DNA of 64,000 nucleotides from Tessaracoccus flavus. GTDB lineage: Bacteria > Actinomycetota > Actinomycetes > Propionibacteriales > Propionibacteriaceae. Below are positions 1 through 64,000 of the stretch, in pieces. The stretch's first letter is position 1. Each line of letters opens with the position of its first letter. The position numbers and the translations under genes are program-made. The notes below the pieces were generated by a model. It worked only from the letters and a program-made list of their open reading frames with translations. It was not told where the DNA came from and searched no databases. The stretch spans positions 1,550,001 to 1,614,000 of the forward strand of contig NZ_CP019605.1 in the NCBI RefSeq assembly GCF_001997295.1, read 5' to 3'.

Positions 1-707
1 ACCATCTCGGTCAGGGTGTCGAGGATGAGTTCGGTGATGTCGTCGAGCACCTCCTTCGTGGGCTCGGCGCCCTCGTAGGCGCTCAGATCGAGGGCCGGCC
101 GGGCCATGACGCTGACCGGTTTGCGCCCGCCCAGGAGCTTGCCGAACTCCAGGTTCTTCTGTCCCAGCACCCGGTGCGGACCGACCGCGACGAGCGGCAC
201 CACCGGCACCCCGGTCTTGAGCGCCAGTTGCGCGGCGCCTCGGCGGCCGGTCATCGGCCACACGTCGGGGTCGGCGGTGATGGTGCCCTCGGGGTAGATC
301 GCCACGGCGTGGTGCTTGGTGAGGAGTGCCTCCTCGGCGTGGACCAGCGAGTTGATGGCCCGGTCGGTGTTGCGGAAGACGGGGATCTGCTCGCACTTGC
401 GGGCGAACCAGCCGAGCCCGGGCACGTTCCAGATCTCCGACTTGCCGAGGAATCGCGGCCAGCGCCCCGCCCAGATGATGAACTCGCCGAGCGCCAGCGG
501 GTCGTAGTTGGACGTGTGGTTGGCGACGAGGATCACGCCGCCGGTCTTTGGGATGTGCTCCTGCCCCGCCCAGCGCCGTCTGGAGACCAGCGGGTTGACC
601 AGGCGCGCGAAGTGGGCGATCACGCGGTAGGCCCAGTGCGACGGCTCACGGTTGGCCGCGCGGAGGGAACGCCGTTCGGGGGCGCGGAGGGCGCTCACGT
701 TGCTCAT
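1..707 (-). CDS. 1-acyl-sn-glycerol-3-phosphate acyltransferase family protein (3' end outside window)
   Basis: This is a PlsC/LPLAT-family enzyme that transfers an acyl group to lysophosphatidic acid at the inner membrane face in phospholipid synthesis. About 235 codons are visible from an ATG at 707, reading off the left edge without a stop. The acyltransferase block I is present as NHTSNYD (the HX4D motif), and block III appears as PEGTIT. The domain begins after a short basic N-terminus. It is divergent from the PAC2 gene with about 110 bp between the two starts. The family is clear from the motifs. Exact substrate preference cannot be read from sequence. Confidence 0.88.
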   Translation of the reverse strand, partial: MSNVSALRAPERRSLRAANREPSHWAYRVIAHFARLVNPLVSRRRWAGQEHIPKTGGVILVANHTSNYDPLALGEFIIWAGRWPRFLGKSEIWNVPGLGWFARKCEQIPVFRNTDRAINSLVHAEEALLTKHHAVAIYPEGTITADPDVWPMTGRRGAAQLALKTGVPVVPLVAVGPHRVLGQKNLEFGKLLGGRKPVSVMARPALDLSAYEGAEPTKEVLDDITELILDTLTEM

Positions 708-816
708 CTGGCAATCATTGCGGATCGGCGCCACGCTCACCAGCAAAGGCGGCGGAGAGGGCGACTCGCCCACGCCGGACTCCCCGGCGTTTTGCGTCTC
801 GTGAGACTCTAGGGGT

Positions 817-1737
817 GTGCAGAATCCGTCTGATCTCTACCGCTTCGTGACTGATCCCGAGCCCGCGCCGCAGGGCAACGTCCTGCTCGTGGCGCTGGGC
901 TCGTTCATCGACGCCGGCCAGGTTCAGCGTCTCCTGAGCGGGCACCTCCTCGAGACGGGTGACGCGGAGTTGATCGCGACGTTCGACATCGACCAGCTCT
1001 ACGACTACCGGGGTCGCCGCCCGACCATGACCTTCGACTCCAACCGGTGGGCGGAGTACGACGCGCCGTCGATGCTCCTGCACCGTCTCACGGACCGCGA
1101 CGGGGAGACCTACCACCTCCTGACCGGCGCGGAGCCGGACTTCCAGTGGGAGCGGGTCGTCGAGGCCATCCGCGAACTCGTCGAGACGCTTCGCGTGGCG
1201 CTGGTCGTCACGGTGCACGGCGTCCCGATGGGCGTTCCCCACACCAGGCCGGTCGGCTTCACCGCCCACTCGACGGACCCGTCGCTCATCGGCGACGCGC
1301 ACTCCCCCTTCGGCCGGGTTCAGGTCCCCGGCTCGATCGCGGCTCTTCTCGAGCTCCGCCTGGGTCAGCTCGGCCACCGGGCCGCGGGGTTCGCCATCCA
1401 CGTGCCCCACTACCTCGCCGCCTCGGAGTTCGCCGAGGGTGCACTGACTGCGCTCAACGCCGTCGTGGACCTCACTCGCCTCAGCCTCCCCAACGACGAC
1501 CTCGTGGAGAAGGCGGAGATCAACCGCCGCGCCATCGCCGCGGAGGTGGAGGGCAACGAGGAGGTGGTCGCGATCGTCTCCGCGCTCGAGCAGCAGTACG
1601 ACGCGTTCATGCAGGGTCAGCACCTGCCCAGCCTCTGGGCCGAGGGCGCCAAGCTCCCCTCCGCCGACCAGCTGGGTGCCGAGCTCGAGGATTTCCTACG
1701 GACCGTCTCCGATGAGGATCCCGATCAGGACGGCTGA
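817..1737 (+). CDS. PAC2 (proteasome assembly chaperone) family protein
   Basis: A 306-residue protein of the PAC2 superfamily, common in actinobacteria that may or may not carry a proteasome. The N-terminal half has the typical LLVALGSFIDAGQ strand-helix and a VVTVHGVPMGVPHTRP segment matching the family core. The C-terminus is a helical tail rich in charged residues. Bacterial members have no proven reaction, and a chaperone or ligand-binding role is inferred from the archaeal and eukaryotic assembly factors. GTG at 817 is chosen because homology begins within the first 20 residues. No partner gene is adjacent. Confidence 0.82.
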   Translation: MQNPSDLYRFVTDPEPAPQGNVLLVALGSFIDAGQVQRLLSGHLLETGDAELIATFDIDQLYDYRGRRPTMTFDSNRWAEYDAPSMLLHRLTDRDGETYHLLTGAEPDFQWERVVEAIRELVETLRVALVVTVHGVPMGVPHTRPVGFTAHSTDPSLIGDAHSPFGRVQVPGSIAALLELRLGQLGHRAAGFAIHVPHYLAASEFAEGALTALNAVVDLTRLSLPNDDLVEKAEINRRAIAAEVEGNEEVVAIVSALEQQYDAFMQGQHLPSLWAEGAKLPSADQLGAELEDFLRTVSDEDPDQDG

Positions 1738-1851
1738 GGGTCGACGCTGCGGACCAGTCCGTCGCTCAGTTGCGTGCCGACGTAGACGACGTACGCAGGG
1801 TGAGGCTCTACATCGACCTGTTCCCGCTCCCCCGCGACGACTCCTGAACGG

Positions 1852-2301
1852 TTAGCCGGACCGCGGATCTAGGTGCATGGGAAGGTGCGGGATGCCGTCC
1901 TCGAGGAACTCCTCGCCGTTGACCTGGAACCCGAAACCCCCGTACCAGCGGGCGAGATGGCTCTGCGCATCGATGTCGATCCTCGCGTGGGCGTTGGCGT
2001 CGATGGCGTGGCGAAGCAGTGCGCCGCTGAGGCCCCTTCCCCGGTGGCCCGGGCTGGTCACCACCCGGCCGATCCGGACGCCGTCGCCGTCGTTCAGGAC
2101 GCGGAGGTAGGTCGCGATCCCGGGCAGCCCGTCCCCATCGGCAGGGACCCACAGGTGGCGGGTTTCAGGCTCGGCGTCTCGGCCGTCCAGCTCCGGATAG
2201 GCGCAGGCCTGCTCGACGACGAACACGTCCATCCGTAGCCGCAGGATCGCGTACAGCTCGTGAACGGTGAGCTCAGGAAAGGCTTTGTCGATGATGCGCA
2301 T
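1852..2301 (-). CDS. GNAT family N-acetyltransferase (ElaA-like)
   Basis: A 149-residue acetyl-CoA-dependent N-acetyltransferase of the ElaA subgroup. The N-terminus ELYAILRLRMDVFVVEQ is the ElaA signature, and the acetyl-CoA binding loop appears as VVTSPGHRGRGLSGALL (the R/Q-x-x-G-x-A/G motif). The ATG at 2301 is preferred because family members start 10-15 residues before the ELY motif. Upstream in-frame codons overlap the divergent reductase gene. Substrate is unknown. It is divergent from the DHFR-like gene at 2353 with 51 bp between starts, so the two probably share a promoter region. Confidence 0.85.
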   Translation of the reverse strand: MRIIDKAFPELTVHELYAILRLRMDVFVVEQACAYPELDGRDAEPETRHLWVPADGDGLPGIATYLRVLNDGDGVRIGRVVTSPGHRGRGLSGALLRHAIDANAHARIDIDAQSHLARWYGGFGFQVNGEEFLEDGIPHLPMHLDPRSG

Positions 2302-2352
2302 GAGGTCACAATAGGGGCTGATCCGTGGCGCCCGAAGAGGCAGGATGAGGGC

Positions 2353-2883
2353 ATGGCAACCCTTGTCTTCGGAATGAACCAGTCGCTCGACGGCTACGTG
2401 AACCACGACCGCTTCGCACCCGGCCCGACCCTCTTCTGTCACTTCATCGAGGAGGCCCGAACCCAGGCGGCATCGATCTACGGCCGCCGGGTCTATGAGC
2501 TCATGAGCTACTGGGACGACGACGACCCCGCTTGGAGCGACGACGAGCGTGAGTTCGCGATCGCGCACCGGCGCCAGCCCAAGTGGGTGGCATCGCGGAC
2601 CCTGACGTCCGTGGGCCCCAACGCACAGCTCATCGGCGGGGATCTTGGGGATGCCGTCGCCCGCCTGAAGAGCGAGCTCGACGGCGAGATCGCCGTCGCC
2701 GGACCCCGCCTCGCGGGACAGCTGACGGAACTGGGGCTCATCGATGAATACCGGATCTACCTCCACCCGGTGGTGCTCGGGGGCGGCGACCCGTTCTTCG
2801 CCGGTCCCCGTCCACCGCTGCGGCTGATCAGCGCCGACGAGATGGGAGACGACGTCCTCAGGCTGAGGTACGCCCCCGCCTAG
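2353..2883 (+). CDS. Dihydrofolate reductase / RibD C-terminal family protein
   Basis: A 176-residue protein of the RibD C-terminal/DHFR-like superfamily. These bind NAD(P)H and usually reduce pteridine- or pyrimidine-like substrates, often as uncharacterised stand-alone domains. The start MATLVFGMNQSLDGYV carries the conserved S-x-DG motif, GRRVYE gives the second conserved turn, and LIDEYRIYLHPVVLGGG is the C-terminal signature. A longer in-frame ORF extends to 2260, but homology begins at the ATG at 2353. Not expected to be the biosynthetic RibD, since the deaminase domain is absent. Confidence 0.85.
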   Translation: MATLVFGMNQSLDGYVNHDRFAPGPTLFCHFIEEARTQAASIYGRRVYELMSYWDDDDPAWSDDEREFAIAHRRQPKWVASRTLTSVGPNAQLIGGDLGDAVARLKSELDGEIAVAGPRLAGQLTELGLIDEYRIYLHPVVLGGGDPFFAGPRPPLRLISADEMGDDVLRLRYAPA

Positions 2884-2892
2884 AAACGTCGT

Positions 2893-3540
2893 TCAGCCGT
2901 CGCCGACGTGCCGGTCCAGCCATGCCATCAGCGGCCGGTAGGCACGCCAGTCGGCTCGGACCCGCTCGGCGACGTCGGGGGTGGGCAACCAGTCCGGCGC
3001 GCCGTACTGTTGGCTGGCGGTCAGCGTCCGGTGTCGCAGAAGGTCGAGCAGCGGGTGGTCCGGCTCGACGCCCCGGGGGCGGGTCTTGAGTCGGTCGCCG
3101 TCGATGGCGTAACCCGCGGCGGTCAGTTCGTCGACGATCCTCCGAAGCTCGGCGCCGGTGTCCTCGTCGTCCAGTGCCGCCCGGTAGCGGGCAACCTGAC
3201 CGGCGGTGGACGCGTACCAGCCGGCCGCGGTCATCAGACCCTCAGCGCTGATCTGGACGTACCAGCCCATCCGCGACGCCGTCGAGGCGACGACCCCCTG
3301 GTGGGTCTTGTACGGAGACTTGTCCTGGGAGAAGCGCACGTCACGGTTGGGGCGAAACACCTTGGTGTCACCGAACTCGCCCTCCAGAGCGGCGCCGAGT
3401 GCCTCCATGGGGGCGCGGACCACGGAGCTGTAACGCTCGCGCTGGGAGGCCCACCACTCTCGGGAATTGTTGACCTCCAGCTCCTCATAGAAGTCGATGG
3501 CCTCGAACGGGATCCCCTGCACCTCACTCATGCCGGACAC
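2893..3540 (-). CDS. DUF2461 (TIGR02453) family protein
   Basis: A 215-residue member of the DUF2461 family of unknown function. Family hallmarks are visible: EAIDFYEELEVNNSREWW near the N-terminus, FRPNRDVRFSQDKSPYKTH in the middle and the GWYVQIS strand. It ends 10 bp from the convergent reductase gene and is divergent from the SDR at 3624. Translation could start at ATG 3540 or at ATG 3531 three codons later. I keep the longer form without RBS support either way. Confidence 0.85.
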   Translation of the reverse strand: MSGMSEVQGIPFEAIDFYEELEVNNSREWWASQRERYSSVVRAPMEALGAALEGEFGDTKVFRPNRDVRFSQDKSPYKTHQGVVASTASRMGWYVQISAEGLMTAAGWYASTAGQVARYRAALDDEDTGAELRRIVDELTAAGYAIDGDRLKTRPRGVEPDHPLLDLLRHRTLTASQQYGAPDWLPTPDVAERVRADWRAYRPLMAWLDRHVGDG

Positions 3541-3623
3541 GGTAGTGGGAGTTCAAAGCAACGGATGAGACACACTCTGGCCCGATACGCTCGTGCCACC
3601 ACGACAGAGAGGGGCACAGGAGC

Positions 3624-4403
3624 GTGGAGACCGACACCACCGTCGCCAGGACAGTGCTCGTCACAGGGGTGGGACGCAAGCGCGGTATCGGGGCGGGCAT
3701 CGCCCTTCACCTCGCACAGGAGGGGTGGGACCTCGCCCTCAGCTTTCTACCGGAGTACGACGACCGAGTCGGCCTCGAGCGCGGACCGCGGGATCCCGAG
3801 GATGTGGCGGAGCTCTGCCGGGGGGAGGGAGCCAGGGTTGACCTGCTTCCGGCAAACCTTGCTGATCCGCAAGTCCCAGCGCAGCTCGTGGCCGCGGCAA
3901 ACACCCGTGGCGATCTCGCGGCCTTGGTGCTTTGTCACACCGAGAGCGTGGACTCCTCGATCCTCACCACCTCGGTGGAGAGCTGGGACCGGCACTATTC
4001 CGTGAACGCTCGAGCGTCCTGGCTGCTCATCAAAGCGTTCGCCGAGCTCATTCCGCCCCACGTTCGGGAGGCGCAAGCGGGGCGTGTGGTCGCGTTGACC
4101 AGCGACCACACCGCCCACAATCTTCCGTACGGCTCGAGCAAGGGCGCCTTGGACCGGATCGTCGTGGCTGCGGCCATTGAGTTGGCCGGTCACGGCATCT
4201 CGGCGAATGCGCTGAATCCCGGGCCGATCGACACCGGCTGGATGGACGACGATGTGCGGGCTTCGCTGACCGGGCAGACGCCCGCACGCAGGCTGGGCAC
4301 GCCCCAAGACACGGCCGACCTGGTCGGGTTCCTGCTCTCCCCGGCGGGAGGATGGATCACCGGGCAGGTGCTGCACAGCAACGGCGGTTTCGCCGTCAAG
4401 TAG
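3624..4403 (+). CDS. SDR family oxidoreductase
   Basis: A 259-residue classical short-chain dehydrogenase/reductase. The Rossmann motif is TGVGRKRGIGAG (an expanded TGxxxGIG loop similar to enoyl-ACP reductase-like SDRs). The active-site Tyr-Lys pair is YGSSK with the preceding Ser in ALTSDHT. The C-terminus GGWITGQVLHSNGG is the usual SDR tail. The start codon is GTG at 3624. The substrate is unknown. The NERD-domain gene follows 77 bp downstream on the same strand and may be co-transcribed. Confidence 0.85.
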   Translation: METDTTVARTVLVTGVGRKRGIGAGIALHLAQEGWDLALSFLPEYDDRVGLERGPRDPEDVAELCRGEGARVDLLPANLADPQVPAQLVAAANTRGDLAALVLCHTESVDSSILTTSVESWDRHYSVNARASWLLIKAFAELIPPHVREAQAGRVVALTSDHTAHNLPYGSSKGALDRIVVAAAIELAGHGISANALNPGPIDTGWMDDDVRASLTGQTPARRLGTPQDTADLVGFLLSPAGGWITGQVLHSNGGFAVK

Positions 4404-4480
4404 TCCGGTTGCCCGGGTGAGTTGCGCGTTTGAAGGATTGCCCTGCGCTCTTGGACCCGCGGGCGGCTAATTTGGCCCCC

Positions 4481-5425
4481 GTGAGTGAGGAATCGACGTC
4501 GGTTGTGGACGTCAAGCGGATGCGGCTGCGCTACGCCGGCACCTGCGCGGCCTGTGGCGTGCCACTGGCCGCAGGGACGACAGCGGACTACGACCGGACC
4601 AGCAAGACCGTGGCGTGCATCGTCTGCCCGCCCACCGACGCCAACACCGACCAGGGTGAGCGCAGGGATCCCTCAATCGACGTCGGCTCCCCCACCGTCA
4701 CGGAGGATGCTCCGGCAGTGGAAGCTTCTCCCGAGGTGTGGGAGAGACCGACGCTGGAGGCGGTTGATGGCCAGGGCGGCGCGTCCGCAGCTGCGGAGTT
4801 TCAGCGCCGACACGGCGCCCGCCGGGATCGGGTGCTCAACAGCTACCCACGCATGGGGAAGTTCCTGCTCGCGGTGTTCGACGACCCACAGTCCACGAAG
4901 GCGTGGTCGGTCGGAGCCGAAGGCGAGCGGTTGCTCAGCGAGATGCTGGCCGGCATGGCGGGAGAGAGTCTGCGCGTCCTGAACGACCGCCGGATCCCCC
5001 GCACCAGAGCGAACATCGACCACCTCGTCGTCTGCCCGTCCGGGGTGTTCGTCGTGGACGCGAAGCGGTACCGCAACGCGCGCCCCGCGCTGAAGGTGGA
5101 AGGCGGTCTCATTCGGCCGCGCACCGAGTTGCTGACCGTCGCTGGGCGAGACCGCACGACGCTGGTCACCGGCATGCAGAAGCAGCTCGACCTCGTCCAG
5201 ACGGCACTGGCCGACCAGCCCGACATTCCGGTCTGGGGCGTGTTGTGTTTTGTCGAGGCCGACTGGCCGCTCCTCGGCGGACCCTTCACCGTCAACGGGG
5301 TGCACGTCATGTCGCCGAAGAAGCTGAGGGCGCAGCTGACCCATCCCGGGCCACTCGACGAGGCCCGCATCGCCGACGTTCAGTGGCACCTGCACGAGGC
5401 CTTCCCGCGCCAGAAGCAGAGCTGA
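4481..5425 (+). CDS. NERD-domain (nuclease-related) protein with N-terminal zinc-binding motif
   Basis: A 314-residue protein. Residues of about 20-50 carry two CxxC pairs (TCAACG and ACIVC) expected to bind zinc. The C-terminal half is a NERD domain: GAEGERLL, NIDHLVVCPSGVFVVDAKRY (the D...D-x-K nuclease-like core), then WGVLCFVEADWPLL. NERD domains are distant relatives of Holliday-junction-type nucleases, and a DNA-related role is an inference. GTG at 4481 is chosen, since the 17 extra codons back to a TTG at 4430 are non-conserved in character. Downstream lies a long palindromic array separating it from a convergent gene. Confidence 0.8.
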   Translation: MSEESTSVVDVKRMRLRYAGTCAACGVPLAAGTTADYDRTSKTVACIVCPPTDANTDQGERRDPSIDVGSPTVTEDAPAVEASPEVWERPTLEAVDGQGGASAAAEFQRRHGARRDRVLNSYPRMGKFLLAVFDDPQSTKAWSVGAEGERLLSEMLAGMAGESLRVLNDRRIPRTRANIDHLVVCPSGVFVVDAKRYRNARPALKVEGGLIRPRTELLTVAGRDRTTLVTGMQKQLDLVQTALADQPDIPVWGVLCFVEADWPLLGGPFTVNGVHVMSPKKLRAQLTHPGPLDEARIADVQWHLHEAFPRQKQS

Positions 5426-5479
5426 ACCGACGACGTTCGGCTGGGGTGGATGGCGCCCGCAACGCGACCCGGCAGGTCA

Positions 5480-5703
5480 GACGCCAACACAGAGCCCAGA
5501 ACGCCAACCGACAGCCCGGAACGTCAACCGAAATCCCGTGACGCCCGCGAGGCTCAGCGTCGCCCGCGAGATCTCACGGGCGTCGCTGAGTCTCGTCGGC
5601 GTTTGGCCTTGTCTGTTGGCGTTTGGCCTTGACCGTTGGCGTTGTCGGCTATCGGTTGGCGTTCCCGGCTATCTGTTGGCGTTCATGGCGCTCGGTTGGC
5701 GTT
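5480..5703. repeat. 20-nt-periodic GTTGGCGTT/AACGCCAAC array arranged as a giant palindrome
   Basis: Nine-base units lie on an exact 20-nt lattice. AACGCCAAC-type units start at 5480, 5500 and 5520. GTTGGCGTT-type units start at 5595, 5615, 5635, 5655, 5675 and 5695. The left units mirror the right units about one axis at 5571.5. Around that axis sits a 38-bp imperfect palindrome (5553-5590; 19-bp arms with 2 mismatches) extended outward to 5541-5602. The array fills the space between two convergent genes, so a bidirectional terminator or protein-binding role is possible. The 11-nt inter-unit sequences differ. No function is known to me. Confidence 0.9.
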
Positions 5704-5734
5704 AGAACCTCCCGCGTCCCGACCGCTCCCCCCG

Positions 5735-6478
5735 TCAGGGAGCGGAAGGTGCCGAGAGGAGCGCGAGATCACGCCGGGTGTAGCGCAGGTGCGCCCACTC
5801 CTCCTCCAGGATCACCCGGATGCAGTCCCCGACGGTGGGGTGCCAGTCACCGCCCCACGGGTCGTCGCGCTTCTCGGCGAGCAACTCTGGAGTGGCTGTG
5901 GCCAGGAAGTCGGTCACCATGCGCTGCCGCTCGGCCCGCACCTCCAACACCTCCTCGAACCGCGGCGGCTCCTTGCGGAAGATCGACATGTCGAAGCCCA
6001 TCTCCTTCGCGCCCGTGAAGACCTGGCCTATCTCGTGGAACGGCTGATCCACCCCAAGAATCGCGCCACCAAGCCAGGCGTCGGTTGCGAGGATGAGGTG
6101 CCGCAGGGTCTCTGCCAGCGACCATTCATCCTCGACGTGCGCATCGACCATGGTTTCCGGCGTCGCCTCCACCGTCTCGCGCCAGGCCGCCTGCACGGCC
6201 GCCCACCCCTCGCGCAACCCCTCCGGCGTCTCCGCCTTCTGCAGTTCCCGACCGGGGAACAGCCGGTTGAGCTCGGCATCCACGAGAGGCACGACGTCCA
6301 CACCGTTGACGACGAGGCTGCCGAAGAACAGGTCGTGGCTGTCGATGTCGAGGCCGTCCACGTCGACGCTGCGCATCTTCACTCCGCTGACGTCGGAGAA
6401 CCAGATTGCTGCGCCCTTGAAGCTCGTCCGGACGAAGGTGGCTCCCTCGAACTCTTTCGTGCGGGAATACGTAGTCAT
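5735..6478 (-). CDS. DinB-superfamily protein with pentapeptide-like N-terminus
   Basis: A 247-residue protein. The first 25 residues (FEGATFVRTSFKGA) have the A(D/N)LxX spacing of a pentapeptide-repeat strand. The rest, from WAAVQAAWRETVE to EEWAHLRYTRRDL, is a DinB/YfiT four-helix fold with candidate metal-ligand histidines in LRHLILATDAWL and EEEWAHLRY. DinB-fold enzymes use divalent metals and often act as thiol-dependent transferases. The substrate here is unknown. It is convergent with the NERD gene across the palindromic array. Confidence 0.8.
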   Translation of the reverse strand: MTTYSRTKEFEGATFVRTSFKGAAIWFSDVSGVKMRSVDVDGLDIDSHDLFFGSLVVNGVDVVPLVDAELNRLFPGRELQKAETPEGLREGWAAVQAAWRETVEATPETMVDAHVEDEWSLAETLRHLILATDAWLGGAILGVDQPFHEIGQVFTGAKEMGFDMSIFRKEPPRFEEVLEVRAERQRMVTDFLATATPELLAEKRDDPWGGDWHPTVGDCIRVILEEEWAHLRYTRRDLALLSAPSAP

Positions 6479-6544
6479 CTCCCCATCCTCAACCCGCCCG
6501 CCCCCAAGCGCTGGCCGTTCGACAAACCCGGGGGACGCAGCCCG

Positions 6545-7531
6545 TCACAGCTCGATCCGCACTCGCGTCAACGCGGAGGCCATCTCCAGCAGCCGTCGGG
6601 CGGTCGCCTCGTCGCGCGTGGCGGGGTTGGGCCGCACCGTCGTCGGCGGTCCCTTCGTCAGCCATTTCGGTCCCCAGTAGTCGCCGTTGCGCGCCTGCGG
6701 GCAGGCCGCGGCCGTGAGCACCGGGGCGGCGCCCCTGTGCTTGCCGTGGGTGAAGAGGCGGGTGGGCCACTGCAGGAGGCCCGCCGCCTCGGGCTGATTG
6801 ACCGCCACGTCGCGGGGCGGGGAGAGGAAGTCGACGGCGGTGCCGGGGTGCGCGCCGAGGGCCGCGGCTCCCCCACCCGTGCCCAGCCGTCGCGCCAACT
6901 CGTGCATCAGGGTGGTGGTGGCCAGCTTGGATTGGCCGTACTTCGCCAGGTCCGACGCCTTGAGGTCGACCGGCGGCAGTGCATCTCCCGGCAGCGGAGC
7001 GCCTCGGTCGCCGATGCTGCCGACGACCACGCACCGACCTGCCGACGCCAGAAGCAGCGGCAGCAGCGTCGCAACTAGGACGTAGTGGCCGAGGAAGTTG
7101 GTGCCCCAGAAGAGTTCGTGTCCGTCCGCCGTCGTCCGGGGGCGGATGCCCCGCTCGGCGGGCGGCCGGGTGTGGTTGGGAAGGCCGATGGCTCCCGCGT
7201 TGGCGACGAGGATGTCCAGGGCGGGCAGGCCGGCCAGTGTCTCGGCAGCGGCCCGGACCGACGCGAGGTCTGCGAGGTCAAGAGGCTGGTAGGACACCTG
7301 CGCGTCTGGCACCTGGCGGGCAATCGCGAGGCGGGCGGCCCGTGCCCGCTCCTCATTTCTTCCGGCGATGACGACGTGCGCTCCGAGCGCCGCGAGCCCC
7401 TCGGCCGTGAAGTAGCCGATCCCCGACGCTCCGCCGGTGACGACGGCAACCTTGCCGGTGAGGTCCAGAAGCGGATGGTCGTGCCCAACAGCGGGGCAGT
7501 TGGGTCTGGTCGGGCGGGGATGTACGCGCAT
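6545..7531 (-). CDS. SDR family NAD(P)-dependent oxidoreductase
   Basis: A 328-residue SDR of the retinol-dehydrogenase/protochlorophyllide-reductase-like type. It has the cofactor loop TGGASGIGY, ANAGA, and a YGQSK active-site pair preceded by VVVGSIGD. The longer size and the insert between NAG and the active site are typical of this subgroup. ATG 7531 is chosen over an upstream ATG at 7561 because the extra ten residues look non-homologous. It is divergent from the aminotransferase gene with about 200 bp between them. Substrate cannot be predicted. Confidence 0.82.
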   Translation of the reverse strand: MRVHPRPTRPNCPAVGHDHPLLDLTGKVAVVTGGASGIGYFTAEGLAALGAHVVIAGRNEERARAARLAIARQVPDAQVSYQPLDLADLASVRAAAETLAGLPALDILVANAGAIGLPNHTRPPAERGIRPRTTADGHELFWGTNFLGHYVLVATLLPLLLASAGRCVVVGSIGDRGAPLPGDALPPVDLKASDLAKYGQSKLATTTLMHELARRLGTGGGAAALGAHPGTAVDFLSPPRDVAVNQPEAAGLLQWPTRLFTHGKHRGAAPVLTAAACPQARNGDYWGPKWLTKGPPTTVRPNPATRDEATARRLLEMASALTRVRIEL

Positions 7532-7733
7532 GGCAGCTCCAGTGTCAGGACTCCCGCGCACAGGCTAACCCCGCCGCAGGGTCACCGTGCAGTGGAATAC
7601 TGGACTCAGGCGTGCTCGTGTCGCCTCTTCCTCGCAGGCCGCCTGCGGGTCGAAGTGCCGCCGGGCCCAAGGACAGCGTCCGCCGGCGACCCCGGTGGGG
7701 ACCTCCCCACCCGGCACTGCGAGGAGGCAGACC

Positions 7734-8957
7734 ATGAGCACCACGCCGAGTCCCGAGCCCACGACGACGCGCCTCATCCAGGCGGAGTCCGAGCATGTGG
7801 CGCGCAACTACGACCCGCTCCCCGTCGTGGTCGCGACCGCCGAGGACGTCTGGGTCACCGACGTCGAGGGTAGGCGTTACCTTGACCTGCTGTCGGCCTA
7901 CTCGGCCCTCAACTTCGGGCACCGCCATCCCGACCTGGTGAAGGTTGCGGTTGACCAGATCGGTCGCCTGACCCTCACCAGCCGCGCGTTCCACAACGAC
8001 AGGCTCGGTCCCTTCGCCGCGGCGCTCGCCGAGCTCTGCGGCAAGGACATGGTGCTCCCGATGAACACCGGCGCCGAAGCCGTCGAGACCGGCATCAAGG
8101 CCGCCCGTGCGTGGGCCCACCGCGTCAAGGGGGTGCCCGACGAGGCCGCCCAGATCGTCGTGGCCGAGGGCAACTTCCACGGCCGCACCACCACCATCGT
8201 CGGTTTCAGCGACGACCCGGTCACCCGGGAGGGGTTCGGCCCGTTCACGCCCGGTTTCGTGACGGTGCCGTATCAGGACGTCGCCGCGATCGAAGCCGCC
8301 ATCAACGATCACACCGCCGCCGTGCTCATCGAGCCGATCCAGGGCGAGGGCGGGGTCATCATCCCACCGCCGGGGTACCTGCGGGCGGTCCGCGAGCTCT
8401 GCACCGAGCACAACGTGCTCCTCATCGCCGACGAGATCCAGTCCGGCCTCGGCCGCGCTGGCACGACGTTCGCGTGCGACCGCGAAGGCGTTGTGCCCGA
8501 CCTCTACCTCCTGGGAAAGGCGCTAGGAGGCGGGATCGTGCCGGTCTCGGCCGTCGTCGGCAACCGGGAGGTGCTGGGCGTGTTCCGCCCCGGCGAGCAT
8601 GGATCGACGTTCGGCGGCAACCCTCTCGCCGCCGCCGTCGGGCTGCAAGTGGTGAAACTGCTACAGACCGGCGAATACCAGGAGCGCGCCACGACGCTGG
8701 GCCACTACCTGGGGAGCCTGCTCGACGGCCTGCTCGGGCACGGCCTCACCGAGGTGCGGGTGGCCGGTCTCTGGGCCGGCGTCGACGTCGATCCGTCGTG
8801 CGGGACCGGCCGTGACGTCGCCGAGAGTCTGCTCGCGCGCGGCGTGTTGGTGAAGGACACCCACGGCCAGACCCTCCGCATCGCGCCGCCGCTGACGATC
8901 GAGGCCGCCGACCTCGCGTGGGCGGTCGACGAGCTGCGGCTGGCCCTCAAGCCCTGA
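7734..8957 (+). CDS. rocD: Ornithine--oxo-acid (class III) aminotransferase
   Basis: A 407-residue PLP-dependent class III aminotransferase that converts ornithine plus 2-oxoglutarate to glutamate-5-semialdehyde, linking arginine and proline metabolism. Visible family marks are MNTGAEAVETGIKAARAW, the LIEPIQGEGG and IADEIQSGLGRAG segments, and the PLP lysine in YLLGKALGGG. The length equals RocD. ATG 7734 follows a GAGGAGG ribosome-binding site, which rules out the longer upstream ORF. The TGAEAVETA-like sequence separates RocD from acetylornithine aminotransferases, though not absolutely. Confidence 0.9.
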   Translation: MSTTPSPEPTTTRLIQAESEHVARNYDPLPVVVATAEDVWVTDVEGRRYLDLLSAYSALNFGHRHPDLVKVAVDQIGRLTLTSRAFHNDRLGPFAAALAELCGKDMVLPMNTGAEAVETGIKAARAWAHRVKGVPDEAAQIVVAEGNFHGRTTTIVGFSDDPVTREGFGPFTPGFVTVPYQDVAAIEAAINDHTAAVLIEPIQGEGGVIIPPPGYLRAVRELCTEHNVLLIADEIQSGLGRAGTTFACDREGVVPDLYLLGKALGGGIVPVSAVVGNREVLGVFRPGEHGSTFGGNPLAAAVGLQVVKLLQTGEYQERATTLGHYLGSLLDGLLGHGLTEVRVAGLWAGVDVDPSCGTGRDVAESLLARGVLVKDTHGQTLRIAPPLTIEAADLAWAVDELRLALKP

Positions 8958-9026
8958 CGTTGGAGGATTCGGCGACGGCCTGGCGCCACGGTCCTATGAT
9001 CGAAGGCACCCCAACGCTGCAAGGCG

Positions 9027-9935
9027 GTGAAACCTGTGAAGACCATGACTCGTCTGACGGAGGCCTACAGAGACGCTCGCGTCGAGCTGATCGATGACAC
9101 CTCGCGCTACGTCATCATGAGCGACTGCCATCGCGGAGACGGCTCCAAATCCGACGAGTTCCTGAAGAACAAGAACTCGTTCACGGCCGCGCTGGACCAC
9201 TACTGGAAGAACGGCTTCACCTACGTCGAGGCCGGCGACGGCGACGAGCTCTGGGAGCACGACTTCAAGCACATCGTCCGAGCCAACCGCGCGGTGTGGG
9301 AGCAGTTGCTCCAGTTCCACGGCGCCGGCAGGTTGATCCGGATGTGGGGCAATCACGATCTCGACCTGCGTGACCCCCGATTCGTCCGCCAGCACCTGTG
9401 GACCGCGAAGGACGCAGAGACCGGCGAGGTCGGACCCTTCTTTGACGGTCTCGAGCCGGTTGAGGCGGTCGTATTCCGGCATCGGACGACGGGCCAGGAC
9501 ATTTTGTTGGTCCACGGCCACCAGGGCGACTTCCCGAACGACCAGGGGTGGCGGTTCAGTCGCCTGATGATGCGGGTGTTCTGGCGGTACGCGCACGCGT
9601 TCGGATTCCACAGCCCGACGAGCCCTGTGGCCAACGCCGAGAAACGCCACAAGGTGGAGCGCAACTACGTGAAGTGGATCCGCCAGAACCGGATGGCGCT
9701 GATCTGCGGTCACACCCATCGCGAGAGGTTCCCGCGCGAGGACGAGATGCCTTACTTCAACTCAGGCAGCTGCGTCTACCCCTCCCACATCACCGCGCTG
9801 GAGATCGCCGACGGCACCATCGCCCTGGTCCGCTGGCGGGTGGACCCCAACGAGGACGCCATCCTGCAGGTCACTCGACGGGTGGTGAAGGGCCCCGAAC
9901 CGCTGTCGACGTTCGACCTTCGCAACTCTGGGTGA
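9027..9935 (+). CDS. Calcineurin-like metallophosphoesterase
   Basis: A 302-residue metallophosphoesterase with the full set of dinuclear metal motifs: SDCHRGD (DxH), AGDGDELWE (GDxxE type), GNHD and a C-terminal CGHTH. The arrangement resembles UDP-2,3-diacylglucosamine hydrolase-like enzymes, but actinobacteria lack lipid A, so another phosphoester is likely the substrate. Starts at GTG 9027, GTG 9036 or ATG 9045 are all possible. It follows rocD by 69 bp on the same strand and ends close to the convergent GyrI-like gene. Confidence 0.85.
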   Translation: MKPVKTMTRLTEAYRDARVELIDDTSRYVIMSDCHRGDGSKSDEFLKNKNSFTAALDHYWKNGFTYVEAGDGDELWEHDFKHIVRANRAVWEQLLQFHGAGRLIRMWGNHDLDLRDPRFVRQHLWTAKDAETGEVGPFFDGLEPVEAVVFRHRTTGQDILLVHGHQGDFPNDQGWRFSRLMMRVFWRYAHAFGFHSPTSPVANAEKRHKVERNYVKWIRQNRMALICGHTHRERFPREDEMPYFNSGSCVYPSHITALEIADGTIALVRWRVDPNEDAILQVTRRVVKGPEPLSTFDLRNSG

Positions 9936-9937
9936 GA

Positions 9938-10462
9938 TCAGCGTGCGATTCTGGTGACCAGATCCGTGCGCATCGTCTCGGGATCGACACCGGGCCCCGG
10001 CTCGGTCAGGTAGATCTCCCAGAACGGCAGCTCGGCTGTTTTCCCTGCCTGCGTCACCGCTTCCATGAAGGCGCCCCAGGCGTCGCCCAGGCGGTCGTAG
10101 GAGCCGATATGCGAGATGGTCGCGAGCGTGCCGCCCGGCAGCACCGACCCCTCGATCACCACACCAGGGGCGGCGGTCACGGGGCCGTCCAGGCGACGGT
10201 CGACCGGAACCCCGATTTCGAAGGTCGCGGTCTCTCCAGACATGTGCTCGTACAGCGAAAATGGTGGGCCTGTCGGATGGATCCCCTCAGTCTCCAGCAG
10301 CGCGAACAGCACCGAGACCGTGCCGTCCATCGCTGTCGCCATCTCGGACAGCGGGTAGTCAACGAACTTCCGCACAACCGTCGGGATTTCCGGCGCGTCA
10401 AGGAAGTCGAGGTCGGTGCGTTGAGGCGACAGGTAGTAGGGGGTGGGCCCGACGCTCGTCAT
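9938..10462 (-). CDS. GyrI-like small-molecule-binding domain protein
   Basis: A 174-residue stand-alone GyrI/AraC effector-binding domain (SOUL/SHV2 fold). Typical features are YPLSEMATAMDGTVSVLFALLE, GPPFSLYE, FEIGVPVD and the GTLATISHIGSYDRL loop. Such proteins bind amphiphilic small molecules or act as cyclopropanoid hydrolases. The specific ligand is unknown. ATG 10462 is preceded by GAGGAG at a good distance, so the longer ORF to 10492 is rejected. It is convergent with the phosphoesterase. Confidence 0.83.
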   Translation of the reverse strand: MTSVGPTPYYLSPQRTDLDFLDAPEIPTVVRKFVDYPLSEMATAMDGTVSVLFALLETEGIHPTGPPFSLYEHMSGETATFEIGVPVDRRLDGPVTAAPGVVIEGSVLPGGTLATISHIGSYDRLGDAWGAFMEAVTQAGKTAELPFWEIYLTEPGPGVDPETMRTDLVTRIAR

Positions 10463-10592
10463 GGTGGTCTCCTCGGTGGTCCGGAGGGACACCGACGTCC
10501 GCCCGGTAGCTTCACTGTACCTCTGGGAGTCAGTGGCGTCGGCCCCCAGGCAGGTTCGTCGACGGGATTTGACTGGCCTTTCGCGCGCCTGA

Positions 10593-10670
10593 CCCTCTCA
10601 CGTTGCGCTCGACGGCACCTCTGAGCGTGCGGTCACGCTGAGAGCTTGCGTCGAGCGCAAGTCCAGAGGG
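10593..10670. terminator. Large nested inverted repeat
   Basis: TTGCGCTCGACG (10603-10614) pairs with CGTCGAGCGCAA (10649-10660), an inner CTCTGAGCGTG pairs with CACGCTGAGAG with one mismatch, and an outer CCCTCT/AGAGGG pair closes it. It lies between divergent genes (9938-10462 on minus, 10732 on plus), so it is not a simple terminator. It may be a regulatory hairpin or a dispersed palindromic repeat. Confidence 0.6.
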
Positions 10671-10731
10671 TTCGAGGGCAGTAGGGGGCCTCGGCCCGCG
10701 CCAGCCGTCGCCTCTCGCTAGGTTTGCCTGC

Positions 10732-11292
10732 ATGATGCGGTTGTCGGAGATCCGAACCGAGCGCCTCCTCTTGCGTCGCTGGCGCGACAGCGACCGGGTG
10801 CCCTTCGCAGCGATGAACGCCGATCCCGAGGTCATGCGCTACTTTCCGGCTACGTTGAGCCGAGCCGAGAGTGACCAGCTCATCGACCGGATCGAGGAAC
10901 GTTTCGATCAGCAGGGCTTCGGGCTCTGGGCGCTGGAGCTTCTCGAGTCCGGCCAGTTCATAGGCTTCACGGGGCTCAACCCCATGCCCGACGGCGTTCC
11001 CGGGAGCGGTGACCAGGAGGTGGGCTGGCGGCTCGATCGGGGTGCGTGGCACCGGGGCTACGCCACCGAAGCGGCGCGGGCGGCGCTCGACGTCGGACTC
11101 ACCCGTCTCGGGCTTCCCGTCGTCTGGTCCATGACCGCCGTCCTCAACCTCCCGTCGCAGGCCGTGATGCAGCGCCTCGGCATGACTCTCCACCGGTACT
11201 TCGACCATCCGAGGATTGGGGTGGGGCACCCGTTAAGGCCCCACGTCGTCTATCGGAGCGCCGGCCTCACGCCGCCGCGACCGGCGCGGTGA
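10732..11292 (+). CDS. GNAT family N-acetyltransferase (RimJ/RimL type)
   Basis: A 186-residue RimJ/RimL-type acetyltransferase. It starts with RTERLLLRRWRDSD and has the acetyl-CoA loop GAWHRGYATEAARAAL (Q/R-x-x-G-x-A). It ends with the usual QRLGM...F.HPR segment. A truncated paralogue of this gene lies at 52083-52435, about 80 percent similar by eye over the last 115 residues. ATG 10732 or ATG 10735 could be used. The last 26 bp overlap the convergent CPBP gene. The acetylated substrate is unknown. Confidence 0.87.
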   Translation: MMRLSEIRTERLLLRRWRDSDRVPFAAMNADPEVMRYFPATLSRAESDQLIDRIEERFDQQGFGLWALELLESGQFIGFTGLNPMPDGVPGSGDQEVGWRLDRGAWHRGYATEAARAALDVGLTRLGLPVVWSMTAVLNLPSQAVMQRLGMTLHRYFDHPRIGVGHPLRPHVVYRSAGLTPPRPAR

Positions 11293-12043
11293 CCCTTCGC
11301 GGGCGCTGAGACATCTCCGGGCTGGGGCCCCGCCGACGGAGCACGCTGACCAGGTAGAGGGCATAGCCGACGCAGACAACCGTGGTGGCCGCCAGCATGA
11401 TCAACTCTGATCCAGGATCAGCCACCGTCAGGTTGCCGATGATGTTGAGGAGGGCGTGAAACACGATGAGCGGGACGATCGTCCCCGTCACAGCGAAGAG
11501 CAACGCAAGGACGATGCCCAGGACCACGCCGAACCCGATCTGGACGGACTGCTCGAGCAGCGTCATACCGCGCGCGAGATTGACGACGTGACCGACACCG
11601 AACGTGAGACCGGAGATGACGACGGCACGAGTGAGGTTGCTGCTGCGCTCGATTCCGCGAAACAGCATCCCCCGGAAGATGAGTTCCTCAAGGAAACCGA
11701 CGCAGATCATAAGGACCACGATCAGCAGCACCGCCGTCGGGGTGAGGTCATCCCGGAATCCCTTGGTGAGTTGCATTGAGGCGATGAGTGCCAGGGGGAT
11801 GTACAGCAACACCGACTGGAAGGCACGACGGCGGACTGCACGGACGCCGAAGTACCGGAGCCAGCCGTCCCTGGCGAGACCCACGATGAGCCCGAGCGAC
11901 AGCACCACCAGCAGCGCGCTGGTCGCCGAATTCGGTTCGCCAACCATCTCCGAGAGCCAATCGCCGATGTTGACTGCGATCACGTAGACCGCAATCCACG
12001 CCACCGCGTACCAGACCGGACGATTCTCCCTCAGCGTGCCCAT
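11267..12043 (-). CDS. CPBP family intramembrane metalloprotease
   Basis: A 258-residue integral membrane protein with about eight hydrophobic segments. The CPBP (Rce1/CAAX protease and bacteriocin-processing) glutamate motif is present as EELIFRG, followed by the histidines in FGVGHVVN and VFHALLN that complete the predicted active site. In actinobacteria these proteins are mostly uncharacterised. ATG 12043 begins just before the first membrane helix, so the longer ORF to 12097 is not preferred. It overlaps the acetyltransferase 3' end by 26 bp. Confidence 0.85.
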   Translation of the reverse strand: MGTLRENRPVWYAVAWIAVYVIAVNIGDWLSEMVGEPNSATSALLVVLSLGLIVGLARDGWLRYFGVRAVRRRAFQSVLLYIPLALIASMQLTKGFRDDLTPTAVLLIVVLMICVGFLEELIFRGMLFRGIERSSNLTRAVVISGLTFGVGHVVNLARGMTLLEQSVQIGFGVVLGIVLALLFAVTGTIVPLIVFHALLNIIGNLTVADPGSELIMLAATTVVCVGYALYLVSVLRRRGPSPEMSQRPRRVTAPVAAA

Positions 12044-12188
12044 GGCATTCAGATCCCTTCGGGGCCGCGACCCAGTGCAGGTCTGCTTCAGCCCCACCCG
12101 GATACTACGCCTCGTCGGAGAGCGATATCCGGAAATGACATGCCAAACGTGCCCGGCTCCACACTCAGCGACCGGCGTTGATGACGAC

Positions 12189-12800
12189 TCAGAGGGACTC
12201 GCCGCTCACCCTCGGGTGCCTGGCCGGCGTCCGGTCGGCCACCCACGAGACGAGTGCTTCGAGGGCCTCGGTGTCGTCCGCGTTGATCCCGTCGCCGCGA
12301 ACCACCTCGTGGTTTCGCCTGCCGACAGCGATCCAGAGCCGCACCGTGATGCCATCGGCAACGGGAGATTCGGGCAGCGAGCTCGGGACGTTGAAGAAGT
12401 CCGCTTCCGTGATGAGACGTCGCAACTCGTCGACCTCGGCCCGCGTCAACCGGTAGCTGTCGGTCTCGTAGGAGGTCGTCTGGCCGGCGATTCCCCCGGA
12501 GACCGAGTAGCGCAGCCTGATCTCGGTGTCCGTGTGGGGAACGTCGTCGCGGGCGCGGCGGACGTTGCCCTGCTGATCCGCGTGGTAGGTGAACCCGTCG
12601 CCGAGCCGGATGAGATACCCGGGTGTCACCGCATCGGTGCACACCTCGTCCTCCCGGCCGAGGCCGAGGCACGAGTCGGGCCACTCACGGGCGTCCATCC
12701 CCTCCAGTGCTACGCCGTCGGTGGGGATCCGCAGCAGGCCCGCTGCATCCTCGATGGCGGCTGACAGGGCGACGACGGCGGGGTGATCACCGGTGGTCAT
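12189..12800 (-). CDS. Emfourin-like protein (protealysin-inhibitor fold)
   Basis: A 203-residue protein. The C-terminal 100 residues (RLRYSVSGGIAGQTTSYETD, LTRAEVDELRRLITEADFF, then ITVRLWIAVG) resemble emfourin, the inhibitor paired with M4 metalloproteases. The N-terminal half has a separate small domain with two cysteines (CLGLGREDEVC). No M4 protease is adjacent in this window. The assignment is by pattern and is moderate. The gene is divergent from the PrcB-like gene at 12953. Confidence 0.6.
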   Translation of the reverse strand: MTTGDHPAVVALSAAIEDAAGLLRIPTDGVALEGMDAREWPDSCLGLGREDEVCTDAVTPGYLIRLGDGFTYHADQQGNVRRARDDVPHTDTEIRLRYSVSGGIAGQTTSYETDSYRLTRAEVDELRRLITEADFFNVPSSLPESPVADGITVRLWIAVGRRNHEVVRGDGINADDTEALEALVSWVADRTPARHPRVSGESL

Positions 12801-12952
12801 GGCGCGCTCCTAGAAGTGGTGGGGACGCTCTGTGCTCCTGAGACGACTCTAGTGACTGACCTCTGATAAGGGAAGAGACTCTGCCAATCCCTCCCCCCTG
12901 GCCCATCTCGGGGTTACGGTGGAGCCATCACGGCCCACGGAATGGAGCGATC

Positions 12953-13654
12953 ATGAACGTCGAAACCCCGGACACCGAGCCCCTCGAGTTCACCGGTGTC
13001 GCCCGCGGCGACAACGGACCGCGGGAGGCGGTGGCGACCGTCCTGCGTGACGCCGACGCCTACGCCGAGCTTCTCGAGGGCGAACCACCGACGGACCCGC
13101 CGATCGACTGGGCCACGGAGGTCGTCACAGCTGTCGCACTCGGCGCGCGGCCCAGCGGGACCGTCGTCAGGATCGAGGAGATCCGCTTCTACCACCTTGG
13201 AATCCGCGGCGGGACCGTGGACGTGATGTACCGGGAGGTGCCGGGCAACGGTGACGACGACAGGGTCACCTATCCCTACCACGCTGTGAGGTCCTCGTCC
13301 TTCGGCCACGCGTTCTTCCATCCCATCGGCGTCGACGACGTGCCGTCGGCGCTGTTCAGGGATTGGCGTGGGCCGATCCGTACGGACAACGACGGCGTCG
13401 GCACCTACCTGCCGCGCGAGGACGCTCCGCTGTCGCGCTCCGTCGCGGGCTTCTCGGTTGAGGAGGACGGTGCATTCACCGCGGTCCACGACGGTCCGGC
13501 CGACGGGCCGGTGTCGGTGCCCGGACGATGGCAGGCGACGGCCGACGGGCTGTCGGTGGCCCTCGACGACGGGCGGGCCTTCAGGCTCGACCTGGTCTCG
13601 GTGGACGAGCAGGAGTTGCGCGCCCGGGTCGGGGAGGAGCCGTCGAGCTGCTGA
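12953..13654 (+). CDS. PrcB C-terminal-domain-like protein
   Basis: A 233-residue soluble protein. Residues of about 55-105 (VVTAVALGARPSGTVVRI, VDVMYREVPG, YPYHAVR) match the PrcB_C-type beta-sandwich of the Treponema dentilisin complex and related proteins. The C-terminal 60 residues form a separate beta-rich part ending in a cysteine. Function is unknown. A role around proteases would fit the emfourin-like neighbour but is speculative. ATG 12953 is 10 bp after a GGAG-like site. Confidence 0.55.
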   Translation: MNVETPDTEPLEFTGVARGDNGPREAVATVLRDADAYAELLEGEPPTDPPIDWATEVVTAVALGARPSGTVVRIEEIRFYHLGIRGGTVDVMYREVPGNGDDDRVTYPYHAVRSSSFGHAFFHPIGVDDVPSALFRDWRGPIRTDNDGVGTYLPREDAPLSRSVAGFSVEEDGAFTAVHDGPADGPVSVPGRWQATADGLSVALDDGRAFRLDLVSVDEQELRARVGEEPSSC

Positions 13655-13702
13655 CCGGGCCCAGACGCGGTGACGTATCTGCCGTAGCCGTGACCCGCTG
13701 GG

Positions 13703-14188
13703 TCAGTTACCTGTCACTGCCCGCTCGATCGCGTCGACGTCGATCTTCCGCATCGACAGCATGGCCTCGAACGCGCGCTGAGACACGCCGGGATCGTCGG
13801 AGCGCATGGCTTCGGTGAGCACCCGCGGCGTGATCTGCCAGGACACCCCCCACCTGTCCTTGCACCATCCACAGGCGCTCTCCTGCCCGCCGTTGCCGAC
13901 GATGGCGTCCCAGTAGCGGTCGGTCTCCGCCTGGTCTTCGGTGGCGATCTGGAACGAGAAGGCTTCCGTCTGCGGGAACTCGGGACCGCCATTGAGGCCC
14001 AGGCAGGGGATACCGCAGACGGTGAAGTCGACCGTCAGGACGTCTCCCTTCTTCCCTCCTGGAAAATCGGCGGGCGCCCGCCGCACTGCGTCCACGTGGC
14101 TGTCGGGAAACACGGATGCGTAGAACTCCGCGGCGGCCTCAGCGTCCTTGTCGAACCACAGGCAGATGGTGTTGGTCCGGATTGTCAT
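13703..14188 (-). CDS. VOC family protein (PhnB / 3-demethylubiquinone-methyltransferase-like)
   Basis: A 161-residue VOC/glyoxalase-fold protein of the PhnB-like group. Signs are ICLWFDKDAEAAAEFYASVFPDS, GLNGGPEFPQTEAFSF and CGWCKDRWGVSWQITPRVL. These proteins bind a metal at the barrel opening, and no reaction is established for this group. ATG 14188 is chosen because it starts at the first beta strand. The longer ORF to 14431 is not conserved in character. The IS110 element lies upstream. Confidence 0.87.
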   Translation of the reverse strand: MTIRTNTICLWFDKDAEAAAEFYASVFPDSHVDAVRRAPADFPGGKKGDVLTVDFTVCGIPCLGLNGGPEFPQTEAFSFQIATEDQAETDRYWDAIVGNGGQESACGWCKDRWGVSWQITPRVLTEAMRSDDPGVSQRAFEAMLSMRKIDVDAIERAVTGN

Positions 14189-14524
14189 TGGTCGCTCCTT
14201 TGCTGGGAGATCGCCAACGTAACCCCTGCCCCGGCCGTGATGCAATGGTGCTCTAAGCCGCTCGTCGTGGAGCAGGGGCGGCTTGGAATCGGTCGGGAGG
14301 GCTGCCGACGGGAGGAGGCCCACGCACGCTTTGACCAGCCCGACCACGCGTGCCGCGTCTTCTAGGTTCCCAGCGAGAAGAGCGAGTGTGAGCGCGATCC
14401 CCCGGCCACCACAGCGACGATGCCGACCCATGACGCAAGAGTTCGACTCGACCTCACACCTTCAGTATGAACCTGCCGGTCCGCCGGCGGATCGATACTC
14501 TTCACGCCGACTAGGGACGCTGGT

Positions 14525-14546
14525 GATCTCACGAGCCCTTCGATAC
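14525..14546 (+). repeat. Left half of a dispersed palindromic repeat, split by the IS110 element
   Basis: The left flank ends GCCCTTCGATAC, which matches the CCCTCGATACGCTCG end of the repeat copy at 16083-16123 read on the other strand. The right flank of the element (15970-16002, GTTCGTTCCTCACGG then CTACTCAGGG) supplies the other half. The IS therefore appears to have inserted inside one repeat copy. Confidence 0.6.
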
Positions 14547-14790
14547 AGAGAGGATTGGGGGTACCGGGTTTCCCGGGGATCAGCAAGGATGAGGGTGCCG
14601 GGCTTTCCGGTGGTCTTGTGGTGGTGGCTGTCTTCGATACTGCCCTGGAGGGCGTTGCAGCGATGTGCCCTGCCTCGTTGATCCCTGGGAGATCCGGGCC
14701 GGTGTCTGACCCCGCGTGCGGGTTGGGGGATGGGTCAGGCCGGGGCGGTAGCTTGATAAGACCGTGCCCCGCGTGTGTGGGGCTCATCTC
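14547..14790 (+). ncRNA. Probable IS110 bridge RNA (left-end non-coding region)
   Basis: IS110-group elements encode a bridge RNA upstream of the recombinase. This segment is non-coding and strongly structured. CTGACCC (from 14706) pairs with GGGTCAG (to about 14738), and GCCCCGCG/TGTGGGGC forms another stem near 14766-14782. CTTCGATAC at 14632-14640 is identical to the left flank at 14538-14546. ATAAGACC at 14756-14763 is identical to the right end at 15961-15968. The order target-matching then donor-matching segment is as expected for the two guide loops. Exact RNA ends are not determined. Confidence 0.55.
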
Positions 14791-14862
14791 TGTAGTGCTC
14801 CGGTCCCCGGCCTGCTGAGCCATCCCTCCCGGCTGATAGTGACAAGCCTTGAGGGAGGCAAC

Positions 14863-15954
14863 ATGTACAAGACATCACACACGCGCCGTCACCGCAACCC
14901 CCCATCAGGATCGGTGGTGGTGGGTATCGATACCCATCTGGACATCCATCACGCGGCGTTGGTGGATGCGGCGACCGGTGCTCCGGTGGCTGACCAGCAG
15001 TTCCCGGCCACCCCGGCCGGCTATCTTGAGTTGCTGGACTGGGCTGTGGGTCATGGCAGGGTCTCGCGGGCCGGGGTGGAACAGACCGGCACCTATGGTG
15101 CCGGGTTGAGCGCCGTGTTGCATGCTGCCGGGATCGAGGTGATCGAGATCAACCACACCGAACGAGGTGACCGGGCCCGGCACGGGAAGACCGATGAGCT
15201 CGACGCGTACCGGGCGGCGACCGCGGCGGCGGCCGGCACCCAGAAGGGCCTAGCCAAGCACTATCATCCCGCGATCGCCGCGCTACGACCGTTGATGGTG
15301 CTGCGGGCCCATCACCGGAGCTCCAGGCAGCGGGCCTGGGGCCGTGTAGGCGGGATGCTGGTGACCTGTCCCGACGACCTCGCTGACCAGGTGCGGGGGT
15401 TGAACTCGGCCCAGAAACTGGCCCGGATCGCCGCGTGGCGTCCCGACCTGACTCGTCTCCACGACCCTGTCAACAGTTACAAACTCGCCCTCAGGGACCT
15501 CGCCCGTGCCTGCCTCGACCATGATCGGGCCATCGTCGAGATCGATGCGCAACTGCTCAGGATCCTCACCCCGATCGCGCCGACCCTGCTGGCCCAGCAT
15601 CATGTCGGGCCAGTGACCACTGCCCAGTTGTTGATCACCGCCGGTCACCCCGGCCGGATCACCTCCGGTGACGCGTTCGCCAAACTTGTCGGCGTGGCAC
15701 CACTGCCCGTTCAATCCGGAAAGTCCAGCCGGTGGAGATTGTCGCGCTCGGGCGACCGGCAAGCCAACAGCGTCATCCACCGCGTCGTCATCGGACGCCT
15801 CGGAACCGACCCGCGATCCAAGACCTACATCCAACGCCGAGTATCCGAAGGAAAGACCCGCTCCGAAGCCATCCGAGCACTCAAACGACACGTCACCCGA
15901 GACCTCTGGACCGCCCTCCAAACAGACCTCAACAACCTCCCCCACACCACTTGA
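14863..15954 (+). CDS. IS110 family transposase (RuvC-like DEDD recombinase)
   Basis: A 363-residue IS110 recombinase. The N-terminal DEDD domain begins VVVGIDTHLDIHHAALVD (first Asp), continues with GVEQTGTYG (Glu) and has GKTDELDAYRAA (Asp pair). The C-terminal Transposase_20 domain has AQLLITAGHPGRITSGDAFAKLVGVAPLPVQSG with the expected nucleophilic-serine region in SGKSSR. ATG 14863 follows GAGGGAGG, an excellent ribosome-binding site, and removes the upstream ORF extension into the bridge-RNA region. No frameshifts are seen. Confidence 0.93.
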   Translation: MYKTSHTRRHRNPPSGSVVVGIDTHLDIHHAALVDAATGAPVADQQFPATPAGYLELLDWAVGHGRVSRAGVEQTGTYGAGLSAVLHAAGIEVIEINHTERGDRARHGKTDELDAYRAATAAAAGTQKGLAKHYHPAIAALRPLMVLRAHHRSSRQRAWGRVGGMLVTCPDDLADQVRGLNSAQKLARIAAWRPDLTRLHDPVNSYKLALRDLARACLDHDRAIVEIDAQLLRILTPIAPTLLAQHHVGPVTTAQLLITAGHPGRITSGDAFAKLVGVAPLPVQSGKSSRWRLSRSGDRQANSVIHRVVIGRLGTDPRSKTYIQRRVSEGKTRSEAIRALKRHVTRDLWTALQTDLNNLPHTT

Positions 15955-15969
15955 CAGACCATAAGACCT

Positions 15970-16278
15970 TCGCGCCCGTTCGTTCCTCACGGCCGCTACT
16001 CAGGGAAACGTGTTGGCGCGCCCCTCGTCCCGCCGCCCCATCCCCGAGTAGCGAACGAGGAACAGCGCCGGTCCCCACGTCTCCCCGAGTAGCGAGCGAG
16101 GAACGAGCGAGCGTATCGAGGGGCGTGCCTGGCGGCTCAGCGAGGAATTGGATCACCGGTTTCTCGATCGCGGACGGTTCTCAGGCCATCTCCCGAGCCT
16201 TCACCCTGAAGAAACGCTCCAGCGAGGCCCGTATGGGTGCTGGCACCCCATTTCTTCAGGACGAACGAAGCGAGCGTG
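15970..16278. repeat. Cluster of dispersed palindromic repeats and a nested hairpin
   Basis: Two further copies of the repeat are seen: CCCCGAGTAGCGAACGAGG at 16042-16060, and a fuller copy at 16083-16123 ending GCGTATCGAGGGG. Further right, CCTGAAGAAA (16205-16214) pairs with TTTCTTCAGG (16251-16260) around a perfect GGGTGC-TG-GCACCC hairpin (16235-16248). That structure is downstream of the minus-strand UPF0158 gene and could terminate it. No gene is supported here. Confidence 0.65.
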
Positions 16279-17022
16279 TCACAAATCGCGGCGTGGTGGC
16301 ACGGGCGCGTAGCCTTCGGCCACTAGCCAGGCGCGGGCGCGACCCCGGTGGCGGTCCTCATTGAACGCGTACCAGCGCTCCTGGTGCTCCTGGTGCTCCG
16401 GCCAGTCGTACAGCACGTCCTTGAACCGTCGGAACGCACCGCGGCCCTGGATCGCCCGCCACAGTCTCTCCGCGAGCCGTTCGTCGTCGACCGTGTCGAT
16501 GAACCGCTCCATGTCGCGGTAGCTTTCCCGGGACCCGAGACAGTGAACCCTGAGCCAACGATCGGGGGCGTCCGCCTCCTCGTCATAGGGGATGCCGGTG
16601 TACGCCTCATCGAAGACCGTCTCGGGCCACGCCTCCCCGGTGGCGAGTTCGAGCCGTCCCCCGCCCAGCGCGGGGTCTCCCTCCAGCACTGAGGAAAATG
16701 CGTCCAGATCCACTGGTTGCGGTCGCAGCAGCGGGACAGGAACCCAACCGTAGGCGGCTTCGATCTGTAGGGCGAGCTCCTCGTCACCCTCCCAGTCTCG
16801 CTCGCGCAACTCGGTGGCGATCCGTCGAGCAGCGTCTTCCACTGCGGGGCCATGACCGTCGACGGCGACGAGGACGAGGTCGCCCGTCATCTGGAGGGAG
16901 TACTGGGGCCTTTGCCGGTCAGAGTTCAGGACGTCGACGATCGCCTCGGCGTCGGCTCTGTACAACAGCCCCCGCAACTCTCGAAGTGTCAGCGCATCGC
17001 TCACACCCCCATTATCCGCCAA
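16279..17022 (-). CDS. UPF0158 family protein
   Basis: A 247-residue protein whose C-terminal 150 residues match UPF0158: PVDLDAFSSVLEGD, LELATGEAWPETVFDE, ESYRDMERFIDTVDDERLAERLWRAI and the hallmark GRGAFRRFKDVLYDWPE. The N-terminal 85 residues form a separate small domain. Function of the family is unknown. Start may be ATG 17022 or GTG 17004. It lies 37 bp downstream of the molybdopterin protein gene on the same strand, so the two may be co-transcribed. Confidence 0.8.
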   Translation of the reverse strand: MADNGGVSDALTLRELRGLLYRADAEAIVDVLNSDRQRPQYSLQMTGDLVLVAVDGHGPAVEDAARRIATELRERDWEGDEELALQIEAAYGWVPVPLLRPQPVDLDAFSSVLEGDPALGGGRLELATGEAWPETVFDEAYTGIPYDEEADAPDRWLRVHCLGSRESYRDMERFIDTVDDERLAERLWRAIQGRGAFRRFKDVLYDWPEHQEHQERWYAFNEDRHRGRARAWLVAEGYAPVPPRRDL

Positions 17023-17059
17023 CGCGATGAACTCGGCGCAGACAAGAGCAGATCCCCGG

Positions 17060-18634
17060 TCAGTCCACGACCCGCACCTGCACCCTGTGATGTCCGGTGG
17101 CGCCGTCGGGCGCGACTGGAGCGCGCTCGTCGGTCTGCGTCTCCCCCAGCCCGTCGCTTGCGCGGACCGAGATCCAGTGGGGGCCGGGCGTCGCGTCCCA
17201 TTCGTAGAACCACTGCCGCCACGTGTCGACGTCGAGGCTGGCCGCGAGTGTGACTTCCTGCCAGGGGCCCTCGTCGATGCTGATCTCCACGGCCTCGATC
17301 CCGCGCGTCGGGGCCCAGGCCACCCCGGCGATCGCTTGGCGCCCTGGCTTCAGGACGGACGCCGTGGGTGGCACGTCGATGCGCGACTGTGTCTTGATGG
17401 GGCCTTCTCGCGACCAGCCGCGGGGGATCCAGTACCCGGCCTCGGCCTCGAAGGTGGTCAGTTCAATGGCCGAGAGCCACTTGGTGGCCGAGACGTAGCC
17501 GTAGAGACCGGGGACGACGAGGCGGGCCGGGAAGCCGTGGACCGTCGGCAGCGGTTCGCCGTTCATCCCCAGCGCCACCAACGGCCCGTCCTCCATCGCC
17601 AAAGCCACGGGGAAGCCTGCGGTGAACCCGTCCACCGACCGGCTCAGCAGCTGGGTGGCGCCCTCCTGCACCCCGGCCTGCTCGAGGATGGTGCGCAGCG
17701 GCACCCCCTGCCAGCGGGCGTTCCCGACGAGGTTGCCACCCACCTCGTTCGAGACGCAGGCGAGCGTGATGTCGGACTCGACCTGCGGCATGGCCAGCAG
17801 GTCCTCGTACGTCAGGGTGAAGGGGCGCTCGACCATGCCGCTGATCTCGAGCGACCACTGCTCGGGGTCGACCTGTGGTATCGACAGGGCGGTGTCGATG
17901 CGGAAGAACTCATCGTTGTCGGTGAACAGTGGCGTGAGCCCGGCGAGTGCCAGTTCCGCCTCCGGCGGCGCCGGGGGTGCGGGTGTCGCGGGTGTGGGAA
18001 GCCGAAGCACCGATCGCAACTCCTCCACCCGCTGCGACGACGTGACCCAGCGTCCTGCAGCCGCAGCGGCACCAGCGACCGCAGCCGCGACGGCGACCAG
18101 TTGCAGGAAGCCTCGCCGCCCGGCTCCTGCCTCTCCGGGGGCGGTTTCCTGCCTGGACTTCACCGGTGCCGGTGCGGCGCGCATCAAAAGTGTGAGGGCG
18201 GCGATTCCGGCGACGGCCCCGCCCACACCGGACGTGACGACGGCCCAGGCTGCAGACCGTTCGTCCCCGAGGGCCGCGGCGACACCAAGCACGGCGAAGA
18301 GAGCCAGTCCGATCGACGCCAGAGCGACGCTCCGCCGCGCAAGCAGCCCAAGGCCTGCGCCCACGAGCATCGAGACGAGGAGGATCCCAACGATGAGCAC
18401 CGGCTTGTCCGCCGTCCCGAGGAGCGCGATGGCCGCCCGCTCGAGCCAGCCCGGCACGACGTCGATCACAGAATCACCGACGGCTTCAACCAGCGATCGC
18501 CCGCCGGGCAGGATGCCAGCCAGTAGTTCGGAGATGCCGAGCGCGACGGCAGTGGCCGCGATCCCCGCCACCGCGGACTCCCGGCGGGCAGCGAAGGCCC
18601 GTGCGTCGGCGTCGGGGATGGAGTGGTCGTTCAC
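17060..18634 (-). CDS. Membrane-anchored molybdopterin-dependent oxidoreductase (sulfite-oxidase family)
   Basis: A 524-residue protein. Residues 20-155 hold four hydrophobic segments and residues 170-195 a twin-Arg-containing RRGFLQLV segment with a further helix. The catalytic domain then lies outside the cytoplasm. Residues of about 250-420 form the oxidoreductase molybdopterin domain with the Mo-ligand cysteine at C293 (TLACVSNEVGG). The C-terminal 100 residues are the Mo-co dimerisation beta-sandwich (GIEAVEISIDEGPWQEV, WISVRASDG). Physiological substrate is unknown. The family includes YedY-like and sulfite-oxidising enzymes. Confidence 0.87.
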   Translation of the reverse strand: MNDHSIPDADARAFAARRESAVAGIAATAVALGISELLAGILPGGRSLVEAVGDSVIDVVPGWLERAAIALLGTADKPVLIVGILLVSMLVGAGLGLLARRSVALASIGLALFAVLGVAAALGDERSAAWAVVTSGVGGAVAGIAALTLLMRAAPAPVKSRQETAPGEAGAGRRGFLQLVAVAAAVAGAAAAAGRWVTSSQRVEELRSVLRLPTPATPAPPAPPEAELALAGLTPLFTDNDEFFRIDTALSIPQVDPEQWSLEISGMVERPFTLTYEDLLAMPQVESDITLACVSNEVGGNLVGNARWQGVPLRTILEQAGVQEGATQLLSRSVDGFTAGFPVALAMEDGPLVALGMNGEPLPTVHGFPARLVVPGLYGYVSATKWLSAIELTTFEAEAGYWIPRGWSREGPIKTQSRIDVPPTASVLKPGRQAIAGVAWAPTRGIEAVEISIDEGPWQEVTLAASLDVDTWRQWFYEWDATPGPHWISVRASDGLGETQTDERAPVAPDGATGHHRVQVRVVD

Positions 18635-18699
18635 ATCACGAGTTTACGGACCAGCGCAACGGGCCGACCGTGAGGAACGACGGGGGTCGCCACAACGTC

Positions 18700-18815
18700 C
18701 CCCTGAGTAGCGGCCCCGAGGGGCGAGGGGCCGTGAATCGAAGGGCGCGGGCAGAGGCCGCCCTGGTGGGCGTCGTGGGGAGCCTCTCGACACGGGGGTT
18801 CGTCCCTCGCCTCAC
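18700..18815. repeat. Dispersed palindromic repeats (two types)
   Basis: CCCTGAGTAGCGGCCCCGAG begins at 18700 and ends with AATCGAAGGGCGC near 18747, matching the repeat interrupted by the IS110 element. A second type (CTCTCGACACGGGG, about 18786-18800) resembles the copy at 61078-61119. Non-coding sequence between a minus-strand gene start and transposase debris. Confidence 0.55.
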
Positions 18816-18861
18816 TCTGAAAGGGTCAGCTTGGCGACACGCGCGACCATAGTGGTCGTAC

Positions 18862-19137
18862 ATGTCGCTGAATAGCACCCAGTTCCTCGAGGGCGGGAAG
18901 GCGGGGATTGAGGCGGGCAAGTCGAAGCCCACGTCCCGCGAGCAGCAGCTCGAGGACGAGGTCGCCGAGCTCACCCAAGCGCTGGGTGAAGCCGCCGTCG
19001 AGATCCGGGTGTGGAAGAAGTCAGCTGAGGGCCGGTTGGGCCCTTCGAGGACCTCGAGGTGGTGTTCGTACGCTGGGGAGGTTCACAGGGAGTGGATCTC
19101 CGGCGCCCGGATCCCCAAGGTGGATCAGGCCGGGTAG
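18862..19137 (+). pseudogene. Transposase OrfA-like fragment
   Basis: A 91-codon ORF whose first 55 residues (SLNSTQFLEGGKAG, LEDEVAELTQALGEAAVEIR) look like the coiled-coil region of an IS3-type transposase OrfA or similar DNA-binding protein. After about residue 55 the reading frame becomes atypical (WCSYAGEVHREWISG), suggesting a broken junction. No terminal repeats or partner frame are visible. Most likely debris left by an insertion event. Confidence 0.5.
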
Positions 19138-19225
19138 CAGGGCTGTTCTCGTTTGGAGTCGTTGACTAGCGCCAGGGCCCCGTCGACGCTGTGGCCTTCC
19201 TTCTCCCTGGCCCTGCGGCCACCCA

Positions 19226-19410
19226 CACCGGAGCGGACCTGGGGTTACCGTCGCGCAGAGGTGCTGGCCGCCGGCGCCCAGTCCGCGATCCTCCTCGCCG
19301 TCGGGATCTACGCCTTCATCGAAGGCGTCCGCCGGCTCTTCGACCCGGCGGAGGTCACCGCCGGCGGGCTGCTCGTGTTCGGGATCGAGACCCCCTCCCA
19401 CAGCGCACTG
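19226..19410 (+). pseudogene. Cation diffusion facilitator (CzcD-type) fragment
   Basis: About 60 codons in one frame match the middle of a CDF cation exporter: TPERTWGYRRAEVLAAGAQ, AILLAVGIYAFIEGVRRL, DPAEVTAGGLLVFG. In intact proteins this segment covers transmembrane helices 3-4 and is followed by the metal-site helix. Here both ends are missing and the frame ends at 19431. It marks a decayed metal-resistance gene at the border of the copper island. Confidence 0.7.
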
Positions 19411-19509
19411 GAACGCAGCTCTCACCACTGAGACCCGGTCTGCCCGACGAGGCGTGGGTTTAGAATCGCAAGGATGTGGGTATAGGTGAGGTGAAGGGAA
19501 GGAGCCGCC

Positions 19510-20010
19510 ATGACAAGCGACGCACCGCGACACCACACCGAGGACAGCGGGAAGGACAAGCACTCGCATGCGATGTACTGGGAGTTCGGGGCGATTCTCC
19601 TGGTCAACCTGGGACTGATGTGGGCACTCAGCATGTCGATGGTCCGCAGCCTCGACCACTTCTACTTCAATCCCAGCAACCTGTACATGGCCGTCCTCAT
19701 GGTGGCCGCGATGGCGGTGCTCATGACGGTGGGCATGTGGTCGATGCTCAAGAACAAGACCCTCAACATCATCCTGCTCGTCGGGTTCCTGGCGCTGTTT
19801 CTTGCGGCGTTCTTCACGGGCCGCAACGAGGTGGGGGTAGGCGACGAGGGATTCCTCACCTCCATGATTCCGCACCATTCACGCGCCATCCTGGTGTGCC
19901 AGGAGGCCAGCATCACCGATCCTGAGATCGAACAGCTCTGCAGCGAGATCGTCGAGGCGCAGGAAAGGGAGATCGCCCAGATGAAGGAGATCCTCAAGCG
20001 GTACCAGTGA
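19510..20010 (+). CDS. DUF305 domain membrane protein
   Basis: A 166-residue protein with a His-rich N-terminus (RHHTEDSGKDKHSH), three hydrophobic helices (residues of about 25-45, 58-80, 86-102) and a C-terminal DUF305-like half containing MIPHHSRAILVCQEASI and REIAQMKEIL. The paired histidines and methionines suggest metal binding on the outer face. DUF305 proteins are frequent in copper and metal-resistance islands. ATG 19510 is preceded by GGAAGGAG. It is the first intact gene of the island, and no direct-repeat box was found in its upstream region. Confidence 0.83.
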   Translation: MTSDAPRHHTEDSGKDKHSHAMYWEFGAILLVNLGLMWALSMSMVRSLDHFYFNPSNLYMAVLMVAAMAVLMTVGMWSMLKNKTLNIILLVGFLALFLAAFFTGRNEVGVGDEGFLTSMIPHHSRAILVCQEASITDPEIEQLCSEIVEAQEREIAQMKEILKRYQ

Positions 20011-20063
20011 GTTGAAGCCGCCGCGGGGCACTCGGACCGAACGACACGTCCCCCGCAATGACT

Positions 20064-20684
20064 TCACCGCAGTCGCGTAGTGACTTCGTCGAGGAGTTCC
20101 TGGGGGTCGAGCCACATGGAGGGGTAGTTGCCGTACCAGCGCTGGACGCCCTCGCCGTCGATGAGGACGAAGCCGTGTCCGGGCATCCCGGGGTGCATGC
20201 CCTTGTCGAGGACGTCGTAGGCCTTGGACACGGTGCCGTCGTCGAGGAGGTAGGGGGTGGTGACGCCGAACTGCTGCATGTCGGGCAGGATCTGCTCGGC
20301 GCTGTTCATGACGATTGGCAAAACCTGGATGCCGGCCTCGGCGAAGCCGGGGTTCTTCTCGATCTCGGCCATCTGCATGGTGCAGGAGGCGCAGCCGGCG
20401 CCTTCGTTGAAGTAGATGAGCACCGGGCTGGGTCGTAGGTCGCTGAGGGTGACCGTGGCGCCGGCTGTGGTGGTGAGGGTGAAGTCGGGGGCGACGCGCT
20501 GGGTGTCGCCTTGTTCTGGGATGGCGGTCCACAGCCCGTAGCCGACGACGACGACGACGATCAGGGTCACTACTCCGCCGATGATCCGGCTCCAGGTGCG
20601 GCGCTTCGTGTCGCGGCGCGTCTCGGCCTCCTGGCGGGCTTTGAGTTGCTCGCGCCGTGAGGGTGCGGGGTTCGTGGTGGTCAT
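20064..20684 (-). CDS. Thioredoxin-fold (AhpC/TSA, TlpA-like) membrane-anchored protein
   Basis: A 206-residue protein with a cytoplasmic basic N-terminus, a single helix (residues of about 32-54) and an extracytoplasmic thioredoxin-fold domain: APDFTLTTTAGATVTLSDL, then the redox site GCASC and GFVLIDGEGVQRWYG near the C-terminus. It probably receives electrons through the CcdA-like protein encoded just upstream, whose stop overlaps its ATG by 4 bp. The role is likely reducing or shuffling thiols for metallated exported proteins. Confidence 0.85.
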   Translation of the reverse strand: MTTTNPAPSRREQLKARQEAETRRDTKRRTWSRIIGGVVTLIVVVVVGYGLWTAIPEQGDTQRVAPDFTLTTTAGATVTLSDLRPSPVLIYFNEGAGCASCTMQMAEIEKNPGFAEAGIQVLPIVMNSAEQILPDMQQFGVTTPYLLDDGTVSKAYDVLDKGMHPGMPGHGFVLIDGEGVQRWYGNYPSMWLDPQELLDEVTTRLR

Positions 20685-21646
20685 CGTGGCTCCTGGGAGA
20701 GTGTCGTCGGAGCGCTGGCTCCTTCGGGCGCGGGGGTCGGTGTTGGTTGGGTGTCGCAGCAGTCATGGACGGCGGCGGTGGGCTTGGCGTGTCGGCGGTC
20801 GCGAAGGGTGGCGATGACGAACACGGCCACCAGTGCGAGCAGTGCCAGTCCGAGGACGGCCTCGGGGATAGGGGCGGTGATCGCGAGCAGCCAGGCGAAG
20901 ACCTCGGAGAGCCAGGCGCCCATGCCGACCAGCGGGGCGTCGGCGCCGGTCATCTCGGTGGCGCCGGCTTGGCCGATCACGAGGATGCCCATGATCACGA
21001 ACCCGACGGCGACCAGCAGGTTGACGGTGTTGGTGGCTAGCGTGAAGCGGCCCAGGTTGATCCGGATGGGCTTGGCGCGGAGGCTGCGCATCCGCTCGGG
21101 TCGCTTGTCCCACAGCAGTGCCATCACGAACAGCGGGATCACCATCCCGAACACGTAGGCCAGACCGAGCACCAGCCCACCGACGGGCGAGCCGGACAGC
21201 GCCGACAGGGTCATCACGCCCGCCAGGACCGGCGCGCAGCAACTGGAGGCGATGCCGGAAAACACGCCGAGGCTGAAGAAGGTGGCAGTGTCCCCGCGTG
21301 CGGTGTCAGGCGCCCGGAGGAACGACGGCATCGACCACATCGCCCCCGACAACGCCAACAGGCCGAGTCCGATCATCAACAGGCCGCCGGCCCAGTAGAG
21401 AACCACGTGGTACTTGGCAATGGCGCCGGCGATCAGGCTGACCCCCATGGTGATCGGGACCAGGACCGCTGCCAGGCCGGCGGCGAACACGAAGGTCAGC
21501 GGGATCAGGCGCCAACGGCGGTTCTTCGCCGCCGCGGCCAGATAGCTGGGGGCGAGGAAGACGATGCAGCACGGGGCGAACAGCGCGACGCCGCCGGCGA
21601 GGAACGCCGCCAGGATCCCTCCCGCGCTGAGCAAGTCGGCACCCAT
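20681..21646 (-). CDS. CcdA/DsbD-type cytochrome c biogenesis transmembrane protein
   Basis: A 321-residue membrane protein with about eight helices. The paired cysteine motifs of thiol-transporting CcdA proteins are visible: APCCIVFLAPSYL in the first helix and GIASSCCAPVLAG in the fourth. The C-terminus is a His/Cys-containing tail (VHDCCDTQ). It carries reducing equivalents from cytoplasmic thioredoxin to extracytoplasmic partners, here presumably the product of 20064-20684. It overlaps both neighbouring genes by 1-4 bp, so the three form one operon. Confidence 0.85.
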   Translation of the reverse strand: MGADLLSAGGILAAFLAGGVALFAPCCIVFLAPSYLAAAAKNRRWRLIPLTFVFAAGLAAVLVPITMGVSLIAGAIAKYHVVLYWAGGLLMIGLGLLALSGAMWSMPSFLRAPDTARGDTATFFSLGVFSGIASSCCAPVLAGVMTLSALSGSPVGGLVLGLAYVFGMVIPLFVMALLWDKRPERMRSLRAKPIRINLGRFTLATNTVNLLVAVGFVIMGILVIGQAGATEMTGADAPLVGMGAWLSEVFAWLLAITAPIPEAVLGLALLALVAVFVIATLRDRRHAKPTAAVHDCCDTQPTPTPAPEGASAPTTLSQEPR

Positions 21647-21948
21647 CAGCGGGCACCGAGGCGGTCGACGAGCCGCGCCAGCTTGCCTCGCGGAATGCGG
21701 CCGGCGTGGAAGTACCTGCCCGCCACCAGGGTCAGCGGGAAACTCCCAGGGCGGTGCTCGGCGATCAGCGCCTCACCTTGCGGTGACTCCGCCGGCACTG
21801 CCGTCAGCCGCAACAATCCTGCACGTTCCAGATCGTGGAGGCGTTGATGGGCGTCGTCGCAGAAGTGACAGGCGGGGGTGGTCACCAAGGTGACGTTGAC
21901 CACCTCGGTCGGGGCGGTCGGCGGTGCTGATGCCGGAATCTCGTTCAC
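21646..21948 (-). CDS. Glutaredoxin-like thioredoxin-fold protein
   Basis: Up to 100 residues. VTLVTTPACHFCDDAHQRL carries the CHFC redox site, and FPLTLVAGRYFHAGRI includes the cis-Pro. It is the first gene of the thiol-redox operon and probably feeds the CcdA-like carrier. ATG 21948 gives a 15-residue Pro/Ala-rich extension. GTG 21903 or 21900 would start directly at the first strand, and the upstream regulatory box geometry favours such a shorter form. No strong ribosome-binding site settles the choice. Confidence 0.8.
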   Translation of the reverse strand: MNEIPASAPPTAPTEVVNVTLVTTPACHFCDDAHQRLHDLERAGLLRLTAVPAESPQGEALIAEHRPGSFPLTLVAGRYFHAGRIPRGKLARLVDRLGAR

Positions 21949-21991
21949 GATCCCAGCCTCAACCCTCCAGATCAGGGAACGGTTCAGCCCG

Positions 21992-22009
21992 GGTCAAGAT
22001 TCGGCCAAG
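21992..22009 (-). promoter_or_regulatory. Direct-repeat regulator box 1 (between redox operon and two-component genes)
   Basis: On the minus strand it reads CTTGGCCGAATCTTGACC: two TTGnC half-sites 11 bp apart. A weaker third half-site continues to 21981. It lies between the divergent starts at 21948 and 22071. Confidence 0.65.
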
Positions 22010-22070
22010 AACACTCCCCCAGCACCGTGAGGGGGTGGGGTGGCGGGCGGGGAGTGTCAATAATGGCTGT

Positions 22071-22778
22071 ATGGCTGAGCCCCGCAGGTCGAGTGTGTTG
22101 GTGATCGACGACGAGCGCCCGCTGGCAGGGATCGTCGCCTCCTACCTCAACAAGGCAGGCTTCGACACCGCCCTGGCCTACACCGGCCCGGACGGCGTCT
22201 CCTCGGCGCAAGACCTGGACCCCGACGTCATCATCCTTGACCTGGGCCTACCCGGCATCGACGGCATCGAGGTGTGCCGCCAGATCCGGCTGTTCTCCGA
22301 CTGCTACATCCTGATGCTGACCGCCCGCGCCGACGAGGTCGACAAACTGATCGGCTTGTCGGTGGGCGCCGACGACTACCTGACCAAGCCGTTCAGCCCC
22401 CGCGAGCTCGTCGCCCGCGTCAACACCGTGCTGAGACGCCCGCGCCGCCAGACCCACGGCACACAGCCGGCCCCGCCTCGCGAGTTCGGGCGGCTGCGGG
22501 TGGACGCGGAGGGCCGCGACGTGTGGGTCGACGACCAGCAGGTGGGGCTCACCCGCACCGAGTTCGACATCCTCGACGCACTGTCCGGCCGGCCCAACGT
22601 GGCGCTGAGCAGGCGGCAGATTATCGACTCGGTGTGGGGCCCGGGCTGGGTCGGCGACGATCACGTCGTCGACGTGCATGTGGCAAATCTCCGCAAGAAG
22701 CTCGACGACCCGCCCGCGGAACCTCGCTACATCCTCACCGTCCGCGGAGTCGGCTACCGGATGGGACCAGGAGCATGA
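22071..22778 (+). CDS. OmpR/PhoB-family response regulator (putative copper/redox island regulator)
   Basis: A 235-residue two-component response regulator. The receiver domain has acidic pair DD13-14, phospho-acceptor D57 (VIILDLGLPG), T/S in MLTAR and K107 in LTKPFSP. The C-terminal winged helix has FDILDALSGRPNVALSRRQII and HVVDVHVANLRKKL. ATG 22071 is used since the longer ORF starts inside the redox operon promoter. Its stop overlaps the kinase start as ATGA. It is the best candidate for binding the direct-repeat boxes found throughout the island. Confidence 0.9.
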   Translation: MAEPRRSSVLVIDDERPLAGIVASYLNKAGFDTALAYTGPDGVSSAQDLDPDVIILDLGLPGIDGIEVCRQIRLFSDCYILMLTARADEVDKLIGLSVGADDYLTKPFSPRELVARVNTVLRRPRRQTHGTQPAPPREFGRLRVDAEGRDVWVDDQQVGLTRTEFDILDALSGRPNVALSRRQIIDSVWGPGWVGDDHVVDVHVANLRKKLDDPPAEPRYILTVRGVGYRMGPGA

Positions 22779-23920
22779 CCAGGCTGCGCGGTCTCGTGGG
22801 CCGGATGCGGTGGGGAACCCGCACCTTCCTCACCCAGGCCCTGGTGGTGGCGGTCGGCGTGATCACCGCCGCCCTGATCGCTGTGGTGGTCGGGCCCCCA
22901 CTGTTCCACGAACACCTGCAACAACTAGGTCACGCGGACGGAACTGCCGAGATGGGGCATGTGGAGCAGGCGTTCCTCGACGCTGGCGTCAGATCGTTGG
23001 GCATCGGGCTGGTGGTGGCGCTCACGCTGGCTATCGGCCTGGCCTGGATCGAGACCAGGCGGCTGCGCCGCCCACTGGAACAACTGACCGCAGCCGCCGC
23101 CCAGCTCGAGGCAGGCGACTACACCGCCCGCGTCCCCCAGAGTGGAACAAGTCCCGAGTTCACGGCCGTCGCCGACGCGTTCAACGACATGGCCAGCCGC
23201 CTGGATTCCACCGAGACCAGCCGACGGCGGCTGCTCTCGGACGTGGCGCACGAGCTTCGCACCCCCCTGGCCACGCTGACCGCTGAGCTGGAGGCCGTCA
23301 TCGACGACGTGGTCCCCTGGGACCACGACAGCCAGCAGCTGCTCACCCTCCAGGCCGCCCGGCTCAAGAAGATCGCCGCCGACCTCGACGACGTATCCCG
23401 CGCCGAGGAAGGTCGATTCACTTTGGATACCCAGACCCAGGCGGTGTGGGACCTCATAGAGCCCGCCGTCGCCACCGTCGCCACCCGATACCAGGCCAAG
23501 GGAGTCGTCTTGTCCGCGGACTCGGACCCGGGCTTCGTCGCAGCGGATCCGCAGCGGGTGGGACAGATCCTGGGCAACCTCCTCGACAACGCGCTGCGGC
23601 ACACCCCCATCGGGGGGATCGTGCACATCAGCGCACGCGAGTCCCGGGACGAGGTGGTGTTCATGGTCACCGACACCGGCGACGGCCTCACCCCGGAGCA
23701 GCTCTCGAAGGTGTTCGACCGGTTCTACCGCGCCGACACCGCCCGGGCCCGCGATGCGGGCGGCTCCGGGATCGGGCTGACCATCGCCCGCAGCCTCGCC
23801 CTAGCCCACGGCGGCTCATTGACCGCAACCAGCCCCGGCCCCGGACACGGCTCGACATTCACCCTCACCCTTCCCCTCGCCACCGCGCCAGAACCGGAGC
23901 GTGTCTTGATCGATTCTTGA
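22775..23920 (+). CDS. Sensor histidine kinase
   Basis: A 381-residue HK. Helices at about 20-42 and 74-93 flank a very short outer loop (residues 43-73) rich in His and Met (FHEHLQQLGH, AEMGHVE), a plausible metal-sensing site. A HAMP domain follows (residues 94-145). The dimerisation domain has H159 in SDVAHELRTPLA, and the catalytic domain has NLLDNALRHT (N box), DTGDGL (G1) and GGSGIGLTIA (G2). It forms an overlapping pair with the response regulator. Signal identity (copper, silver or thiol stress) is inferred only from the island content. Confidence 0.88.
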   Translation: MTRLRGLVGRMRWGTRTFLTQALVVAVGVITAALIAVVVGPPLFHEHLQQLGHADGTAEMGHVEQAFLDAGVRSLGIGLVVALTLAIGLAWIETRRLRRPLEQLTAAAAQLEAGDYTARVPQSGTSPEFTAVADAFNDMASRLDSTETSRRRLLSDVAHELRTPLATLTAELEAVIDDVVPWDHDSQQLLTLQAARLKKIAADLDDVSRAEEGRFTLDTQTQAVWDLIEPAVATVATRYQAKGVVLSADSDPGFVAADPQRVGQILGNLLDNALRHTPIGGIVHISARESRDEVVFMVTDTGDGLTPEQLSKVFDRFYRADTARARDAGGSGIGLTIARSLALAHGGSLTATSPGPGHGSTFTLTLPLATAPEPERVLIDS

Positions 23921-23922
23921 CC
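23905..23922 (+). promoter_or_regulatory. Direct-repeat regulator box 2 (upstream of DUF305 lipoprotein)
   Basis: CTTGATCGATTCTTGACC, with half-sites 11 bp apart. It overlaps the kinase stop codon. A TAGCCT hexamer starts exactly 50 bp after the box start (23955) and the lipoprotein ATG is 87 bp after the box. Confidence 0.7.
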
Positions 23923-24008
23923 TTCCACGGGTTGGATCGAGAGCTGAGGGTCCATAGCCTCGAGATCAAGGACCGGCGAGCCCCGTCGGCCAGGAACGGA
24001 GCACGAAT

Positions 24009-24662
24009 ATGTCACGCACGAAGCAGATCACCGCCACGTTGGCGGGGCTGGTCCTCACGGCCACCCTGGCAGCCTGCGCAGACCAGAGCACCACTCCCCC
24101 AGCCGCGACCACCACTCCGACCAGCAGCACCTCCGCCACGGCCACCGAGTCAGCGTCGGCGTCGGCGAGTGCCTCGACGGACGTCGCCGCCGATCACAGC
24201 GACCAGGACACCACCTTCGCGCAGATGATGATCATCCACCACGAGGGCGCCATCGAAATGTCTGAGCTGGCCATTGAGCGAGCCGAAAGCCCCGAGGTCG
24301 TCGCGCTCGCCGAGCGGATCTCTGCAGCCCAAGGCCCGGAGATCGACGAAATGACCGCCTGGCTGAGCGCCTGGGGCGAAGACGTCTCCCCCGACGACCA
24401 CGGCGGTATGGACATGGGCGGGATGGACATGAACGGCATGAGCCAGGAAGAGATGATGACCCAACTCGACGGCCTCACGGGCGCCGAGTTCGATCAGGCG
24501 TTCCTCGAGGCCATGATCGCCCACCACGAGGGCGCGATCGGGATGTCCGAGCAGCAGTTGGCCGAGGGCCAGAACCCCGACGCGGTGGCGCTGGCGGAGA
24601 AGATCATCGCCGACCAGCAGGCCGAAATCACCGAGATGCAGGAGATACTCACCGGCCTCTGA
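24009..24662 (+). CDS. DUF305 lipoprotein
   Basis: A 217-residue exported lipoprotein. The signal peptide ends in lipobox LAAC (C22), and a Thr/Ala/Ser-rich linker follows to about residue 60. Two DUF305 half-repeats are seen, each with a His-rich metal-like motif: MMIIHHEGAIEMSELAI and AMIAHHEGAIGMSEQQL. Between them is a Met-rich stretch (GGMDMGGMDMNGM) typical of copper-binding proteins. It is the last gene behind the two-component pair but has its own regulator box. Probably a periplasm-side copper sequestration protein. Confidence 0.87.
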   Translation: MSRTKQITATLAGLVLTATLAACADQSTTPPAATTTPTSSTSATATESASASASASTDVAADHSDQDTTFAQMMIIHHEGAIEMSELAIERAESPEVVALAERISAAQGPEIDEMTAWLSAWGEDVSPDDHGGMDMGGMDMNGMSQEEMMTQLDGLTGAEFDQAFLEAMIAHHEGAIGMSEQQLAEGQNPDAVALAEKIIADQQAEITEMQEILTGL

Positions 24663-24682
24663 CCCCAGGCGCACAAACGATG

Positions 24683-24719
24683 AGGCGCCCGTCCAGCCGG
24701 CGTGGCTGGATGGGCGCCT
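24683..24719. terminator. Bidirectional intrinsic terminator
   Basis: AGGCGCCCGTCCAGCC (24683-24698) pairs with GGCTGGATGGGCGCCT (24704-24719) with one mismatch and a 5-nt loop. A T-containing tail follows. It lies between the convergent lipoprotein (stop 24662) and YHS gene (stop 24760). Confidence 0.8.
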
Positions 24720-24759
24720 TGTCGTTGCCCTCGGGTCGGTGCGAATGCAGACCTGGGGG

Positions 24760-25050
24760 TTAGGCGGCTGGACTTGAGGCGAGGCGCTCGGCGTCGAAGA
24801 GGTCTTGGCAGCGTCGGCAGCAGAAATAGTACCGCTCGCCTTCAACGTCGCGGAACAAGCCGGCCGTCTCCGCGGTGGACTTCAGCGTGCTGGTCCCGCG
24901 CACCACGCAGGCGACCAGTTCGTCGCCGGGGCCGGCCACTACATCGTGCTGACAGTGATGACCGCCACCCTGGCCGTGGGCGGTGTGGCCGCCGCAGCAG
25001 CCTCCCTCCTGCTGGTTCCCGTGCTGGTGTCCGTGTTCGTGATTGCACAT
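24760..25050 (-). CDS. YHS-domain-like metal-binding protein
   Basis: A 96-residue soluble protein. The N-terminus is exceptionally rich in His, Cys and Gly (MCNHEHGHQHGNQQ, GGCCGGHTAHGQGGGHHCQH). The C-terminal part RYYFCCRRCQDLFDAERL matches the CxxC of YHS/TRASH metal-binding domains. It probably buffers copper or a similar soft metal in the cytoplasm. ATG 25050 follows a purine-rich GAAAGG...AAAGGG site, which rules out the longer ORF. Last gene of the minus-strand lgt operon. Confidence 0.75.
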   Translation of the reverse strand: MCNHEHGHQHGNQQEGGCCGGHTAHGQGGGHHCQHDVVAGPGDELVACVVRGTSTLKSTAETAGLFRDVEGERYYFCCRRCQDLFDAERLASSPAA

Positions 25051-25085
25051 GTGCCCTTTTTCCTTTCGTTTTCTTGTGGTGTTGA

Positions 25086-25520
25086 TCATCGGGTGGGTGA
25101 GGGGCTGTGGTGCCCCTCGTGGTCTTCGGTGCCGGTCGTGCTGGCGGAAGCGGCCGGTGTGGGGGTGTCTTGGTCGCTGGAGGTGGCGGGGTTGAACAGT
25201 GGCCCGATCACGAATGCCGACAGGGCGAACAGGCCGGTGAACACCGCTATCCCAATTGCGGGGGCCTTCCAGGTGCCGAACCTGCGATGCAGCCGTCGCA
25301 GCAGGGGGATGCTCAACGCCAACCCGACCACGTAGAGCAGCGTGTTGCCGAGGAATCCCGTCAGAAGCGCAGCCCCGGCCAGGAACCCGATGTGGTGCAT
25401 CACGTGCGGCGCCAGGCCCATCAACGCACCGAGGGTGGCCCGTGTGCCGGCCCAGAGCGCACCCCAGAAGCCGCGACGCCCCCCTGTCACGCCTGGGGTG
25501 GTATCGGTGATCGTGTCCAT
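25086..25520 (-). CDS. Small integral membrane protein
   Basis: A 144-residue protein with about three hydrophobic segments: GALMGLAPHVMHHIGFLAGA, LLTGFLGNTLLYVVGLALS and IGIAVFTGLFALSAFVIGPL. The extracytoplasmic tail is Thr/Ser/Pro-rich and ends in a His-containing EDHEGHHSPSP. The HVMHH motif inside the membrane is suggestive of metal handling. It sits between lgt and the YHS gene on the minus strand. I do not recognise the family beyond this. Confidence 0.7.
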   Translation of the reverse strand: MDTITDTTPGVTGGRRGFWGALWAGTRATLGALMGLAPHVMHHIGFLAGAALLTGFLGNTLLYVVGLALSIPLLRRLHRRFGTWKAPAIGIAVFTGLFALSAFVIGPLFNPATSSDQDTPTPAASASTTGTEDHEGHHSPSPTR

Positions 25521-25528
25521 CGCGCCGC

Positions 25529-26329
25529 TCACCGTCCGACCGGATGGGGGCTGGGGGCAGCCGACGAGGGGTCGGCGGCGGAGACGTTTGAGACTGGAGC
25601 AGCAGGATGGAACGTGTCTCGGAGGATCAGGGCGGCGCCGAGGATGATGCTGGCGATGCCGATCAGCTGCGCCTCTGTGAGATCGAGCACGACGTGCGGG
25701 TTGATGCGGACCATCTCGGCGAGGAGGCGGGCCGCTCCGCTGAGCATCAGATAGGACCCGAACACGGCCACCGGCCGCAGTCTGCGGCCCAGCACCCACA
25801 AGATGCCGGCGATCAGGAACGCACCGGCCGCTTCATATAGCTGGACCGGGTGCACCGGAACGTCGACCGGCACCACTCCGTTGGGGAACGCCATCCCCCA
25901 GGGCAGATCGGTGGGCGTGCCGTAGGTGCCGTCACCGGCCAGGAAGCAGCCGATCCGGCCGATGCCGTAGGCCACCGACAGCGGCGCCGCCATCGCGCCC
26001 GCCACCCGCCCAAGGGGCAGATCGTGGCGTCGAGTCATCACGATCACCGCGATCGACCCGGCGATCAATCCCCCGTACCAGACGAACCCGGACCCGCCGA
26101 ACAGGTGCCAACTGAAGTTGTCCCAGTTCGCGATCAGGTAGTACACCTTCGCGCCGACGAACCCCCACACCGTCGCCCACAACGCGATCGAGTGCGCCAG
26201 TTCCTTGTCGTAACCGATCCGCGTGAACGCGCGACCCAACAGGAACGCGCCGACCAGCAGCGCCAGCGCCTTACTCAGCCCATAGCTCTGGATCCCCACA
26301 CCAAAAATCGAGAACACCTCAGGCCACAC
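25529..26329 (-). CDS. lgt: Prolipoprotein diacylglyceryl transferase (island copy)
   Basis: A 266-residue membrane enzyme that adds diacylglycerol to the lipobox cysteine of prolipoproteins. The Lgt signature is present as GIGRIGCFLAGDGTYG. FVWYGGLIAG is the conserved helix before it, with further helices N- and C-terminal. GTG 26329 has a GGGAG 7 bp upstream and fits the regulator box and -10 positions better than the in-frame start at 26386. A genome normally has one lgt elsewhere. This extra copy beside a metal-induced lipoprotein suggests dedicated capacity for the island. Confidence 0.85.
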   Translation of the reverse strand: MWPEVFSIFGVGIQSYGLSKALALLVGAFLLGRAFTRIGYDKELAHSIALWATVWGFVGAKVYYLIANWDNFSWHLFGGSGFVWYGGLIAGSIAVIVMTRRHDLPLGRVAGAMAAPLSVAYGIGRIGCFLAGDGTYGTPTDLPWGMAFPNGVVPVDVPVHPVQLYEAAGAFLIAGILWVLGRRLRPVAVFGSYLMLSGAARLLAEMVRINPHVVLDLTEAQLIGIASIILGAALILRDTFHPAAPVSNVSAADPSSAAPSPHPVGR

Positions 26330-26428
26330 AGCCCACTCCCATCGTCGAAACTGTTCCAGGCGCGCGACGTGACCGCGGGGCCTCACTGCCCAGTCTCAAC
26401 CGGTCATCTCAAGCAACGAGCAGGACCC

Positions 26429-26446
26429 GGACAAGGTTTGGTCAAG
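26429..26446 (-). promoter_or_regulatory. Direct-repeat regulator box 3 (upstream of lgt operon)
   Basis: Minus-strand reading CTTGACCAAACCTTGTCC, two half-sites 11 bp apart, 100 bp before the chosen lgt start. A GAGACT hexamer lies about 49 bp downstream of the box start. Confidence 0.65.
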
Positions 26447-26495
26447 ATCCCCGTCCACGTGCCTGGACGAGGTAACGCCACACAGTAAGGCGGAT

Positions 26496-26513
26496 CTTGA
26501 GCGAAGCCTGACC
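26496..26513 (+). promoter_or_regulatory. Direct-repeat regulator box 4 (in front of relic cassette)
   Basis: CTTGAGCGAAGCCTGACC, nearly identical to box 7 upstream of copA. A TACCCT hexamer starts 51 bp after the box start (26547), and a CsoR-like palindrome follows at 26560. Confidence 0.6.
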
Positions 26514-26559
26514 ACCTGACCGTGACTTTTTGGATTGCACCCTGCCTACCCTGATGACA

Positions 26560-26574
26560 TACCCCTTTGGGGTG
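26560..26574. promoter_or_regulatory. CsoR-type operator (relic promoter)
   Basis: TACCCCTTTGGGGTG has the TACCC-N-GGGTA shape of CsoR operators and lies just after a TACCCT -10-like hexamer. The alignment with the copA promoter at 28098-28125 is clear. No intact gene follows. Confidence 0.6.
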
Positions 26575-26749
26575 TGGTGGCGGCGTCGATACCACGGGTC
26601 CCCCGTGTCGGCTCGGAAGTTGAGGAAAGGGCGCTTCGGCGTAGGTCGAAGCTCCGTGGCGGGTGCGTGCCAAACTCGAGATTCAATGGCTGGTGGTCGA
26701 GATGGGTTCAAGCGGCAGCTCTTCAGATGGCGTCCGAGCGGATGTGGTG

Positions 26750-26892
26750 CTCGCGGGGCACCGCGATCTCCAGAATCTGGCGTCCACTGCGTCGACCTGG
26801 ATCTGGAGCCGCCGGTGGAGTCGCTGTTGCCCCCGGCCGGGGCCGTGACCAGCGAGTTCCTTCCCGCCCCGGTCAGGGCCACGACGGCCTGA
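26750..26892 (+). pseudogene. Decayed HMA copper-binding protein gene
   Basis: One frame reads GVHCVDLDLEPPVESLL then AGAVTSEFLPAPVRATTA, which parallels the intact protein at 27752-28063 ([32 protein letters not shown]). The N-terminal CxxC part is lost and the gene ends early. With the upstream relic promoter it represents an older copy of the same cassette. Confidence 0.65.
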
Positions 26893-27039
26893 GACCGGAC
26901 GGACGGGCAGGCATCCGCCGAGCCCGTCGGCGCACGACCTGTCGGCCAAGCGGTCGGAGAGGAAGACCCGATCATGAAGAGCAAACCACGGTCCTGGAGG
27001 CCGGTGGCCTGCACTGGGCCACCTCGGAATCAGTGATCG

Positions 27040-27180
27040 AGAGAACGCTACTTGGGGTTACCCGGCGTGCTGGCCGTCGAGGCCAGCGCCGTCTCCCAGA
27101 CCGCGACGGTCACATATGACCCGAACCAGACGTCGGTCGCCCAACTGGTCGGCTGGGTCAATGACTGCGGCTACCACTGC
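27040..27180 (+). pseudogene. Fragment of a second HMA domain (copper ATPase N-terminus type)
   Basis: GLPGVLAVEASAVSQTATV, then YDPNQTSVAQLVGWVNDCGY, is a typical C-terminal two-thirds of a heavy-metal-associated domain. The metal-binding CxxC part upstream is out of frame behind a stop. It directly abuts the transporter remnant, so this is a junction of fragments. Confidence 0.65.
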
Positions 27181-27189
27181 ACCGGGCTG

Positions 27190-27545
27190 GATCTGGTCAC
27201 GGCCGCGGCGTGGCACCTGCTGATGGGCGCGGCTGGACTGATGGTGTTCGCCGCGGCCGTGGAGGGCTTGCCGGTGATCGCGTGGACTCCCCGTTTCGTC
27301 CTCTCGCTGGCGTTTCTGGCCCTCGTTGGTACCGCAGCGACGACCGTGGCGTGGTTCGCCGAGGCGCGCCGCAGCCAGGCTCGACACGTTGACGGCGTGG
27401 ACGTACCTGACTCCGGTCCTTGGTATCGGGTTGGCCTCCGTCGCATTGGGCGAGTGGCCGGGCGGATGGACCGCCGTCGGGCTCCTCGGCGTGTTGGCGG
27501 CCATGTGGATCACCCTTCGACCACCGCGCCGGGCCCTCATACACC
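27190..27545 (+). pseudogene. DMT/EamA-type transporter remnant with frameshift
   Basis: HLLMGAAGLMVFAAAVEGLP and FLALVGTAATTVAWFAEARR in one frame continue in another as LDTLTAWTYLTPVLGIGLAS and LGEWPGGWTAVGLLGVLAAM. Together these are the C-terminal EamA repeat of a drug/metabolite transporter (the W...E..R, L.P.....GE pattern). The N-terminal half is absent and a frameshift lies near 27385. Not functional. Confidence 0.7.
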
Positions 27546-27611
27546 CGACGGCTGTCGGCCCCGCCGGCTGGTGAGCCACACCGCCGGTCACATGAACAAC
27601 GAGTAGGACCC

Positions 27612-27629
27612 GGACAGGGTGCGGTGAAG
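27612..27629 (-). promoter_or_regulatory. Direct-repeat regulator box 5 (degenerate)
   Basis: Minus-strand reading CTTCACCGCACCCTGTCC, the counterpart of box 3 in the duplicated segment. It is weaker and now has no minus-strand gene in front of it. Confidence 0.4.
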
Positions 27630-27649
27630 ATCCGTCCACGTGGCCGGGT

Positions 27650-27667
27650 CTTGTCGGGATCTTGACC
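27650..27667 (+). promoter_or_regulatory. Direct-repeat regulator box 6 (upstream of HMA gene)
   Basis: CTTGTCGGGATCTTGACC, half-sites 11 bp apart, 85 bp before the GTG start at 27752. CACCAT lies 50 bp after the box start, where other boxes have their -10-like hexamer. Confidence 0.65.
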
Positions 27668-27751
27668 CCACCCAGACCGGTTCCCGACACCGCGGGGGGC
27701 ACCATCGAACATGAACACGCGAAACCGACCAGGAAGAGAGGGTGATTCGAC

Positions 27752-28063
27752 GTGACGACGATGACACAGGCCACCTACGGGGTGCGCGGGCTCAGCTGTT
27801 GGCGCTGCATGATCAGCGCTGTGGAGGCGGTCCGGGCCTTGCCCGGGGTGCATACCGTCGGGATGGATTTGGAGCCGCACGGGGAGTCGCTGTTGACGCT
27901 GGCACCGGCCGGCGCCGTGACCAGCGCCCAGGTCCGGGCCACCCTCGACCGCTCCGGGTTCGAACTGACCCGACGCCGGCGCCGGCCCCGACCCAGCCGG
28001 CTCCGACATGCCCTCACCACAGCCCCTGTGGACGACGGTCGGGAAATCTTGACCGAAGCCTGA
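27752..28063 (+). CDS. HMA-like copper-binding protein
   Basis: A 103-residue protein with a heavy-metal-associated fold. [19 protein letters not shown] carries the CxxC metal site, followed by [13 protein letters not shown] and a second beta-alpha-beta half ([17 protein letters not shown]). The C-terminal 25 residues are Arg-rich. It probably delivers Cu(I) to the ATPase encoded next. GTG 27752 (or ATG 27761) follows AGGAAGAGAGGG. It is separated from copA by 95 bp that contain box 7 and the CsoR operator, so the two are separately controlled. Confidence 0.82.
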
Positions 28064-28065
28064 CC
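28048..28065 (+). promoter_or_regulatory. Direct-repeat regulator box 7 (copA promoter)
   Basis: CTTGACCGAAGCCTGACC, 94 bp before the copA start. TACCCT starts exactly 50 bp after the box start (28098-28103) and is followed by the CsoR operator. Confidence 0.75.
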
Positions 28066-28110
28066 CCATCGGGGTCGTTTCCGGACCTGCGCGGGCCTAC
28101 CCTGGATACA

Positions 28111-28125
28111 TACCCCCCCAGGGTA
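28111..28125. promoter_or_regulatory. CsoR operator at copA
   Basis: TACCCCCCCAGGGTA matches the TACCC/GGGTA arms of CsoR sites. It sits at the expected transcription start, 8 bp after the TACCCT hexamer, so bound CsoR would block initiation. The csoR gene lies directly downstream of copA. Confidence 0.75.
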
Positions 28126-28158
28126 CTGGGTGGGAGTCGAGTGGAAGTGGAGATTGTG

Positions 28159-30951
28159 ATGCTCTGGCTGGTCATAGGTGGGGCGGTGGTCCTGACCGGG
28201 TTGCTGCTGTGGTTCTTCTTCGGCCCGAAACGGGCAGGGAAGGTCCGCATCGAAGATGGTGTTCAGGTGGTGGAGGTGACTGTCGACGGCGGCTACAACC
28301 CGGGGGTGATCGACGGGGTGCGTCCGGGGATGCCGGTGCGGATCATGTTCGACCGCCGAGAGGGTGGCGAGTGCACCTCGCGGGTGGTGGTGCCGGACTT
28401 CAAGGTCAACGCGAGCCTTCCCGCGTACCGGACCACGGCCGTCGAGTTCACCCCGACTGAGGCCGGCGAGTTCCGCTTCGCATGCGGCATGAACATGGTC
28501 TCCGGTCTGATCCGCGTCACCGGCGACCCCCACACCGCACCCACCCCCACCACAGCATCGGGTCATCACCACGCGCAGGTGGCCGCCTCCCCGGCAGTGG
28601 CCGGTCTTGCGACCGACGGTGCCGATGATGAGGCAGAGCGGGCTGTGGAGATCCGGGACCTGACCCGGCGGGTGATCATCGGCGCTATCCTCACCGCCCC
28701 GGTGCTGATCGCGGTGATGGCCGTCGAGCTGTTCGGCGCCACCTGGGTGCCTGAGATCTTGATGAGTCCCTGGTTGCAGCTGGCGCTGATTGCGCCGGTG
28801 ATGCTGTGGTCGGGCTGGCCGATCCACCGCGTGGGATGGCGTGCCCTGTCGCACCGCACCGCAGACATGAACTCGCTGATCACGCTCGGCACCGTCGCGG
28901 CGTTCGGTTACAGCCTGGTGGTGACCTTCGCCCCCGGACTACTGCCTGAGGAGCTGCGGCAGGTGTACTTCGAAGCCGTCGGGGTGATCATCACGTTGAT
29001 CCTGCTCGGCCGGCTCCTGGAAACCAAAGCCAAGGCCGGCACCGGTGAGGCGATCCGCAAACTGATCGGCCTGCAGCCCCGCACCGCCCGCGTCCTACGC
29101 GAAGATGTGGAGCTGGAGATCCCGGTCGAGGACGTCGTGGTCGGGGATGTGATCGTGATCCGCCCCGGGGAGAAGATGCCCGTTGACGGTGAGGTGATTC
29201 ACGGATCCTCCGCGGTCGACGAGTCGATGGTGACCGGGGAGTCGATCCCTGCGGCCAAGACGGTCGGTGACACCATCATCGGCGCAACCATCAACGCCAC
29301 CGGGGCACTGCGCTATGTCGCCACCAAGGTCGGCTCCGATACCTTGCTCGCCCAGATCATCAAACTGGTCCGTGAGGCCCAGGGCTCGAAGGCCCCCATC
29401 CAACGGCTGGTGGACAAGGTCTCGAGCTACTTCGTCCCGGTCGTGATCATCATCGCGGTGTGGACGCTGGCGATCTGGCTGCTGGTGGGTCCCCCGCCGG
29501 TGTTCGTGTTTGCGCTCGTCGCCGCCGTCTCGGTCCTGATCATCGCCTGCCCCTGCGCCTTGGGGCTCGCGACCCCGATGTCGATCACCGTGGGCACCGG
29601 CAAGGGAGCCGAACACGGCATCCTGATCCGCTCCGCTGAAGCGCTGGAAACCGCGCACAAGCTTGACGCGATCATCCTCGACAAGACCGGCACCATCACC
29701 AAGGGTGTACCGACCCTCACCGACGTCGCCACCGTGGCAGCGTTCGATGAGAACCAGCTCCTCGGCTGGGTCGCCGCTATCGAGAACAGCTCCGAGCACC
29801 CCCTGGCGGCGGCGATCGTGACCGGCGCCACCGACCGCGGTCTCACCCTGGGCGAGGTCACTGACTTCGACTCGGTCACCGGGCAAGGCGTCCGCGGCCA
29901 CGTCGACGGCCACGACGTCCTGGTCGGCAACCGGCGACTTCTCGACGAAAATGGCATCAGTACCGACACGCTGCGGCCGCTGCATGACGCGCTCGCAGCA
30001 GGGGGCAAGACGCCGATGCTGGTGGCCGTCGACGGGCTCCCCGCGGGAATCGTGGCGGTCGCCGACACCATCAAGGACGGCTCCCCGGCCGCGGTCGCGG
30101 CCCTCCAGGCACGCGGCATCGAGGTCATCATGATGACTGGCGACAACCGGGCAACCGCTGCCGCGATCGCCTCCCAGGTCGGGATCCGTCGCGTGGTCGC
30201 CGAAGTGATGCCCGCCCACAAGGCCGCCGAGGTCCGACGCCTCCAGGACGAAGGCAAGATCGTCGGAATGGTCGGCGACGGCATCAACGACGCCCCCGCC
30301 CTCGCGCAGGCAGACGTCGGCTCCGCGATCGGCACCGGCACCGACGTGGCCATCGAATCCTCCGACATCACCCTGATCTCCGGCGCCCTGTCAGGGGTGG
30401 TCACCGCCGTTGACCTGTCGCGGGCCACTATGCGCAACATCAAACAGAACCTGGTGTTCGCGTTCCTGTACAACACCCTCGGCATCCCCATCGCCGCAGG
30501 TTTGCTCTACCCCGTCTTCGGGATCCTGCTCAGCCCCATGGTCGCCGCCGCAGCCATGGCCCTGTCCTCACTGTCGGTGGTCACCAACGCCAACCGGCTC
30601 CGCCGCTGGGCACCACACCCCATCCACGAGTCCCCCACCACCGGCTCCCCCGTCACCCCCGTCGTCGAAATCGGCGGCGAGACCCCCACCACCCAGCACC
30701 ACACCACAGGAAAGGACACCCCCATGTTCGGCAAGAAGACCACCGCCACCACCCACATCGATCCCGTCTGCGGAATGAAGGTCAAGCCCGCCACCGCGGC
30801 CGCCACCCGCACCCGCAGCGAGACCACGATCTACTTCTGCTCCACCCACTGCGCCGAAGCCTTCGACGCGGACCCCGCCCGCTACGGACACCCCCAGATC
30901 GCGGCCGAGCACCAACCCGAGGCTCACACCCCCGCACCGCACCACCACTAG
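28159..30951 (+). CDS. copA: Copper-translocating P1B-type ATPase with cupredoxin and YHS domains
   Basis: A 930-residue Cu(I) exporter. Residues 1-22 are a membrane anchor. Residues of about 35-122 form a cupredoxin domain ([31 protein letters not shown] with Cys/Met copper ligands) in place of an HMA domain. A His-rich linker follows, then the ATPase core: MVTGES actuator loop, CPC copper site (IIACPCALG, about residue 463), DKTGT phosphorylation site (about 507) and [10 protein letters not shown] hinge. The C-terminus adds a YHS domain ([15 protein letters not shown]). ATG 28159 has GGAG 6 bp upstream. The copA symbol is by function. Confidence 0.92.
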
Positions 30952-30979
30952 CCGCCGAACCAGACCAGGTCCAGGACAC

Positions 30980-31261
30980 ATGACCGGCAACCCACAGCGT
31001 CCGGAACTCATCGGCCAACTCGCCGTGATCGAAGGCCATATCCGCGGCATCGCCCGCATGGTCTATCAGGACGCCAACTGCATCGAGATCCTCACGCAGA
31101 CCTCAGCAGTCACCGGCTCGCTGCGCTCAGTCGCCCTGGACCTGGTCGACAACCACCTCCAGCACTGCCTCACCCAGGCCATCCACTCCCCAGACCCCGC
31201 CTACCGCGACGCCAAGGTCGCCGAGGCCTCCACAGCCATCGCCCGCCTCGTCCGCAGCTGA
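30980..31261 (+). CDS. csoR: CsoR-family copper-sensing transcriptional repressor
   Basis: A 93-residue all-alpha DUF156 repressor. The Cu(I) ligands C34 (DANCIEIL), H59 and C63 (DNHLQHCL) are all present. Preceding residues IEGHIRGIARMV match the DNA-binding helix. Copper binding releases it from TACCC-type operators, two of which are seen upstream. It follows copA by 28 bp and is expected to be co-transcribed, giving autoregulation. Confidence 0.93.
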   Translation: MTGNPQRPELIGQLAVIEGHIRGIARMVYQDANCIEILTQTSAVTGSLRSVALDLVDNHLQHCLTQAIHSPDPAYRDAKVAEASTAIARLVRS

Positions 31262-31267
31262 ACCGTT

Positions 31268-31285
31268 CTTGATCAGAGGTTGACC
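31268..31285 (+). promoter_or_regulatory. Direct-repeat regulator box 8 (upstream of small His/Met-rich protein)
   Basis: CTTGATCAGAGGTTGACC, half-sites 11 bp apart, 71 bp before the ATG at 31356. CACAGT lies 49 bp after the box start. Confidence 0.65.
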
Positions 31286-31355
31286 GGCCGCGGATCGGAT
31301 CTGAATCCGGACCCCGCACAGTGGAAGCAGCACCCGAACGAGAGGAACCCGGCTC

Positions 31356-31610
31356 ATGAGCCTCCACAGCCAACACCGCCCCACCGACACCGGCCCCGAC
31401 ACCCCACCCGCGGCCACCGGACCCGCCCAGCAGCACCAGGGCCACGGTGGCCACATGTGGCACATGCTCCTGATGTGCCTACCGTTGATCGGGTTCGGCC
31501 TGTGGTCGCTGTTCAGCGGAGGCGGCGCAGGCGCGCTGATCGGCGGCCTCCTCTGCGCAGGCATGATGCTGCTCATGCACGGCCGCCCCGGCGCCGGGCA
31601 CCGCCACTGA
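31356..31610 (+). CDS. Small His/Met-rich membrane protein
   Basis: An 84-residue protein. The first 45 residues are hydrophilic with many His (HGGHMWHM at the membrane border). Two hydrophobic stretches follow (LLMCLPLIGFGLWSLF and GALIGGLLCAGMMLLMH), and the C-terminus ends GAGHRH. Size and composition resemble DUF2933-type small proteins found in copper islands. It has its own regulator box and is the last island gene. Start ATG 31356 follows GAGAGGAA. Confidence 0.75.
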   Translation: MSLHSQHRPTDTGPDTPPAATGPAQQHQGHGGHMWHMLLMCLPLIGFGLWSLFSGGGAGALIGGLLCAGMMLLMHGRPGAGHRH

Positions 31611-32032
31611 AACTTGGCCGCCGCGGAGTGCCCGACCCACAGAAACCCAGCGAACGCCAAGGCAAGGGGGTACAAGTGACCAGACGGGCCGCTCCCCACG
31701 GCATCCACCCACCTGGTACCACGACGCCACGGCAACTGGACCCGCACACTGCACTTGTCCAGTCAGCGCACCCGTTACAAGTGACCTCGGACGGCACGGC
31801 CACGCCGATCCTCACGCAACCCGTCGCCAACGAACCGGCCCCCGTCGGGGGCAGGCGACGTCTTCGGCGCCACCGCGGAGGTGGAGTTCCAGGTCGCCCA
31901 TGTCGCCGAAGGCATGGACCGATTCGCGGCACTGCTTCGAGCGGTGGCCAGGGCCGCCGACGCGGCCTCAACATCCAAGGGGTCGGGTGGGACCGCTACT
32001 GTCACGGAGAGAGCCAGCCTTGGGAGCTGGCC
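31611..32032. other. Intergenic, possibly gene debris
   Basis: No complete gene is seen. ACAAGTGACC occurs twice (31673 and 31778) and once nearly inverted (31752). Around 31845-31945 one plus-strand frame is open and coding-like (FGATAEVEFQVAHVAEGMDR), ending before 32033. This may be the tail of an unrecognised gene. Confidence 0.3.
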
Positions 32033-32604
32033 ATGACAGCCCTGTTCGGAGAGCTGCTGGTGACCCGTTGGAGGACCCAACAGCATGATCGCTGGACCCG
32101 AACCCAGCTCGATGATCACCGGCAGCGCATGCTGGCGCGTCTGCGTGACCATGCCGCCCCCCAGTCGCCCTACTATGCCGACCAGCACCGCGGCATGCAG
32201 AGGGCAGCGCTGTCACAGTTGCCGCCCTTGACCAAGACGCAATTGATGGCGCAGTGGGACCGGCTGGTGACCTCTCCAGAGCTTCGCCTCGATTCGGTGA
32301 CGCGACGGTTGCAGGATCTGGAGTCTGGGGGTGGTGATCCCGGACAACCCTGGCAGGGTCGCTGGTGGACGGCGGCCACCGCCGGCTCAGCCGGCCAAAG
32401 GGGCGTCTTCGTCTGGAACCGTCGCGAATGGATCCGCATCCTCTCGTCCTACGCCCGCGTCAACGACTGGGCCCAGGTGAAGGTCGGTCCACGCCGGCCT
32501 GTGCCGACCGCGATCGTGTCCACCCGCAACCCCACCCACCAGTCCGCAGTCGTCGGGGCCTCCCTCCGCAACCCCCTGGTCCCCACCCTCACGACTGCAT
32601 GGGG
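32033..32604 (+). pseudogene. CapK/phenylacetate-CoA-ligase-like gene, truncated by IS3 insertion
   Basis: About 190 codons of an AMP-forming CapK/PaaK-like adenylate enzyme: SPYYADQHRGMQRAALSQLP, PLTKTQLMAQWDRLVTSPEL and the P-loop-like WWTAATAGSAGQRGVFVWNR. Intact homologues have over 400 residues. Here the coding sequence meets TGTGACACTT at 32605, the probable left end of the IS3 element, and the frame terminates inside it. ATG 32033 has GGGAG upstream. The 3' part is not found in the window. Confidence 0.75.
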
Positions 32605-32654
32605 TGTGACACTTCTCGTGGACAGTCGTTACCAGGAAGGAACGACGAGACGAG

Positions 32655-32945
32655 ATGTCATCGATACGCAGGAAGTACACCCCGGAGTTCAAGGCTGACG
32701 CGGTCCAGCTCGTGGTGGTCGCGCAGCGGCCGATCGCGCAGGTCGCGCGGGAGTTGGAGATCAATGAGAGCTCGCTGGGCTACTGGGTCAAGATCTACCG
32801 GGAACAGCACCCCGACCCGGTGAAGGCCCCGCCCCCGGTGGAGGCGGCCCGCCTGGCCGCGTTGGAGGCCGAGGTGCGCCGGCTGTCGGAAGAGAACGCG
32901 TTCCTGAAAAAAGCCGCGGCCTTCTTCGCCAGGACGCAACCGTGA
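32655..32945 (+). CDS. IS3-family transposase OrfA
   Basis: A 96-residue OrfA. A helix-turn-helix lies in the first 50 residues (RRKYTPEFKADAVQLV, IAQVARELEINESSLGYWVK), followed by a leucine-zipper coiled coil (ARLAALEAEVRRLSEENAFL). It is complete. OrfB starts at an overlapping GTGA, and production of the OrfAB fusion would need frameshifting in intact elements. Alone it cannot transpose the element. Confidence 0.88.
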   Translation: MSSIRRKYTPEFKADAVQLVVVAQRPIAQVARELEINESSLGYWVKIYREQHPDPVKAPPPVEAARLAALEAEVRRLSEENAFLKKAAAFFARTQP

Positions 32946-33204
32946 CCGACAAGTTCACGCTGATCCACGCGGAGAAGGCCACCCACCCGGTCGGGTTGAT
33001 GACCCGACTGCTGCACGTGTCACGCGCCGGTTACTACTCGTGGGTGAAGCGAGGCGACACCCCGGGCCCGGCGGCGACCCGACGGGCGGAGGTGACCGCC
33101 GCGGTGATCCACAGCCACACCGCCTCCAACGGCGTCAACGGGCACCGCCGGGTGCGCGCCGATCTGAGCGCCGACGGCGTGCCCGCCTCGGAGGGAATGG
33201 TGCG
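32942..33204 (+). pseudogene. IS3-family transposase OrfB, 5' fragment
   Basis: The first 88 codons match OrfB: FTLIHAEKATHPVGLMTRLL, HVSRAGYYSWVKR and NGVNGHRRVRADLSADGV with the HTH_21 region. After VPASEG the sequence no longer resembles a transposase. The DDE catalytic domain is entirely missing, so it is non-functional. Confidence 0.85.
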
Positions 33205-33276
33205 CCCTCGGGCGTCAGCAGTTGGACCATCTGGTCGCTCTGTCCGCGCACGGGCGTCCCCTTCCGGAAATCAACT

Positions 33277-33303
33277 TACGCAACCGTAGCTTACGCAAGC
33301 GTA
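33277..33303. promoter_or_regulatory. Two tandem TACGC-AA-GCGTA operator-like palindromes
   Basis: TACGCAACCGTA (33277-33288) and TACGCAAGCGTA (33292-33303) repeat with a 15-bp period. Arms pair perfectly in the second and with one mismatch in the first. This is the form of a TetR-type operator. No intact gene starts next to it, so it may be an orphan left by the rearrangement. Confidence 0.5.
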
Positions 33304-33384
33304 GCTTCGAGTCCCAGCATGGCACAACGCGCCGACGGCGGCCCGGGTTCCTGCAGGAATCCGGACCGCCGTCGGCGCAATCGC

Positions 33385-36300
33385 TCAGTTGGCGAACCTC
33401 ACGATGTTGTTGAACACCCACTGCCTCGACTGCTTGAAGGCCGTCGAGCCGTCGGCCGCGGCCACGTCGGTGAGGATGTAGCTGCGGCAACCGCCCCGGC
33501 CGGTGGCGGCGGTGTCGCACTCGGTGCGCCACTGCCGGCCGTCAGAGGTCCAGGACCCGCTGGTGCCGAGTGGGTTGTGCGACCACTGGCCACGCGACAT
33601 CATCGGCAGGTAGGTCAGGTTGTTGAAGGCCCAACCGTTGGTCTGCACGAAGCGGCCACCCTCGCTCTTGATGGTGGTGGCCCAGATCGACGTCCGGCAG
33701 CGCACGGTCTGCGAGTACGGCTCGCACTCCGTGTGCCACAGGCGCCCGCCCGCCCGGTGGAACCCGGGGGTGGTGTAGACGTCGACCGACTCGGGGGTGG
33801 TGCCCGGGGCCGAGGGGGCCACCGTCGGGGTGGGCTGCGTCGGCTCCTCGGAGGGATCCTCGGAGGGCTCCGGCGAGGGATCCTCGGACGGGTCCTCGGA
33901 GGGATCCGTCGTCGGCTCGTCGCCGGCCGCGGTGAAGGCCCAGCTGTCCACCTCGATCAGGCGCTCGCCCTCGGGGCCGCGGAACACGAAGAACAGGTCG
34001 TGCACGCCGGTGGCGCCGGCCACCTCGGCCGTGACGTCGTTCCACTCACCCACCGCGGAGTCCGCGTTGATGGTGGCGACGACGGGCCCGGTCTCGGAGT
34101 CCAGGCGGACCTCGATCGTGGCGCCCTGGACCAGCGGCTTGACACGCGCGGTCACCTCGGCCGCACCGTCGCCGAAGTCCACGGACGAGATGCCCGTGAA
34201 GTCGCCGTCATCGATCTTGGTGAGCACGGTGTTGCCGTTGTCGTTGTGCTCGGGGAACTCCACCGAGGCAGTGTCGACCTGCTCGGTGCGGACACCGAGC
34301 TGCCAGGCGAGCGTCTCGGCCTCGAAGGTGCGGTACGGGTCGAAGTCCTTGATCTGCTCCACGCCCGCGTTTGTGCCCTCGACCTCCTTGATGGTGCCGT
34401 CCTCGTTGAACTCCACCTCGTCCAGGTGGACGCTGCGGTAGTTGACAACGTTGCCGTTGTTGAGCTCGTCACCCCACGCCAGGCCCATCGTCTGCGTGTG
34501 GTAGGTGAAGTACGTCTTGCCCTGGTAGTTGAAGACGTCGGAGTGGTTGTTGCCACCCGAGCCGGGGAACCACTTGCCGTGGGAGGCGAACAGCGTGCCG
34601 GCAAACTTCTCGCGGGTCAGGTCCATCGGGTCGTCGGTCATCATGTAGGCGATCTGCCCGGCGCCCGGGTAGTCCTGGCCCTCGATCATCTTGTCGTCGT
34701 ACTGCGAGTTGCCCACCGCGAAGTTCGAGGAGTACGAGTAGTAGTACGTGCCGTTGCGCTCGAACATCGACGACGCCTCGAACATCCCGGGTCCGTCGAT
34801 GACGGTGATTCCGGCTCCACTCGGGTCCTCGAGCTTGGTGTAGTCGTTGGGATCGAGCTTGACGACACGGGTGGACTTCGGGTGGTAGGGGTCCTGGGCG
34901 AAGTCCCAGTTGCCGCCGAAGTACAGGTAGGGCTGGCCGTCGACGTCCACGAAGACCTCGGGATCGAACAGCCACATCCCCTGCGGGAACTGGATCGGGT
35001 TGTTCTGGCCGATCAGCATCTGGCCGTTCGGGTCCTCCCACGGGCCCAGGGGCGAGCCGCCGACGATGACCCCGGTGCCGGAGCCACCGTTGCAGAAGTA
35101 GAGGTAGACCTCCTCGGTGCCATCACCGTCGAGGTCTGCCGAGACCGCGGCCGGCGCCCAGGAGTTGCCGGCCCACTTGGCGATCCCGTCCAGGCCCGCG
35201 ACGGGCACGGCACCGTGGTCAACCCAGTTGACCATGTCGTCGGTGGACATCACGTTGAGGGTGTTGATGCGGTCGTAGCCACCGTCGCGCACGGGCAGGC
35301 CGTTCGGCTTCTTCTCCGCCGTCTGGTACTGCTGGTCGTCACTGGTGGAGTAGATGTAGAGGCGGTCGTTGAACACGACGTGGTGCGGGTCCGCACCGAA
35401 CTTGTGGCCCATGAGCGGGTTGTGGTCCCCGACGGGCTTGGCCTGGACGTCCTCCACCGGGGACTTGCCGTCCTCGGCGGGCTCCTCGGCCGGGTCGGCC
35501 ACCTTGACCAGCGAGACGTTGTCGATCTCGAAGTCCACCAGGTCGGAGGCCTCGGGCTCCCCGGTCCAGTCCGTCTCGAAGAACGCGCGCCGCCAGTCCC
35601 CGACGCCGCCCACGCCGGAGTTCGGGACGTCCGCGACGAACTCGTCGTCGAAGCTGGTCCACTCCCCCTGCGTGACGGTCCTGGTGACCGCGTTGAGGCA
35701 GATTCCGTAGGTGAAGGCGTCGTCACAGATGGTGAAGGCGAATCCCTGCGTCTCGTTCCCGCCGGTGTAGCGCAGGTCCGCCTCCAGCCGGTAGGTGGCG
35801 CCCTCCTCGAGCTTGCCTGCCACGTCAGCGGCCGGGCCCGTGTTGGTCTGGGTGCGGCCCGTGATCTGCAGGGCCGAGTCGGACTCGGCGCCCGGGGAGG
35901 TGACCTGCAGCTCGCCCTCGCGGCCGTCGACGACGTACCAGCCCTCGTGGCCGCCGTCCTCGAAGGTGCCCTCGGGGAGGATGCCTGCCGGCGTGTCGAG
36001 CCGCACGATGCTGACGTCGTCGAGGAGGAAGTCGACGGTGGAGGACCAGGGGGTCTCGAACTGGAAGTGGGAGAAGACCGTCTCGGCGTGGTTCTCGTTG
36101 TAGTTGGACGACTCCTCGGGAATGAAATCGAGCGAGTACTCCTCCCAGTCCCCCTTCTGGACCTGCTTGATGGCGTCGGCCGCGGCGACGCAGGCGCCGG
36201 AGGCCGGGCAGTAGGCGAGCCCGAACGGTTCCTCGTCCGCCCCCGTGGTGTGCTTGACCTTCGCCGTGACGCGGTACTGCCCGTCGTGGGCCAGCGGCTC

Positions 36301-36588
36301 GGCAAGTTCGCCCTTGAGTCCGTCGTAGAAGGCGCCCCGATCCGTCAGGGCACCGCTGTGCTCGCCCGAGGCCGCGTCGTCGCTGAGCGCGAACTGGCCA
36401 CCGCCGGAGGGGATCCAGCCGGTGGTCCCGTCCTCGAATCCCGGGTTGACGACGATGTTGTCACCCGGCGCGGCCATCGCCTGGGGCATCGCGACGACCG
36501 ACGTCGCTACGAGCCCGACGAGCGTCACCGCGAGGGCTGCCCGCCCTCCGGGACTGCGCATCCTCCTGCGCGTTCTGCTGGTACTCAC
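33385..36588 (-). CDS. Secreted multidomain glycoside hydrolase (GH43-type)
   Basis: A 1067-residue exported enzyme. The signal peptide (MRSPGGRAALAVTLVGLVATSVVAM) is followed by two CBM4/9-like modules (NIVVNPGFEDGTTGW and EGTFEDGGHEGW). A five-blade GH43 domain comes next (GADPHHVVFNDRLYIYST, DPEVFVDVDGQPYLYFG, EASSMFERNGTYYYSYS), then a CBM6-like module, a Pro/Glu/Asp/Ser linker and a 140-residue C-terminal Cys-containing module. It likely attacks arabinose- or xylose-containing glycans. GTG 36588 follows AAAGGAG. The C-terminal module is shared with the next gene. Confidence 0.87.
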   Translation of the reverse strand: MSTSRTRRRMRSPGGRAALAVTLVGLVATSVVAMPQAMAAPGDNIVVNPGFEDGTTGWIPSGGGQFALSDDAASGEHSGALTDRGAFYDGLKGELAEPLAHDGQYRVTAKVKHTTGADEEPFGLAYCPASGACVAAADAIKQVQKGDWEEYSLDFIPEESSNYNENHAETVFSHFQFETPWSSTVDFLLDDVSIVRLDTPAGILPEGTFEDGGHEGWYVVDGREGELQVTSPGAESDSALQITGRTQTNTGPAADVAGKLEEGATYRLEADLRYTGGNETQGFAFTICDDAFTYGICLNAVTRTVTQGEWTSFDDEFVADVPNSGVGGVGDWRRAFFETDWTGEPEASDLVDFEIDNVSLVKVADPAEEPAEDGKSPVEDVQAKPVGDHNPLMGHKFGADPHHVVFNDRLYIYSTSDDQQYQTAEKKPNGLPVRDGGYDRINTLNVMSTDDMVNWVDHGAVPVAGLDGIAKWAGNSWAPAAVSADLDGDGTEEVYLYFCNGGSGTGVIVGGSPLGPWEDPNGQMLIGQNNPIQFPQGMWLFDPEVFVDVDGQPYLYFGGNWDFAQDPYHPKSTRVVKLDPNDYTKLEDPSGAGITVIDGPGMFEASSMFERNGTYYYSYSSNFAVGNSQYDDKMIEGQDYPGAGQIAYMMTDDPMDLTREKFAGTLFASHGKWFPGSGGNNHSDVFNYQGKTYFTYHTQTMGLAWGDELNNGNVVNYRSVHLDEVEFNEDGTIKEVEGTNAGVEQIKDFDPYRTFEAETLAWQLGVRTEQVDTASVEFPEHNDNGNTVLTKIDDGDFTGISSVDFGDGAAEVTARVKPLVQGATIEVRLDSETGPVVATINADSAVGEWNDVTAEVAGATGVHDLFFVFRGPEGERLIEVDSWAFTAAGDEPTTDPSEDPSEDPSPEPSEDPSEEPTQPTPTVAPSAPGTTPESVDVYTTPGFHRAGGRLWHTECEPYSQTVRCRTSIWATTIKSEGGRFVQTNGWAFNNLTYLPMMSRGQWSHNPLGTSGSWTSDGRQWRTECDTAATGRGGCRSYILTDVAAADGSTAFKQSRQWVFNNIVRFAN

Positions 36589-36715
36589 TGCTTCTCCTTT
36601 GATGCGTTGGTGCGGATGGGGCTGTGCCGCTCGGCATTCGCCCGGCCGGTGGGCCGGGTTGCCCCACCGGTGGTGGCGGGCGGGGCCACCTGGACCCCGC
36701 CCACCATCACTCAGT

Positions 36716-39700
36716 TCAGTTGCGGAAACGGACCATGTTGTTGAACACCCAGTCCTGGCTGGCACGGTGCTGCCAGACCCCGTCGGCGCCCTGCTGGGAG
36801 ACCACCAGGTCCGTCCAGATGTAGCTGCGGCAGCCGCCGCGGCCGGTGGCGGCCGTGTCGCACTCGGTCCGCCAGCGGCGGCCCTCGTCGGAGGTCCACT
36901 CGCCGGCGTTGCCGAGCGGGTTGCCGGCCCAGGCCTGCCTGGTGAGCAGCGGCAGGTAGGTGAGGTTGTTGAAGGTCCAGCCGGTGCGCTGGACGAACCT
37001 GCCGTCGACGGCCTCGACCGTGGTGGCCCAGATGTCGGTGCGGCACCGCAGGGTCTGCGAGTAGGGCTCGCAGGTGGTCTGCCAGGTGCGGCCGCCCACC
37101 CGGTGGAAGCCCGGGGTGTCGTAGACGTCGCCGGTGGAGCCGCCGGGCGTGGGCGGCGCGCTCGGGGACGTCGTCGGCGAGGGGCTCGGCGACGGGCTCG
37201 GGGTGGGCGTGGGCGTCGGAGTCGGCGACGGGCTGGGCTCCGGGGCGGCGTCGACGCGCAGCTGGGCCAGCAGCGCCGCCAGCTCGAGCGCCGGGGCGTC
37301 GATCTGGTTCTGCGTCGACGGCGTGGTCACGGCCCGTGCCCTCGCGAGGACGGCCTGCAGCTCCTCCCACTGGTCCGGGGCCAGGTCCGACTCCCCGAAG
37401 GTGGCGGCCGCCGCGATCGAGTCGTCCAGCAGGGCCCGGTCCAGCTCCAGCCCATCGGAGCTGAGCGTCCCGCTGAGCAGGTAGTGGTCGACGTCGACGT
37501 GGCCGCCGGTGCTCTCCAGGGCGTAGTTGAAGATGCCGAAGCGGTAGCCCATGAAGTGCGAGAGGCTCCAGTCCATCGTCAGCGGGCCGGCCGGGCTGCC
37601 CAGGTCGTGCCACTGCTGGCCGTCGAGGGAGTAGCGGAACTGCACCCACAGCTGGCCCGGGCTGCTCTCGAAGTCCGCGTCGGCCTTGAGGTGGACCACC
37701 TCGGCATCGCCCAGGGCCACGGTGGTGCCGGGCACGAAGGCCTCGGCCGCGTCCTGGTCGAAGGAGTCGGCGAACGGCTGGAGCCGCTGCACCACCCCGA
37801 GGGTGAGTTCGCCGTCGACGCGCTTCACGCCCGCGTAGGCGAAGCTGCGGGTGTAGGTGGCCAGGCCCGCGACGTCGCCGTCCAGCATCCCGGAGACGTC
37901 CATGGCGATCTCGGCCGAGGCCTTCGGGCCGAAGGTGCGCTGCGAGAGGGTGTTGCGGGCCTCCTCGAAGTACGCGAGCTCGCGCTCGGGGGCCTTGCTG
38001 TAGACGGCGGTCCCGGTGACGGTGTGGCCGTTGGTCAGGCGCAACCACCCGGGGCGCTCGGTCAGGGACCAGTAGCGGTTGTCCGGGTTGTGGTTCCACT
38101 GCCAGGCCAGGTCCAGGTTCGAGCCGTTGTGGGCGTACTCCGCCTCCACCGGCTGCTCCACCACGCCGGCCCGGCCGATGAAGGAGATGTCGTCGACCAG
38201 GTAGTCCACCTGGTCGGCCGGCGTCTGGTTCGGCCCCCAGGGGGTCTCGACCACCAGCGTGATGTCGCTCACATCGTCGCCGTCGGGGACGGCGAACTGG
38301 CCCGCCACGTCAGTCCACTCCCCCCTCACTGCGACGGCGCTGGCAGCCTGCTTGATGCCGCCGCCGTAGCTGAGGCCGATGATGAATCGCATCGTGTCGG
38401 GCCCCTCGTCGTAGCGCACGCGCATCGACGACGAGTAGGTCACGCCGTTTCGCACCTTGCCGTCGAGCACCTGGCCGGGGCCGGAGCCGTTGTTGACGCG
38501 TCCGGAGACTGCCAGCACCTGGGAGCCGTCGACAGCGGCCACCTCCAGGTCTGCGGTGTACTGCACCGCCCACGGGGCTACCTCGCCGCTCTCGAAGTCG
38601 CCGTTGCCGAGAAGTTCCACCCCGATGAGGGACTCGTCGACCTCGGGGGCCGCCGGCAGGTCCCACTGCTCGTCGCGGAATGGCTTGTGGGGTGCATCGT
38701 TGCGGAAGTCGTCGGAGGCGACGACGCTCTTGAGCCGCTGGGCGGCCGCGAGCTCCGGCGGCAGCGTGATGAGGTGGTCGAAGCTGTCACCGACGCGGAC
38801 GCGCCCCCTGTCACCGAACGTCGGCCAGCCGTCCTGCCACGTAGCCGGGATGAGGGCCGGGATGCGGCCCACGGGGAACGTGTCGCGGAAGAAGAAGCCG
38901 TGCCAGCTGGTCTGGCCGTCCGTGGTGACCGGCACCAGGCTGCCCTGGGCGAAGCCGTCGGAGTCCAGCACCTGCTTGGCCTCGTAGGTGTTGCCGCCGT
39001 CCGCGGCGGTGTAGCGGCCGAGCAGCTCGGTGGAGCGCAGGAGGACCACCTGGCGGCCGCCGCCGGGGGGCCAGGTGATGGTGGGCACGTAGTAGTAGCC
39101 GTCGAAGAAGAAGACCTGCTGGCCCTCGTAGGCGGGGGTCATGGCCGGCTCGTCGGCGAAGTCGGTGTGGGTGACGATGTCCGGGTACTGGGCCACCACC
39201 TCGGTGAGGTCGTCACTGAGCTGCACGGCGCTGGTGCGGCCGGCACCGTGGAAGATGTAGGGGGTGCCGCCGTCGGCCTCGTCGAAGAACAGCGACATGT
39301 CGTGGTAGCCGTGGCCCAGCGCGATCCGCGTCCAGGCACCGTCCTCGATGTCGTCGGTGACGAAGATGTAGGCGCCGCCGACATTGTTGGTGTTGAACCC
39401 GACGTAGAACTTTCCGTCGTGGTAGCGCAGCGAACCGGCCCACTGGCCGGCGCCGTAGGAGTTCTCGCCATTGCGCAGGGACGACGCGTCGCCCATCGAG
39501 AGCCGGTCGTAGACGTAGTTGACGGTCTCCCAGTTCACGAGGTCGTAGGACTTCATGATCGGGGCGCCGGGGCTGAGGTGCATCGTCGTGCTCAGCATGT
39601 AGTAGACGTCGCGGCCCTCGGAGTTCTCCGCCGCCGGCACCCTGGCGACGCTCATGTCCGGCACGTCCGCGTTGAACAGCGGCACCGAGTAGGTGCCGTC

Positions 39701-39841
39701 ACCGTTGTCGGCGCTGGTGTGACTCTTCGGATCCTGCGGGTCCTGCGCCGAGGCAACCGTCCCGAGCAGTGAGCAGCTGACCACCAGTGCGGCGATGGCC
39801 GTCATCGCCCTGCGCACGGGGTGTGGATATCGATCAACCAT
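36716..39841 (-). CDS. Secreted GH43-type (beta-xylosidase/arabinofuranosidase-like) hydrolase
   Basis: A 1041-residue exported enzyme. The signal peptide ends near VASAQ. The GH43 domain starts DMSVARVPAAENSEGRDVYY, continues STTMHLSPGAPIMKSYDLVN and GYYYVPTITWPPGGGR. A CBM4/9-like insert (GNGDFESGEVAPWAVQYTAD) precedes the GH43-associated beta-sandwich (WQWNHNPDNRYWSLTERPGW). A helical segment, a Pro/Thr/Ser linker and the same Cys-containing C-terminal module as the neighbour complete it. ATG 39841 follows GAAGGAG. The two glycosidases face the same way and probably act on the same polysaccharide. Confidence 0.87.
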   Translation of the reverse strand: MVDRYPHPVRRAMTAIAALVVSCSLLGTVASAQDPQDPKSHTSADNGDGTYSVPLFNADVPDMSVARVPAAENSEGRDVYYMLSTTMHLSPGAPIMKSYDLVNWETVNYVYDRLSMGDASSLRNGENSYGAGQWAGSLRYHDGKFYVGFNTNNVGGAYIFVTDDIEDGAWTRIALGHGYHDMSLFFDEADGGTPYIFHGAGRTSAVQLSDDLTEVVAQYPDIVTHTDFADEPAMTPAYEGQQVFFFDGYYYVPTITWPPGGGRQVVLLRSTELLGRYTAADGGNTYEAKQVLDSDGFAQGSLVPVTTDGQTSWHGFFFRDTFPVGRIPALIPATWQDGWPTFGDRGRVRVGDSFDHLITLPPELAAAQRLKSVVASDDFRNDAPHKPFRDEQWDLPAAPEVDESLIGVELLGNGDFESGEVAPWAVQYTADLEVAAVDGSQVLAVSGRVNNGSGPGQVLDGKVRNGVTYSSSMRVRYDEGPDTMRFIIGLSYGGGIKQAASAVAVRGEWTDVAGQFAVPDGDDVSDITLVVETPWGPNQTPADQVDYLVDDISFIGRAGVVEQPVEAEYAHNGSNLDLAWQWNHNPDNRYWSLTERPGWLRLTNGHTVTGTAVYSKAPERELAYFEEARNTLSQRTFGPKASAEIAMDVSGMLDGDVAGLATYTRSFAYAGVKRVDGELTLGVVQRLQPFADSFDQDAAEAFVPGTTVALGDAEVVHLKADADFESSPGQLWVQFRYSLDGQQWHDLGSPAGPLTMDWSLSHFMGYRFGIFNYALESTGGHVDVDHYLLSGTLSSDGLELDRALLDDSIAAAATFGESDLAPDQWEELQAVLARARAVTTPSTQNQIDAPALELAALLAQLRVDAAPEPSPSPTPTPTPTPSPSPSPSPTTSPSAPPTPGGSTGDVYDTPGFHRVGGRTWQTTCEPYSQTLRCRTDIWATTVEAVDGRFVQRTGWTFNNLTYLPLLTRQAWAGNPLGNAGEWTSDEGRRWRTECDTAATGRGGCRSYIWTDLVVSQQGADGVWQHRASQDWVFNNMVRFRN

Positions 39842-40024
39842 TGACAAGCTCCTTCGCCTGTTTCGGGGCCCCGGAGCAACCGCTATGTTACCGGGAACAT
39901 GAGTGAAGGTATACCGATCAACCTCGGCCGTCAAGGGTTGCGTGGAACAGGGACGGGTGGAGGCCGCACGGATCACGGCCGGGGACGACCTGCCACCGCC
40001 CACCCCCTGGCCGGGGGCCGGTGC

Positions 40025-40384
40025 TCAGGCTCGGGTGGGGCCCCTGGTGGACTCGCGGCGAACGATGCGGGCAGTGGGCATCCTGACCCGGCCACGATCC
40101 CCGGTCGCGGCCGGAGCATCCAGTCCGAGGCTGGTGAGCACCAGTTCGCAGACCGCATCGACCATCGCGTCGTTGTCGGGCTCGATGGTGGTCAGCGACG
40201 GCACCAGGTACGGCGCCAGGGCCAGGTTGTCGAAGCCCACCACCTGGACGTCGTCGGGCATGACCCGGCCAGCCTCCCCGAGTGCCCGGAAGGCCCCGAT
40301 GGCGCCGGCGTCGGTGACCGCGAACACGGCGTCGAAGGCGAGTCCCTCTGCGATGGCGGCCGCGAGTGCGGTGGTGATCGCGTT
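40025..40384 (-). pseudogene. LacI-family regulator, C-terminal fragment
   Basis: About 120 codons match the end of a LacI repressor effector domain: FDAVFAVTDAGAIGAFRALG, VMPDDVQVVGFDNLALAPYL, SLTTIEPDNDAMVDAVCELV and a RIVRRESTRG tail. The DNA-binding domain and first lobe are missing: near 40385 the sequence switches to an unrelated plus-strand remnant. It probably once regulated the glycosidases next to it. Confidence 0.8.
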
Positions 40385-40796
40385 CAACGTGGACCTCACG
40401 ATCCGCGCGAACGTCGCGATGTCTGCCGCCTTCCACCTCGGCTTCACGCAGGTCTCGGAGGCGTGGTTCAAGATCGGCTTCGCCTACCGGGACGGTAAGT
40501 GGGCCGCGATCAACGAAAGGGCCACCAAGTTCGGCGACCCCGTCATGGACAGCGACGCCATCTTCCAGGGCCAGGTGCGGGAATCCGCTGGGCTGGAGGT
40601 CATGGCCAAGCTCATGCTCTACGACACGTTCGGGCCCGCGCTGGGCTTCGGGCTGAAGGCCGGCGTCGACCTCGACGCCAAGATGGAGGCCGACGGCCTG
40701 ATGGCGCGGGTGAAGATCTACCTCTCCGGCAGCGTGCTGGTGCAGGTCTCGCTGAAGATCCCGGTGATCAACGTCGACGTCGCCGAAACGGCTTAG
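40385..40796 (+). pseudogene. C-terminal fragment of an unidentified large (surface?) protein
   Basis: An open frame of about 137 codons reads as a beta-rich protein end: HLGFTQVSEAWFKIGFAYRD, GKWAAINERATKFGDPVMDS, LMLYDTFGPALGFGLKAGVD, VSLKIPVINVDV then stop. The style is that of C-terminal domains of large exported proteins. There is no start, and it fuses head-on to the LacI fragment. The family is not recognised. Confidence 0.5.
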
Positions 40797-41169
40797 GCTG
40801 CGGTGGTCTTGGGCCGGGGGTTGTTGATGGTGGTATTGGGGTCGTACTCCTGGCCGCGGATCCAAGCGCTGCCGGCTGCCAGCCCCCGGTGTAGCGGTCG
40901 ATGGTGGCCCACTGGGCGCATTCGTTGATCACGGGGCAGTCGATGCAGAACTTGAGTGCCTGGTGGGCGGCGTCGGCGGCCGCCGAACTGTTGGGGGCGG
41001 TGTCGTGGCTGATTTCGGCCTCGTTCCATCCCGTGCCGGGAACGGCGCAGTTGCCAGCCGAGACCAGGACCAGGGCCAGCTCTGCGGCTTCCCGATGCCG
41101 CCAGATCCGGTTCAGCTTGTGTGTGCGCCATACTCGTCGGTTCGCCACCGACCGGCGTCGTGGGCTCAT
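40768..41169 (-). CDS. WhiB-like iron-sulfur protein (atypical)
   Basis: A 133-residue protein. Four cysteines in WhiB order are seen (GNCAVPG, then FCIDCPVINEC), expected to hold a 4Fe-4S cluster. The conserved GVWGG turn is only weakly present as YTGGWQPA, and the C-terminus is Pro/Arg-rich. In another frame the end would read SAWIRGQEYDPNTTINNPRP, so a frameshift after about residue 100 is possible. It overlaps the convergent plus-strand remnant by 29 bp. A DNA-binding regulator role is inferred from the family. Confidence 0.65.
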   Translation of the reverse strand: MSPRRRSVANRRVWRTHKLNRIWRHREAAELALVLVSAGNCAVPGTGWNEAEISHDTAPNSSAAADAAHQALKFCIDCPVINECAQWATIDRYTGGWQPAALGSAARSTTPIPPSTTPGPRPPQPKPFRRRRR

Positions 41170-41200
41170 TTGCTGGCCTCGGGAGGCCTATAGTCGACCA

Positions 41201-41614
41201 ATGGCCAGGTTCGTCGTCGATGCGAAGACTCTGCTGCACGTCCTCGAGAGCGGCCGATCCGTGGCAGCCGAGCATCAACTGGTGGCGCCCGCCTCGATCC
41301 GGTCGCAGGTCATGGACCTGCTGCTGGCGAGGGTCGACGCCGGGGACCTCACGGAGAAGCGGGCCCTCGCGCTGCACGAGCGCCTCACCGAAACCAAGCT
41401 CCGGCTCCTCAACGATCGCGTCAGCCGCCGCACGGCGTGGGACATCGCGAGGCAGCACGGCCGGCTCACCATCCGCGACGCGGAGTACATCGCGCTGGCA
41501 AGACTCCAGGCCGACGCCCTCGTCACAATCGATGCAGACCTGGCCGACGTCGCGACTAAGAGCGTGCCCGTGGCCGAACTCGATTATCTGTTCCAGCAGT
41601 CCCCCATTCTCTGA
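41201..41614 (+). CDS. PIN-domain (VapC-like) protein
   Basis: A 137-residue PIN-fold protein. Acidic residues are in the right places: VVDAKTLLHVLE near the start, TIRDAEYIALARLQ and VTIDADLADVA near the end. PIN domains are RNases, often toxins. No VapB-type antitoxin gene precedes it: the 31-bp gap upstream separates it from the divergent WhiB gene, so it may be an orphan. ATG 41201 is chosen as the start of the first strand. Confidence 0.75.
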   Translation: MARFVVDAKTLLHVLESGRSVAAEHQLVAPASIRSQVMDLLLARVDAGDLTEKRALALHERLTETKLRLLNDRVSRRTAWDIARQHGRLTIRDAEYIALARLQADALVTIDADLADVATKSVPVAELDYLFQQSPIL

Positions 41615-41659
41615 CTCCTGCCGGCTCCGCTCGTTGGAGTAAGGTGGAACGCTTGTGGC

Positions 41660-42259
41660 ATGACGCAAGAGCAGCCCTATGACGTCCTCAGCAGCTTCCG
41701 TGACTTCGAGGTGCGCCGCTACCCGGCCCACCTGGTGGCTGAGGTCGGGGTGGACGCGTCGTTCACGCGCGCGGGCAACGAGGCCTTCGGCGTGCTGGTG
41801 GCCTACATCTCCGGCCGCAACAGCACCCGGGGCAAGGTCGCCATGACCGCGCCGGTGCTGCAGGAGCAGGCGTCGGCCGCGATCGAGATGACCTCACCCG
41901 TTGTCCAGCAACCAGGCGGCAAGTCAGGCCGACACGTCGTGGCCTTCGTGATGCCCGCCGAGTTCACGCTCGACACGTTGCCGACCCCGGCCGACCCGCG
42001 CATCAACGTTCGCGAGGTGCCCGCCCATGTGGCCGCGGTGAGGAGCTTCACCGGCCGCTGGACGGAGCACGTCTACGAATTGCAGTTGAACGAGCTTCGT
42101 GGCGCGGTGGAGCAGGCCGGCCTCGAGGTCAGCGGGCCGCCACTGTTCGCCCGCTTTGATCCACCCTGGACGCCGTGGTTCCGCCGTCGCAATGAGGTGG
42201 TGCTCCCCGTCGGGTGGAACCCTCCCACCCGACGCGATGCTAAGACCACGCCGCGCTGA
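41660..42259 (+). CDS. SOUL-family heme-binding protein
   Basis: A 199-residue SOUL-domain protein. Family marks are YDVLSSFRDFEVRRYPAHLV, KVAMTAPVLQ, IEMTSPVVQQ, VAFVMPAEFTLDTLP and WTPWFRRRNEVVLPV. SOUL proteins bind heme or related ligands, and the bacterial role is unknown. It follows the PIN gene by 45 bp. ATG 41660 is the natural start. Confidence 0.88.
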   Translation: MTQEQPYDVLSSFRDFEVRRYPAHLVAEVGVDASFTRAGNEAFGVLVAYISGRNSTRGKVAMTAPVLQEQASAAIEMTSPVVQQPGGKSGRHVVAFVMPAEFTLDTLPTPADPRINVREVPAHVAAVRSFTGRWTEHVYELQLNELRGAVEQAGLEVSGPPLFARFDPPWTPWFRRRNEVVLPVGWNPPTRRDAKTTPR

Positions 42260-42486
42260 ATTCGCGTCGCGTTGGATCAGTGGTGTTGCCGCGCCTGCGA
42301 CGGAAGCGGAGTCACGGGTCCTGACACGACGACTCGCAACGCTTCAGCTTCGACGTCATTGCGGCTCGGCCTCCCTATCTCGACGCGTTGACGGATCGTC
42401 AGCTTCTCCCCCGCGGCTACCCGCCGCGGAACTGCTCTCTTCCGCAACCACGGAGCAGATACTAACGGGCTCCGGGAGAGCCGCGT

Positions 42487-43401
42487 GTGCGCTCCGAATG
42501 TGAGAGGCTCTTGGCCATGTACTCCCCGAACGCGGCATATCAAGCGGGACGTCAGGTGGGACGTCGGTATCGCCATTTTGCAGCTTCGGACCAGGACTTG
42601 TTCGATGCCGTCCGGCGTGAGATCGGCCCCCAGATTCGCCCGCGCGACGCACGCCTGGAGCGAGAGGCCGCTCAGCACAGGAACGCGACGGTCCTTCTGG
42701 TGATGATGACGCTGGCGTCGGCAGGCCTTCGTGTGGGATTGGTCACGTTCCGCGACGCCGAGTGGATGCCAGCTGTCGGCCGCGAGTTCCCGCTGGAGGC
42801 CCTGGGCTGGGCAATGGTTGCTCTGACCTCGGTGACGGTGCTGAGCTGGGTTCTGTACTTGGTGGCAAGCTGGCGGGCCAGCAGGCGGATCCGCAAGCTG
42901 CGCAAATCGTTGCTGGGTGCCGCCTACGAGGGTGCCCTCCAGTCGTTCGGCGAAGTGGGATCGACAACGGCTGATCCTGCGATTACGGCTGTCGTCTCAG
43001 AGGACAGGTTCTTCGACGACAATCAGGGCTCCACCGCTATGTCCCCCCGGGCTGCTGAGCATCTCGCTGCCTATTGGATGCGAACGCTGGGTGCAGTCGA
43101 TGCTGAGGTCACCCGGTTCCGTGGGGACGGCGGCGTTGATGTCACCTCCTCCCGCTACATCGCCCAGGTGAAGCACTTCTCCAGCAACGTGGGAGTGGCG
43201 CCCATCCGCGAGTTGTCTGGCGTTGTACGTCTGGATGGGCGCCGCGGACTCTTCTTCACCACTGCAGGCTATTCGAGTGGAGCCATCGAGTTCGCCAACG
43301 CAAGTGGCATTGCACTGTTCGTCATGGACTGGGCCAACGGAAGACTCATGGCGGTCAACGACATTGCCCGAGCACTGCAGAGGCATCGGCTCGAAGCCTG
43401 A
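42487..43401 (+). CDS. Membrane-anchored Mrr-type restriction endonuclease
   Basis: A 304-residue protein. Two hydrophobic helices (about residues 68-86 and 104-126) are followed by a C-terminal Mrr_cat nuclease domain: AAEHLAAYWMRTLGAVDAEV, GDGGVDVTSSRYIAQVKHF with the D...QxK catalytic core, then GLFFTTAGYSSGAIEFAN. Mrr-family enzymes cleave modified DNA, and membrane-anchored versions occur in phage defence. GTG 42487 or ATG 42517 could initiate. No methylase is adjacent. Confidence 0.82.
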   Translation: MRSECERLLAMYSPNAAYQAGRQVGRRYRHFAASDQDLFDAVRREIGPQIRPRDARLEREAAQHRNATVLLVMMTLASAGLRVGLVTFRDAEWMPAVGREFPLEALGWAMVALTSVTVLSWVLYLVASWRASRRIRKLRKSLLGAAYEGALQSFGEVGSTTADPAITAVVSEDRFFDDNQGSTAMSPRAAEHLAAYWMRTLGAVDAEVTRFRGDGGVDVTSSRYIAQVKHFSSNVGVAPIRELSGVVRLDGRRGLFFTTAGYSSGAIEFANASGIALFVMDWANGRLMAVNDIARALQRHRLEA

Positions 43402-43592
43402 CTCGTCGTTCCCCGCCAGACAGGTCAGCAAAGCCCGACTCTGAGTGTGGCGGCGCGAGTGATTCGACCGGCCTGGAGGACGGATTGACGACCCCCAACC
43501 CTCCCCACCTACGAGCTCTTCTGATCCCGCACAGGTTTATGCTCTCGTCAAGCCCCAATGGAGGGGCATGACCTCCGCGGAAAAGGAAGCCC

Positions 43593-44138
43593 ATGAACCG
43601 CCGCATTGTTTCTCCCGTTCTCGCCGTTCTGGCAGCCCTCGCGATGACCGCCTGCTCCGGAACTCCGACCGACACAACCCCCGCCTCTCCCGCCGACGCG
43701 GCAACGACCGCCGCCCCCGTCGAGACCACGGCCGACGCTGTCCCCTCGTCTGAGCCCGCCCCCGCACCGGCGACGAGCACCGACGCTGCCGTCGGCGGGG
43801 AGCAGTCAGTGGCCCAGGCATGCATGAGCATGGCCGGCCCGATCGCAGAGGCGAGCGAGAAGATGTCAGAGATCGCTTCCGTCGCCACCACTGACCCACA
43901 GAGCGCCGTCGACACTTGGTCTGCACTGGTCGAGGCCTACGAATCGGTCGCGGGCACCGTCACCAACGCCGAGGTCAAGGCAGCTGCCAGCGCCGTCCGC
44001 GACGACCTCGCGTCACTGCGCGACGCGATGCAGAAGGTGTACGTCGAGCTGGACATGAGTGCGATGAGTGAGTTCACCGACGCCACGGCCGAGTGGCAGG
44101 ACTCTCAGACGAACTTGCAGACTATCTGCGCGGGGTAG
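43593..44138 (+). CDS. Putative lipoprotein
   Basis: A 181-residue exported protein. The signal peptide ends in lipobox LAMTAC (C21), a 50-residue Thr/Ala/Pro linker follows, then a helical domain with two cysteines (QACMSMAG and TICAG at the very end) likely forming a disulfide. No known family was recognised. ATG 43593 is preceded by AAAGGAAG. The function may be substrate binding at the cell surface, which is a guess. Confidence 0.75.
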   Translation: MNRRIVSPVLAVLAALAMTACSGTPTDTTPASPADAATTAAPVETTADAVPSSEPAPAPATSTDAAVGGEQSVAQACMSMAGPIAEASEKMSEIASVATTDPQSAVDTWSALVEAYESVAGTVTNAEVKAAASAVRDDLASLRDAMQKVYVELDMSAMSEFTDATAEWQDSQTNLQTICAG

Positions 44139-44195
44139 CCGCACCGCAGCGTCGACGGCCGCTCTCGATGTGAACGCGCTCGGTCACGACGGATC

Positions 44196-44612
44196 TCAGT
44201 CCGCAGGCAGGGACGGAGGTTCGTCTCCGCCAAGCGAGAATGCCTGCCCGTCCGCGTCCCAGCCGAAGACGGCAACGTTCGAGGGAAGCGGACCGTCTTG
44301 GAGCAGCGGACGCGGATCGACACCGTGACGGGCTGCCTCCCCCGCCAGTCGTCCGCGGGCCTGTTCGGCGTGATATCCCGGATGCCAGAGAACGCCACCC
44401 ACCTGCTCCTGCCCGTCGCAGTCTCGGTTATCGATCTCGTCACGGAGCTGTCGACTGTGGGCAGCTAGCGCAGCCTCGAATTCGGCCTCATTGTCATAGG
44501 CGGCCACGACCACCCAGCGTCGCTGGTTCCGCTCAGGGTCGAACCGGTAGTGCTGCAGCACCCATCTCCACAGCGAGTCGTCGTGAGGATCCACCGCAGT
44601 CACCCCAATCAC
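44196..44612 (-). CDS. Hypothetical protein
   Basis: A 138-residue soluble protein of unknown family. The central part (RRWVVVAAYDNEAEFEAALA then HSRQLRDEIDNRDCD) looks like an alpha-beta domain, and the C-terminus (VAVFGWDADGQAFSLGGDEP) is acidic. Codon use fits the neighbours, which supports a real gene. It is convergent with the lipoprotein, 57 bp apart. Confidence 0.55.
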   Translation of the reverse strand: MIGVTAVDPHDDSLWRWVLQHYRFDPERNQRRWVVVAAYDNEAEFEAALAAHSRQLRDEIDNRDCDGQEQVGGVLWHPGYHAEQARGRLAGEAARHGVDPRPLLQDGPLPSNVAVFGWDADGQAFSLGGDEPPSLPAD

Positions 44613-44765
44613 CCCCTGGTACCGCCGAATCCTAATCGCGGCAGCGGGTCATTCGGCGCCTCTAGCGACGACCGACGCGCGCCGAAAGCCGACCGGAAGG
44701 CTGGACGAAACCCTCGCCCCGGCACCTAACCGGAGGCTCTGACGTTCCGGGTTCCTGAGAGCTGC

Positions 44766-45023
44766 CTACAACCCCTGCCCAGGTATGTTGAACAGCGCCC
44801 GCGATCTCGAGCTATTCGCCTGGAGAACCCGCACGCCCAGCACGGTCACAAGGCGTACCGTTTTGTCACCGTTCGAATAGAGCCACCCGCCAGAGGCGAC
44901 CAGAAGCACGATGAAGGGGAAGGAAAATCCGAAGAGAACAGACAATCCCATCACCACGTCTGCGATCGGGTGAAGCGGAAGTCCATCCTCGAACGGTCCG
45001 GCCATCCAGACTTCCGACGACAA
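44766..45023 (-). CDS. Small membrane protein, hypothetical
   Basis: An 85-residue ORF with one or two hydrophobic segments (VVMGLSVLFGFSFPFIVLLV) flanked by polar ends. It lies 28 bp downstream of the DUF4143 ATPase on the same strand. Nothing more can be said. Lower GC third positions than neighbours leave some doubt whether it is expressed. Confidence 0.45.
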   Translation of the reverse strand: MSSEVWMAGPFEDGLPLHPIADVVMGLSVLFGFSFPFIVLLVASGGWLYSNGDKTVRLVTVLGVRVLQANSSRSRALFNIPGQGL

Positions 45024-45051
45024 CCTCGCGGCAGAGCCGGACGTCGTCCAG

Positions 45052-46323
45052 TCACGGCGCGAGGAGTCCGAGGGGGACCACAGCGATGCCGTCAGGACGC
45101 CGGTAGGCGTTTGGCCCGGTGTTGATCACGACTGCGTCTAGCAGCTTGTCGCCCATGCGATCGGCCAGCCAGTGGAGGTGTTTGGTGTCCTGGTCGGTGA
45201 CGGTGTTGGCCAGTTTCACCTCGACCGCCAGGGCTCGGCCGTCGTCGCGGACGACGACCAGATCGACTTCGTGGTCGCCATTGCGGGTACGCAGGTGACC
45301 GACAGAGGCTTCCGCCGCCTGCGCCGGGACCCGGACACACAAGGTCACCAACGACTCAAACAGGTGACCCAGAACACTGCCCGACTGCGGACCCACCGAC
45401 GTGCCAACGCCATCAAGCAGAGCGTCACGGCTGAGGCCGAGGAGACGCGCGGCAAGCCCCGGGTCTGCAAGATGATGCTTAGGCGTCTGCCCCAGCCGGG
45501 TCAACAGACTCCCGGTCGGCGCCCACGCCGGCACCGGGTCCAGCAGCCACAAACTGGACAACACGTCACGGTAAGCGATCGACGTGGAGCGGGCCGGCTT
45601 ATCGCCCTGCCCGGGAGTGGCGGCATCCAGGATCTGCGCGTAGCTCGCAGTGGTCGCCGTCGCCGCGGCGTAGGCACGCAACCAGGTCAACATCGCCTCA
45701 GGCTTCCGCACCGCCAGCCCTTGTTCCGGGACGTCACGATCAACTGCGTTGTGCAGGTAGGAGTCGAGCTGGAACCGCCGCGACCTCCCCACCAATCGTC
45801 GCATCGCCGGGAAACCCGAAGCGACGATCTCCTCCACGTAGTCGCTCAAGGTCAGCGGGCAGGACCCGGCCAGGGGTCCGCGGCCTCCACCCAGCAGACC
45901 CCGCAAGCTGACCGTGGGCTGCGTCACTCCCCGCTCGGACAAGGTCATCGGACGCATCCGCAACCGACCGATCCGACCAGCCCCGGAATGCGCCGTGGCC
46001 CCCGGCGCCGGGGAGGCGCTGCCGACCAGCAGGAACTGCCCGCCCGTCGGATCAGCATCCACCGCACGGCGCACGACGTCCCACACCTCGGGGACCTTCT
46101 GCCACTCGTCAATCAACAGCGAACGCCCACGCCCCAACACCTGCTCCGGCTCCGCGGCGATCGACTCACGAATAGCCTTCGAGTCCAACCGCACCACTCC
46201 GGTAACCCGCTGCTCAGCAGTCGTGGTCTTCCCCACCCCTTTGGCCCCGTCAACCGCGATCGCCGGAACCTGCCCGAACAGCTCATCCAACTCGTCATCA
46301 AGAATCCGGCGCGCATACTCCAT
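45052..46323 (-). CDS. AAA+ ATPase with DUF4143 domain
   Basis: A 423-residue ATPase. Walker A is AVDGAKGVGKTTTAEQ and Walker B is LLIDEWQKVPEVW, followed by sensor LLVGSASP. The C-terminal DUF4143 domain contains a nuclease-like core GDHEVDLVVVRDDGRALAVEVKL (D...E-x-K). These proteins are widespread, usually orphan, and proposed to act on DNA. ATG 46323 is preferred over ATG 46338. A second family member lies at 49753-51039. Confidence 0.87.
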   Translation of the reverse strand: MEYARRILDDELDELFGQVPAIAVDGAKGVGKTTTAEQRVTGVVRLDSKAIRESIAAEPEQVLGRGRSLLIDEWQKVPEVWDVVRRAVDADPTGGQFLLVGSASPAPGATAHSGAGRIGRLRMRPMTLSERGVTQPTVSLRGLLGGGRGPLAGSCPLTLSDYVEEIVASGFPAMRRLVGRSRRFQLDSYLHNAVDRDVPEQGLAVRKPEAMLTWLRAYAAATATTASYAQILDAATPGQGDKPARSTSIAYRDVLSSLWLLDPVPAWAPTGSLLTRLGQTPKHHLADPGLAARLLGLSRDALLDGVGTSVGPQSGSVLGHLFESLVTLCVRVPAQAAEASVGHLRTRNGDHEVDLVVVRDDGRALAVEVKLANTVTDQDTKHLHWLADRMGDKLLDAVVINTGPNAYRRPDGIAVVPLGLLAP

Positions 46324-46563
46324 GCCCGAACCATACAAGAAGCAGGGTCTGAATCAGTCAATTAGCACGGCATGAATCAGACAGATCGCAGGCTCACACA
46401 TCGGCAGATGCGGAAGTTCAAACTCGTGCTGTCTTCAATTCGGCGCCTCCGGTTAGCAAGCGCAGAGGGAGGTGACTCCAGACACCGTGCCCGAGCCCCT
46501 TGGCTTCGACTCACCACGGCGCTGTGAAGCGCCCACCGCCAAGCCCTGAGTACGCTGAGCGCC

Positions 46564-48147
46564 GTGTCGAATACTTCAGCGCCCGAGCCCACTGCAGCAC
46601 CCACCACGCCGACGGCCGGCAATGGAGTCGACGCTGACGACTTGGCCGCGACACTGCGGGTCCTGGGCACCATCCACGAGCTCGACGAGGCCCACCCCGA
46701 CTTCGTGGCCGTCCGACGGGCCACCGGCAGGATGTTCAAGGCGGTCAAGCGCCACCGCCGTGGCGTCAGGCGAGCGGCGATCCAGGACAACGACAAGGCG
46801 ATCGTCGCTGGCACAGCCACCGGGGCACCCGACCGCATCGACGATGAGACGCGGGGGCTGGCGCTCACGTCGGGCGTCGAGGCGCCGACGGCCGGGACGC
46901 TCATGAAGGCCCGGCCCTGCTACATCTGCAAGCAGCGCTACACGCTGGTGGACGCGTTCTACCACCAGCTCTGTCCCGCGTGTGCGGCCATGAGTCACGC
47001 CAAGCGCGCGGCGCGGACGGACCTGACGGGCAAGCGGGCGCTACTGACCGGCGGCCGGGCCAAGATCGGGATGCACATCGCGCTCCGGCTGCTGCGCGAT
47101 GGCGCCCACACCACGATCACCACCCGCTTCCCGCGGGACGCGGTGCGACGCTTCGCGGCGATGCCCGACGCCGCCGATTGGCTGCATCGGCTCCATGTGG
47201 TCGGCATCGACCTGCGTGACCCGTCCCAGGTCATCGCCTTGGCCGACGCAGTGGCCGCACGGGGCCCGCTGGACATCCTCATCAACAACGCGGCCCAGAC
47301 CGTGCGACGCTCGCCTGGTGCGTACGCGCCCCTCGTCGACGCCGAGTCGATCCCGATCCCTGATGGACTGTGGCCCGACGGCCGGGGTCCGGAACTCCTG
47401 ACGTTCGGGCACGCACGGGACCTGCATCCTCTGGCCCTGGCGGAGTCGGTCAAGGCGCACCCGCTGCTCGCAGCGGTGGACGCGTCGGTCACCGGATCGG
47501 AGTCAACTCACGCGGATGCCGAGGCCGCCGCCCGCAACGCCCAGCGCCTGACAGACATGGCGCTGGCACCGGGCTCGTCGTCGCTGGCGAGGCTGGCCGA
47601 CGGCTCAGCGATCGACGCGGGAGGGCTCGTTCCGGACCTTCACGACTCGAACAGCTGGGTCCAGGGCATCGGTGAGGTGGACGCGCTCGAGATGCTCGAG
47701 GTGCAGCTCTGCAACGAGACGGCGCCGTTCATCCTCATCAGCCGCCTGCGGCCGCGCCTGGCCGAGGCGGCGAGAAGCGTGGCGAGGGGTCCGGCTCGGG
47801 CGTACGTGGTCAACGTGTCAGCGATGGAGGGGGTCTTCGAGCGTGGCTACAAGGGTCCAGGCCACCCGCACACCAACATGGCGAAGGCGGCGGTCAACAT
47901 GCTGACCCGGACGAGCGCGCGGGAGATGTTCGAGTCCGACGGCATCCTGATGACGAGCGTCGACACCGGATGGATCACCGACGAGCGCCCGCACCCCACG
48001 AAGGTACGACTGGCCGAGGAGGGGTTCCATGCGCCCTTGGATCTGGTCGACGGAGCCGCTCGGGTCTACGACCCGATCGTTCGCGGGCAGGCCGGCGACG
48101 ACCTGTTCGGCGTCTTCCTGAAGGACTACGCGCCCTCACGCTGGTAG
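46564..48147 (+). CDS. SDR-fold protein with zinc-binding insert
   Basis: A 527-residue protein. An N-terminal helical part is followed by a zinc-finger-like site C119-x2-C122...C137-x2-C140 (PCYICKQRY, QLCPAC). A Rossmann SDR domain comes next (RALLTGGRAKIGMHIALRLL, ILINNAAQTVRR). A long insert lies between the NNA and active-site regions. In the active site the expected YxxxK is HTNMAKAAVNM, so the Lys is kept but the Tyr position is Thr. Bacterial members are known but uncharacterised. GTG 46564 is the start. Confidence 0.8.
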   Translation: MSNTSAPEPTAAPTTPTAGNGVDADDLAATLRVLGTIHELDEAHPDFVAVRRATGRMFKAVKRHRRGVRRAAIQDNDKAIVAGTATGAPDRIDDETRGLALTSGVEAPTAGTLMKARPCYICKQRYTLVDAFYHQLCPACAAMSHAKRAARTDLTGKRALLTGGRAKIGMHIALRLLRDGAHTTITTRFPRDAVRRFAAMPDAADWLHRLHVVGIDLRDPSQVIALADAVAARGPLDILINNAAQTVRRSPGAYAPLVDAESIPIPDGLWPDGRGPELLTFGHARDLHPLALAESVKAHPLLAAVDASVTGSESTHADAEAAARNAQRLTDMALAPGSSSLARLADGSAIDAGGLVPDLHDSNSWVQGIGEVDALEMLEVQLCNETAPFILISRLRPRLAEAARSVARGPARAYVVNVSAMEGVFERGYKGPGHPHTNMAKAAVNMLTRTSAREMFESDGILMTSVDTGWITDERPHPTKVRLAEEGFHAPLDLVDGAARVYDPIVRGQAGDDLFGVFLKDYAPSRW

Positions 48148-48743
48148 GCCATGCCTCCGGGCGACGACGCCGCGAGCGGCCCGGCGACCCACGCGCGGGC
48201 CTCACGGTGCGAGGTCAGCCGGACGACCGGCAGGTCGGGGCGTTCGTTCATCAGCGCGACGATGCGCTCGGCCGTCCGGCGGCGGGTCTTCCACGCCCAG
48301 CGGACGATGTGGTCGGGTTCGGTCGCCACGGTCCACAACGCCGGCTCGCGGTTGCCGTTCCACAGCACTTCGCGGCGCAGCCGACGGCGCAGCGTCCTCA
48401 TCGTGACCTGACGCATCACGGTGGCGACGGGGAGATCCAGCCACACCATCAGATCGGCCCGGGAGGCGAGGACGGCGCGGACGCTGCTGTACTGCCATTC
48501 GGTCACCCAGTGCTCCTCCCCCACCAGCGCATGGACGTCCTCCACGAACGACTCCCGGGGAGTCCAGTTGGGCCCGTGATAGAGCGCGTCGATCTCCACA
48601 TGACCGACGCCCAGCTGATGTGCGATGCGAGAGGCCCAGGTCGTCTTCCCGGACCCGGAGGTCCCCGCCACCAGCACGCGTTGCGGGCGCCACGGAAGGG
48701 ACTGATCGAAGGTGAGCACAGGCACCCCGCCAGCCTGACACAT
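48126..48743 (-). CDS. P-loop adenylate-kinase-like / topology-modulation-type protein
   Basis: A protein of about 205 residues. Walker A is VAGTSGSGKTTWASRIA, followed by VEIDALYHGPNWTPRESF (the FlaR-like signature) and LVVWLDLP-like DLMVWLDLPVATVMRQV. The family phosphorylates small unknown substrates. The start may be ATG 48743 or GTG 48725, and no clear ribosome-binding site decides. It overlaps the 3' end of the convergent SDR-like gene by 22 bp. Confidence 0.8.
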   Translation of the reverse strand: MCQAGGVPVLTFDQSLPWRPQRVLVAGTSGSGKTTWASRIAHQLGVGHVEIDALYHGPNWTPRESFVEDVHALVGEEHWVTEWQYSSVRAVLASRADLMVWLDLPVATVMRQVTMRTLRRRLRREVLWNGNREPALWTVATEPDHIVRWAWKTRRRTAERIVALMNERPDLPVVRLTSHREARAWVAGPLAASSPGGMAYQREGA

Positions 48744-48814
48744 CACACGGCGCACGCGACGCCCGGACACGCGAGGGACGACCCGTAGACCGGGTCTGGC
48801 CGTCCGGAAGAGTG

Positions 48815-49193
48815 TCACGTCAAGGAAGCCGAGAATCGCTGGCGGTAGGAGGTCGGCGTGGTCGCGTAGGTGGCGCTGAAGTTCTGCCTGAACGTCATGA
48901 CGCTGTGGTGCCCGTGGCCGCGGCGAACCGGTGGGTGCAGTTGCGACGGCTCATGCGCGCGTGTGCCGCGAGATCGTCGACCGTGAGCTCGTGGTCGAGG
49001 TGGGCCTGGTCACCGTCGCGGTGGGGCGCGACGACGAGGCTGCGGGCGACGGTCGCCGCGGCGGCGGAGCCCAGCTGGGACCGGACGATGTGCAGGCAGG
49101 CGTCAATGGCCGACGCGGTGCCGGCCGAGGTGAGGACGTCACCGTGGTCGACGTAGAGCCCGGCTGGTTGCACCGTCACCTCGGGGCGACGGC
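48815..49193 (-). pseudogene. GlxA-type AraC-family regulator, deleted and frameshifted
   Basis: Remains of a DJ-1/PfpI plus AraC regulator. VQPAGLYVDHGDVLTSAGTA and ASAIDACLHIVRSQLG belong to the PfpI-like domain, and LTVDDLAAHARMSRRNCTHR to the first helix-turn-helix. After a gap and frameshift near 48895 comes VMTFRQNFSATYATTPTSYR from the second. The N-terminal 150 residues and part of the HTH are missing. It is divergent from the isochorismatase remnant, the usual arrangement of this gene pair. Confidence 0.78.
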
Positions 49194-49195
49194 GG

Positions 49196-49667
49196 GCGAG
49201 CGCCCCCGCCGCGCGAGCAGACGCTCGCCAACATCGTGGCCGCACTCGAGGTGGCGGAGCAGCAGGAGTTGCCCGTCGTCGTGTAGCACGAGCTGCCGCA
49301 GGGCGCACCAGTCTTCGCCGTCGGCAGCGTGAGCTGGTCGCTGCACTCCGAGATCGAGCGACGCATGGACCCGACGTGGAAGCGCGTCAGCAAGGACAAG
49401 GGCAGTGTCGTCGCCGGCACCGACGTGGCCCGGTGGTTGGCCGAACGTGACGTCGACACCATCACGATCGTCGGCTACATGACCAACAACTGCGACATCG
49501 CCACGGCAGTGGGCGCCGACGAGCTCGGCCTGGCTGCAGAGATACTCTCCGACGCCCCCGTCGCCACCACTCAGGCATGGGCTACGGCCGTCACCGCCCG
49601 CCACGCCCTTCCCAAGAGCGATCTGGGTACCTCCGCCACACAGGGTCGCGCGGCCTTCGGCGCATGA
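49196..49667 (+). pseudogene. Isochorismatase-family cysteine hydrolase with a nonsense codon and lost 5' end
   Basis: One frame reads TLANIVAALEVAEQQELPVV, then TAG at 49284-49286 where homologues have Gln before HELP. It continues FAVGSVSWSLHSEIERRMD and the catalytic cysteine segment IVGYMTNNCDIATAV to a normal end. The first strand with the catalytic Asp is absent. A GTG at 49329 could start a 112-residue fragment, but it would lack the Asp and Lys. Confidence 0.8.
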
Positions 49668-49752
49668 GCGTATCCCAGCCTCGACCACAAGGCTGGTCAG
49701 CGCCAAGAGGCTGGGCGCGCCGACACCTCGCGGCATGTTGTGGTTGCGACAG

Positions 49753-51039
49753 TCATTGCGGGGCCCCGGGTGTGACGGGAGTCCACAGCCGGTCGATGGG
49801 CATGACGTGCAGCCGGTCGGCATAGGTGTAGGAACGGGTTCCAGTCGTGAGGATGATCCCCCCGGCGAACCTGGACCCGAGGGCGTCGCGGAGTTGACCG
49901 AGACCGCGGAAGTCGCCGCCAGGTGCGCGTTCGCTGGCCTTGACCTCAAACGCAATGACAGTGCCGTCGTCGTACTCGATGACCAGGTCGACTTCGGCAC
50001 CATCGCTGGTCCTCCAGTGGCCAAGGGCGACGGGCTCGTCGAGCCAGGAAGCCTGCTTGCGAATCTCGCCGACGACGAAGGTCTCCAGCAGGTGGCCGAA
50101 GTCGGTGAGTGATGCCGGGTCGAGTCGGGTGAGCTTGTCTGGCGTCAGTCGAAGCAGCCGGGCGGCCAGTCCGGAGTCGACGACGTGGACCTTGGGTTTG
50201 ACGCTGACCCGTGAGCGCAGGGTCTTGCCCCACGCTGGCAGCCGGACCACGAGGAAAAGGTCTTCGAGCAGCCGCAGGTGACCTTCTACGGTGGCTCGAC
50301 TGACGCCGAGCCTCTCAGCAGCAGCAGAGACGTTGAGCAGTTGCCCGGTCTGTGCCGCAATCAGACCCAGCAGGTCGGTCATGGCTTGTCGTTCACGGAT
50401 TCGGCTCAGCTCCAGAGCGTCCCTCTCGACCGATGCCCGCACGAAGTCATCGAACCATCGGGCTCGGGCCGCGCCGGAGCGTCGCAGGGCCAAGGGCAGG
50501 CCCCCGGCGCAGACACGCTCCACATAGTCCTGACGCGTCGTCGTCGAGGAGGGAATCCGGCCGACCACACCCTCAGGATCGGCAGGCAACACCTCGATGA
50601 GGTTCTCGCTCACCTCCGCGATCTCACCTTGGGACAGCGGCCAGATGGTCAGGGAGTGCAACCGTCCCGTGAGGGCCTGCGCCGTTGCGGGCAGGGCGTC
50701 CTGCCGGGTCGATCCCGTGATCACGGCGGTTCCGGGTAGGCTGCCCTCGCGATTCAGTCTCGCTTTGAGCGCATCCAGGATGTCGGGCACCCGCTGGTAC
50801 TCGTCGACACACACCGGTGCCGCACCAGCGACGACCGAGGCCAGATTCCCCTCGACCGCCTCGCGCACCTCGACATCGTCCAGGTCGAGAACCGAACCTC
50901 CTGCATCGGCGGCGAACCTCCGCAACACCGTGGACTTACCCACCGAGCGCGGGCCGTGCAGAGCGATCACGGGTTCCACCGCGACCAGCCCCGTCAGGAG
51001 TTCACCCACCCTACGCGGGACGAGAGTGTCGAGGACCAT
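49753..51039 (-). CDS. AAA+ ATPase with DUF4143 domain (second member)
   Basis: A 428-residue ATPase. Walker A is ALHGPRSVGKSTVLRRFA, Walker B is PVCVDEYQRVPDIL and sensor VITGSTRQD. A winged-helix part (SAAAERLGVSRATVEGHLRL) leads into DUF4143 with GAEVDLVIEYDDGTVIAFEV and a following K. It has full length and no damage. It is only distantly similar to the one at 45052, so the two are not a recent duplication. Confidence 0.88.
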   Translation of the reverse strand: MVLDTLVPRRVGELLTGLVAVEPVIALHGPRSVGKSTVLRRFAADAGGSVLDLDDVEVREAVEGNLASVVAGAAPVCVDEYQRVPDILDALKARLNREGSLPGTAVITGSTRQDALPATAQALTGRLHSLTIWPLSQGEIAEVSENLIEVLPADPEGVVGRIPSSTTTRQDYVERVCAGGLPLALRRSGAARARWFDDFVRASVERDALELSRIRERQAMTDLLGLIAAQTGQLLNVSAAAERLGVSRATVEGHLRLLEDLFLVVRLPAWGKTLRSRVSVKPKVHVVDSGLAARLLRLTPDKLTRLDPASLTDFGHLLETFVVGEIRKQASWLDEPVALGHWRTSDGAEVDLVIEYDDGTVIAFEVKASERAPGGDFRGLGQLRDALGSRFAGGIILTTGTRSYTYADRLHVMPIDRLWTPVTPGAPQ

Positions 51040-51200
51040 GGATCAAACCTAGCAGACATGAAGTTTGCAACTACACAAACGTGAGGGCTTGGGCTCAGCA
51101 AACGTGAGCACATCAACGGGCGATCTTGTTCGACCGATCGCCAGGCAGATCCGGCCGGGAGCCAGTCCCTCACCAGGCCCCGGACTGGTGGCAACACCGC

Positions 51201-52094
51201 TCAGGCGGAGGCTGGGAGCAGCGACGACGGGGTGCCGCTGTACGTCACGACCAACTCGTCGCGGGCCCTCGACGCCGCCACGTACAACAGCGACCGTTCC
51301 CGCAGCTGCGCTTCGCTGAACTCTTCGTCGTCGTAGTCGTAGGCCTTCAACCCCATCGGCTCCTTGCTCAGCCCGAACAGCAGGACCCTCGCGAACTCCG
51401 TGCCCTTCGCCCGGTGCATCGTCAGCGCGACCGGGTAGCCGGGCTTCACCGCGCCGGCCTCCAAAGCCCTCACCTCGACGCCCCGCTCCCCCAGCCCGGC
51501 GACGACACGGTCGCGGGTCACCCGGTCGCGCACCAGCACCGCGACAGTCTCAGGCGCCACCTCACCACCAGACACCCAGGAGCCGACGAGGTCCGCCGCG
51601 AAGTCCAGCTCCGCCGACAGCGTCGGGAACGACCGCACCTCCGGCTTCGGCCCCGTGCGCGCCGACAGGTAGCCGGCCATCGTCTCGGCATCGCCGTCCG
51701 AATCCACGACCTCCTGCCCGGTCAGCCCCCCGACGGCCCACGCCAGGTTCTGCGCCGTGGTGCGGTAGTTGAGCTTCAGCCCCCGAGACCGGCCCTGCGT
51801 CCGGATCCCGTACGCCGATAGCATCAGCTTCTGCCCGTAGATACGCTGGTGGGCGTCCTCGGCGATGAAGATATCGTTGGGCGCCTCGGCCGCCAGCGCC
51901 CGGACCAGCTGCCAGTGGCACGGCTTGAAGTCCTGACCCTCGTCGACGAGCACGTGCTGGGCGGGCCGGTCCCCCGTCGCCTCGAGATGGGCGGCGGCGA
52001 TGGAGGCGGCCTCCCGCGGAGACGTCCCCGCCGGTGATCACCCGGCGAAGCTCGTCGGCGCCGGCGAGCTTGGCGAACCCCATCTGGGCGCTGG
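51201..52094 (-). pseudogene. Partial, internally deleted copy of the UvrD-type helicase gene
   Basis: 51201-52012 is nearly identical to the 3' third of the helicase gene at 53561-55816 (HVLVDEGQDFKPCHWQLVRA through RARDELVVTYSG). 52013-52094 matches a more N-terminal stretch (QMGFAKLAGADELRRVITGG). About 630 bp between them, including the Walker A region, are missing. The upstream end fuses to an acetyltransferase fragment. It cannot make an active helicase. A 250-residue C-terminal piece could be translated from a start at 51953. Confidence 0.85.
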
Positions 52095-52435
52095 AGGTCC
52101 TCGGGACCGGAGAGTTCATCGGCTTCACCGGACTCAACCCCATGCCCGACGGTGTGCCCGGCAGCGGCGATCTGGAGATCGGCTGGCGGATGGCCCGACG
52201 TGCGTGGCACCAGGGTTACGCAACCGAAGCGGCGCGGGCGGCGCTCGACGTTGGCCTCGATCAACTCGGCCTTCCTGCGATCTGGTCCATGACCGCCGTA
52301 ATCAACCTACCGTCGCAGGCCGTGATGCAGCGGCTCGGGATGGAGCGCCACCAGCTCTTCGACCACCCGAGGATTCCGCTGGGGCATGAGCTCCGGCCTC
52401 ACGTCGTCTACAGGATCGACCCTCGCGGCCGGTAA
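52083..52435 (+). pseudogene. Truncated second copy of the RimJ/RimL acetyltransferase gene
   Basis: FIGFTGLNPMPDGVPGSGDL, HQGYATEAARAALDVGLDQL and QAVMQRLGMERHQLFDHPRI match the last two thirds of the protein at 10732-11292. The N-terminal 60 residues are gone. The reading frame now runs back to ATG 52034 through antisense helicase sequence. The junction TCTGGGCGCTGG (52083-52094) is present in both parent genes. Likely non-functional. Confidence 0.85.
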
Positions 52436-52444
52436 CCTAACCGC

Positions 52445-53074
52445 GTGGACTTCCGAGATCTTCCCGATGGACGCCTGCGCGTCACGGCCCAGCAGCGCGA
52501 TCATGCCGCCGCCATCCTCCGCGAAGCCGTGGTGGACGGGCGGCTCACTGTCGAGGAGCTGAACGCCCGCCTCCCTACCGCCCTGAACGCGTTCGCCCGC
52601 GAGGACATCTACCGCATCCTCGACGACCTAGTGCCGGCAGCGGCGCTGCCCGCCGTGGTCGCGGAGCAGGGGCCCATGGGCGACGGGCCCGGGATGAGGT
52701 GGGAGAACCCTCTGCTGATCCGCTCGACGTGGGCGGGTCACCATCAAGAGGGCACGTGGGACCTGCCGCCGTTCGTGGAGATCATCGGCACCGGCTGGGG
52801 AGGCGTCAAGCTCGACTGCACACGTGCCCGGCCGCTGGCGCGGGTCATCGACATCGTGATCACCGGCAACCCCTCGGTGAACCTCATCGTTCCCGACGGC
52901 TGGGGGGTTGACGTGCAGCAGCTGAACGTCAGCGGGCAGTCCGGCACGATCAACTCGATGGTGCCGACGCGGCCAATCGGAGATCTGCCACGCCTGATCC
53001 TCCGGGGGAGCACGACGATGGCCGTGAAGGTGCGCCAGCCCAGACGACGGGAGCGCGCGATCACATCCGGCTGA
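52445..53074 (+). CDS. DUF1707 domain protein with LiaF-like C-terminus
   Basis: A 209-residue protein. Residues 1-60 are a DUF1707 domain (RVTAQQRDHAAAILREAVVD, GRLTVEELNARLPTAL), a short helical module common in actinobacteria. The C-terminal 100 residues form a beta-helix-like stretch (EIIGTGWGGVKLDCTRARPL, VIDIVITGNPSVNLIVPDGW) similar to LiaF-like antibiotic-response proteins. No membrane helix lies between them. GTG 52445 is directly after the acetyltransferase remnant. Confidence 0.8.
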   Translation: MDFRDLPDGRLRVTAQQRDHAAAILREAVVDGRLTVEELNARLPTALNAFAREDIYRILDDLVPAAALPAVVAEQGPMGDGPGMRWENPLLIRSTWAGHHQEGTWDLPPFVEIIGTGWGGVKLDCTRARPLARVIDIVITGNPSVNLIVPDGWGVDVQQLNVSGQSGTINSMVPTRPIGDLPRLILRGSTTMAVKVRQPRRRERAITSG

Positions 53075-53076
53075 AC

Positions 53077-53376
53077 CTAGGACGGCTCGCGCAGTTTCCC
53101 GCTCCTCGCCAGGTCCGGGTCGGTGCAGGACGAGAGGTCGAAGCAGCACGGCCGCCTCTTCCCGCTGTTCATCTTCGAGATGCTCGCCAGCACGCGGCGC
53201 CGCCGTGTCTCCGGGTTCCTGGTCACCTGCACCCACCGGACCCACTCCCACCGGGCCATCGGTGTGAGGTCCGCCCACATCTCGCGGATCTCCAAGGGCG
53301 CCTCGGCTAGGGCGTCCGAGAGGTCTTCGGGCACGTCCGGCTCCGGCCACTCGTCGAGGACTTCGAGTGTGACGTC
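53077..53376 (-). pseudogene. YdeI/OmpD-associated (OmdA) family protein, 5'-truncated
   Basis: About 99 codons match the OmdA C-terminal region: VPEDLSDALAEAPLEIREMW, PMARWEWVRWVQVTRNPETR, RVLASISKMNSGKRRPCCFD ending in a cysteine-containing tail. Intact members have an N-terminal DUF1905 barrel, missing here: a stop lies just upstream of GDVTLEVLDEWPEPD. A GTG at 53346 or ATG-less start could give an 85-90 residue piece. Probably a remnant next to the rearranged helicase region. Confidence 0.65.
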
Positions 53377-53560
53377 TCCTGCTGTACGTCAGGGTGGTCG
53401 AGGAGAACGAACTGGAGGCACGCTTCGGTTCAGAATACTTGGAGTACAAACGCACCACCCCCTTCCTGATCGCTAGAGTGCCCTCACGATCCGCGAAGCG
53501 ATGATGATGGCGACTCCCGGCCACGACCGCTCTCGGCGTTGGGGGCGCGGGTGGCGGCCG

Positions 53561-55816
53561 TCACTCTGATCCCTGTGGCTCGCCGTCGCTATCCCCGGTC
53601 ACCGACGGCAGCAGCTCCGACGGCGACCCGCTGTACGTCACCACCAGCTCGTCGCGGGCCCGCGACGCCGCGACGTACAGCAGCGACCGTTCCCGCAGCT
53701 GCGCCTCGCTGAGCTCCTCGTCGTCGTAGTCGTAAGCCTTCAACCCCATCGGCATCGAGTCCTTGCTCAGCCCGAACAGCAGCACACGGGTGAACTCCGT
53801 GCCCTTCGCCCGGTGCATCGTCAGCGCGACCGGGTAGCCGGGCTTCACCGTCCCGGCCTCCAAAGCCCTCACCTCGACGCCCCGCTCCCCCAGCCCGGCG
53901 ACGACGCGGTCGCGGGTCACCCGGTCGCGCACCAGCACCGCGACTGTCTCAGGCGCCACCTCACCACCAGACACCCAGGAGCCGACGAGGTCGGCTGCGA
54001 AGTCCAGCTCCGCCGTCAGCGTCGGGAACGACCGCACCTCCGGCTTCGGACCCGTGCGCGCCGACAGGTAGCCGGCCATGGTCTCGGCCTCGCCGTCGGA
54101 ATCGACGACCTCCTGCCCGGTCAGCACCCCGACGGCCCACGCCAGGTTCTGCGCGGTGGTGCGGTAGTTGAGCTTCAGCCCCCGCGACCGTCCCTGCGTC
54201 CGGATCCCGTATGCCGAGAGCATCAGCTTCTGCCCGTAGATCCGCTGGTGGGCGTCCTCGGCGATGAAGATGTCGTTGGGCGCCTCGGCCGCCAGCGCCC
54301 GGACCAGCTGCCAGTGGCACGGCTTGAAGTCCTGCCCCTCGTCGACCAGCACGTGCCGGGCGGGCCGCTCCCCCGTGGCCTCCAAGTGGGCGGCGGCGAT
54401 GGAGGCTGCCTCCGCGAAGTCGAGCGTGCCGGCCTCGCGGGCGGCGCCGCGGTAGGCCTCGACGACGGCCCACACCGCCTTGCGCCCCGCCCGCGACAGC
54501 CGTACCCCGCGGCCCGGCCGCGCCACCTTGAGGTAGTCGGCCAGCTGCGTGATGCGGTGCGGGAGGATCACCATCTCGTACTCGGCGGCCAGGAACGCGG
54601 GCTTGCGCAGCTTCTCGTCGAGGTCCTGCCCGGCGCGCAGCACGGCCTGGCGCCAGGCGGCGTCGGTGTCGGTCCGGCCTCCGATGTCGGTCCGCCCGAC
54701 ACCCAGCACGGCCGCGACCGCCTCACTCACATCGGCCCCCGCCGACTGGACCACGGCCCGCGCGAGCGCGTCGATGCCCTTGACGTGCAGGCCGGGCGCG
54801 CCGAGCGCGTCGGCGAAGCGCAGGTCGGGGTCGAGGCGCTCCAGGCTCCGCGACAGCTCAGCCGCCAGGTTGGTGGTGAACGTCGTGACGACGATGGGCG
54901 CGCCCGGGTCCTCGACGGCGAGCCGCCGCGCCCGGTGGAGCACCACGACGGTCTTGCCGGTCCCGGCGCCGCCGGCGATCCGGTAGGGGCCCTGCCAGTT
55001 GCCCCGCACCCAGGTGCGCTGCTGCGGGTGGAGGAACACGCGCCAGGCGGAGAAGTCGCCACCGGTGATGACCCGGCGGAGTTCGTCGGCACCGGCGAGC
55101 TTGGCGAACCCCATCTGGGCGCTGGGGTGGTCGAAGCTGTCGAGGAGCTCCTGGTCGCTCACCGGCTCCGGTTCGACGAACCGGGTGGCGGCCTCCTCGT
55201 GGCTCATCGGCCGGTTCATGATCTCCAGCTCCTGCTGGATCTGCGTGATCGACTCCCCGTCGGCCAGCAGCAGCAGCGCGAGGCCCTGCCATTCCGGCAG
55301 CGTCTGGGCGAAGGCCTGCATCGCGTCCTTGTTGGTCAGCGCGACGGCCTGCTCCGCGGTGGCCGGCGGGATGCCGAGGGAGACGGTGAGGTCGGCGGCG
55401 CTGAACGCGATGAGCGGCTGAGGCGCTGCCGGCAAGGGCTCAACACCAGCTGGCTCCGCCCACGTCAGGACCGGCTCTGGCGCGGCCGCCTCGCTGTACT
55501 CCGGCAGCCCGTTGATGGGGTTGATCGTCAGCTTGACCTTGGCGGCCATCGTGTAGGCGTCGTCGTGGTTGTAGATGCCGTGCACCACATAGGCGGTCGA
55601 GGTGGGCGTGGTGAGCTTGAACAGCAGCGCCCGGTACTGCTGGTCCACCCGGCCGGTGCGGGCGCGGGCGTCGGCGGCGTTGTTGACGGGCTCGATGTGG
55701 AGGCCGGGCGCGCTGTCGTCCTGGGCGAGCTTCTCGAGGAAGCTGTAAGCCTTCTGCTTGATCGACGAGTCGAGCAACTTGTCCTGCTTCGGGTAGATGA
55801 TGACGCTCTCAGGCAC
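53561..55816 (-). CDS. UvrD/Rep-type DNA helicase with RelE/ParE-like N-terminal domain
   Basis: A 751-residue protein. Residues of about 10-95 (IKQKAYSFLEKLAQDDSAPG, ARARTGRVDQQYRALLFKL, YNHDDAYTMAAKV) resemble a RelE/ParE-type toxin fold. A linker to residue 235 follows, then an SF1 helicase: Walker A AGGAGTGKTVVVLHRAR, DEGQDF Walker B, EDAHQRIYG, LKLNYRTTAQN, LTMHRAKGTEF and LLYVAASRAR. The GTG start overlaps the end of the large helicase gene by 8 bp, with GGAAGGAAC upstream, so the two are coupled. Probably a defence-associated helicase. Confidence 0.85.
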   Translation of the reverse strand: MPESVIIYPKQDKLLDSSIKQKAYSFLEKLAQDDSAPGLHIEPVNNAADARARTGRVDQQYRALLFKLTTPTSTAYVVHGIYNHDDAYTMAAKVKLTINPINGLPEYSEAAAPEPVLTWAEPAGVEPLPAAPQPLIAFSAADLTVSLGIPPATAEQAVALTNKDAMQAFAQTLPEWQGLALLLLADGESITQIQQELEIMNRPMSHEEAATRFVEPEPVSDQELLDSFDHPSAQMGFAKLAGADELRRVITGGDFSAWRVFLHPQQRTWVRGNWQGPYRIAGGAGTGKTVVVLHRARRLAVEDPGAPIVVTTFTTNLAAELSRSLERLDPDLRFADALGAPGLHVKGIDALARAVVQSAGADVSEAVAAVLGVGRTDIGGRTDTDAAWRQAVLRAGQDLDEKLRKPAFLAAEYEMVILPHRITQLADYLKVARPGRGVRLSRAGRKAVWAVVEAYRGAAREAGTLDFAEAASIAAAHLEATGERPARHVLVDEGQDFKPCHWQLVRALAAEAPNDIFIAEDAHQRIYGQKLMLSAYGIRTQGRSRGLKLNYRTTAQNLAWAVGVLTGQEVVDSDGEAETMAGYLSARTGPKPEVRSFPTLTAELDFAADLVGSWVSGGEVAPETVAVLVRDRVTRDRVVAGLGERGVEVRALEAGTVKPGYPVALTMHRAKGTEFTRVLLFGLSKDSMPMGLKAYDYDDEELSEAQLRERSLLYVAASRARDELVVTYSGSPSELLPSVTGDSDGEPQGSE

Positions 55817-58800
55817 CGCTTCGTTCCTTCCATGCCGCCGCGATCACGGCCGCGTCGGGCGCGAGGATGCGCCACCCGTCCACCTCGACACCCGGGGTGG
55901 GGTCCAGCTGCACCGCGATCTTCTCGCTCGTCCACACCAGCTCGAACGGCACGCCGTCGAGTTCGTAGCCCACCTCGCCGTCGGGCGCGGCCACGCCGGC
56001 CTCGCTCAGCGCGGCGACGAGGTCCAGAACCTCGGCCGACTCCCCTGCCAGCTCCTCGACGATGGGCTGCCACTCGGCGCCGACGTCGACGCCCCCGTGC
56101 ACGATGTCCACCACCGGAGCCGCCGGAATGGCTGCGGCCGAGCGCGCCTCGAACGCGGCGATCGACGCCGGCAGCAGCGCCAAGACGTTGGCCAGCCGCA
56201 GCCACTCGCGCCAGGCCTCCTTGGCCTCGGGGATGTTGAGGTCGACGGTGTCGTCGAGCACCGCGGCCAGCCGCACCGAGCCGGGGGCCGGGACGCTCAC
56301 CGCGACGACGAGGCTCCCGTGCCGCCAGACCCGGGTCTGCCCGCCCGATCCGGACAGCAGGCCGACCGCGAGGTCGTCCACCGGCCCGTCCGCAGGAGCG
56401 GCGCCGGAGGCGAACACCGAGAACGCCGCAGCACGGGCGAAACGCCCGAGGTTGTCGGGGTCAGGCTGCTGCATCCACCCGGCCAGGAACGCCAGCGGCC
56501 CGGCGAGCAGCGCCTCCCGCGCGGCGGCGGTGTGCTGCATGCTCGGCTCGGCGTTCAGCCTCTGGACCAGGGGCGCTCTGAACCATGACGGCGGCGCCAC
56601 CGCGTCGCCCGCTTCGTCGAGCGCTAGGTCCTGCGCGGTGATCGCCAGCACGAGGGTGCCGCCCTGGCGGAGGATGCGGCGCTTGGCGGCATCGTCGGCG
56701 ATGTTGTTGCACTTCGGTGAGGCGTGGAACTGCCAGCCGTCGGTGAAGATCGCGACGTCGGGCAGGCCCTCGCTGGAGAGGACGAAGTCGGGCTTGGAGT
56801 TGGCGACGTGCACCTGCGGTCGGAGCCGGAACGTGCGGCTGCCGAGGGAGACGGTGATGATGTTGCTTCCGGAGATGCTCGGGGTCTGTTTGACGGTGCC
56901 GCCAAGCTTGGCCGCCAGCCGCAGGAACGCGGCGCGGAACCGCTCCTCCAGCCAGGACTCCCCCGTCGGGTCCGGCGCCGGCGGGGCCTCCGTGATTGTC
57001 CACGACGGCACGAGCGGTGGCTCTCCGCCGTCGATCCCGAGCAGCGTTCGCAGGTGCCGCTCGGCGGCGACCCGGGAGGTGACCTCGCGGTTGTATGGGG
57101 CGGCGAAGGGCAACAGGCAGCGGTGGCAGGACAGGCGCCCCTCGTCGGCGCAGGCGCAGTCCTTGACCCGCTCCAGCGCGCCGGTCAGCACCTGCCACAG
57201 CTCGCGCGGATCGGCCAGCTCGGCGAGGTAGCCGGTGCCGCCGGGGACGAGGTCGTGCAGGAGGAGGGCGTCGCGGTTGTCGAGCAGCGGGTCCTTGATG
57301 AAGGCGACGTCGAGGTGGTCGGGCGCGCCTCCGTAGTTCTCCCGCAGCCCGAGCAGGACGGCGGCGGTGAGGCTCGGCACGGCGAACACGTCGTCGCCGA
57401 ACGCGATGCCCTGCGGCAGGGTGAGAACGACGCCCTCGGTGGTGAGCTTGCGGGTGAGGAGCACGGAGCGGGTGTGCTCCTCGTGGCTGTGGCGGTGCTT
57501 GCACCAGGGCCGATGCTCGTCGCGCTTGTTGGCGAGCCCGGTGCGGTCGAGGTGGCCGCAGGCCTCGCAGATCCGGAACCGGGGCCCGGCGAGCCTGTTG
57601 CCGGCGATGGTGATCTCGCCGGCGGTGTGGCGGCGGGGGCCGAGGTTGTACCAGCGCACGTCCATGCCCTTGAGGTACGCCGCGCCCAGCCCGCCGGTGG
57701 TGTACCAGCGGTGCTGGACGGTCTGCGGGTCGACGTCGGCGGCGGTGACGATGGAGAATCCGGCGCGGACGCGCTCGTCGTTGGAGTCGTCGATGCGGGA
57801 CTCGTCGCGCCGCACGAACGCGGAGACGCGGGTGAGCTCGATGGTCTCGAACCGCTGGCCGACGTCGTTGATGCCGGACTTCCCGCAGCGCGGGCAGGTC
57901 GTCGGGGTGTCGTCGCCCTCGTGGCTGTAGCCGCAGTGGGGGCAGAGCCGGACGGTACGGATGGCGGAGCCGTCGTGGCCCACCTCGACGGCGTCGATGT
58001 CGATCTGGTGGCCGCCGACGTAGAACGACGCGCCGGGCGCGAAGTCGCGCAGGGCGTTGGCGCTGGCGCGGGAGTAGTCGGCGGCCTCGGAGTGGTACTC
58101 GCCAGTGTCTGAGTCGATCCAGCTCATGGTGACGTCGAGCTGTACGGAGTCGTCGACCAGCGAGTAGTTGGGCAGCAGCCCGATCCGCTCGAGCGCGGAG
58201 ATCCAGAAGTCGCCGTAGGCGGCGCCGATCTGGGCCTCGAGCATGCGCTGCTCGGCGCGGGCCTCTTTGAGGGCGCGGGCGTCGTCTTCGCTGTCCTGCT
58301 CGCGGGCCTCGAGGTCGGGCAGTTCGGCGACGAGCTGGTCGAGGCGGTCCTTGAGGTCCTGCTGCTCGGCGTGCCAGCGCTGGGCGGCGTGGCCGATGGT
58401 GGCCACCAGCCCGCTGGAGCCGTCGGGCCCGGGGGTGGCCCATGCACGCAGCGCGTCGGCGGCGTCGGGGCGGAGGGTGGCGGTGAGGTCGCCGTCGACG
58501 GCGAATGCTGCGAGGAAGCGGTCGACCGCGCCGGGTTGCCGGGAGGCCTCGACGAGCTGGTCGAGGAAGGTGGCCTTCCCCCCGGTGGGTTGCGCGAGGG
58601 CGGTGCCGGTGGTGCGGGGGTGGATGGCGTCGGGGTCGCGGGCGAGGCTGTCGGCGAGGTGGGCGATGAACTGGCGGCGGAGGATCTCCTCGGCGCTGAG
58701 GTACGTGGCGGGCGGGGTGACGGCGCCGTTGATGAGGGAGAGCGGGTCGCCGAGGCGGGGCAGGAACTCGCCGCGACCCTGCACGAAGGCCAGGTCCAGC

Positions 58801-61800
58801 GCGTTGCCGGTGAGTCGGCCGGCGCGACCGACGCGCTGGACGTAGTTGCTGACGGTGCGGGGCAGGGAGGCGAGCATCACCGAGGACAGGTCGCCGATGT
58901 CGATGCCCATCTCCAGCGTCGGGGTGGCCACCAGCACGTTGGGCGCGGTGGGGTCGTCGGCGCTGGACTTGAAGGCGTTCTCGTACTTGAGGCGCGTCGC
59001 TGTATCGAGGAGGCTGGTGTGTTCGCGGGCGACGACCCTCCGCACCTCGGAGGAGCGGTAGAGGCGGCGGTAGTAGTTGTCCGCGTCGCCGGAGTGGGGG
59101 GCGAGAGTGCCGGCGCAGGTGGCGTGGAGGCAGGGGCCGCCGTCGAGCTCCGCGCCGGTGTCGAGGCTGACGGGGAACTCGCCGTGGCAGGTGGTGCAGC
59201 GCAGGGTGTGGCGGCCGGCGTCGACGTCAGAATCCTCGGTGGGCGCGACGACGACACGCTCCGGCTCGATGGCGTAGACGGTGGCGCCGCTGCGGGTCTC
59301 GACGGCGTGGAGCAGCTGGTCCTTGGCGAGCTGGTCCAGGAGCGTGCGGGCGAGCACTCCCCCGGTGGAGCCGTCGACGTTGAGGCAACGCCGGGCCCAC
59401 CGGGCGTACCAGGCGCGGGTGCCTGTGACCGGATCGAGCAGCGCCTTGTTCGGCTCGATCTTCGCGCCGCCCACCCGCGGGAAGGCGGGCGTGGAGCGGC
59501 CGGGCGGGAAGGGCGGCATGTACTTCGCGCGGCCCTTCCGGCTCCACAGGTGCCAGCGGTTGCCGTCCTCGGTGACGTATCGCTCGAGCCATGGGTGCCA
59601 GATGCCGCCCTGGGTGCGGATGCGTTCGACCGCGCCGCGGGCCCAGGCGGTGAGCATCCGGTCGTCCACATCGTGGGGGAACAGGCCGGGGTCGAGCGTG
59701 TCGAGCGCCTTCCTGGCGGAGCGCAGCAGGTCGGCGCCGTCGATGGCGACGTGGGCGCTCATGGTGCCGGTGCGCTCCAAGGTGCGGCCGAAGCTGCTGG
59801 TGAGGCCGAACTCGAGAGCGGCGGAGAACAGCAGCCGTTCCTGGGCGATGGCAGTGAGCTTGGCGGGCGGGTTGTCGCGCTCCCAGAACGGCTTGAACTC
59901 CTCCTCGCGGGCGGTGAGGTTGGGTGCGAGCAGCCGGTAGCGCTTGAACTTGTCGTTCTTGGCCTGCTCGACGGCGTGCTCCACCAGGGCGGGCAGCGAC
60001 CGCGGCGCGTCGCCAGCGGCGCGCAGCACGGAGCGCAGGGTGAGGGTGTGGGAGCGGGAGGAGACGAAGCCCGCGCGGTGGGCGGCGTCTTGGACGGAGT
60101 CGACGAAGACCAGCGACTTCTTCTCGGCCTCGTCGAGGGTGGCCTGGCCGAACATGTTGGACAGCGTCACCGACATCAGGGTGGCGATGGCACTGCCGGT
60201 GAAGCGGATGGCGTCGGTCTGCCCGCAGCTGGGGCAGGTGTCCTTGGCGGAGTCGTCGTCGGCGTCCTCACCGACGTGGGTGACGACGCGCAGCACGCGG
60301 CCCTCGCGGACGGCGGTGGGGTCGACGTCGCTCGGCGTGGTGATGATCCGGCGCTCGCGGGGGTCGAACCAGGCCAGCCCGGTCTCGGGTGGGGCGTCGG
60401 AGTCCGCATCCGCTGAGGCGTTGAGGAGGGGACGGAACCGGCCCTCGCGGGTGACGTGGTGGCGTCGGATGTTCTCGTCATTGGCCGCGAGTGTGTCGCC
60501 GACCGGTCCGAGTTCGACGCCCCAGCCGGAGCGGCCGCAGAACCGGCAGTGGATGGCGGGGAACGCGATCCCCCCGCCCTGGGTGGCGTCCTCACTGGCG
60601 GCGGGCGGGCCGTCGTCGGCCCAGCGGAAGCGGGCGGCCGAGTCGGCGTAGCGGTCGATGCGGCTGAGTTCCCGCACCCACATGTGGGCCTCGGTGGACG
60701 GCATGGTCCGGTCGGGCCCGCCGTTCTTGCCGCGTGCCCGAAGGTGGCCGAGGGCCCCGTGGACGGCGATGACGAACCGACGGCGGACGTCCAGCGTCTC
60801 GGGCGTGCCGCGGACGAGCCGCGCGAGCTCAGTGACGTGGGTGGCCTGGGCGGTGGCGTCGAGGAACTCGCGGATGAACGCGCTGGACTTCGCGAGGGTC
60901 TTGAGATCGGCGGTGCCCGGATCCTCGTGCAGGGCGGTCAGCACGATCCGGCACAGCTCCGCCGGCTCTGTGTCGTCGTCGATCTGCGCAACGACGTCCC
61001 CGGCCACCTGCTCCGTGACCTCCACTCCCTCGCCTTCTCCGCTGGCTGAGGAGCCCCTGCCTGCTTGCATTTCCGCTGGTTGAGCCGGGCGCGAGCGGAG
61101 CGAGCCCCGTGTCGAAACCTCAGAAACCGGCAGCCAAGCGCTCAACCTGGCCCCCCCATCCGACCACTCATCAGGAGCCAAGCGCTGCTCCCCCACGACG
61201 CAGCCGTCATCGAGCTTCTCCCCGAACACCCGAGTGGCGAAGTCGACGATGTCCATCGCACCGGACGGCGCATCCTCCCGCGGCCCGAGGGTCGCCGACG
61301 TCCCAACAGGCGAGACTCGCCCCAACGGCCGACCCCACTCCTCCGCACTGTGAGTGTCGCCAGCGCTCCCCCGTTCGGGCCAGTACGATTTCAGCGCCAG
61401 CCCAAGCCGACGCAACAGCATGGCGACGTCCGTGCCCTGGGCCCCGTCGTAGGTGTGGAACTCATCAAGCACCAGATAAGTCAGCGACTCAGCCGACTTC
61501 TCCCACAGCTTCTGGTCGGCAGAACGCAGGAGGAGTTGGTCGAGCATCTTGTAGTTGGTCAGCAGGATGTCCGGCGGGTCGTCACGGATGATCGCCCGGT
61601 CGGTGATGATCCCGTTCTCCGTGACCTTGGTGGCCGAGCCAGATCGCTTCCCATCGGCGGAGACGGCCGCATCGCCGGTGTAGAGGGCCGCAGTGATCGA
61701 ACCCAGAGGCTGGTGCCCTTCCGCGTCGCGCTCGGTGATCAGCCGGGCGAGGCGCTGAGCCTGGTCGTTGGCCAGTGCGTTCATCGGGTAGAGGATGAGC

Positions 61801-62204
61801 GCCTTCATGCCCCCAACGCCCTGCCGGCGAGCGCGTAAACAGTGGTCGAGGATCGGGGACAAAAAGGCCTCCGTCTTGCCCGACCCGGTACCAGTGGTGA
61901 CCAGCGTCGGCTGCGGACGACCGTTCAGGCTGGAGAGCCGCCGGAACGCTGCTGCCTGGTGTGCGTAGGGGTCGAAGCCGGAGGGCATCCGGTCCAACGG
62001 TGAGACGGCTCGGCGTGGGGCCGGGCTGAACGGCATCCCGCTGCGCAGGTAGGGGCCCTTGAACATCCCCTCGCGCTCGTCCTCCAGCATTTCGCGGAGC
62101 GCTGCCTGCGCGTCCGAGTCGACGAGGGCAAACGTAGTGGTGAGGTAGTCAATCAGACCGGCGCAAAGGCGGGTGGCCTGGCGGCCTGGCAGCAACTCAC
62201 TCAC
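55809..62204 (-). CDS. DEAD/DEAH helicase with DUF1998 zinc clusters and C-terminal nuclease-like domain
   Basis: A 2131-residue protein. Helicase core: HQAAAFRRL (Q-like), VTTGTGSGKTEAFLSPILDH (Walker A), VLDEFHTYDG (DEFH), ATPTLEMGIDIGDLSSVMLA and YVQRVGRAGR (motif VI). Many zinc pairs follow (CRFCGRSGWG, CPSCGQ, CTTCHGEF, CPHCGYS...CPRCGKSG, CEACGH). The DUF1998 end is CACADEGRLSCHRCLLPF. The last 300 residues hold a Vsr/DUF559-like core (KPDFVLSSEGLPDVAIFTDG, WQFHAS). GTG 62204 follows AAGGGAGG. DISARM-like helicases share the DUF1998 architecture. A role in phage defence is inferred. Confidence 0.85.
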   Translation of the reverse strand: MSELLPGRQATRLCAGLIDYLTTTFALVDSDAQAALREMLEDEREGMFKGPYLRSGMPFSPAPRRAVSPLDRMPSGFDPYAHQAAAFRRLSSLNGRPQPTLVTTGTGSGKTEAFLSPILDHCLRARRQGVGGMKALILYPMNALANDQAQRLARLITERDAEGHQPLGSITAALYTGDAAVSADGKRSGSATKVTENGIITDRAIIRDDPPDILLTNYKMLDQLLLRSADQKLWEKSAESLTYLVLDEFHTYDGAQGTDVAMLLRRLGLALKSYWPERGSAGDTHSAEEWGRPLGRVSPVGTSATLGPREDAPSGAMDIVDFATRVFGEKLDDGCVVGEQRLAPDEWSDGGARLSAWLPVSEVSTRGSLRSRPAQPAEMQAGRGSSASGEGEGVEVTEQVAGDVVAQIDDDTEPAELCRIVLTALHEDPGTADLKTLAKSSAFIREFLDATAQATHVTELARLVRGTPETLDVRRRFVIAVHGALGHLRARGKNGGPDRTMPSTEAHMWVRELSRIDRYADSAARFRWADDGPPAASEDATQGGGIAFPAIHCRFCGRSGWGVELGPVGDTLAANDENIRRHHVTREGRFRPLLNASADADSDAPPETGLAWFDPRERRIITTPSDVDPTAVREGRVLRVVTHVGEDADDDSAKDTCPSCGQTDAIRFTGSAIATLMSVTLSNMFGQATLDEAEKKSLVFVDSVQDAAHRAGFVSSRSHTLTLRSVLRAAGDAPRSLPALVEHAVEQAKNDKFKRYRLLAPNLTAREEEFKPFWERDNPPAKLTAIAQERLLFSAALEFGLTSSFGRTLERTGTMSAHVAIDGADLLRSARKALDTLDPGLFPHDVDDRMLTAWARGAVERIRTQGGIWHPWLERYVTEDGNRWHLWSRKGRAKYMPPFPPGRSTPAFPRVGGAKIEPNKALLDPVTGTRAWYARWARRCLNVDGSTGGVLARTLLDQLAKDQLLHAVETRSGATVYAIEPERVVVAPTEDSDVDAGRHTLRCTTCHGEFPVSLDTGAELDGGPCLHATCAGTLAPHSGDADNYYRRLYRSSEVRRVVAREHTSLLDTATRLKYENAFKSSADDPTAPNVLVATPTLEMGIDIGDLSSVMLASLPRTVSNYVQRVGRAGRLTGNALDLAFVQGRGEFLPRLGDPLSLINGAVTPPATYLSAEEILRRQFIAHLADSLARDPDAIHPRTTGTALAQPTGGKATFLDQLVEASRQPGAVDRFLAAFAVDGDLTATLRPDAADALRAWATPGPDGSSGLVATIGHAAQRWHAEQQDLKDRLDQLVAELPDLEAREQDSEDDARALKEARAEQRMLEAQIGAAYGDFWISALERIGLLPNYSLVDDSVQLDVTMSWIDSDTGEYHSEAADYSRASANALRDFAPGASFYVGGHQIDIDAVEVGHDGSAIRTVRLCPHCGYSHEGDDTPTTCPRCGKSGINDVGQRFETIELTRVSAFVRRDESRIDDSNDERVRAGFSIVTAADVDPQTVQHRWYTTGGLGAAYLKGMDVRWYNLGPRRHTAGEITIAGNRLAGPRFRICEACGHLDRTGLANKRDEHRPWCKHRHSHEEHTRSVLLTRKLTTEGVVLTLPQGIAFGDDVFAVPSLTAAVLLGLRENYGGAPDHLDVAFIKDPLLDNRDALLLHDLVPGGTGYLAELADPRELWQVLTGALERVKDCACADEGRLSCHRCLLPFAAPYNREVTSRVAAERHLRTLLGIDGGEPPLVPSWTITEAPPAPDPTGESWLEERFRAAFLRLAAKLGGTVKQTPSISGSNIITVSLGSRTFRLRPQVHVANSKPDFVLSSEGLPDVAIFTDGWQFHASPKCNNIADDAAKRRILRQGGTLVLAITAQDLALDEAGDAVAPPSWFRAPLVQRLNAEPSMQHTAAAREALLAGPLAFLAGWMQQPDPDNLGRFARAAAFSVFASGAAPADGPVDDLAVGLLSGSGGQTRVWRHGSLVVAVSVPAPGSVRLAAVLDDTVDLNIPEAKEAWREWLRLANVLALLPASIAAFEARSAAAIPAAPVVDIVHGGVDVGAEWQPIVEELAGESAEVLDLVAALSEAGVAAPDGEVGYELDGVPFELVWTSEKIAVQLDPTPGVEVDGWRILAPDAAVIAAAWKERSGA
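61078..61119. repeat. Dispersed palindromic repeat inside the large helicase gene
   Basis: On the minus strand the repeat reads GGTTTCGACACGGGGCTCGC and continues CTCGCGCCCGGCTCAACC. It is in frame and encodes VSTRGSLRSRPAQPAEM in a variable linker of the helicase. Confidence 0.65.
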
Positions 62205-62633
62205 AACCCCTCCCTTCTCCGACACGACAGAAATCGATGTGACAAACGTATCCAAGAACACGTGATCTACCTCCTGAGACACGGAGTGTTGCGTGCGTAG
62301 GATTCATGCTGTTACCTGTACGAGTGCCCCCCCCGCCGACTTCGGCTCAGGCCCCCAGCACCGCCCCCAAGATCCGCTTCAGACCTGCCCTTCTGCAGAA
62401 CAACAGATCCCACCATCGTTGGCCTTTGGTGTGATGCGCTCAACCCTGGCCTTCGTATATCCAAACGACTATCGTGGCGCGACCTCGCAGCCGCAGATTG
62501 GAACCGAAGTTCCCATGACTGGGCCTTCAAGCGCACCCTCTCTCCGACCCAGTCTAGGGCGAGGAGCGGACCTATCCCGGTCCGGCCAGAGGGGATCGGC
62601 CCGTTCTGGTGGCCCACTGATGAACGCGTTGTG
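62205..62633. other. Intergenic region between helicase and AAA ATPase
   Basis: About 430 bp with lower GC than the helicase gene. It must contain the helicase promoter, reading leftwards. An in-frame GTG at 62282 exists but has weak signals. No hairpin terminator, repeat or RNA gene could be identified for the AAA gene that ends at 62634. Confidence 0.4.
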
Positions 62634-63908
62634 CTAGCGAATCGCGATCATCGCGACCGCCTCGCGAATTACTGCAGAGAACGCTGCTGACCAACCGGAA
62701 CCCGGAGCAGCGAGTTCTGGATTCATCCTGGCTCGGGCGTAGGAGTGAAACAGTGGATCGATGAACCTGAAAAGCCCCGCGCTCGTACGCCGAATGAGTG
62801 CCCCACGGTCTTCACTCTGCAATTTCTGCAAGTAGAGCGTCACGTTGCTCGAGGGATACTCAGGGTTCTCCCTGCGAATGTCAGCCAGAACTTGCGCATG
62901 GCTCAAACCCTCCTGCGGACCTCGAGCCAACGCTCTTATGATGAGCTCTGTGTTGTGATACTTCCGCTCCCGCTCCCTCTTCAGCGCCAACTCATAGCGC
63001 GCCTTCAGAGTATCGGACGACTCTGCGATGTAGGTGAGGACTGCGGACTGCAGTTCTGCCTCCAATAGACGCTTCTTTATCGCCTGTGTGGAGCGAATCT
63101 TAGCAGCCCTGCATGCATTCAGAGCAAGGTGGTGCGTGACGCTAGCCAAACCAGATGAGAAGTTCACGATATCGTGCGATATCTGAGAACTATCAATATT
63201 CAGGAGCGAGTCTCCGCCTCGGAGAATCCCTCGCAACTCACCTATATCCATTAAGGGCACGTGAATTTCGGCCACGCGATTTCGCATCTCATTCTCGTAG
63301 GCCACAACCTCACGTGCTGAATCTGTGGCGCCGATGGCCACTATACGCACTGCGGGGTAGTCCATGGCCATATCAGAGAAGATCTTGAAGGCCTGGGCCA
63401 ACGCCTTCTTCTCCACCTCACGAACCTTGTGGAAGTCCTCGATTATCCAACAGAGGTCCTTTTCTCCCATCCACTTAGCGAGTCTCTGTGGTGAGATTTG
63501 CGGCACCACGATTCTCTTGTGCCCCGTTGTCGCACTCTCCTCCAGCGAGGCCTGCACAGCCGACTTAGCTTGCAGAAACTGGGCCTCAAGCGTCGTGCCG
63601 AACGCCTGCTTGGTTGCGGATCCGTGGGATTCGGCATAATAGAGGTCGAGTTGATCGAAAGCATCCAACAAAAGGTCACTGAAGGTCGTCTCGGCATGGC
63701 AAGACGTAGTGATCCAGCCCGCGTGGTAGCTCTTTACACATTGGCGGAGAAGTGTGGTCTTCCCCGACCCTGATTCCCCATAGACAACTATCTGCTTTCC
63801 CGGCGTCGAGAGAGCATCCTTCACCGCTGCGTCAAGCCCGGCGCGCGGAACAAAATTGAGCACGGCCTGACTTGTGGGCGTGAAAACCTGCTCGACGCGA
63901 TAGCTCAT
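62634..63908 (-). CDS. AAA+ ATPase with C-terminal winged helix (defence-associated?)
   Basis: A 424-residue AAA/STAND-like ATPase. Walker A is VVYGESGSGKTTLLRQC, Walker B is LCWIIEDFHKV, and VRIVAIGATDSAREVVAYEN is the sensor 1 region. The C-terminal 110 residues are a winged helix (LSHAQVLADIRRENPEYPSS, NVTLYLQKLQSEDRGALIRR). Codons are visibly AT-richer than everything else in the window, which suggests recent transfer. Start may be ATG 63908 or upstream GTG 63917/ATG 63938. It lies upstream of the helicase genes on the same strand. Confidence 0.82.
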   Translation of the reverse strand: MSYRVEQVFTPTSQAVLNFVPRAGLDAAVKDALSTPGKQIVVYGESGSGKTTLLRQCVKSYHAGWITTSCHAETTFSDLLLDAFDQLDLYYAESHGSATKQAFGTTLEAQFLQAKSAVQASLEESATTGHKRIVVPQISPQRLAKWMGEKDLCWIIEDFHKVREVEKKALAQAFKIFSDMAMDYPAVRIVAIGATDSAREVVAYENEMRNRVAEIHVPLMDIGELRGILRGGDSLLNIDSSQISHDIVNFSSGLASVTHHLALNACRAAKIRSTQAIKKRLLEAELQSAVLTYIAESSDTLKARYELALKRERERKYHNTELIIRALARGPQEGLSHAQVLADIRRENPEYPSSNVTLYLQKLQSEDRGALIRRTSAGLFRFIDPLFHSYARARMNPELAAPGSGWSAAFSAVIREAVAMIAIR

Positions 63909-64000
63909 CTCAGTCACGAGTACATTATGCCACGACAAGGCAATCTAGTCCCACCCGATTCACGTGATTCGGACTTAAGAGGCTCTTCGTACCTGAGCGT

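Follow-up and report, generated by a model that had tools for sequence, protein, structure and literature searches.

The window analysed here, i.e. the whole stretch of 64,000 nucleotides from Tessaracoccus flavus contig NZ_CP019605.1, contains a copper island in which a regulator-kinase gene pair and a divergent thiol-redox operon are accompanied by genes for a DUF305 lipoprotein, lipoprotein maturation, an HMA/CopZ-like protein, copper export and a CsoR/RicR-like repressor (Table 1). The genome has three LGT genes, of which the lgt of the island is one.

Table 1. Genes and predicted regulatory elements of the copper island (window coordinates).
Feature	Position	Strand	Remark
Promoter of thiol-redox operon	21955..21960		-10 GAGGCT; GTG start 21948
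Weaker half-sites by box 21992	21970..21976; 21981..21987		CCTGATC; CTGAACC
CopR box (predicted)	21992..22009	-	between regulator and divergent thiol-redox operon
-10-like AATAAT, regulator's own promoter	22059..22064	+	~50 bp from other edge of box 21992
OmpR-family response regulator, CopR-like	22071..22778	+	Response_reg + Trans_reg_C
Sensor histidine kinase, CopS-like	22775..23920	+	short extracytoplasmic loop with His51, His53, His68, Glu70
CopR box (predicted)	23905..23922	+	overlaps kinase stop codon; -10 TAGCCT 23955-23960
DUF305/CopM-type lipoprotein	24009..24662	+	profile matches
Lgt, prolipoprotein diacylglyceryl transferase	25529..26386	-	Pfam LGT
CopR box of lgt (predicted)	26429..26446	-	-10 GAGACT 26392-26397
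Relic box of copA-type promoter	26496..26513	+	-10 TACCCT 26547-26552; CsoR-like palindrome 26560-26574
Degenerate lgt-box copy	27612..27629	-	3 mismatches; in repeat D2
CopR box of HMA gene (predicted)	27650..27667	+	second pair overlaps, 27661-27678; -10 CACCAT 27700-27705
HMA/CopZ-like protein	27752..28063	+	NCBIfam CopZ matches weak, below cut-off; no match in Pfam search
CopR box of copA (predicted)	28048..28065	+	-10 TACCCT 28098-28103
CsoR-type operator (candidate) TACCCCCCCAGGGTA	28111..28125	+	at predicted copA start
Cu(I) P-type ATPase, copA	28159..30951	+	N-terminus cupredoxin-like, C-terminus YHS
CsoR/RicR-like repressor	30980..31261	+	Trns_repr_metal
CopR box of small His/Met gene (predicted)	31268..31285	+	overlapping pair 31257-31274; -10 CACAGT 31317-31322
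Small His/Met-rich membrane-like protein	31356..31610	+	ORF; neither Pfam nor NCBIfam match

A preliminary description of this DNA had listed eight direct-repeat boxes. All eight positions proved to carry two CTTGANC-like half-sites, the second starting 11 bp after the first; the spacer, given there as N5, had to be corrected to N4 (CTTGANC-N4-CTTGACC). Six of the eight boxes match this pattern with at most one mismatch (none at 23905; one each at 21992, 26429, 26496, 28048 and 31268), while box 27650 has two mismatches and box 27612 has three. At up to three mismatches, the window contained 34 matches, compared with 16.5 ± 4.0 expected from 100 shuffles. Some boxes are joined by further half-sites in phase (21981, 27661 and 31257). 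Boxes 26496 and 27612 lie in an apparent decayed partial duplication (~26414-27640), and we looked for an intact gene behind them and found none. An additional box at 26695, absent from the original list, lies within debris of an HMA gene and was set aside as a probable chance match.

The layout of the boxes is regular enough to make the promoter anatomy readable from the sequence. As had been proposed, the forward boxes precede the start codons of the DUF305, HMA, copA and small His/Met genes by 87, 85, 94 and 71 bp, respectively, with -10 candidates at offsets of 50, 50, 50 and 49 bp from the box start, and the minus-strand boxes at 26429 and 21992 precede the lgt and thiol-redox operons. 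We aligned 65 boxes, one per gene head, of which 59 were left after dropping those more than 75% identical. The -10 element started at offset 49 or 50 in 50 of these 59 promoters, and no -35 element was present. Weaker half-sites probably follow the strong pair in phase: a strict test gave z-scores of 4.0 at offset 22 and 5.4 at offset 33, and in a relaxed test these offsets were occupied in 21 and 18 of the 59 rows (0 of 1000 shuffles). The grade stays at probable because other offsets rose as well in both tests, namely -6, 5 and 53 in the strict test (z 3.5, 4.3 and 4.4) and -6, 5, 16 and 27 in the relaxed test (15, 30, 8 and 7 rows), where the relaxed pattern is matched by the spacer, often CGAATC.

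The preliminary description had suggested searching for the motif in the whole genome and in relatives with the same two-component pair, and asking whether it is rare elsewhere; all three came out in its favour. In the complete genome (3.22 Mb), the symmetric pattern with at most one mismatch was found 12 times, against 6 times for a reversed control. Seven of these near-perfect boxes lie in this 9.3-kb stretch (26695 included) and two at a paralogous two-component pair, which places 9 of the 12 at two regulator-kinase copper loci. At up to two mismatches the genome-wide total was at control level (64 versus 70); weak matches by themselves therefore mean nothing, and this count was dropped as evidence. 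Among 147 family genomes there were 54 exact boxes, all of which were checked, and 36 of them had island-type copper genes no more than 5 kb away. A -10 element was located 48-51 bp downstream in 33 of these 36, compared with 2 of the 18 boxes with no copper gene nearby, six of which were in genomes with the regulator. The 62 genomes with the regulator contained 39 exact boxes versus 3 reversed ones, and the 85 genomes scored as lacking it contained 15 versus 6. The half-site spacing was strict: 20 exact pairs occurred at 11 bp and 0-3 at every other spacing from 8 to 39. Boxes were found before Grx on the same strand at 16 of 22 loci and at the heads of the DUF305 (10/16), Lgt (5/7), HMA (5/5), copA (12/27, of which six are near-identical) and small His/Met genes (4/6). 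Some copper gene heads lack a box (CopB with 1/11 and oxidases with 9/34), and operon-internal genes, in contrast to operon heads, had none. In the island, six promoter regions that precede intact genes bear a box, and at least two more are present at the paralogue.

The preliminary description had named the regulator encoded next to box 21992 as the candidate acting through the boxes, and the sequence comparisons support this. It is a member of the OmpR/PhoB family (Pfam scores of 95.9 and 91.8 bits, both over cut-off), but it stayed below cut-off for the NCBIfam regulators MtrA (212 of 300) and cztR_silR_copR (161 of 279), and none of the 25 matches listed for it reached a curated NCBIfam cut-off. 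The kinase has the short extracytoplasmic loop (~30 aa, judged from sequence) of C. glutamicum-type CopRS. Upstream of the regulator homologues with at least 66% identity, a reverse box with at most three mismatches was found at a distance of 63-98 bp in 25 of 26 cases by best hit and in the 26th by a tied hit, whereas it was found by best hit in none of the 75 usable controls. These controls came from a contig scan (77 of 80 regulators only 38-47% identical), with L166 and L194 left out for too little upstream sequence. Taken singly, several of the 3-mismatch boxes do not stand out from shuffled sequence (5-25% of shuffles), and only their position makes them count. Homologues of 55-64% identity gave mixed results: L129-L131 (56-63%) had no box upstream of the regulator, and L117 and L127 (55% and 58%) kept boxes without a mismatch. 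In most homologues, a -10-like element of the regulator's own promoter is found in a similar place; this promoter, which lies beyond the far edge of the reverse-oriented box, was absent from the earlier reading. The paralogous CopRS locus, also not mentioned there, is located at 1.807 Mb and has the same box, and its regulator is 73% identical with a shared recognition-helix core. At up to two mismatches, a recognition-helix residue was Ala in 28 and Gly in 3 regulators with CTTGA-type boxes, and Ala in 2 and Gly in 10 with CTTCA-type boxes, in a hand count that left out 4 mixed rows and is confounded by clade. In sum, the island's own copper-sensing regulator very probably lands at the repeated boxes before its gene groups.

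TTGAC is the classical -35 core, and the repeated words could simply be the -35 hexamers of standard sigma-70 promoters, paired by accident. However, in 50 of the 59 promoters the second half-site is separated from the -10 element by 31-32 bp, roughly double the normal -35/-10 spacing, TTGAC is absent from the -35 place in the 59 aligned promoters, and half-sites pair at 11 bp but hardly at other spacings. We rejected this explanation because of the -10 phasing and give it very little credence. We give no more to the idea that the boxes resemble each other merely because one functionless stretch was duplicated recently and spread horizontally. Duplicated segments are present in the window, and some of the compared loci (L073-L078) are near-identical, but the pattern is kept after near-identical promoters are dropped, and L117 and L127 have mismatch-free boxes despite their divergent regulators. 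Moreover, the kinase-end box sits in two different registers relative to the stop codon, for which reason coding conservation was rejected as its source as well.

The boxes might instead serve another regulator, whether a global member of the OmpR family (for example MtrA or PhoP) or the pair at 1.807 Mb, with the island pair being incidental. The paralogue shares the helix core and the boxes, and may therefore bind the island boxes too; in addition, 3 of the 15 exact boxes in genomes scored as lacking the regulator lie near copper genes. One of these three exceptions, G129, has in fact a regulator gene that is cut at the contig end. The boxes otherwise travel with the regulator and hold a fixed place beside its gene, and we regard this alternative as improbable, though less so than the other two.

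At the predicted copA start lies a palindrome, TACCC-N5-GGGTA, which the preliminary description had missed. This motif is the consensus of CsoR/RicR-type operators. It was found at 13 of 27 copA heads, whereas all 72 heads of Grx, DUF305 and oxidase genes lacked it. The island's repressor scored 77.9 over 22.8 bits for Trns_repr_metal and stayed below cut-off for NCBIfam RicR (101.6 of 175 bits). A second copper sensor, CsoR, is likely to have a site at the exporter gene.

The boxes, their spacing, the -10 phase, conservation, target genes and CsoR-type palindromes are direct observations. With high confidence we propose that the CopRS-type system of the island uses the boxes as its operators, where phosphorylated CopR would act as activator and CsoR would additionally lock the exporter. 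Copper outside the membrane would be sensed via the His-containing kinase loop, and the phosphorylated regulator would bind the two strong half-sites head-to-tail, from -61 to -44 relative to the predicted start. This pair is probably followed by the weaker half-sites (-39 to -22), at the would-be -35 place, and RNA polymerase would be recruited to the -10 element beginning 49-50 bp from the box start. Promoters activated in this way would be those of the thiol-redox, DUF305 lipoprotein, Lgt, HMA, copA and small His/Met genes and, by analogy with C. glutamicum, of the regulator itself. In line with the earlier suggestion, lipoprotein, Lgt, redox carriers and copper export would belong to one response. 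Because of the CsoR-type operator at its start, copA should need both CopR switched on by outside copper and CsoR released by cytoplasmic Cu(I), a presumed AND logic.

More tentatively, and with slightly less than even confidence, this may reflect a widespread actinobacterial copper network with one -35-less design of two strong and two weak in-phase CopR half-sites and a -10 element at 49-50 bp. Envelope protection would then respond to outside copper alone, the CsoR lock would turn exporter promoters into AND gates, and the Ala/Gly switch would track CTTGA and CTTCA boxes. If so, extra copper-induced Lgt would lipidate the induced lipoproteins as part of envelope protection. The analysis places lipoprotein maturation and thiol-redox carriers in the predicted copper response, puts a predicted second lock on ATPase promoters, and yields a promoter grammar from sequence precise enough to pick copper genes in other genomes. 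In the accessible parts of the literature, actinobacterial CopR is known with one site and CsoR is treated separately; the combination of outward- and inward-facing copper sensors at one promoter now becomes a testable question.

The box corresponds to the CopR site of Corynebacterium glutamicum, a precedent that the preliminary description had not named. In the available excerpts, that CopR was studied experimentally and its operator read as CTTCA-N6-CTTCA at one genomic site (PMC3140484), whereas seven gene heads have boxes here, with the regulator counted. Both systems combine an OmpR-family regulator, a short-loop kinase and divergent copper genes (PMC3140484, PMC3353115), and both have an 11-bp direct repeat with a CTT(G/C)A core, reverse-oriented ~60-80 bp before copR: CTTCA on the other strand at 59-78 bp in C. 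glutamicum, and CTTGA-N6-CTTGA at -79 to -62 here, with G in place of C. The distance to the divergent start is 266-285 bp there and ~44-61 bp here, and, unlike in the C. glutamicum excerpts, lgt and the DUF305 lipoprotein gene have their own boxes and a CsoR-type palindrome lies in a box promoter. Copper promoters under CsoR/RicR control, as with CsoR of Mycobacterium tuberculosis (PMC3140484), share with the island a CsoR-family gene by a copper ATPase. They also share TACCC-N5-GGGTA at the promoter, but here an activator box stands 46 bp upstream of the palindrome. Pseudarthrobacter sp. AG30 has a multicopper oxidase gene and lgt beside a csoR-copZA operon (PMC6256500), and lgt in copper clusters has therefore already been noted; the accessible text describes the genes without a regulatory site. 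Searches of the open-access literature listed no paper recognisable as describing, for actinobacteria, a CopR regulon with several promoters or a promoter shared by CopR and CsoR. Finally, as far as the excerpts go, Escherichia coli PhoB and the Streptomyces SARP regulators also bind direct repeats in the -35 region as OmpR-type winged-helix dimers (PMC3348028, PMC10936776). The SARP repeats follow each other at 11 bp and stop 8 bp short of the -10 element, close to the 9-10 bp of the weak pair here, whereas the strong pair described here lies one box further upstream and differs in signal and half-site.

The gene content of the island was that of a copper-resistance cluster (see the table), and the preliminary description had placed in it eight boxes, i.e. 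pairs of CTTGANC-like half-sites starting 11 bp apart, as marking a regulon of the island's own two-component system. All eight were present at that spacing, with a spacer of N4 rather than the N5 originally given; the box at 27612 carried three mismatches. When the 3.22-Mb genome was searched with the symmetric pattern at up to one mismatch, 12 matches were obtained, and the reversed control gave 6. The 9.3-kb island stretch accounted for seven of the 12, and two others flanked a second pair of regulator and kinase, of CopRS type, at 1.807 Mb (locus L031). The whole-genome search that had been proposed bore out the clustering at up to one mismatch, but at two mismatches the totals equalled the control level, so that weak matches are uninformative alone. 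A one-mismatch box at 2427699 of the genome (L032, 2424000-2431000) was distant from the copper loci.

Coordinates of the island genes and of boxes at other loci
Feature	Position	Strand	Remark
Thiol-redox operon	20064-21948	minus	Grx at head
Response regulator	22071-22778		CopR-like
Histidine kinase	22775-23920		CopS-like
DUF305/CopM lipoprotein	24009-24662		
Gene group	from 26386 leftwards	minus	lgt at head
HMA/CopZ-like protein	27752-28063		
Copper ATPase	28159-30951		
CsoR/RicR-like repressor	30980-31261		
Small His/Met protein	31356-31610		
L031 boxes	L031 7561-7578 and 9451-9468		own genome 1806560, 1808450
Exact box CTTGACCCGGCCTTGACC	L216 7412		also L235, L236, L244, L245, L246, L247, L248; within copper clusters of eight genomes

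The copper ATPase, a single 930-residue frame, has a cupredoxin-like stretch at its N-terminus and a YHS domain at its C-terminus; the latter aligns as a separate piece in L216. The island lgt is an extra copy, the genome having three LGT-family genes (2972092, 1575622 and 2923750). On the right side of the island (32655-33289), ORFs look, judging from their translation, like an IS3-type transposase. Part of the lgt/HMA/copA promoter region seems to have been duplicated and to have decayed at 26414-27640, where HMA-like debris lies with a relic copA-type promoter in which box, -10 and CsoR-like palindrome persist. For the boxes at 26496 and 27612, both inside this apparent duplication, no intact gene to serve was found.

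Whether the boxes belong to the island regulator was examined in relatives. Among 147 genomes of the family, 62 had a regulator match at E<=1e-60, and the surroundings of such genes were covered by 60 stretches. In these stretches, L031 and the window, there were 20 exact CTTGANC pairs at spacing 11, against 0-3 for any other spacing between 8 and 39; the reversed half-site word gave no spacing peak. By best hit, a reverse-oriented box with at most three mismatches lay 63-98 bp upstream of 25 of the 26 regulators with at least 66% identity (window included). The 75 usable controls, regulators 38-47% identical, included none whose best hit had such quality, place and orientation. The 26th, L070, had a tied hit at that place. 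Several of the three-mismatch boxes matched no better than shuffles, so that here position is the evidence. Regulators of 55-64% identity were mixed: L086, L117 and L127 had zero-mismatch boxes, other loci had CTTCA-type half-sites, and some, including the three named loci L129-L131, had no box. The Ala/Gly choice at one recognition-helix position tracked CTTGA/CTTCA boxes (28 Ala and 3 Gly with CTTGA, 2 Ala and 10 Gly with CTTCA, in the regulators of 47 loci, four mixed rows omitted), a count confounded with clade.

The exact pattern CTTGAYC-N4-CTTGAYC occurred 54 times in the 147 genomes versus 9 times reversed; by our own tally, 39 versus 3 were in genomes with the regulator and 15 versus 6 in genomes without. 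The surroundings of all 54 were scored for genes at least 40% identical, within 5 kb, to a query set that includes regulator and kinase. Such a gene was near 36 boxes (33/39 with regulator, 3/15 without), thin cases being G044 (a YHS-like hit only) and G115:C104 (regulator and kinase only), and 24 of the 54 directly preceded a set gene. In genome G129, one of the three copper-near sites scored regulator-less, the regulator gene is cut at the contig end. An xAxxxT motif began at offset 48-51 from the box start in 33 of the 36 near-gene boxes versus 2 of the 18 others. Of the 36, eight represent one conserved site, CTTGACCCGGCCTTGACC, which could not be placed before a nameable gene in its eight genomes; leaving this site out lowers the figures to 28 and 25.

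Target genes were located by queries with proteins from the window, from L031 and from C. halotolerans in 71 sequences (60 family loci, six plasmid loci, three named genome loci, L031 and the window), and same-strand boxes before them were scored at up to two mismatches. Boxes preceded Grx (16/22), DUF305 (10/16), Lgt (5/7), HMA (5/5), copA (12/27, six of the 12 near-identical), the small His/Met protein (4/6), oxidase (9/34), CueP (4/7) and CopB (1/11). There were none before CcdA (0/21), Trx (0/22), YHS (0/4), csoR (0/9) or membrane DUF305 (0/8), and the reversed pattern gave none in any class.

CsoR proteins bind TACCC-N5-GGGTA-type sequences, and in the window a candidate palindrome of this kind occupies 28111-28125, from the predicted copA start onwards. 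Scored at gene heads with at most one mismatch, it preceded copA in 13/27 (six near-identical) and CopB in 6/11, but not Grx (0/22), DUF305 (0/16), oxidase (0/34), CcdA (0/21), Trx (0/22) or small His/Met (0/6). Elsewhere it was found before csoR (3/9), Lgt (2/7, the window count being the relic promoter facing the opposite way), HMA (1/5) and CueP (1/7); the scrambled control hit one copA and one small His/Met head. Of the copA heads with a CopR box, 11 of 12 had the palindrome (exception L104). CopB heads mostly carried it without a box, and the combination is therefore not universal for ATPases.

Promoter anatomy was examined in 59 non-redundant gene-head boxes, from 65 after promoters more than 75% identical were dropped. 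In 37 of them the xAxxxT motif began at offset 49 and in 13 at offset 50, with 0-6 at other offsets from 18 to 85, and there was no TTGAC at the -35 place. Matches to weaker half-sites were seen in phase at offsets 22 (21/59) and 33 (18/59), against a background mean of 1.2; 0 of 1000 shuffles gave such counts. Two weaker half-sites thus probably trail the strong pair; they are only probable because offsets -6, 5, 16 and 27 were raised too (15, 30, 8 and 7; the spacer fits the relaxed pattern). The thiol-redox promoter of the window has four units, CTTGGCC, CTTGACC, CTGAACC and CCTGATC. If the -10 element is numbered -12 to -7, positions -61 to -44 fall to the strong pair in general and -39 to -22 to the weak one. 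A precedent for the weak pair is found in the Streptomyces SARP activators (OmpR-type; PMC10936776), whose repeats lie 11 or 22 bp apart, with 8 bp between their end and the -10. Since the start codons of Grx, lgt and copR lie about 6 nt past the respective -10, their messages are probably leaderless. Among 28 non-redundant homologues, the distance from the other box edge to the start of xAxxxT on the regulator side was 48 bp in 9, 49 bp in 7 and 50 bp in 7 (0-3 at other distances), and a single box may therefore serve both directions. An actinobacterial network of -35-less promoters, strong and weak CopR half-sites and a CsoR lock on exporters is a tentative reading, to which we give slightly less than even weight, as the data for the weak half-sites and for a lock confined to exporters were less clean.

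The L031 regulator is 73% identical to that of the island. A CueP/multicopper-oxidase group leads away from this regulator, and the kinase is followed by a CopB-type ATPase. The L031 boxes occupy the same two places as those of the window: one, in reverse orientation, precedes the regulator (61 bp from start codon to box edge in the window, 63 bp in L031), and the other lies over the kinase stop codon. Cross-talk between the two pairs is possible.

This sequence comparison and one experimental precedent, CopR of C. glutamicum, strongly support the view that the boxes are sites of the island regulator. In the published work (PMC3140484, PMC3353115), phosphorylated CopR binds TGAAGATTTgaTGAAGATTT, 59-78 bp before copR, three-base-pair mutations within the motif abolish binding, and both flanking promoters are activated. 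Read on the opposite strand, this site is CTTCA-N6-CTTCA, the same 11-bp repeat with the core G of the window boxes replaced by C, and its place and orientation match the window box at -79 to -62. The window kinase loop of about 30 residues agrees with the description of the C. glutamicum kinase; His51, His53, His68 and Glu70 are invariant among the 26 closest. The C. halotolerans plasmid pCha1 encodes a regulator 58% identical, with a C. glutamicum-like site, and Gordonia amicalis has a CTTGA box with no mismatches; plasmid loci of Rhodococcus jostii, Cryobacterium arcticum and Kocuria rosea had no clear CTTGA box at that place. Relative to the C. glutamicum precedent, the new features are several box promoters in one island, a fixed promoter grammar, boxes at the island lgt and DUF305 lipoprotein, the same box at a paralogous locus, and a CsoR-type palindrome at the start of copA. 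The system is ordinary in kind, its detail unusually legible.
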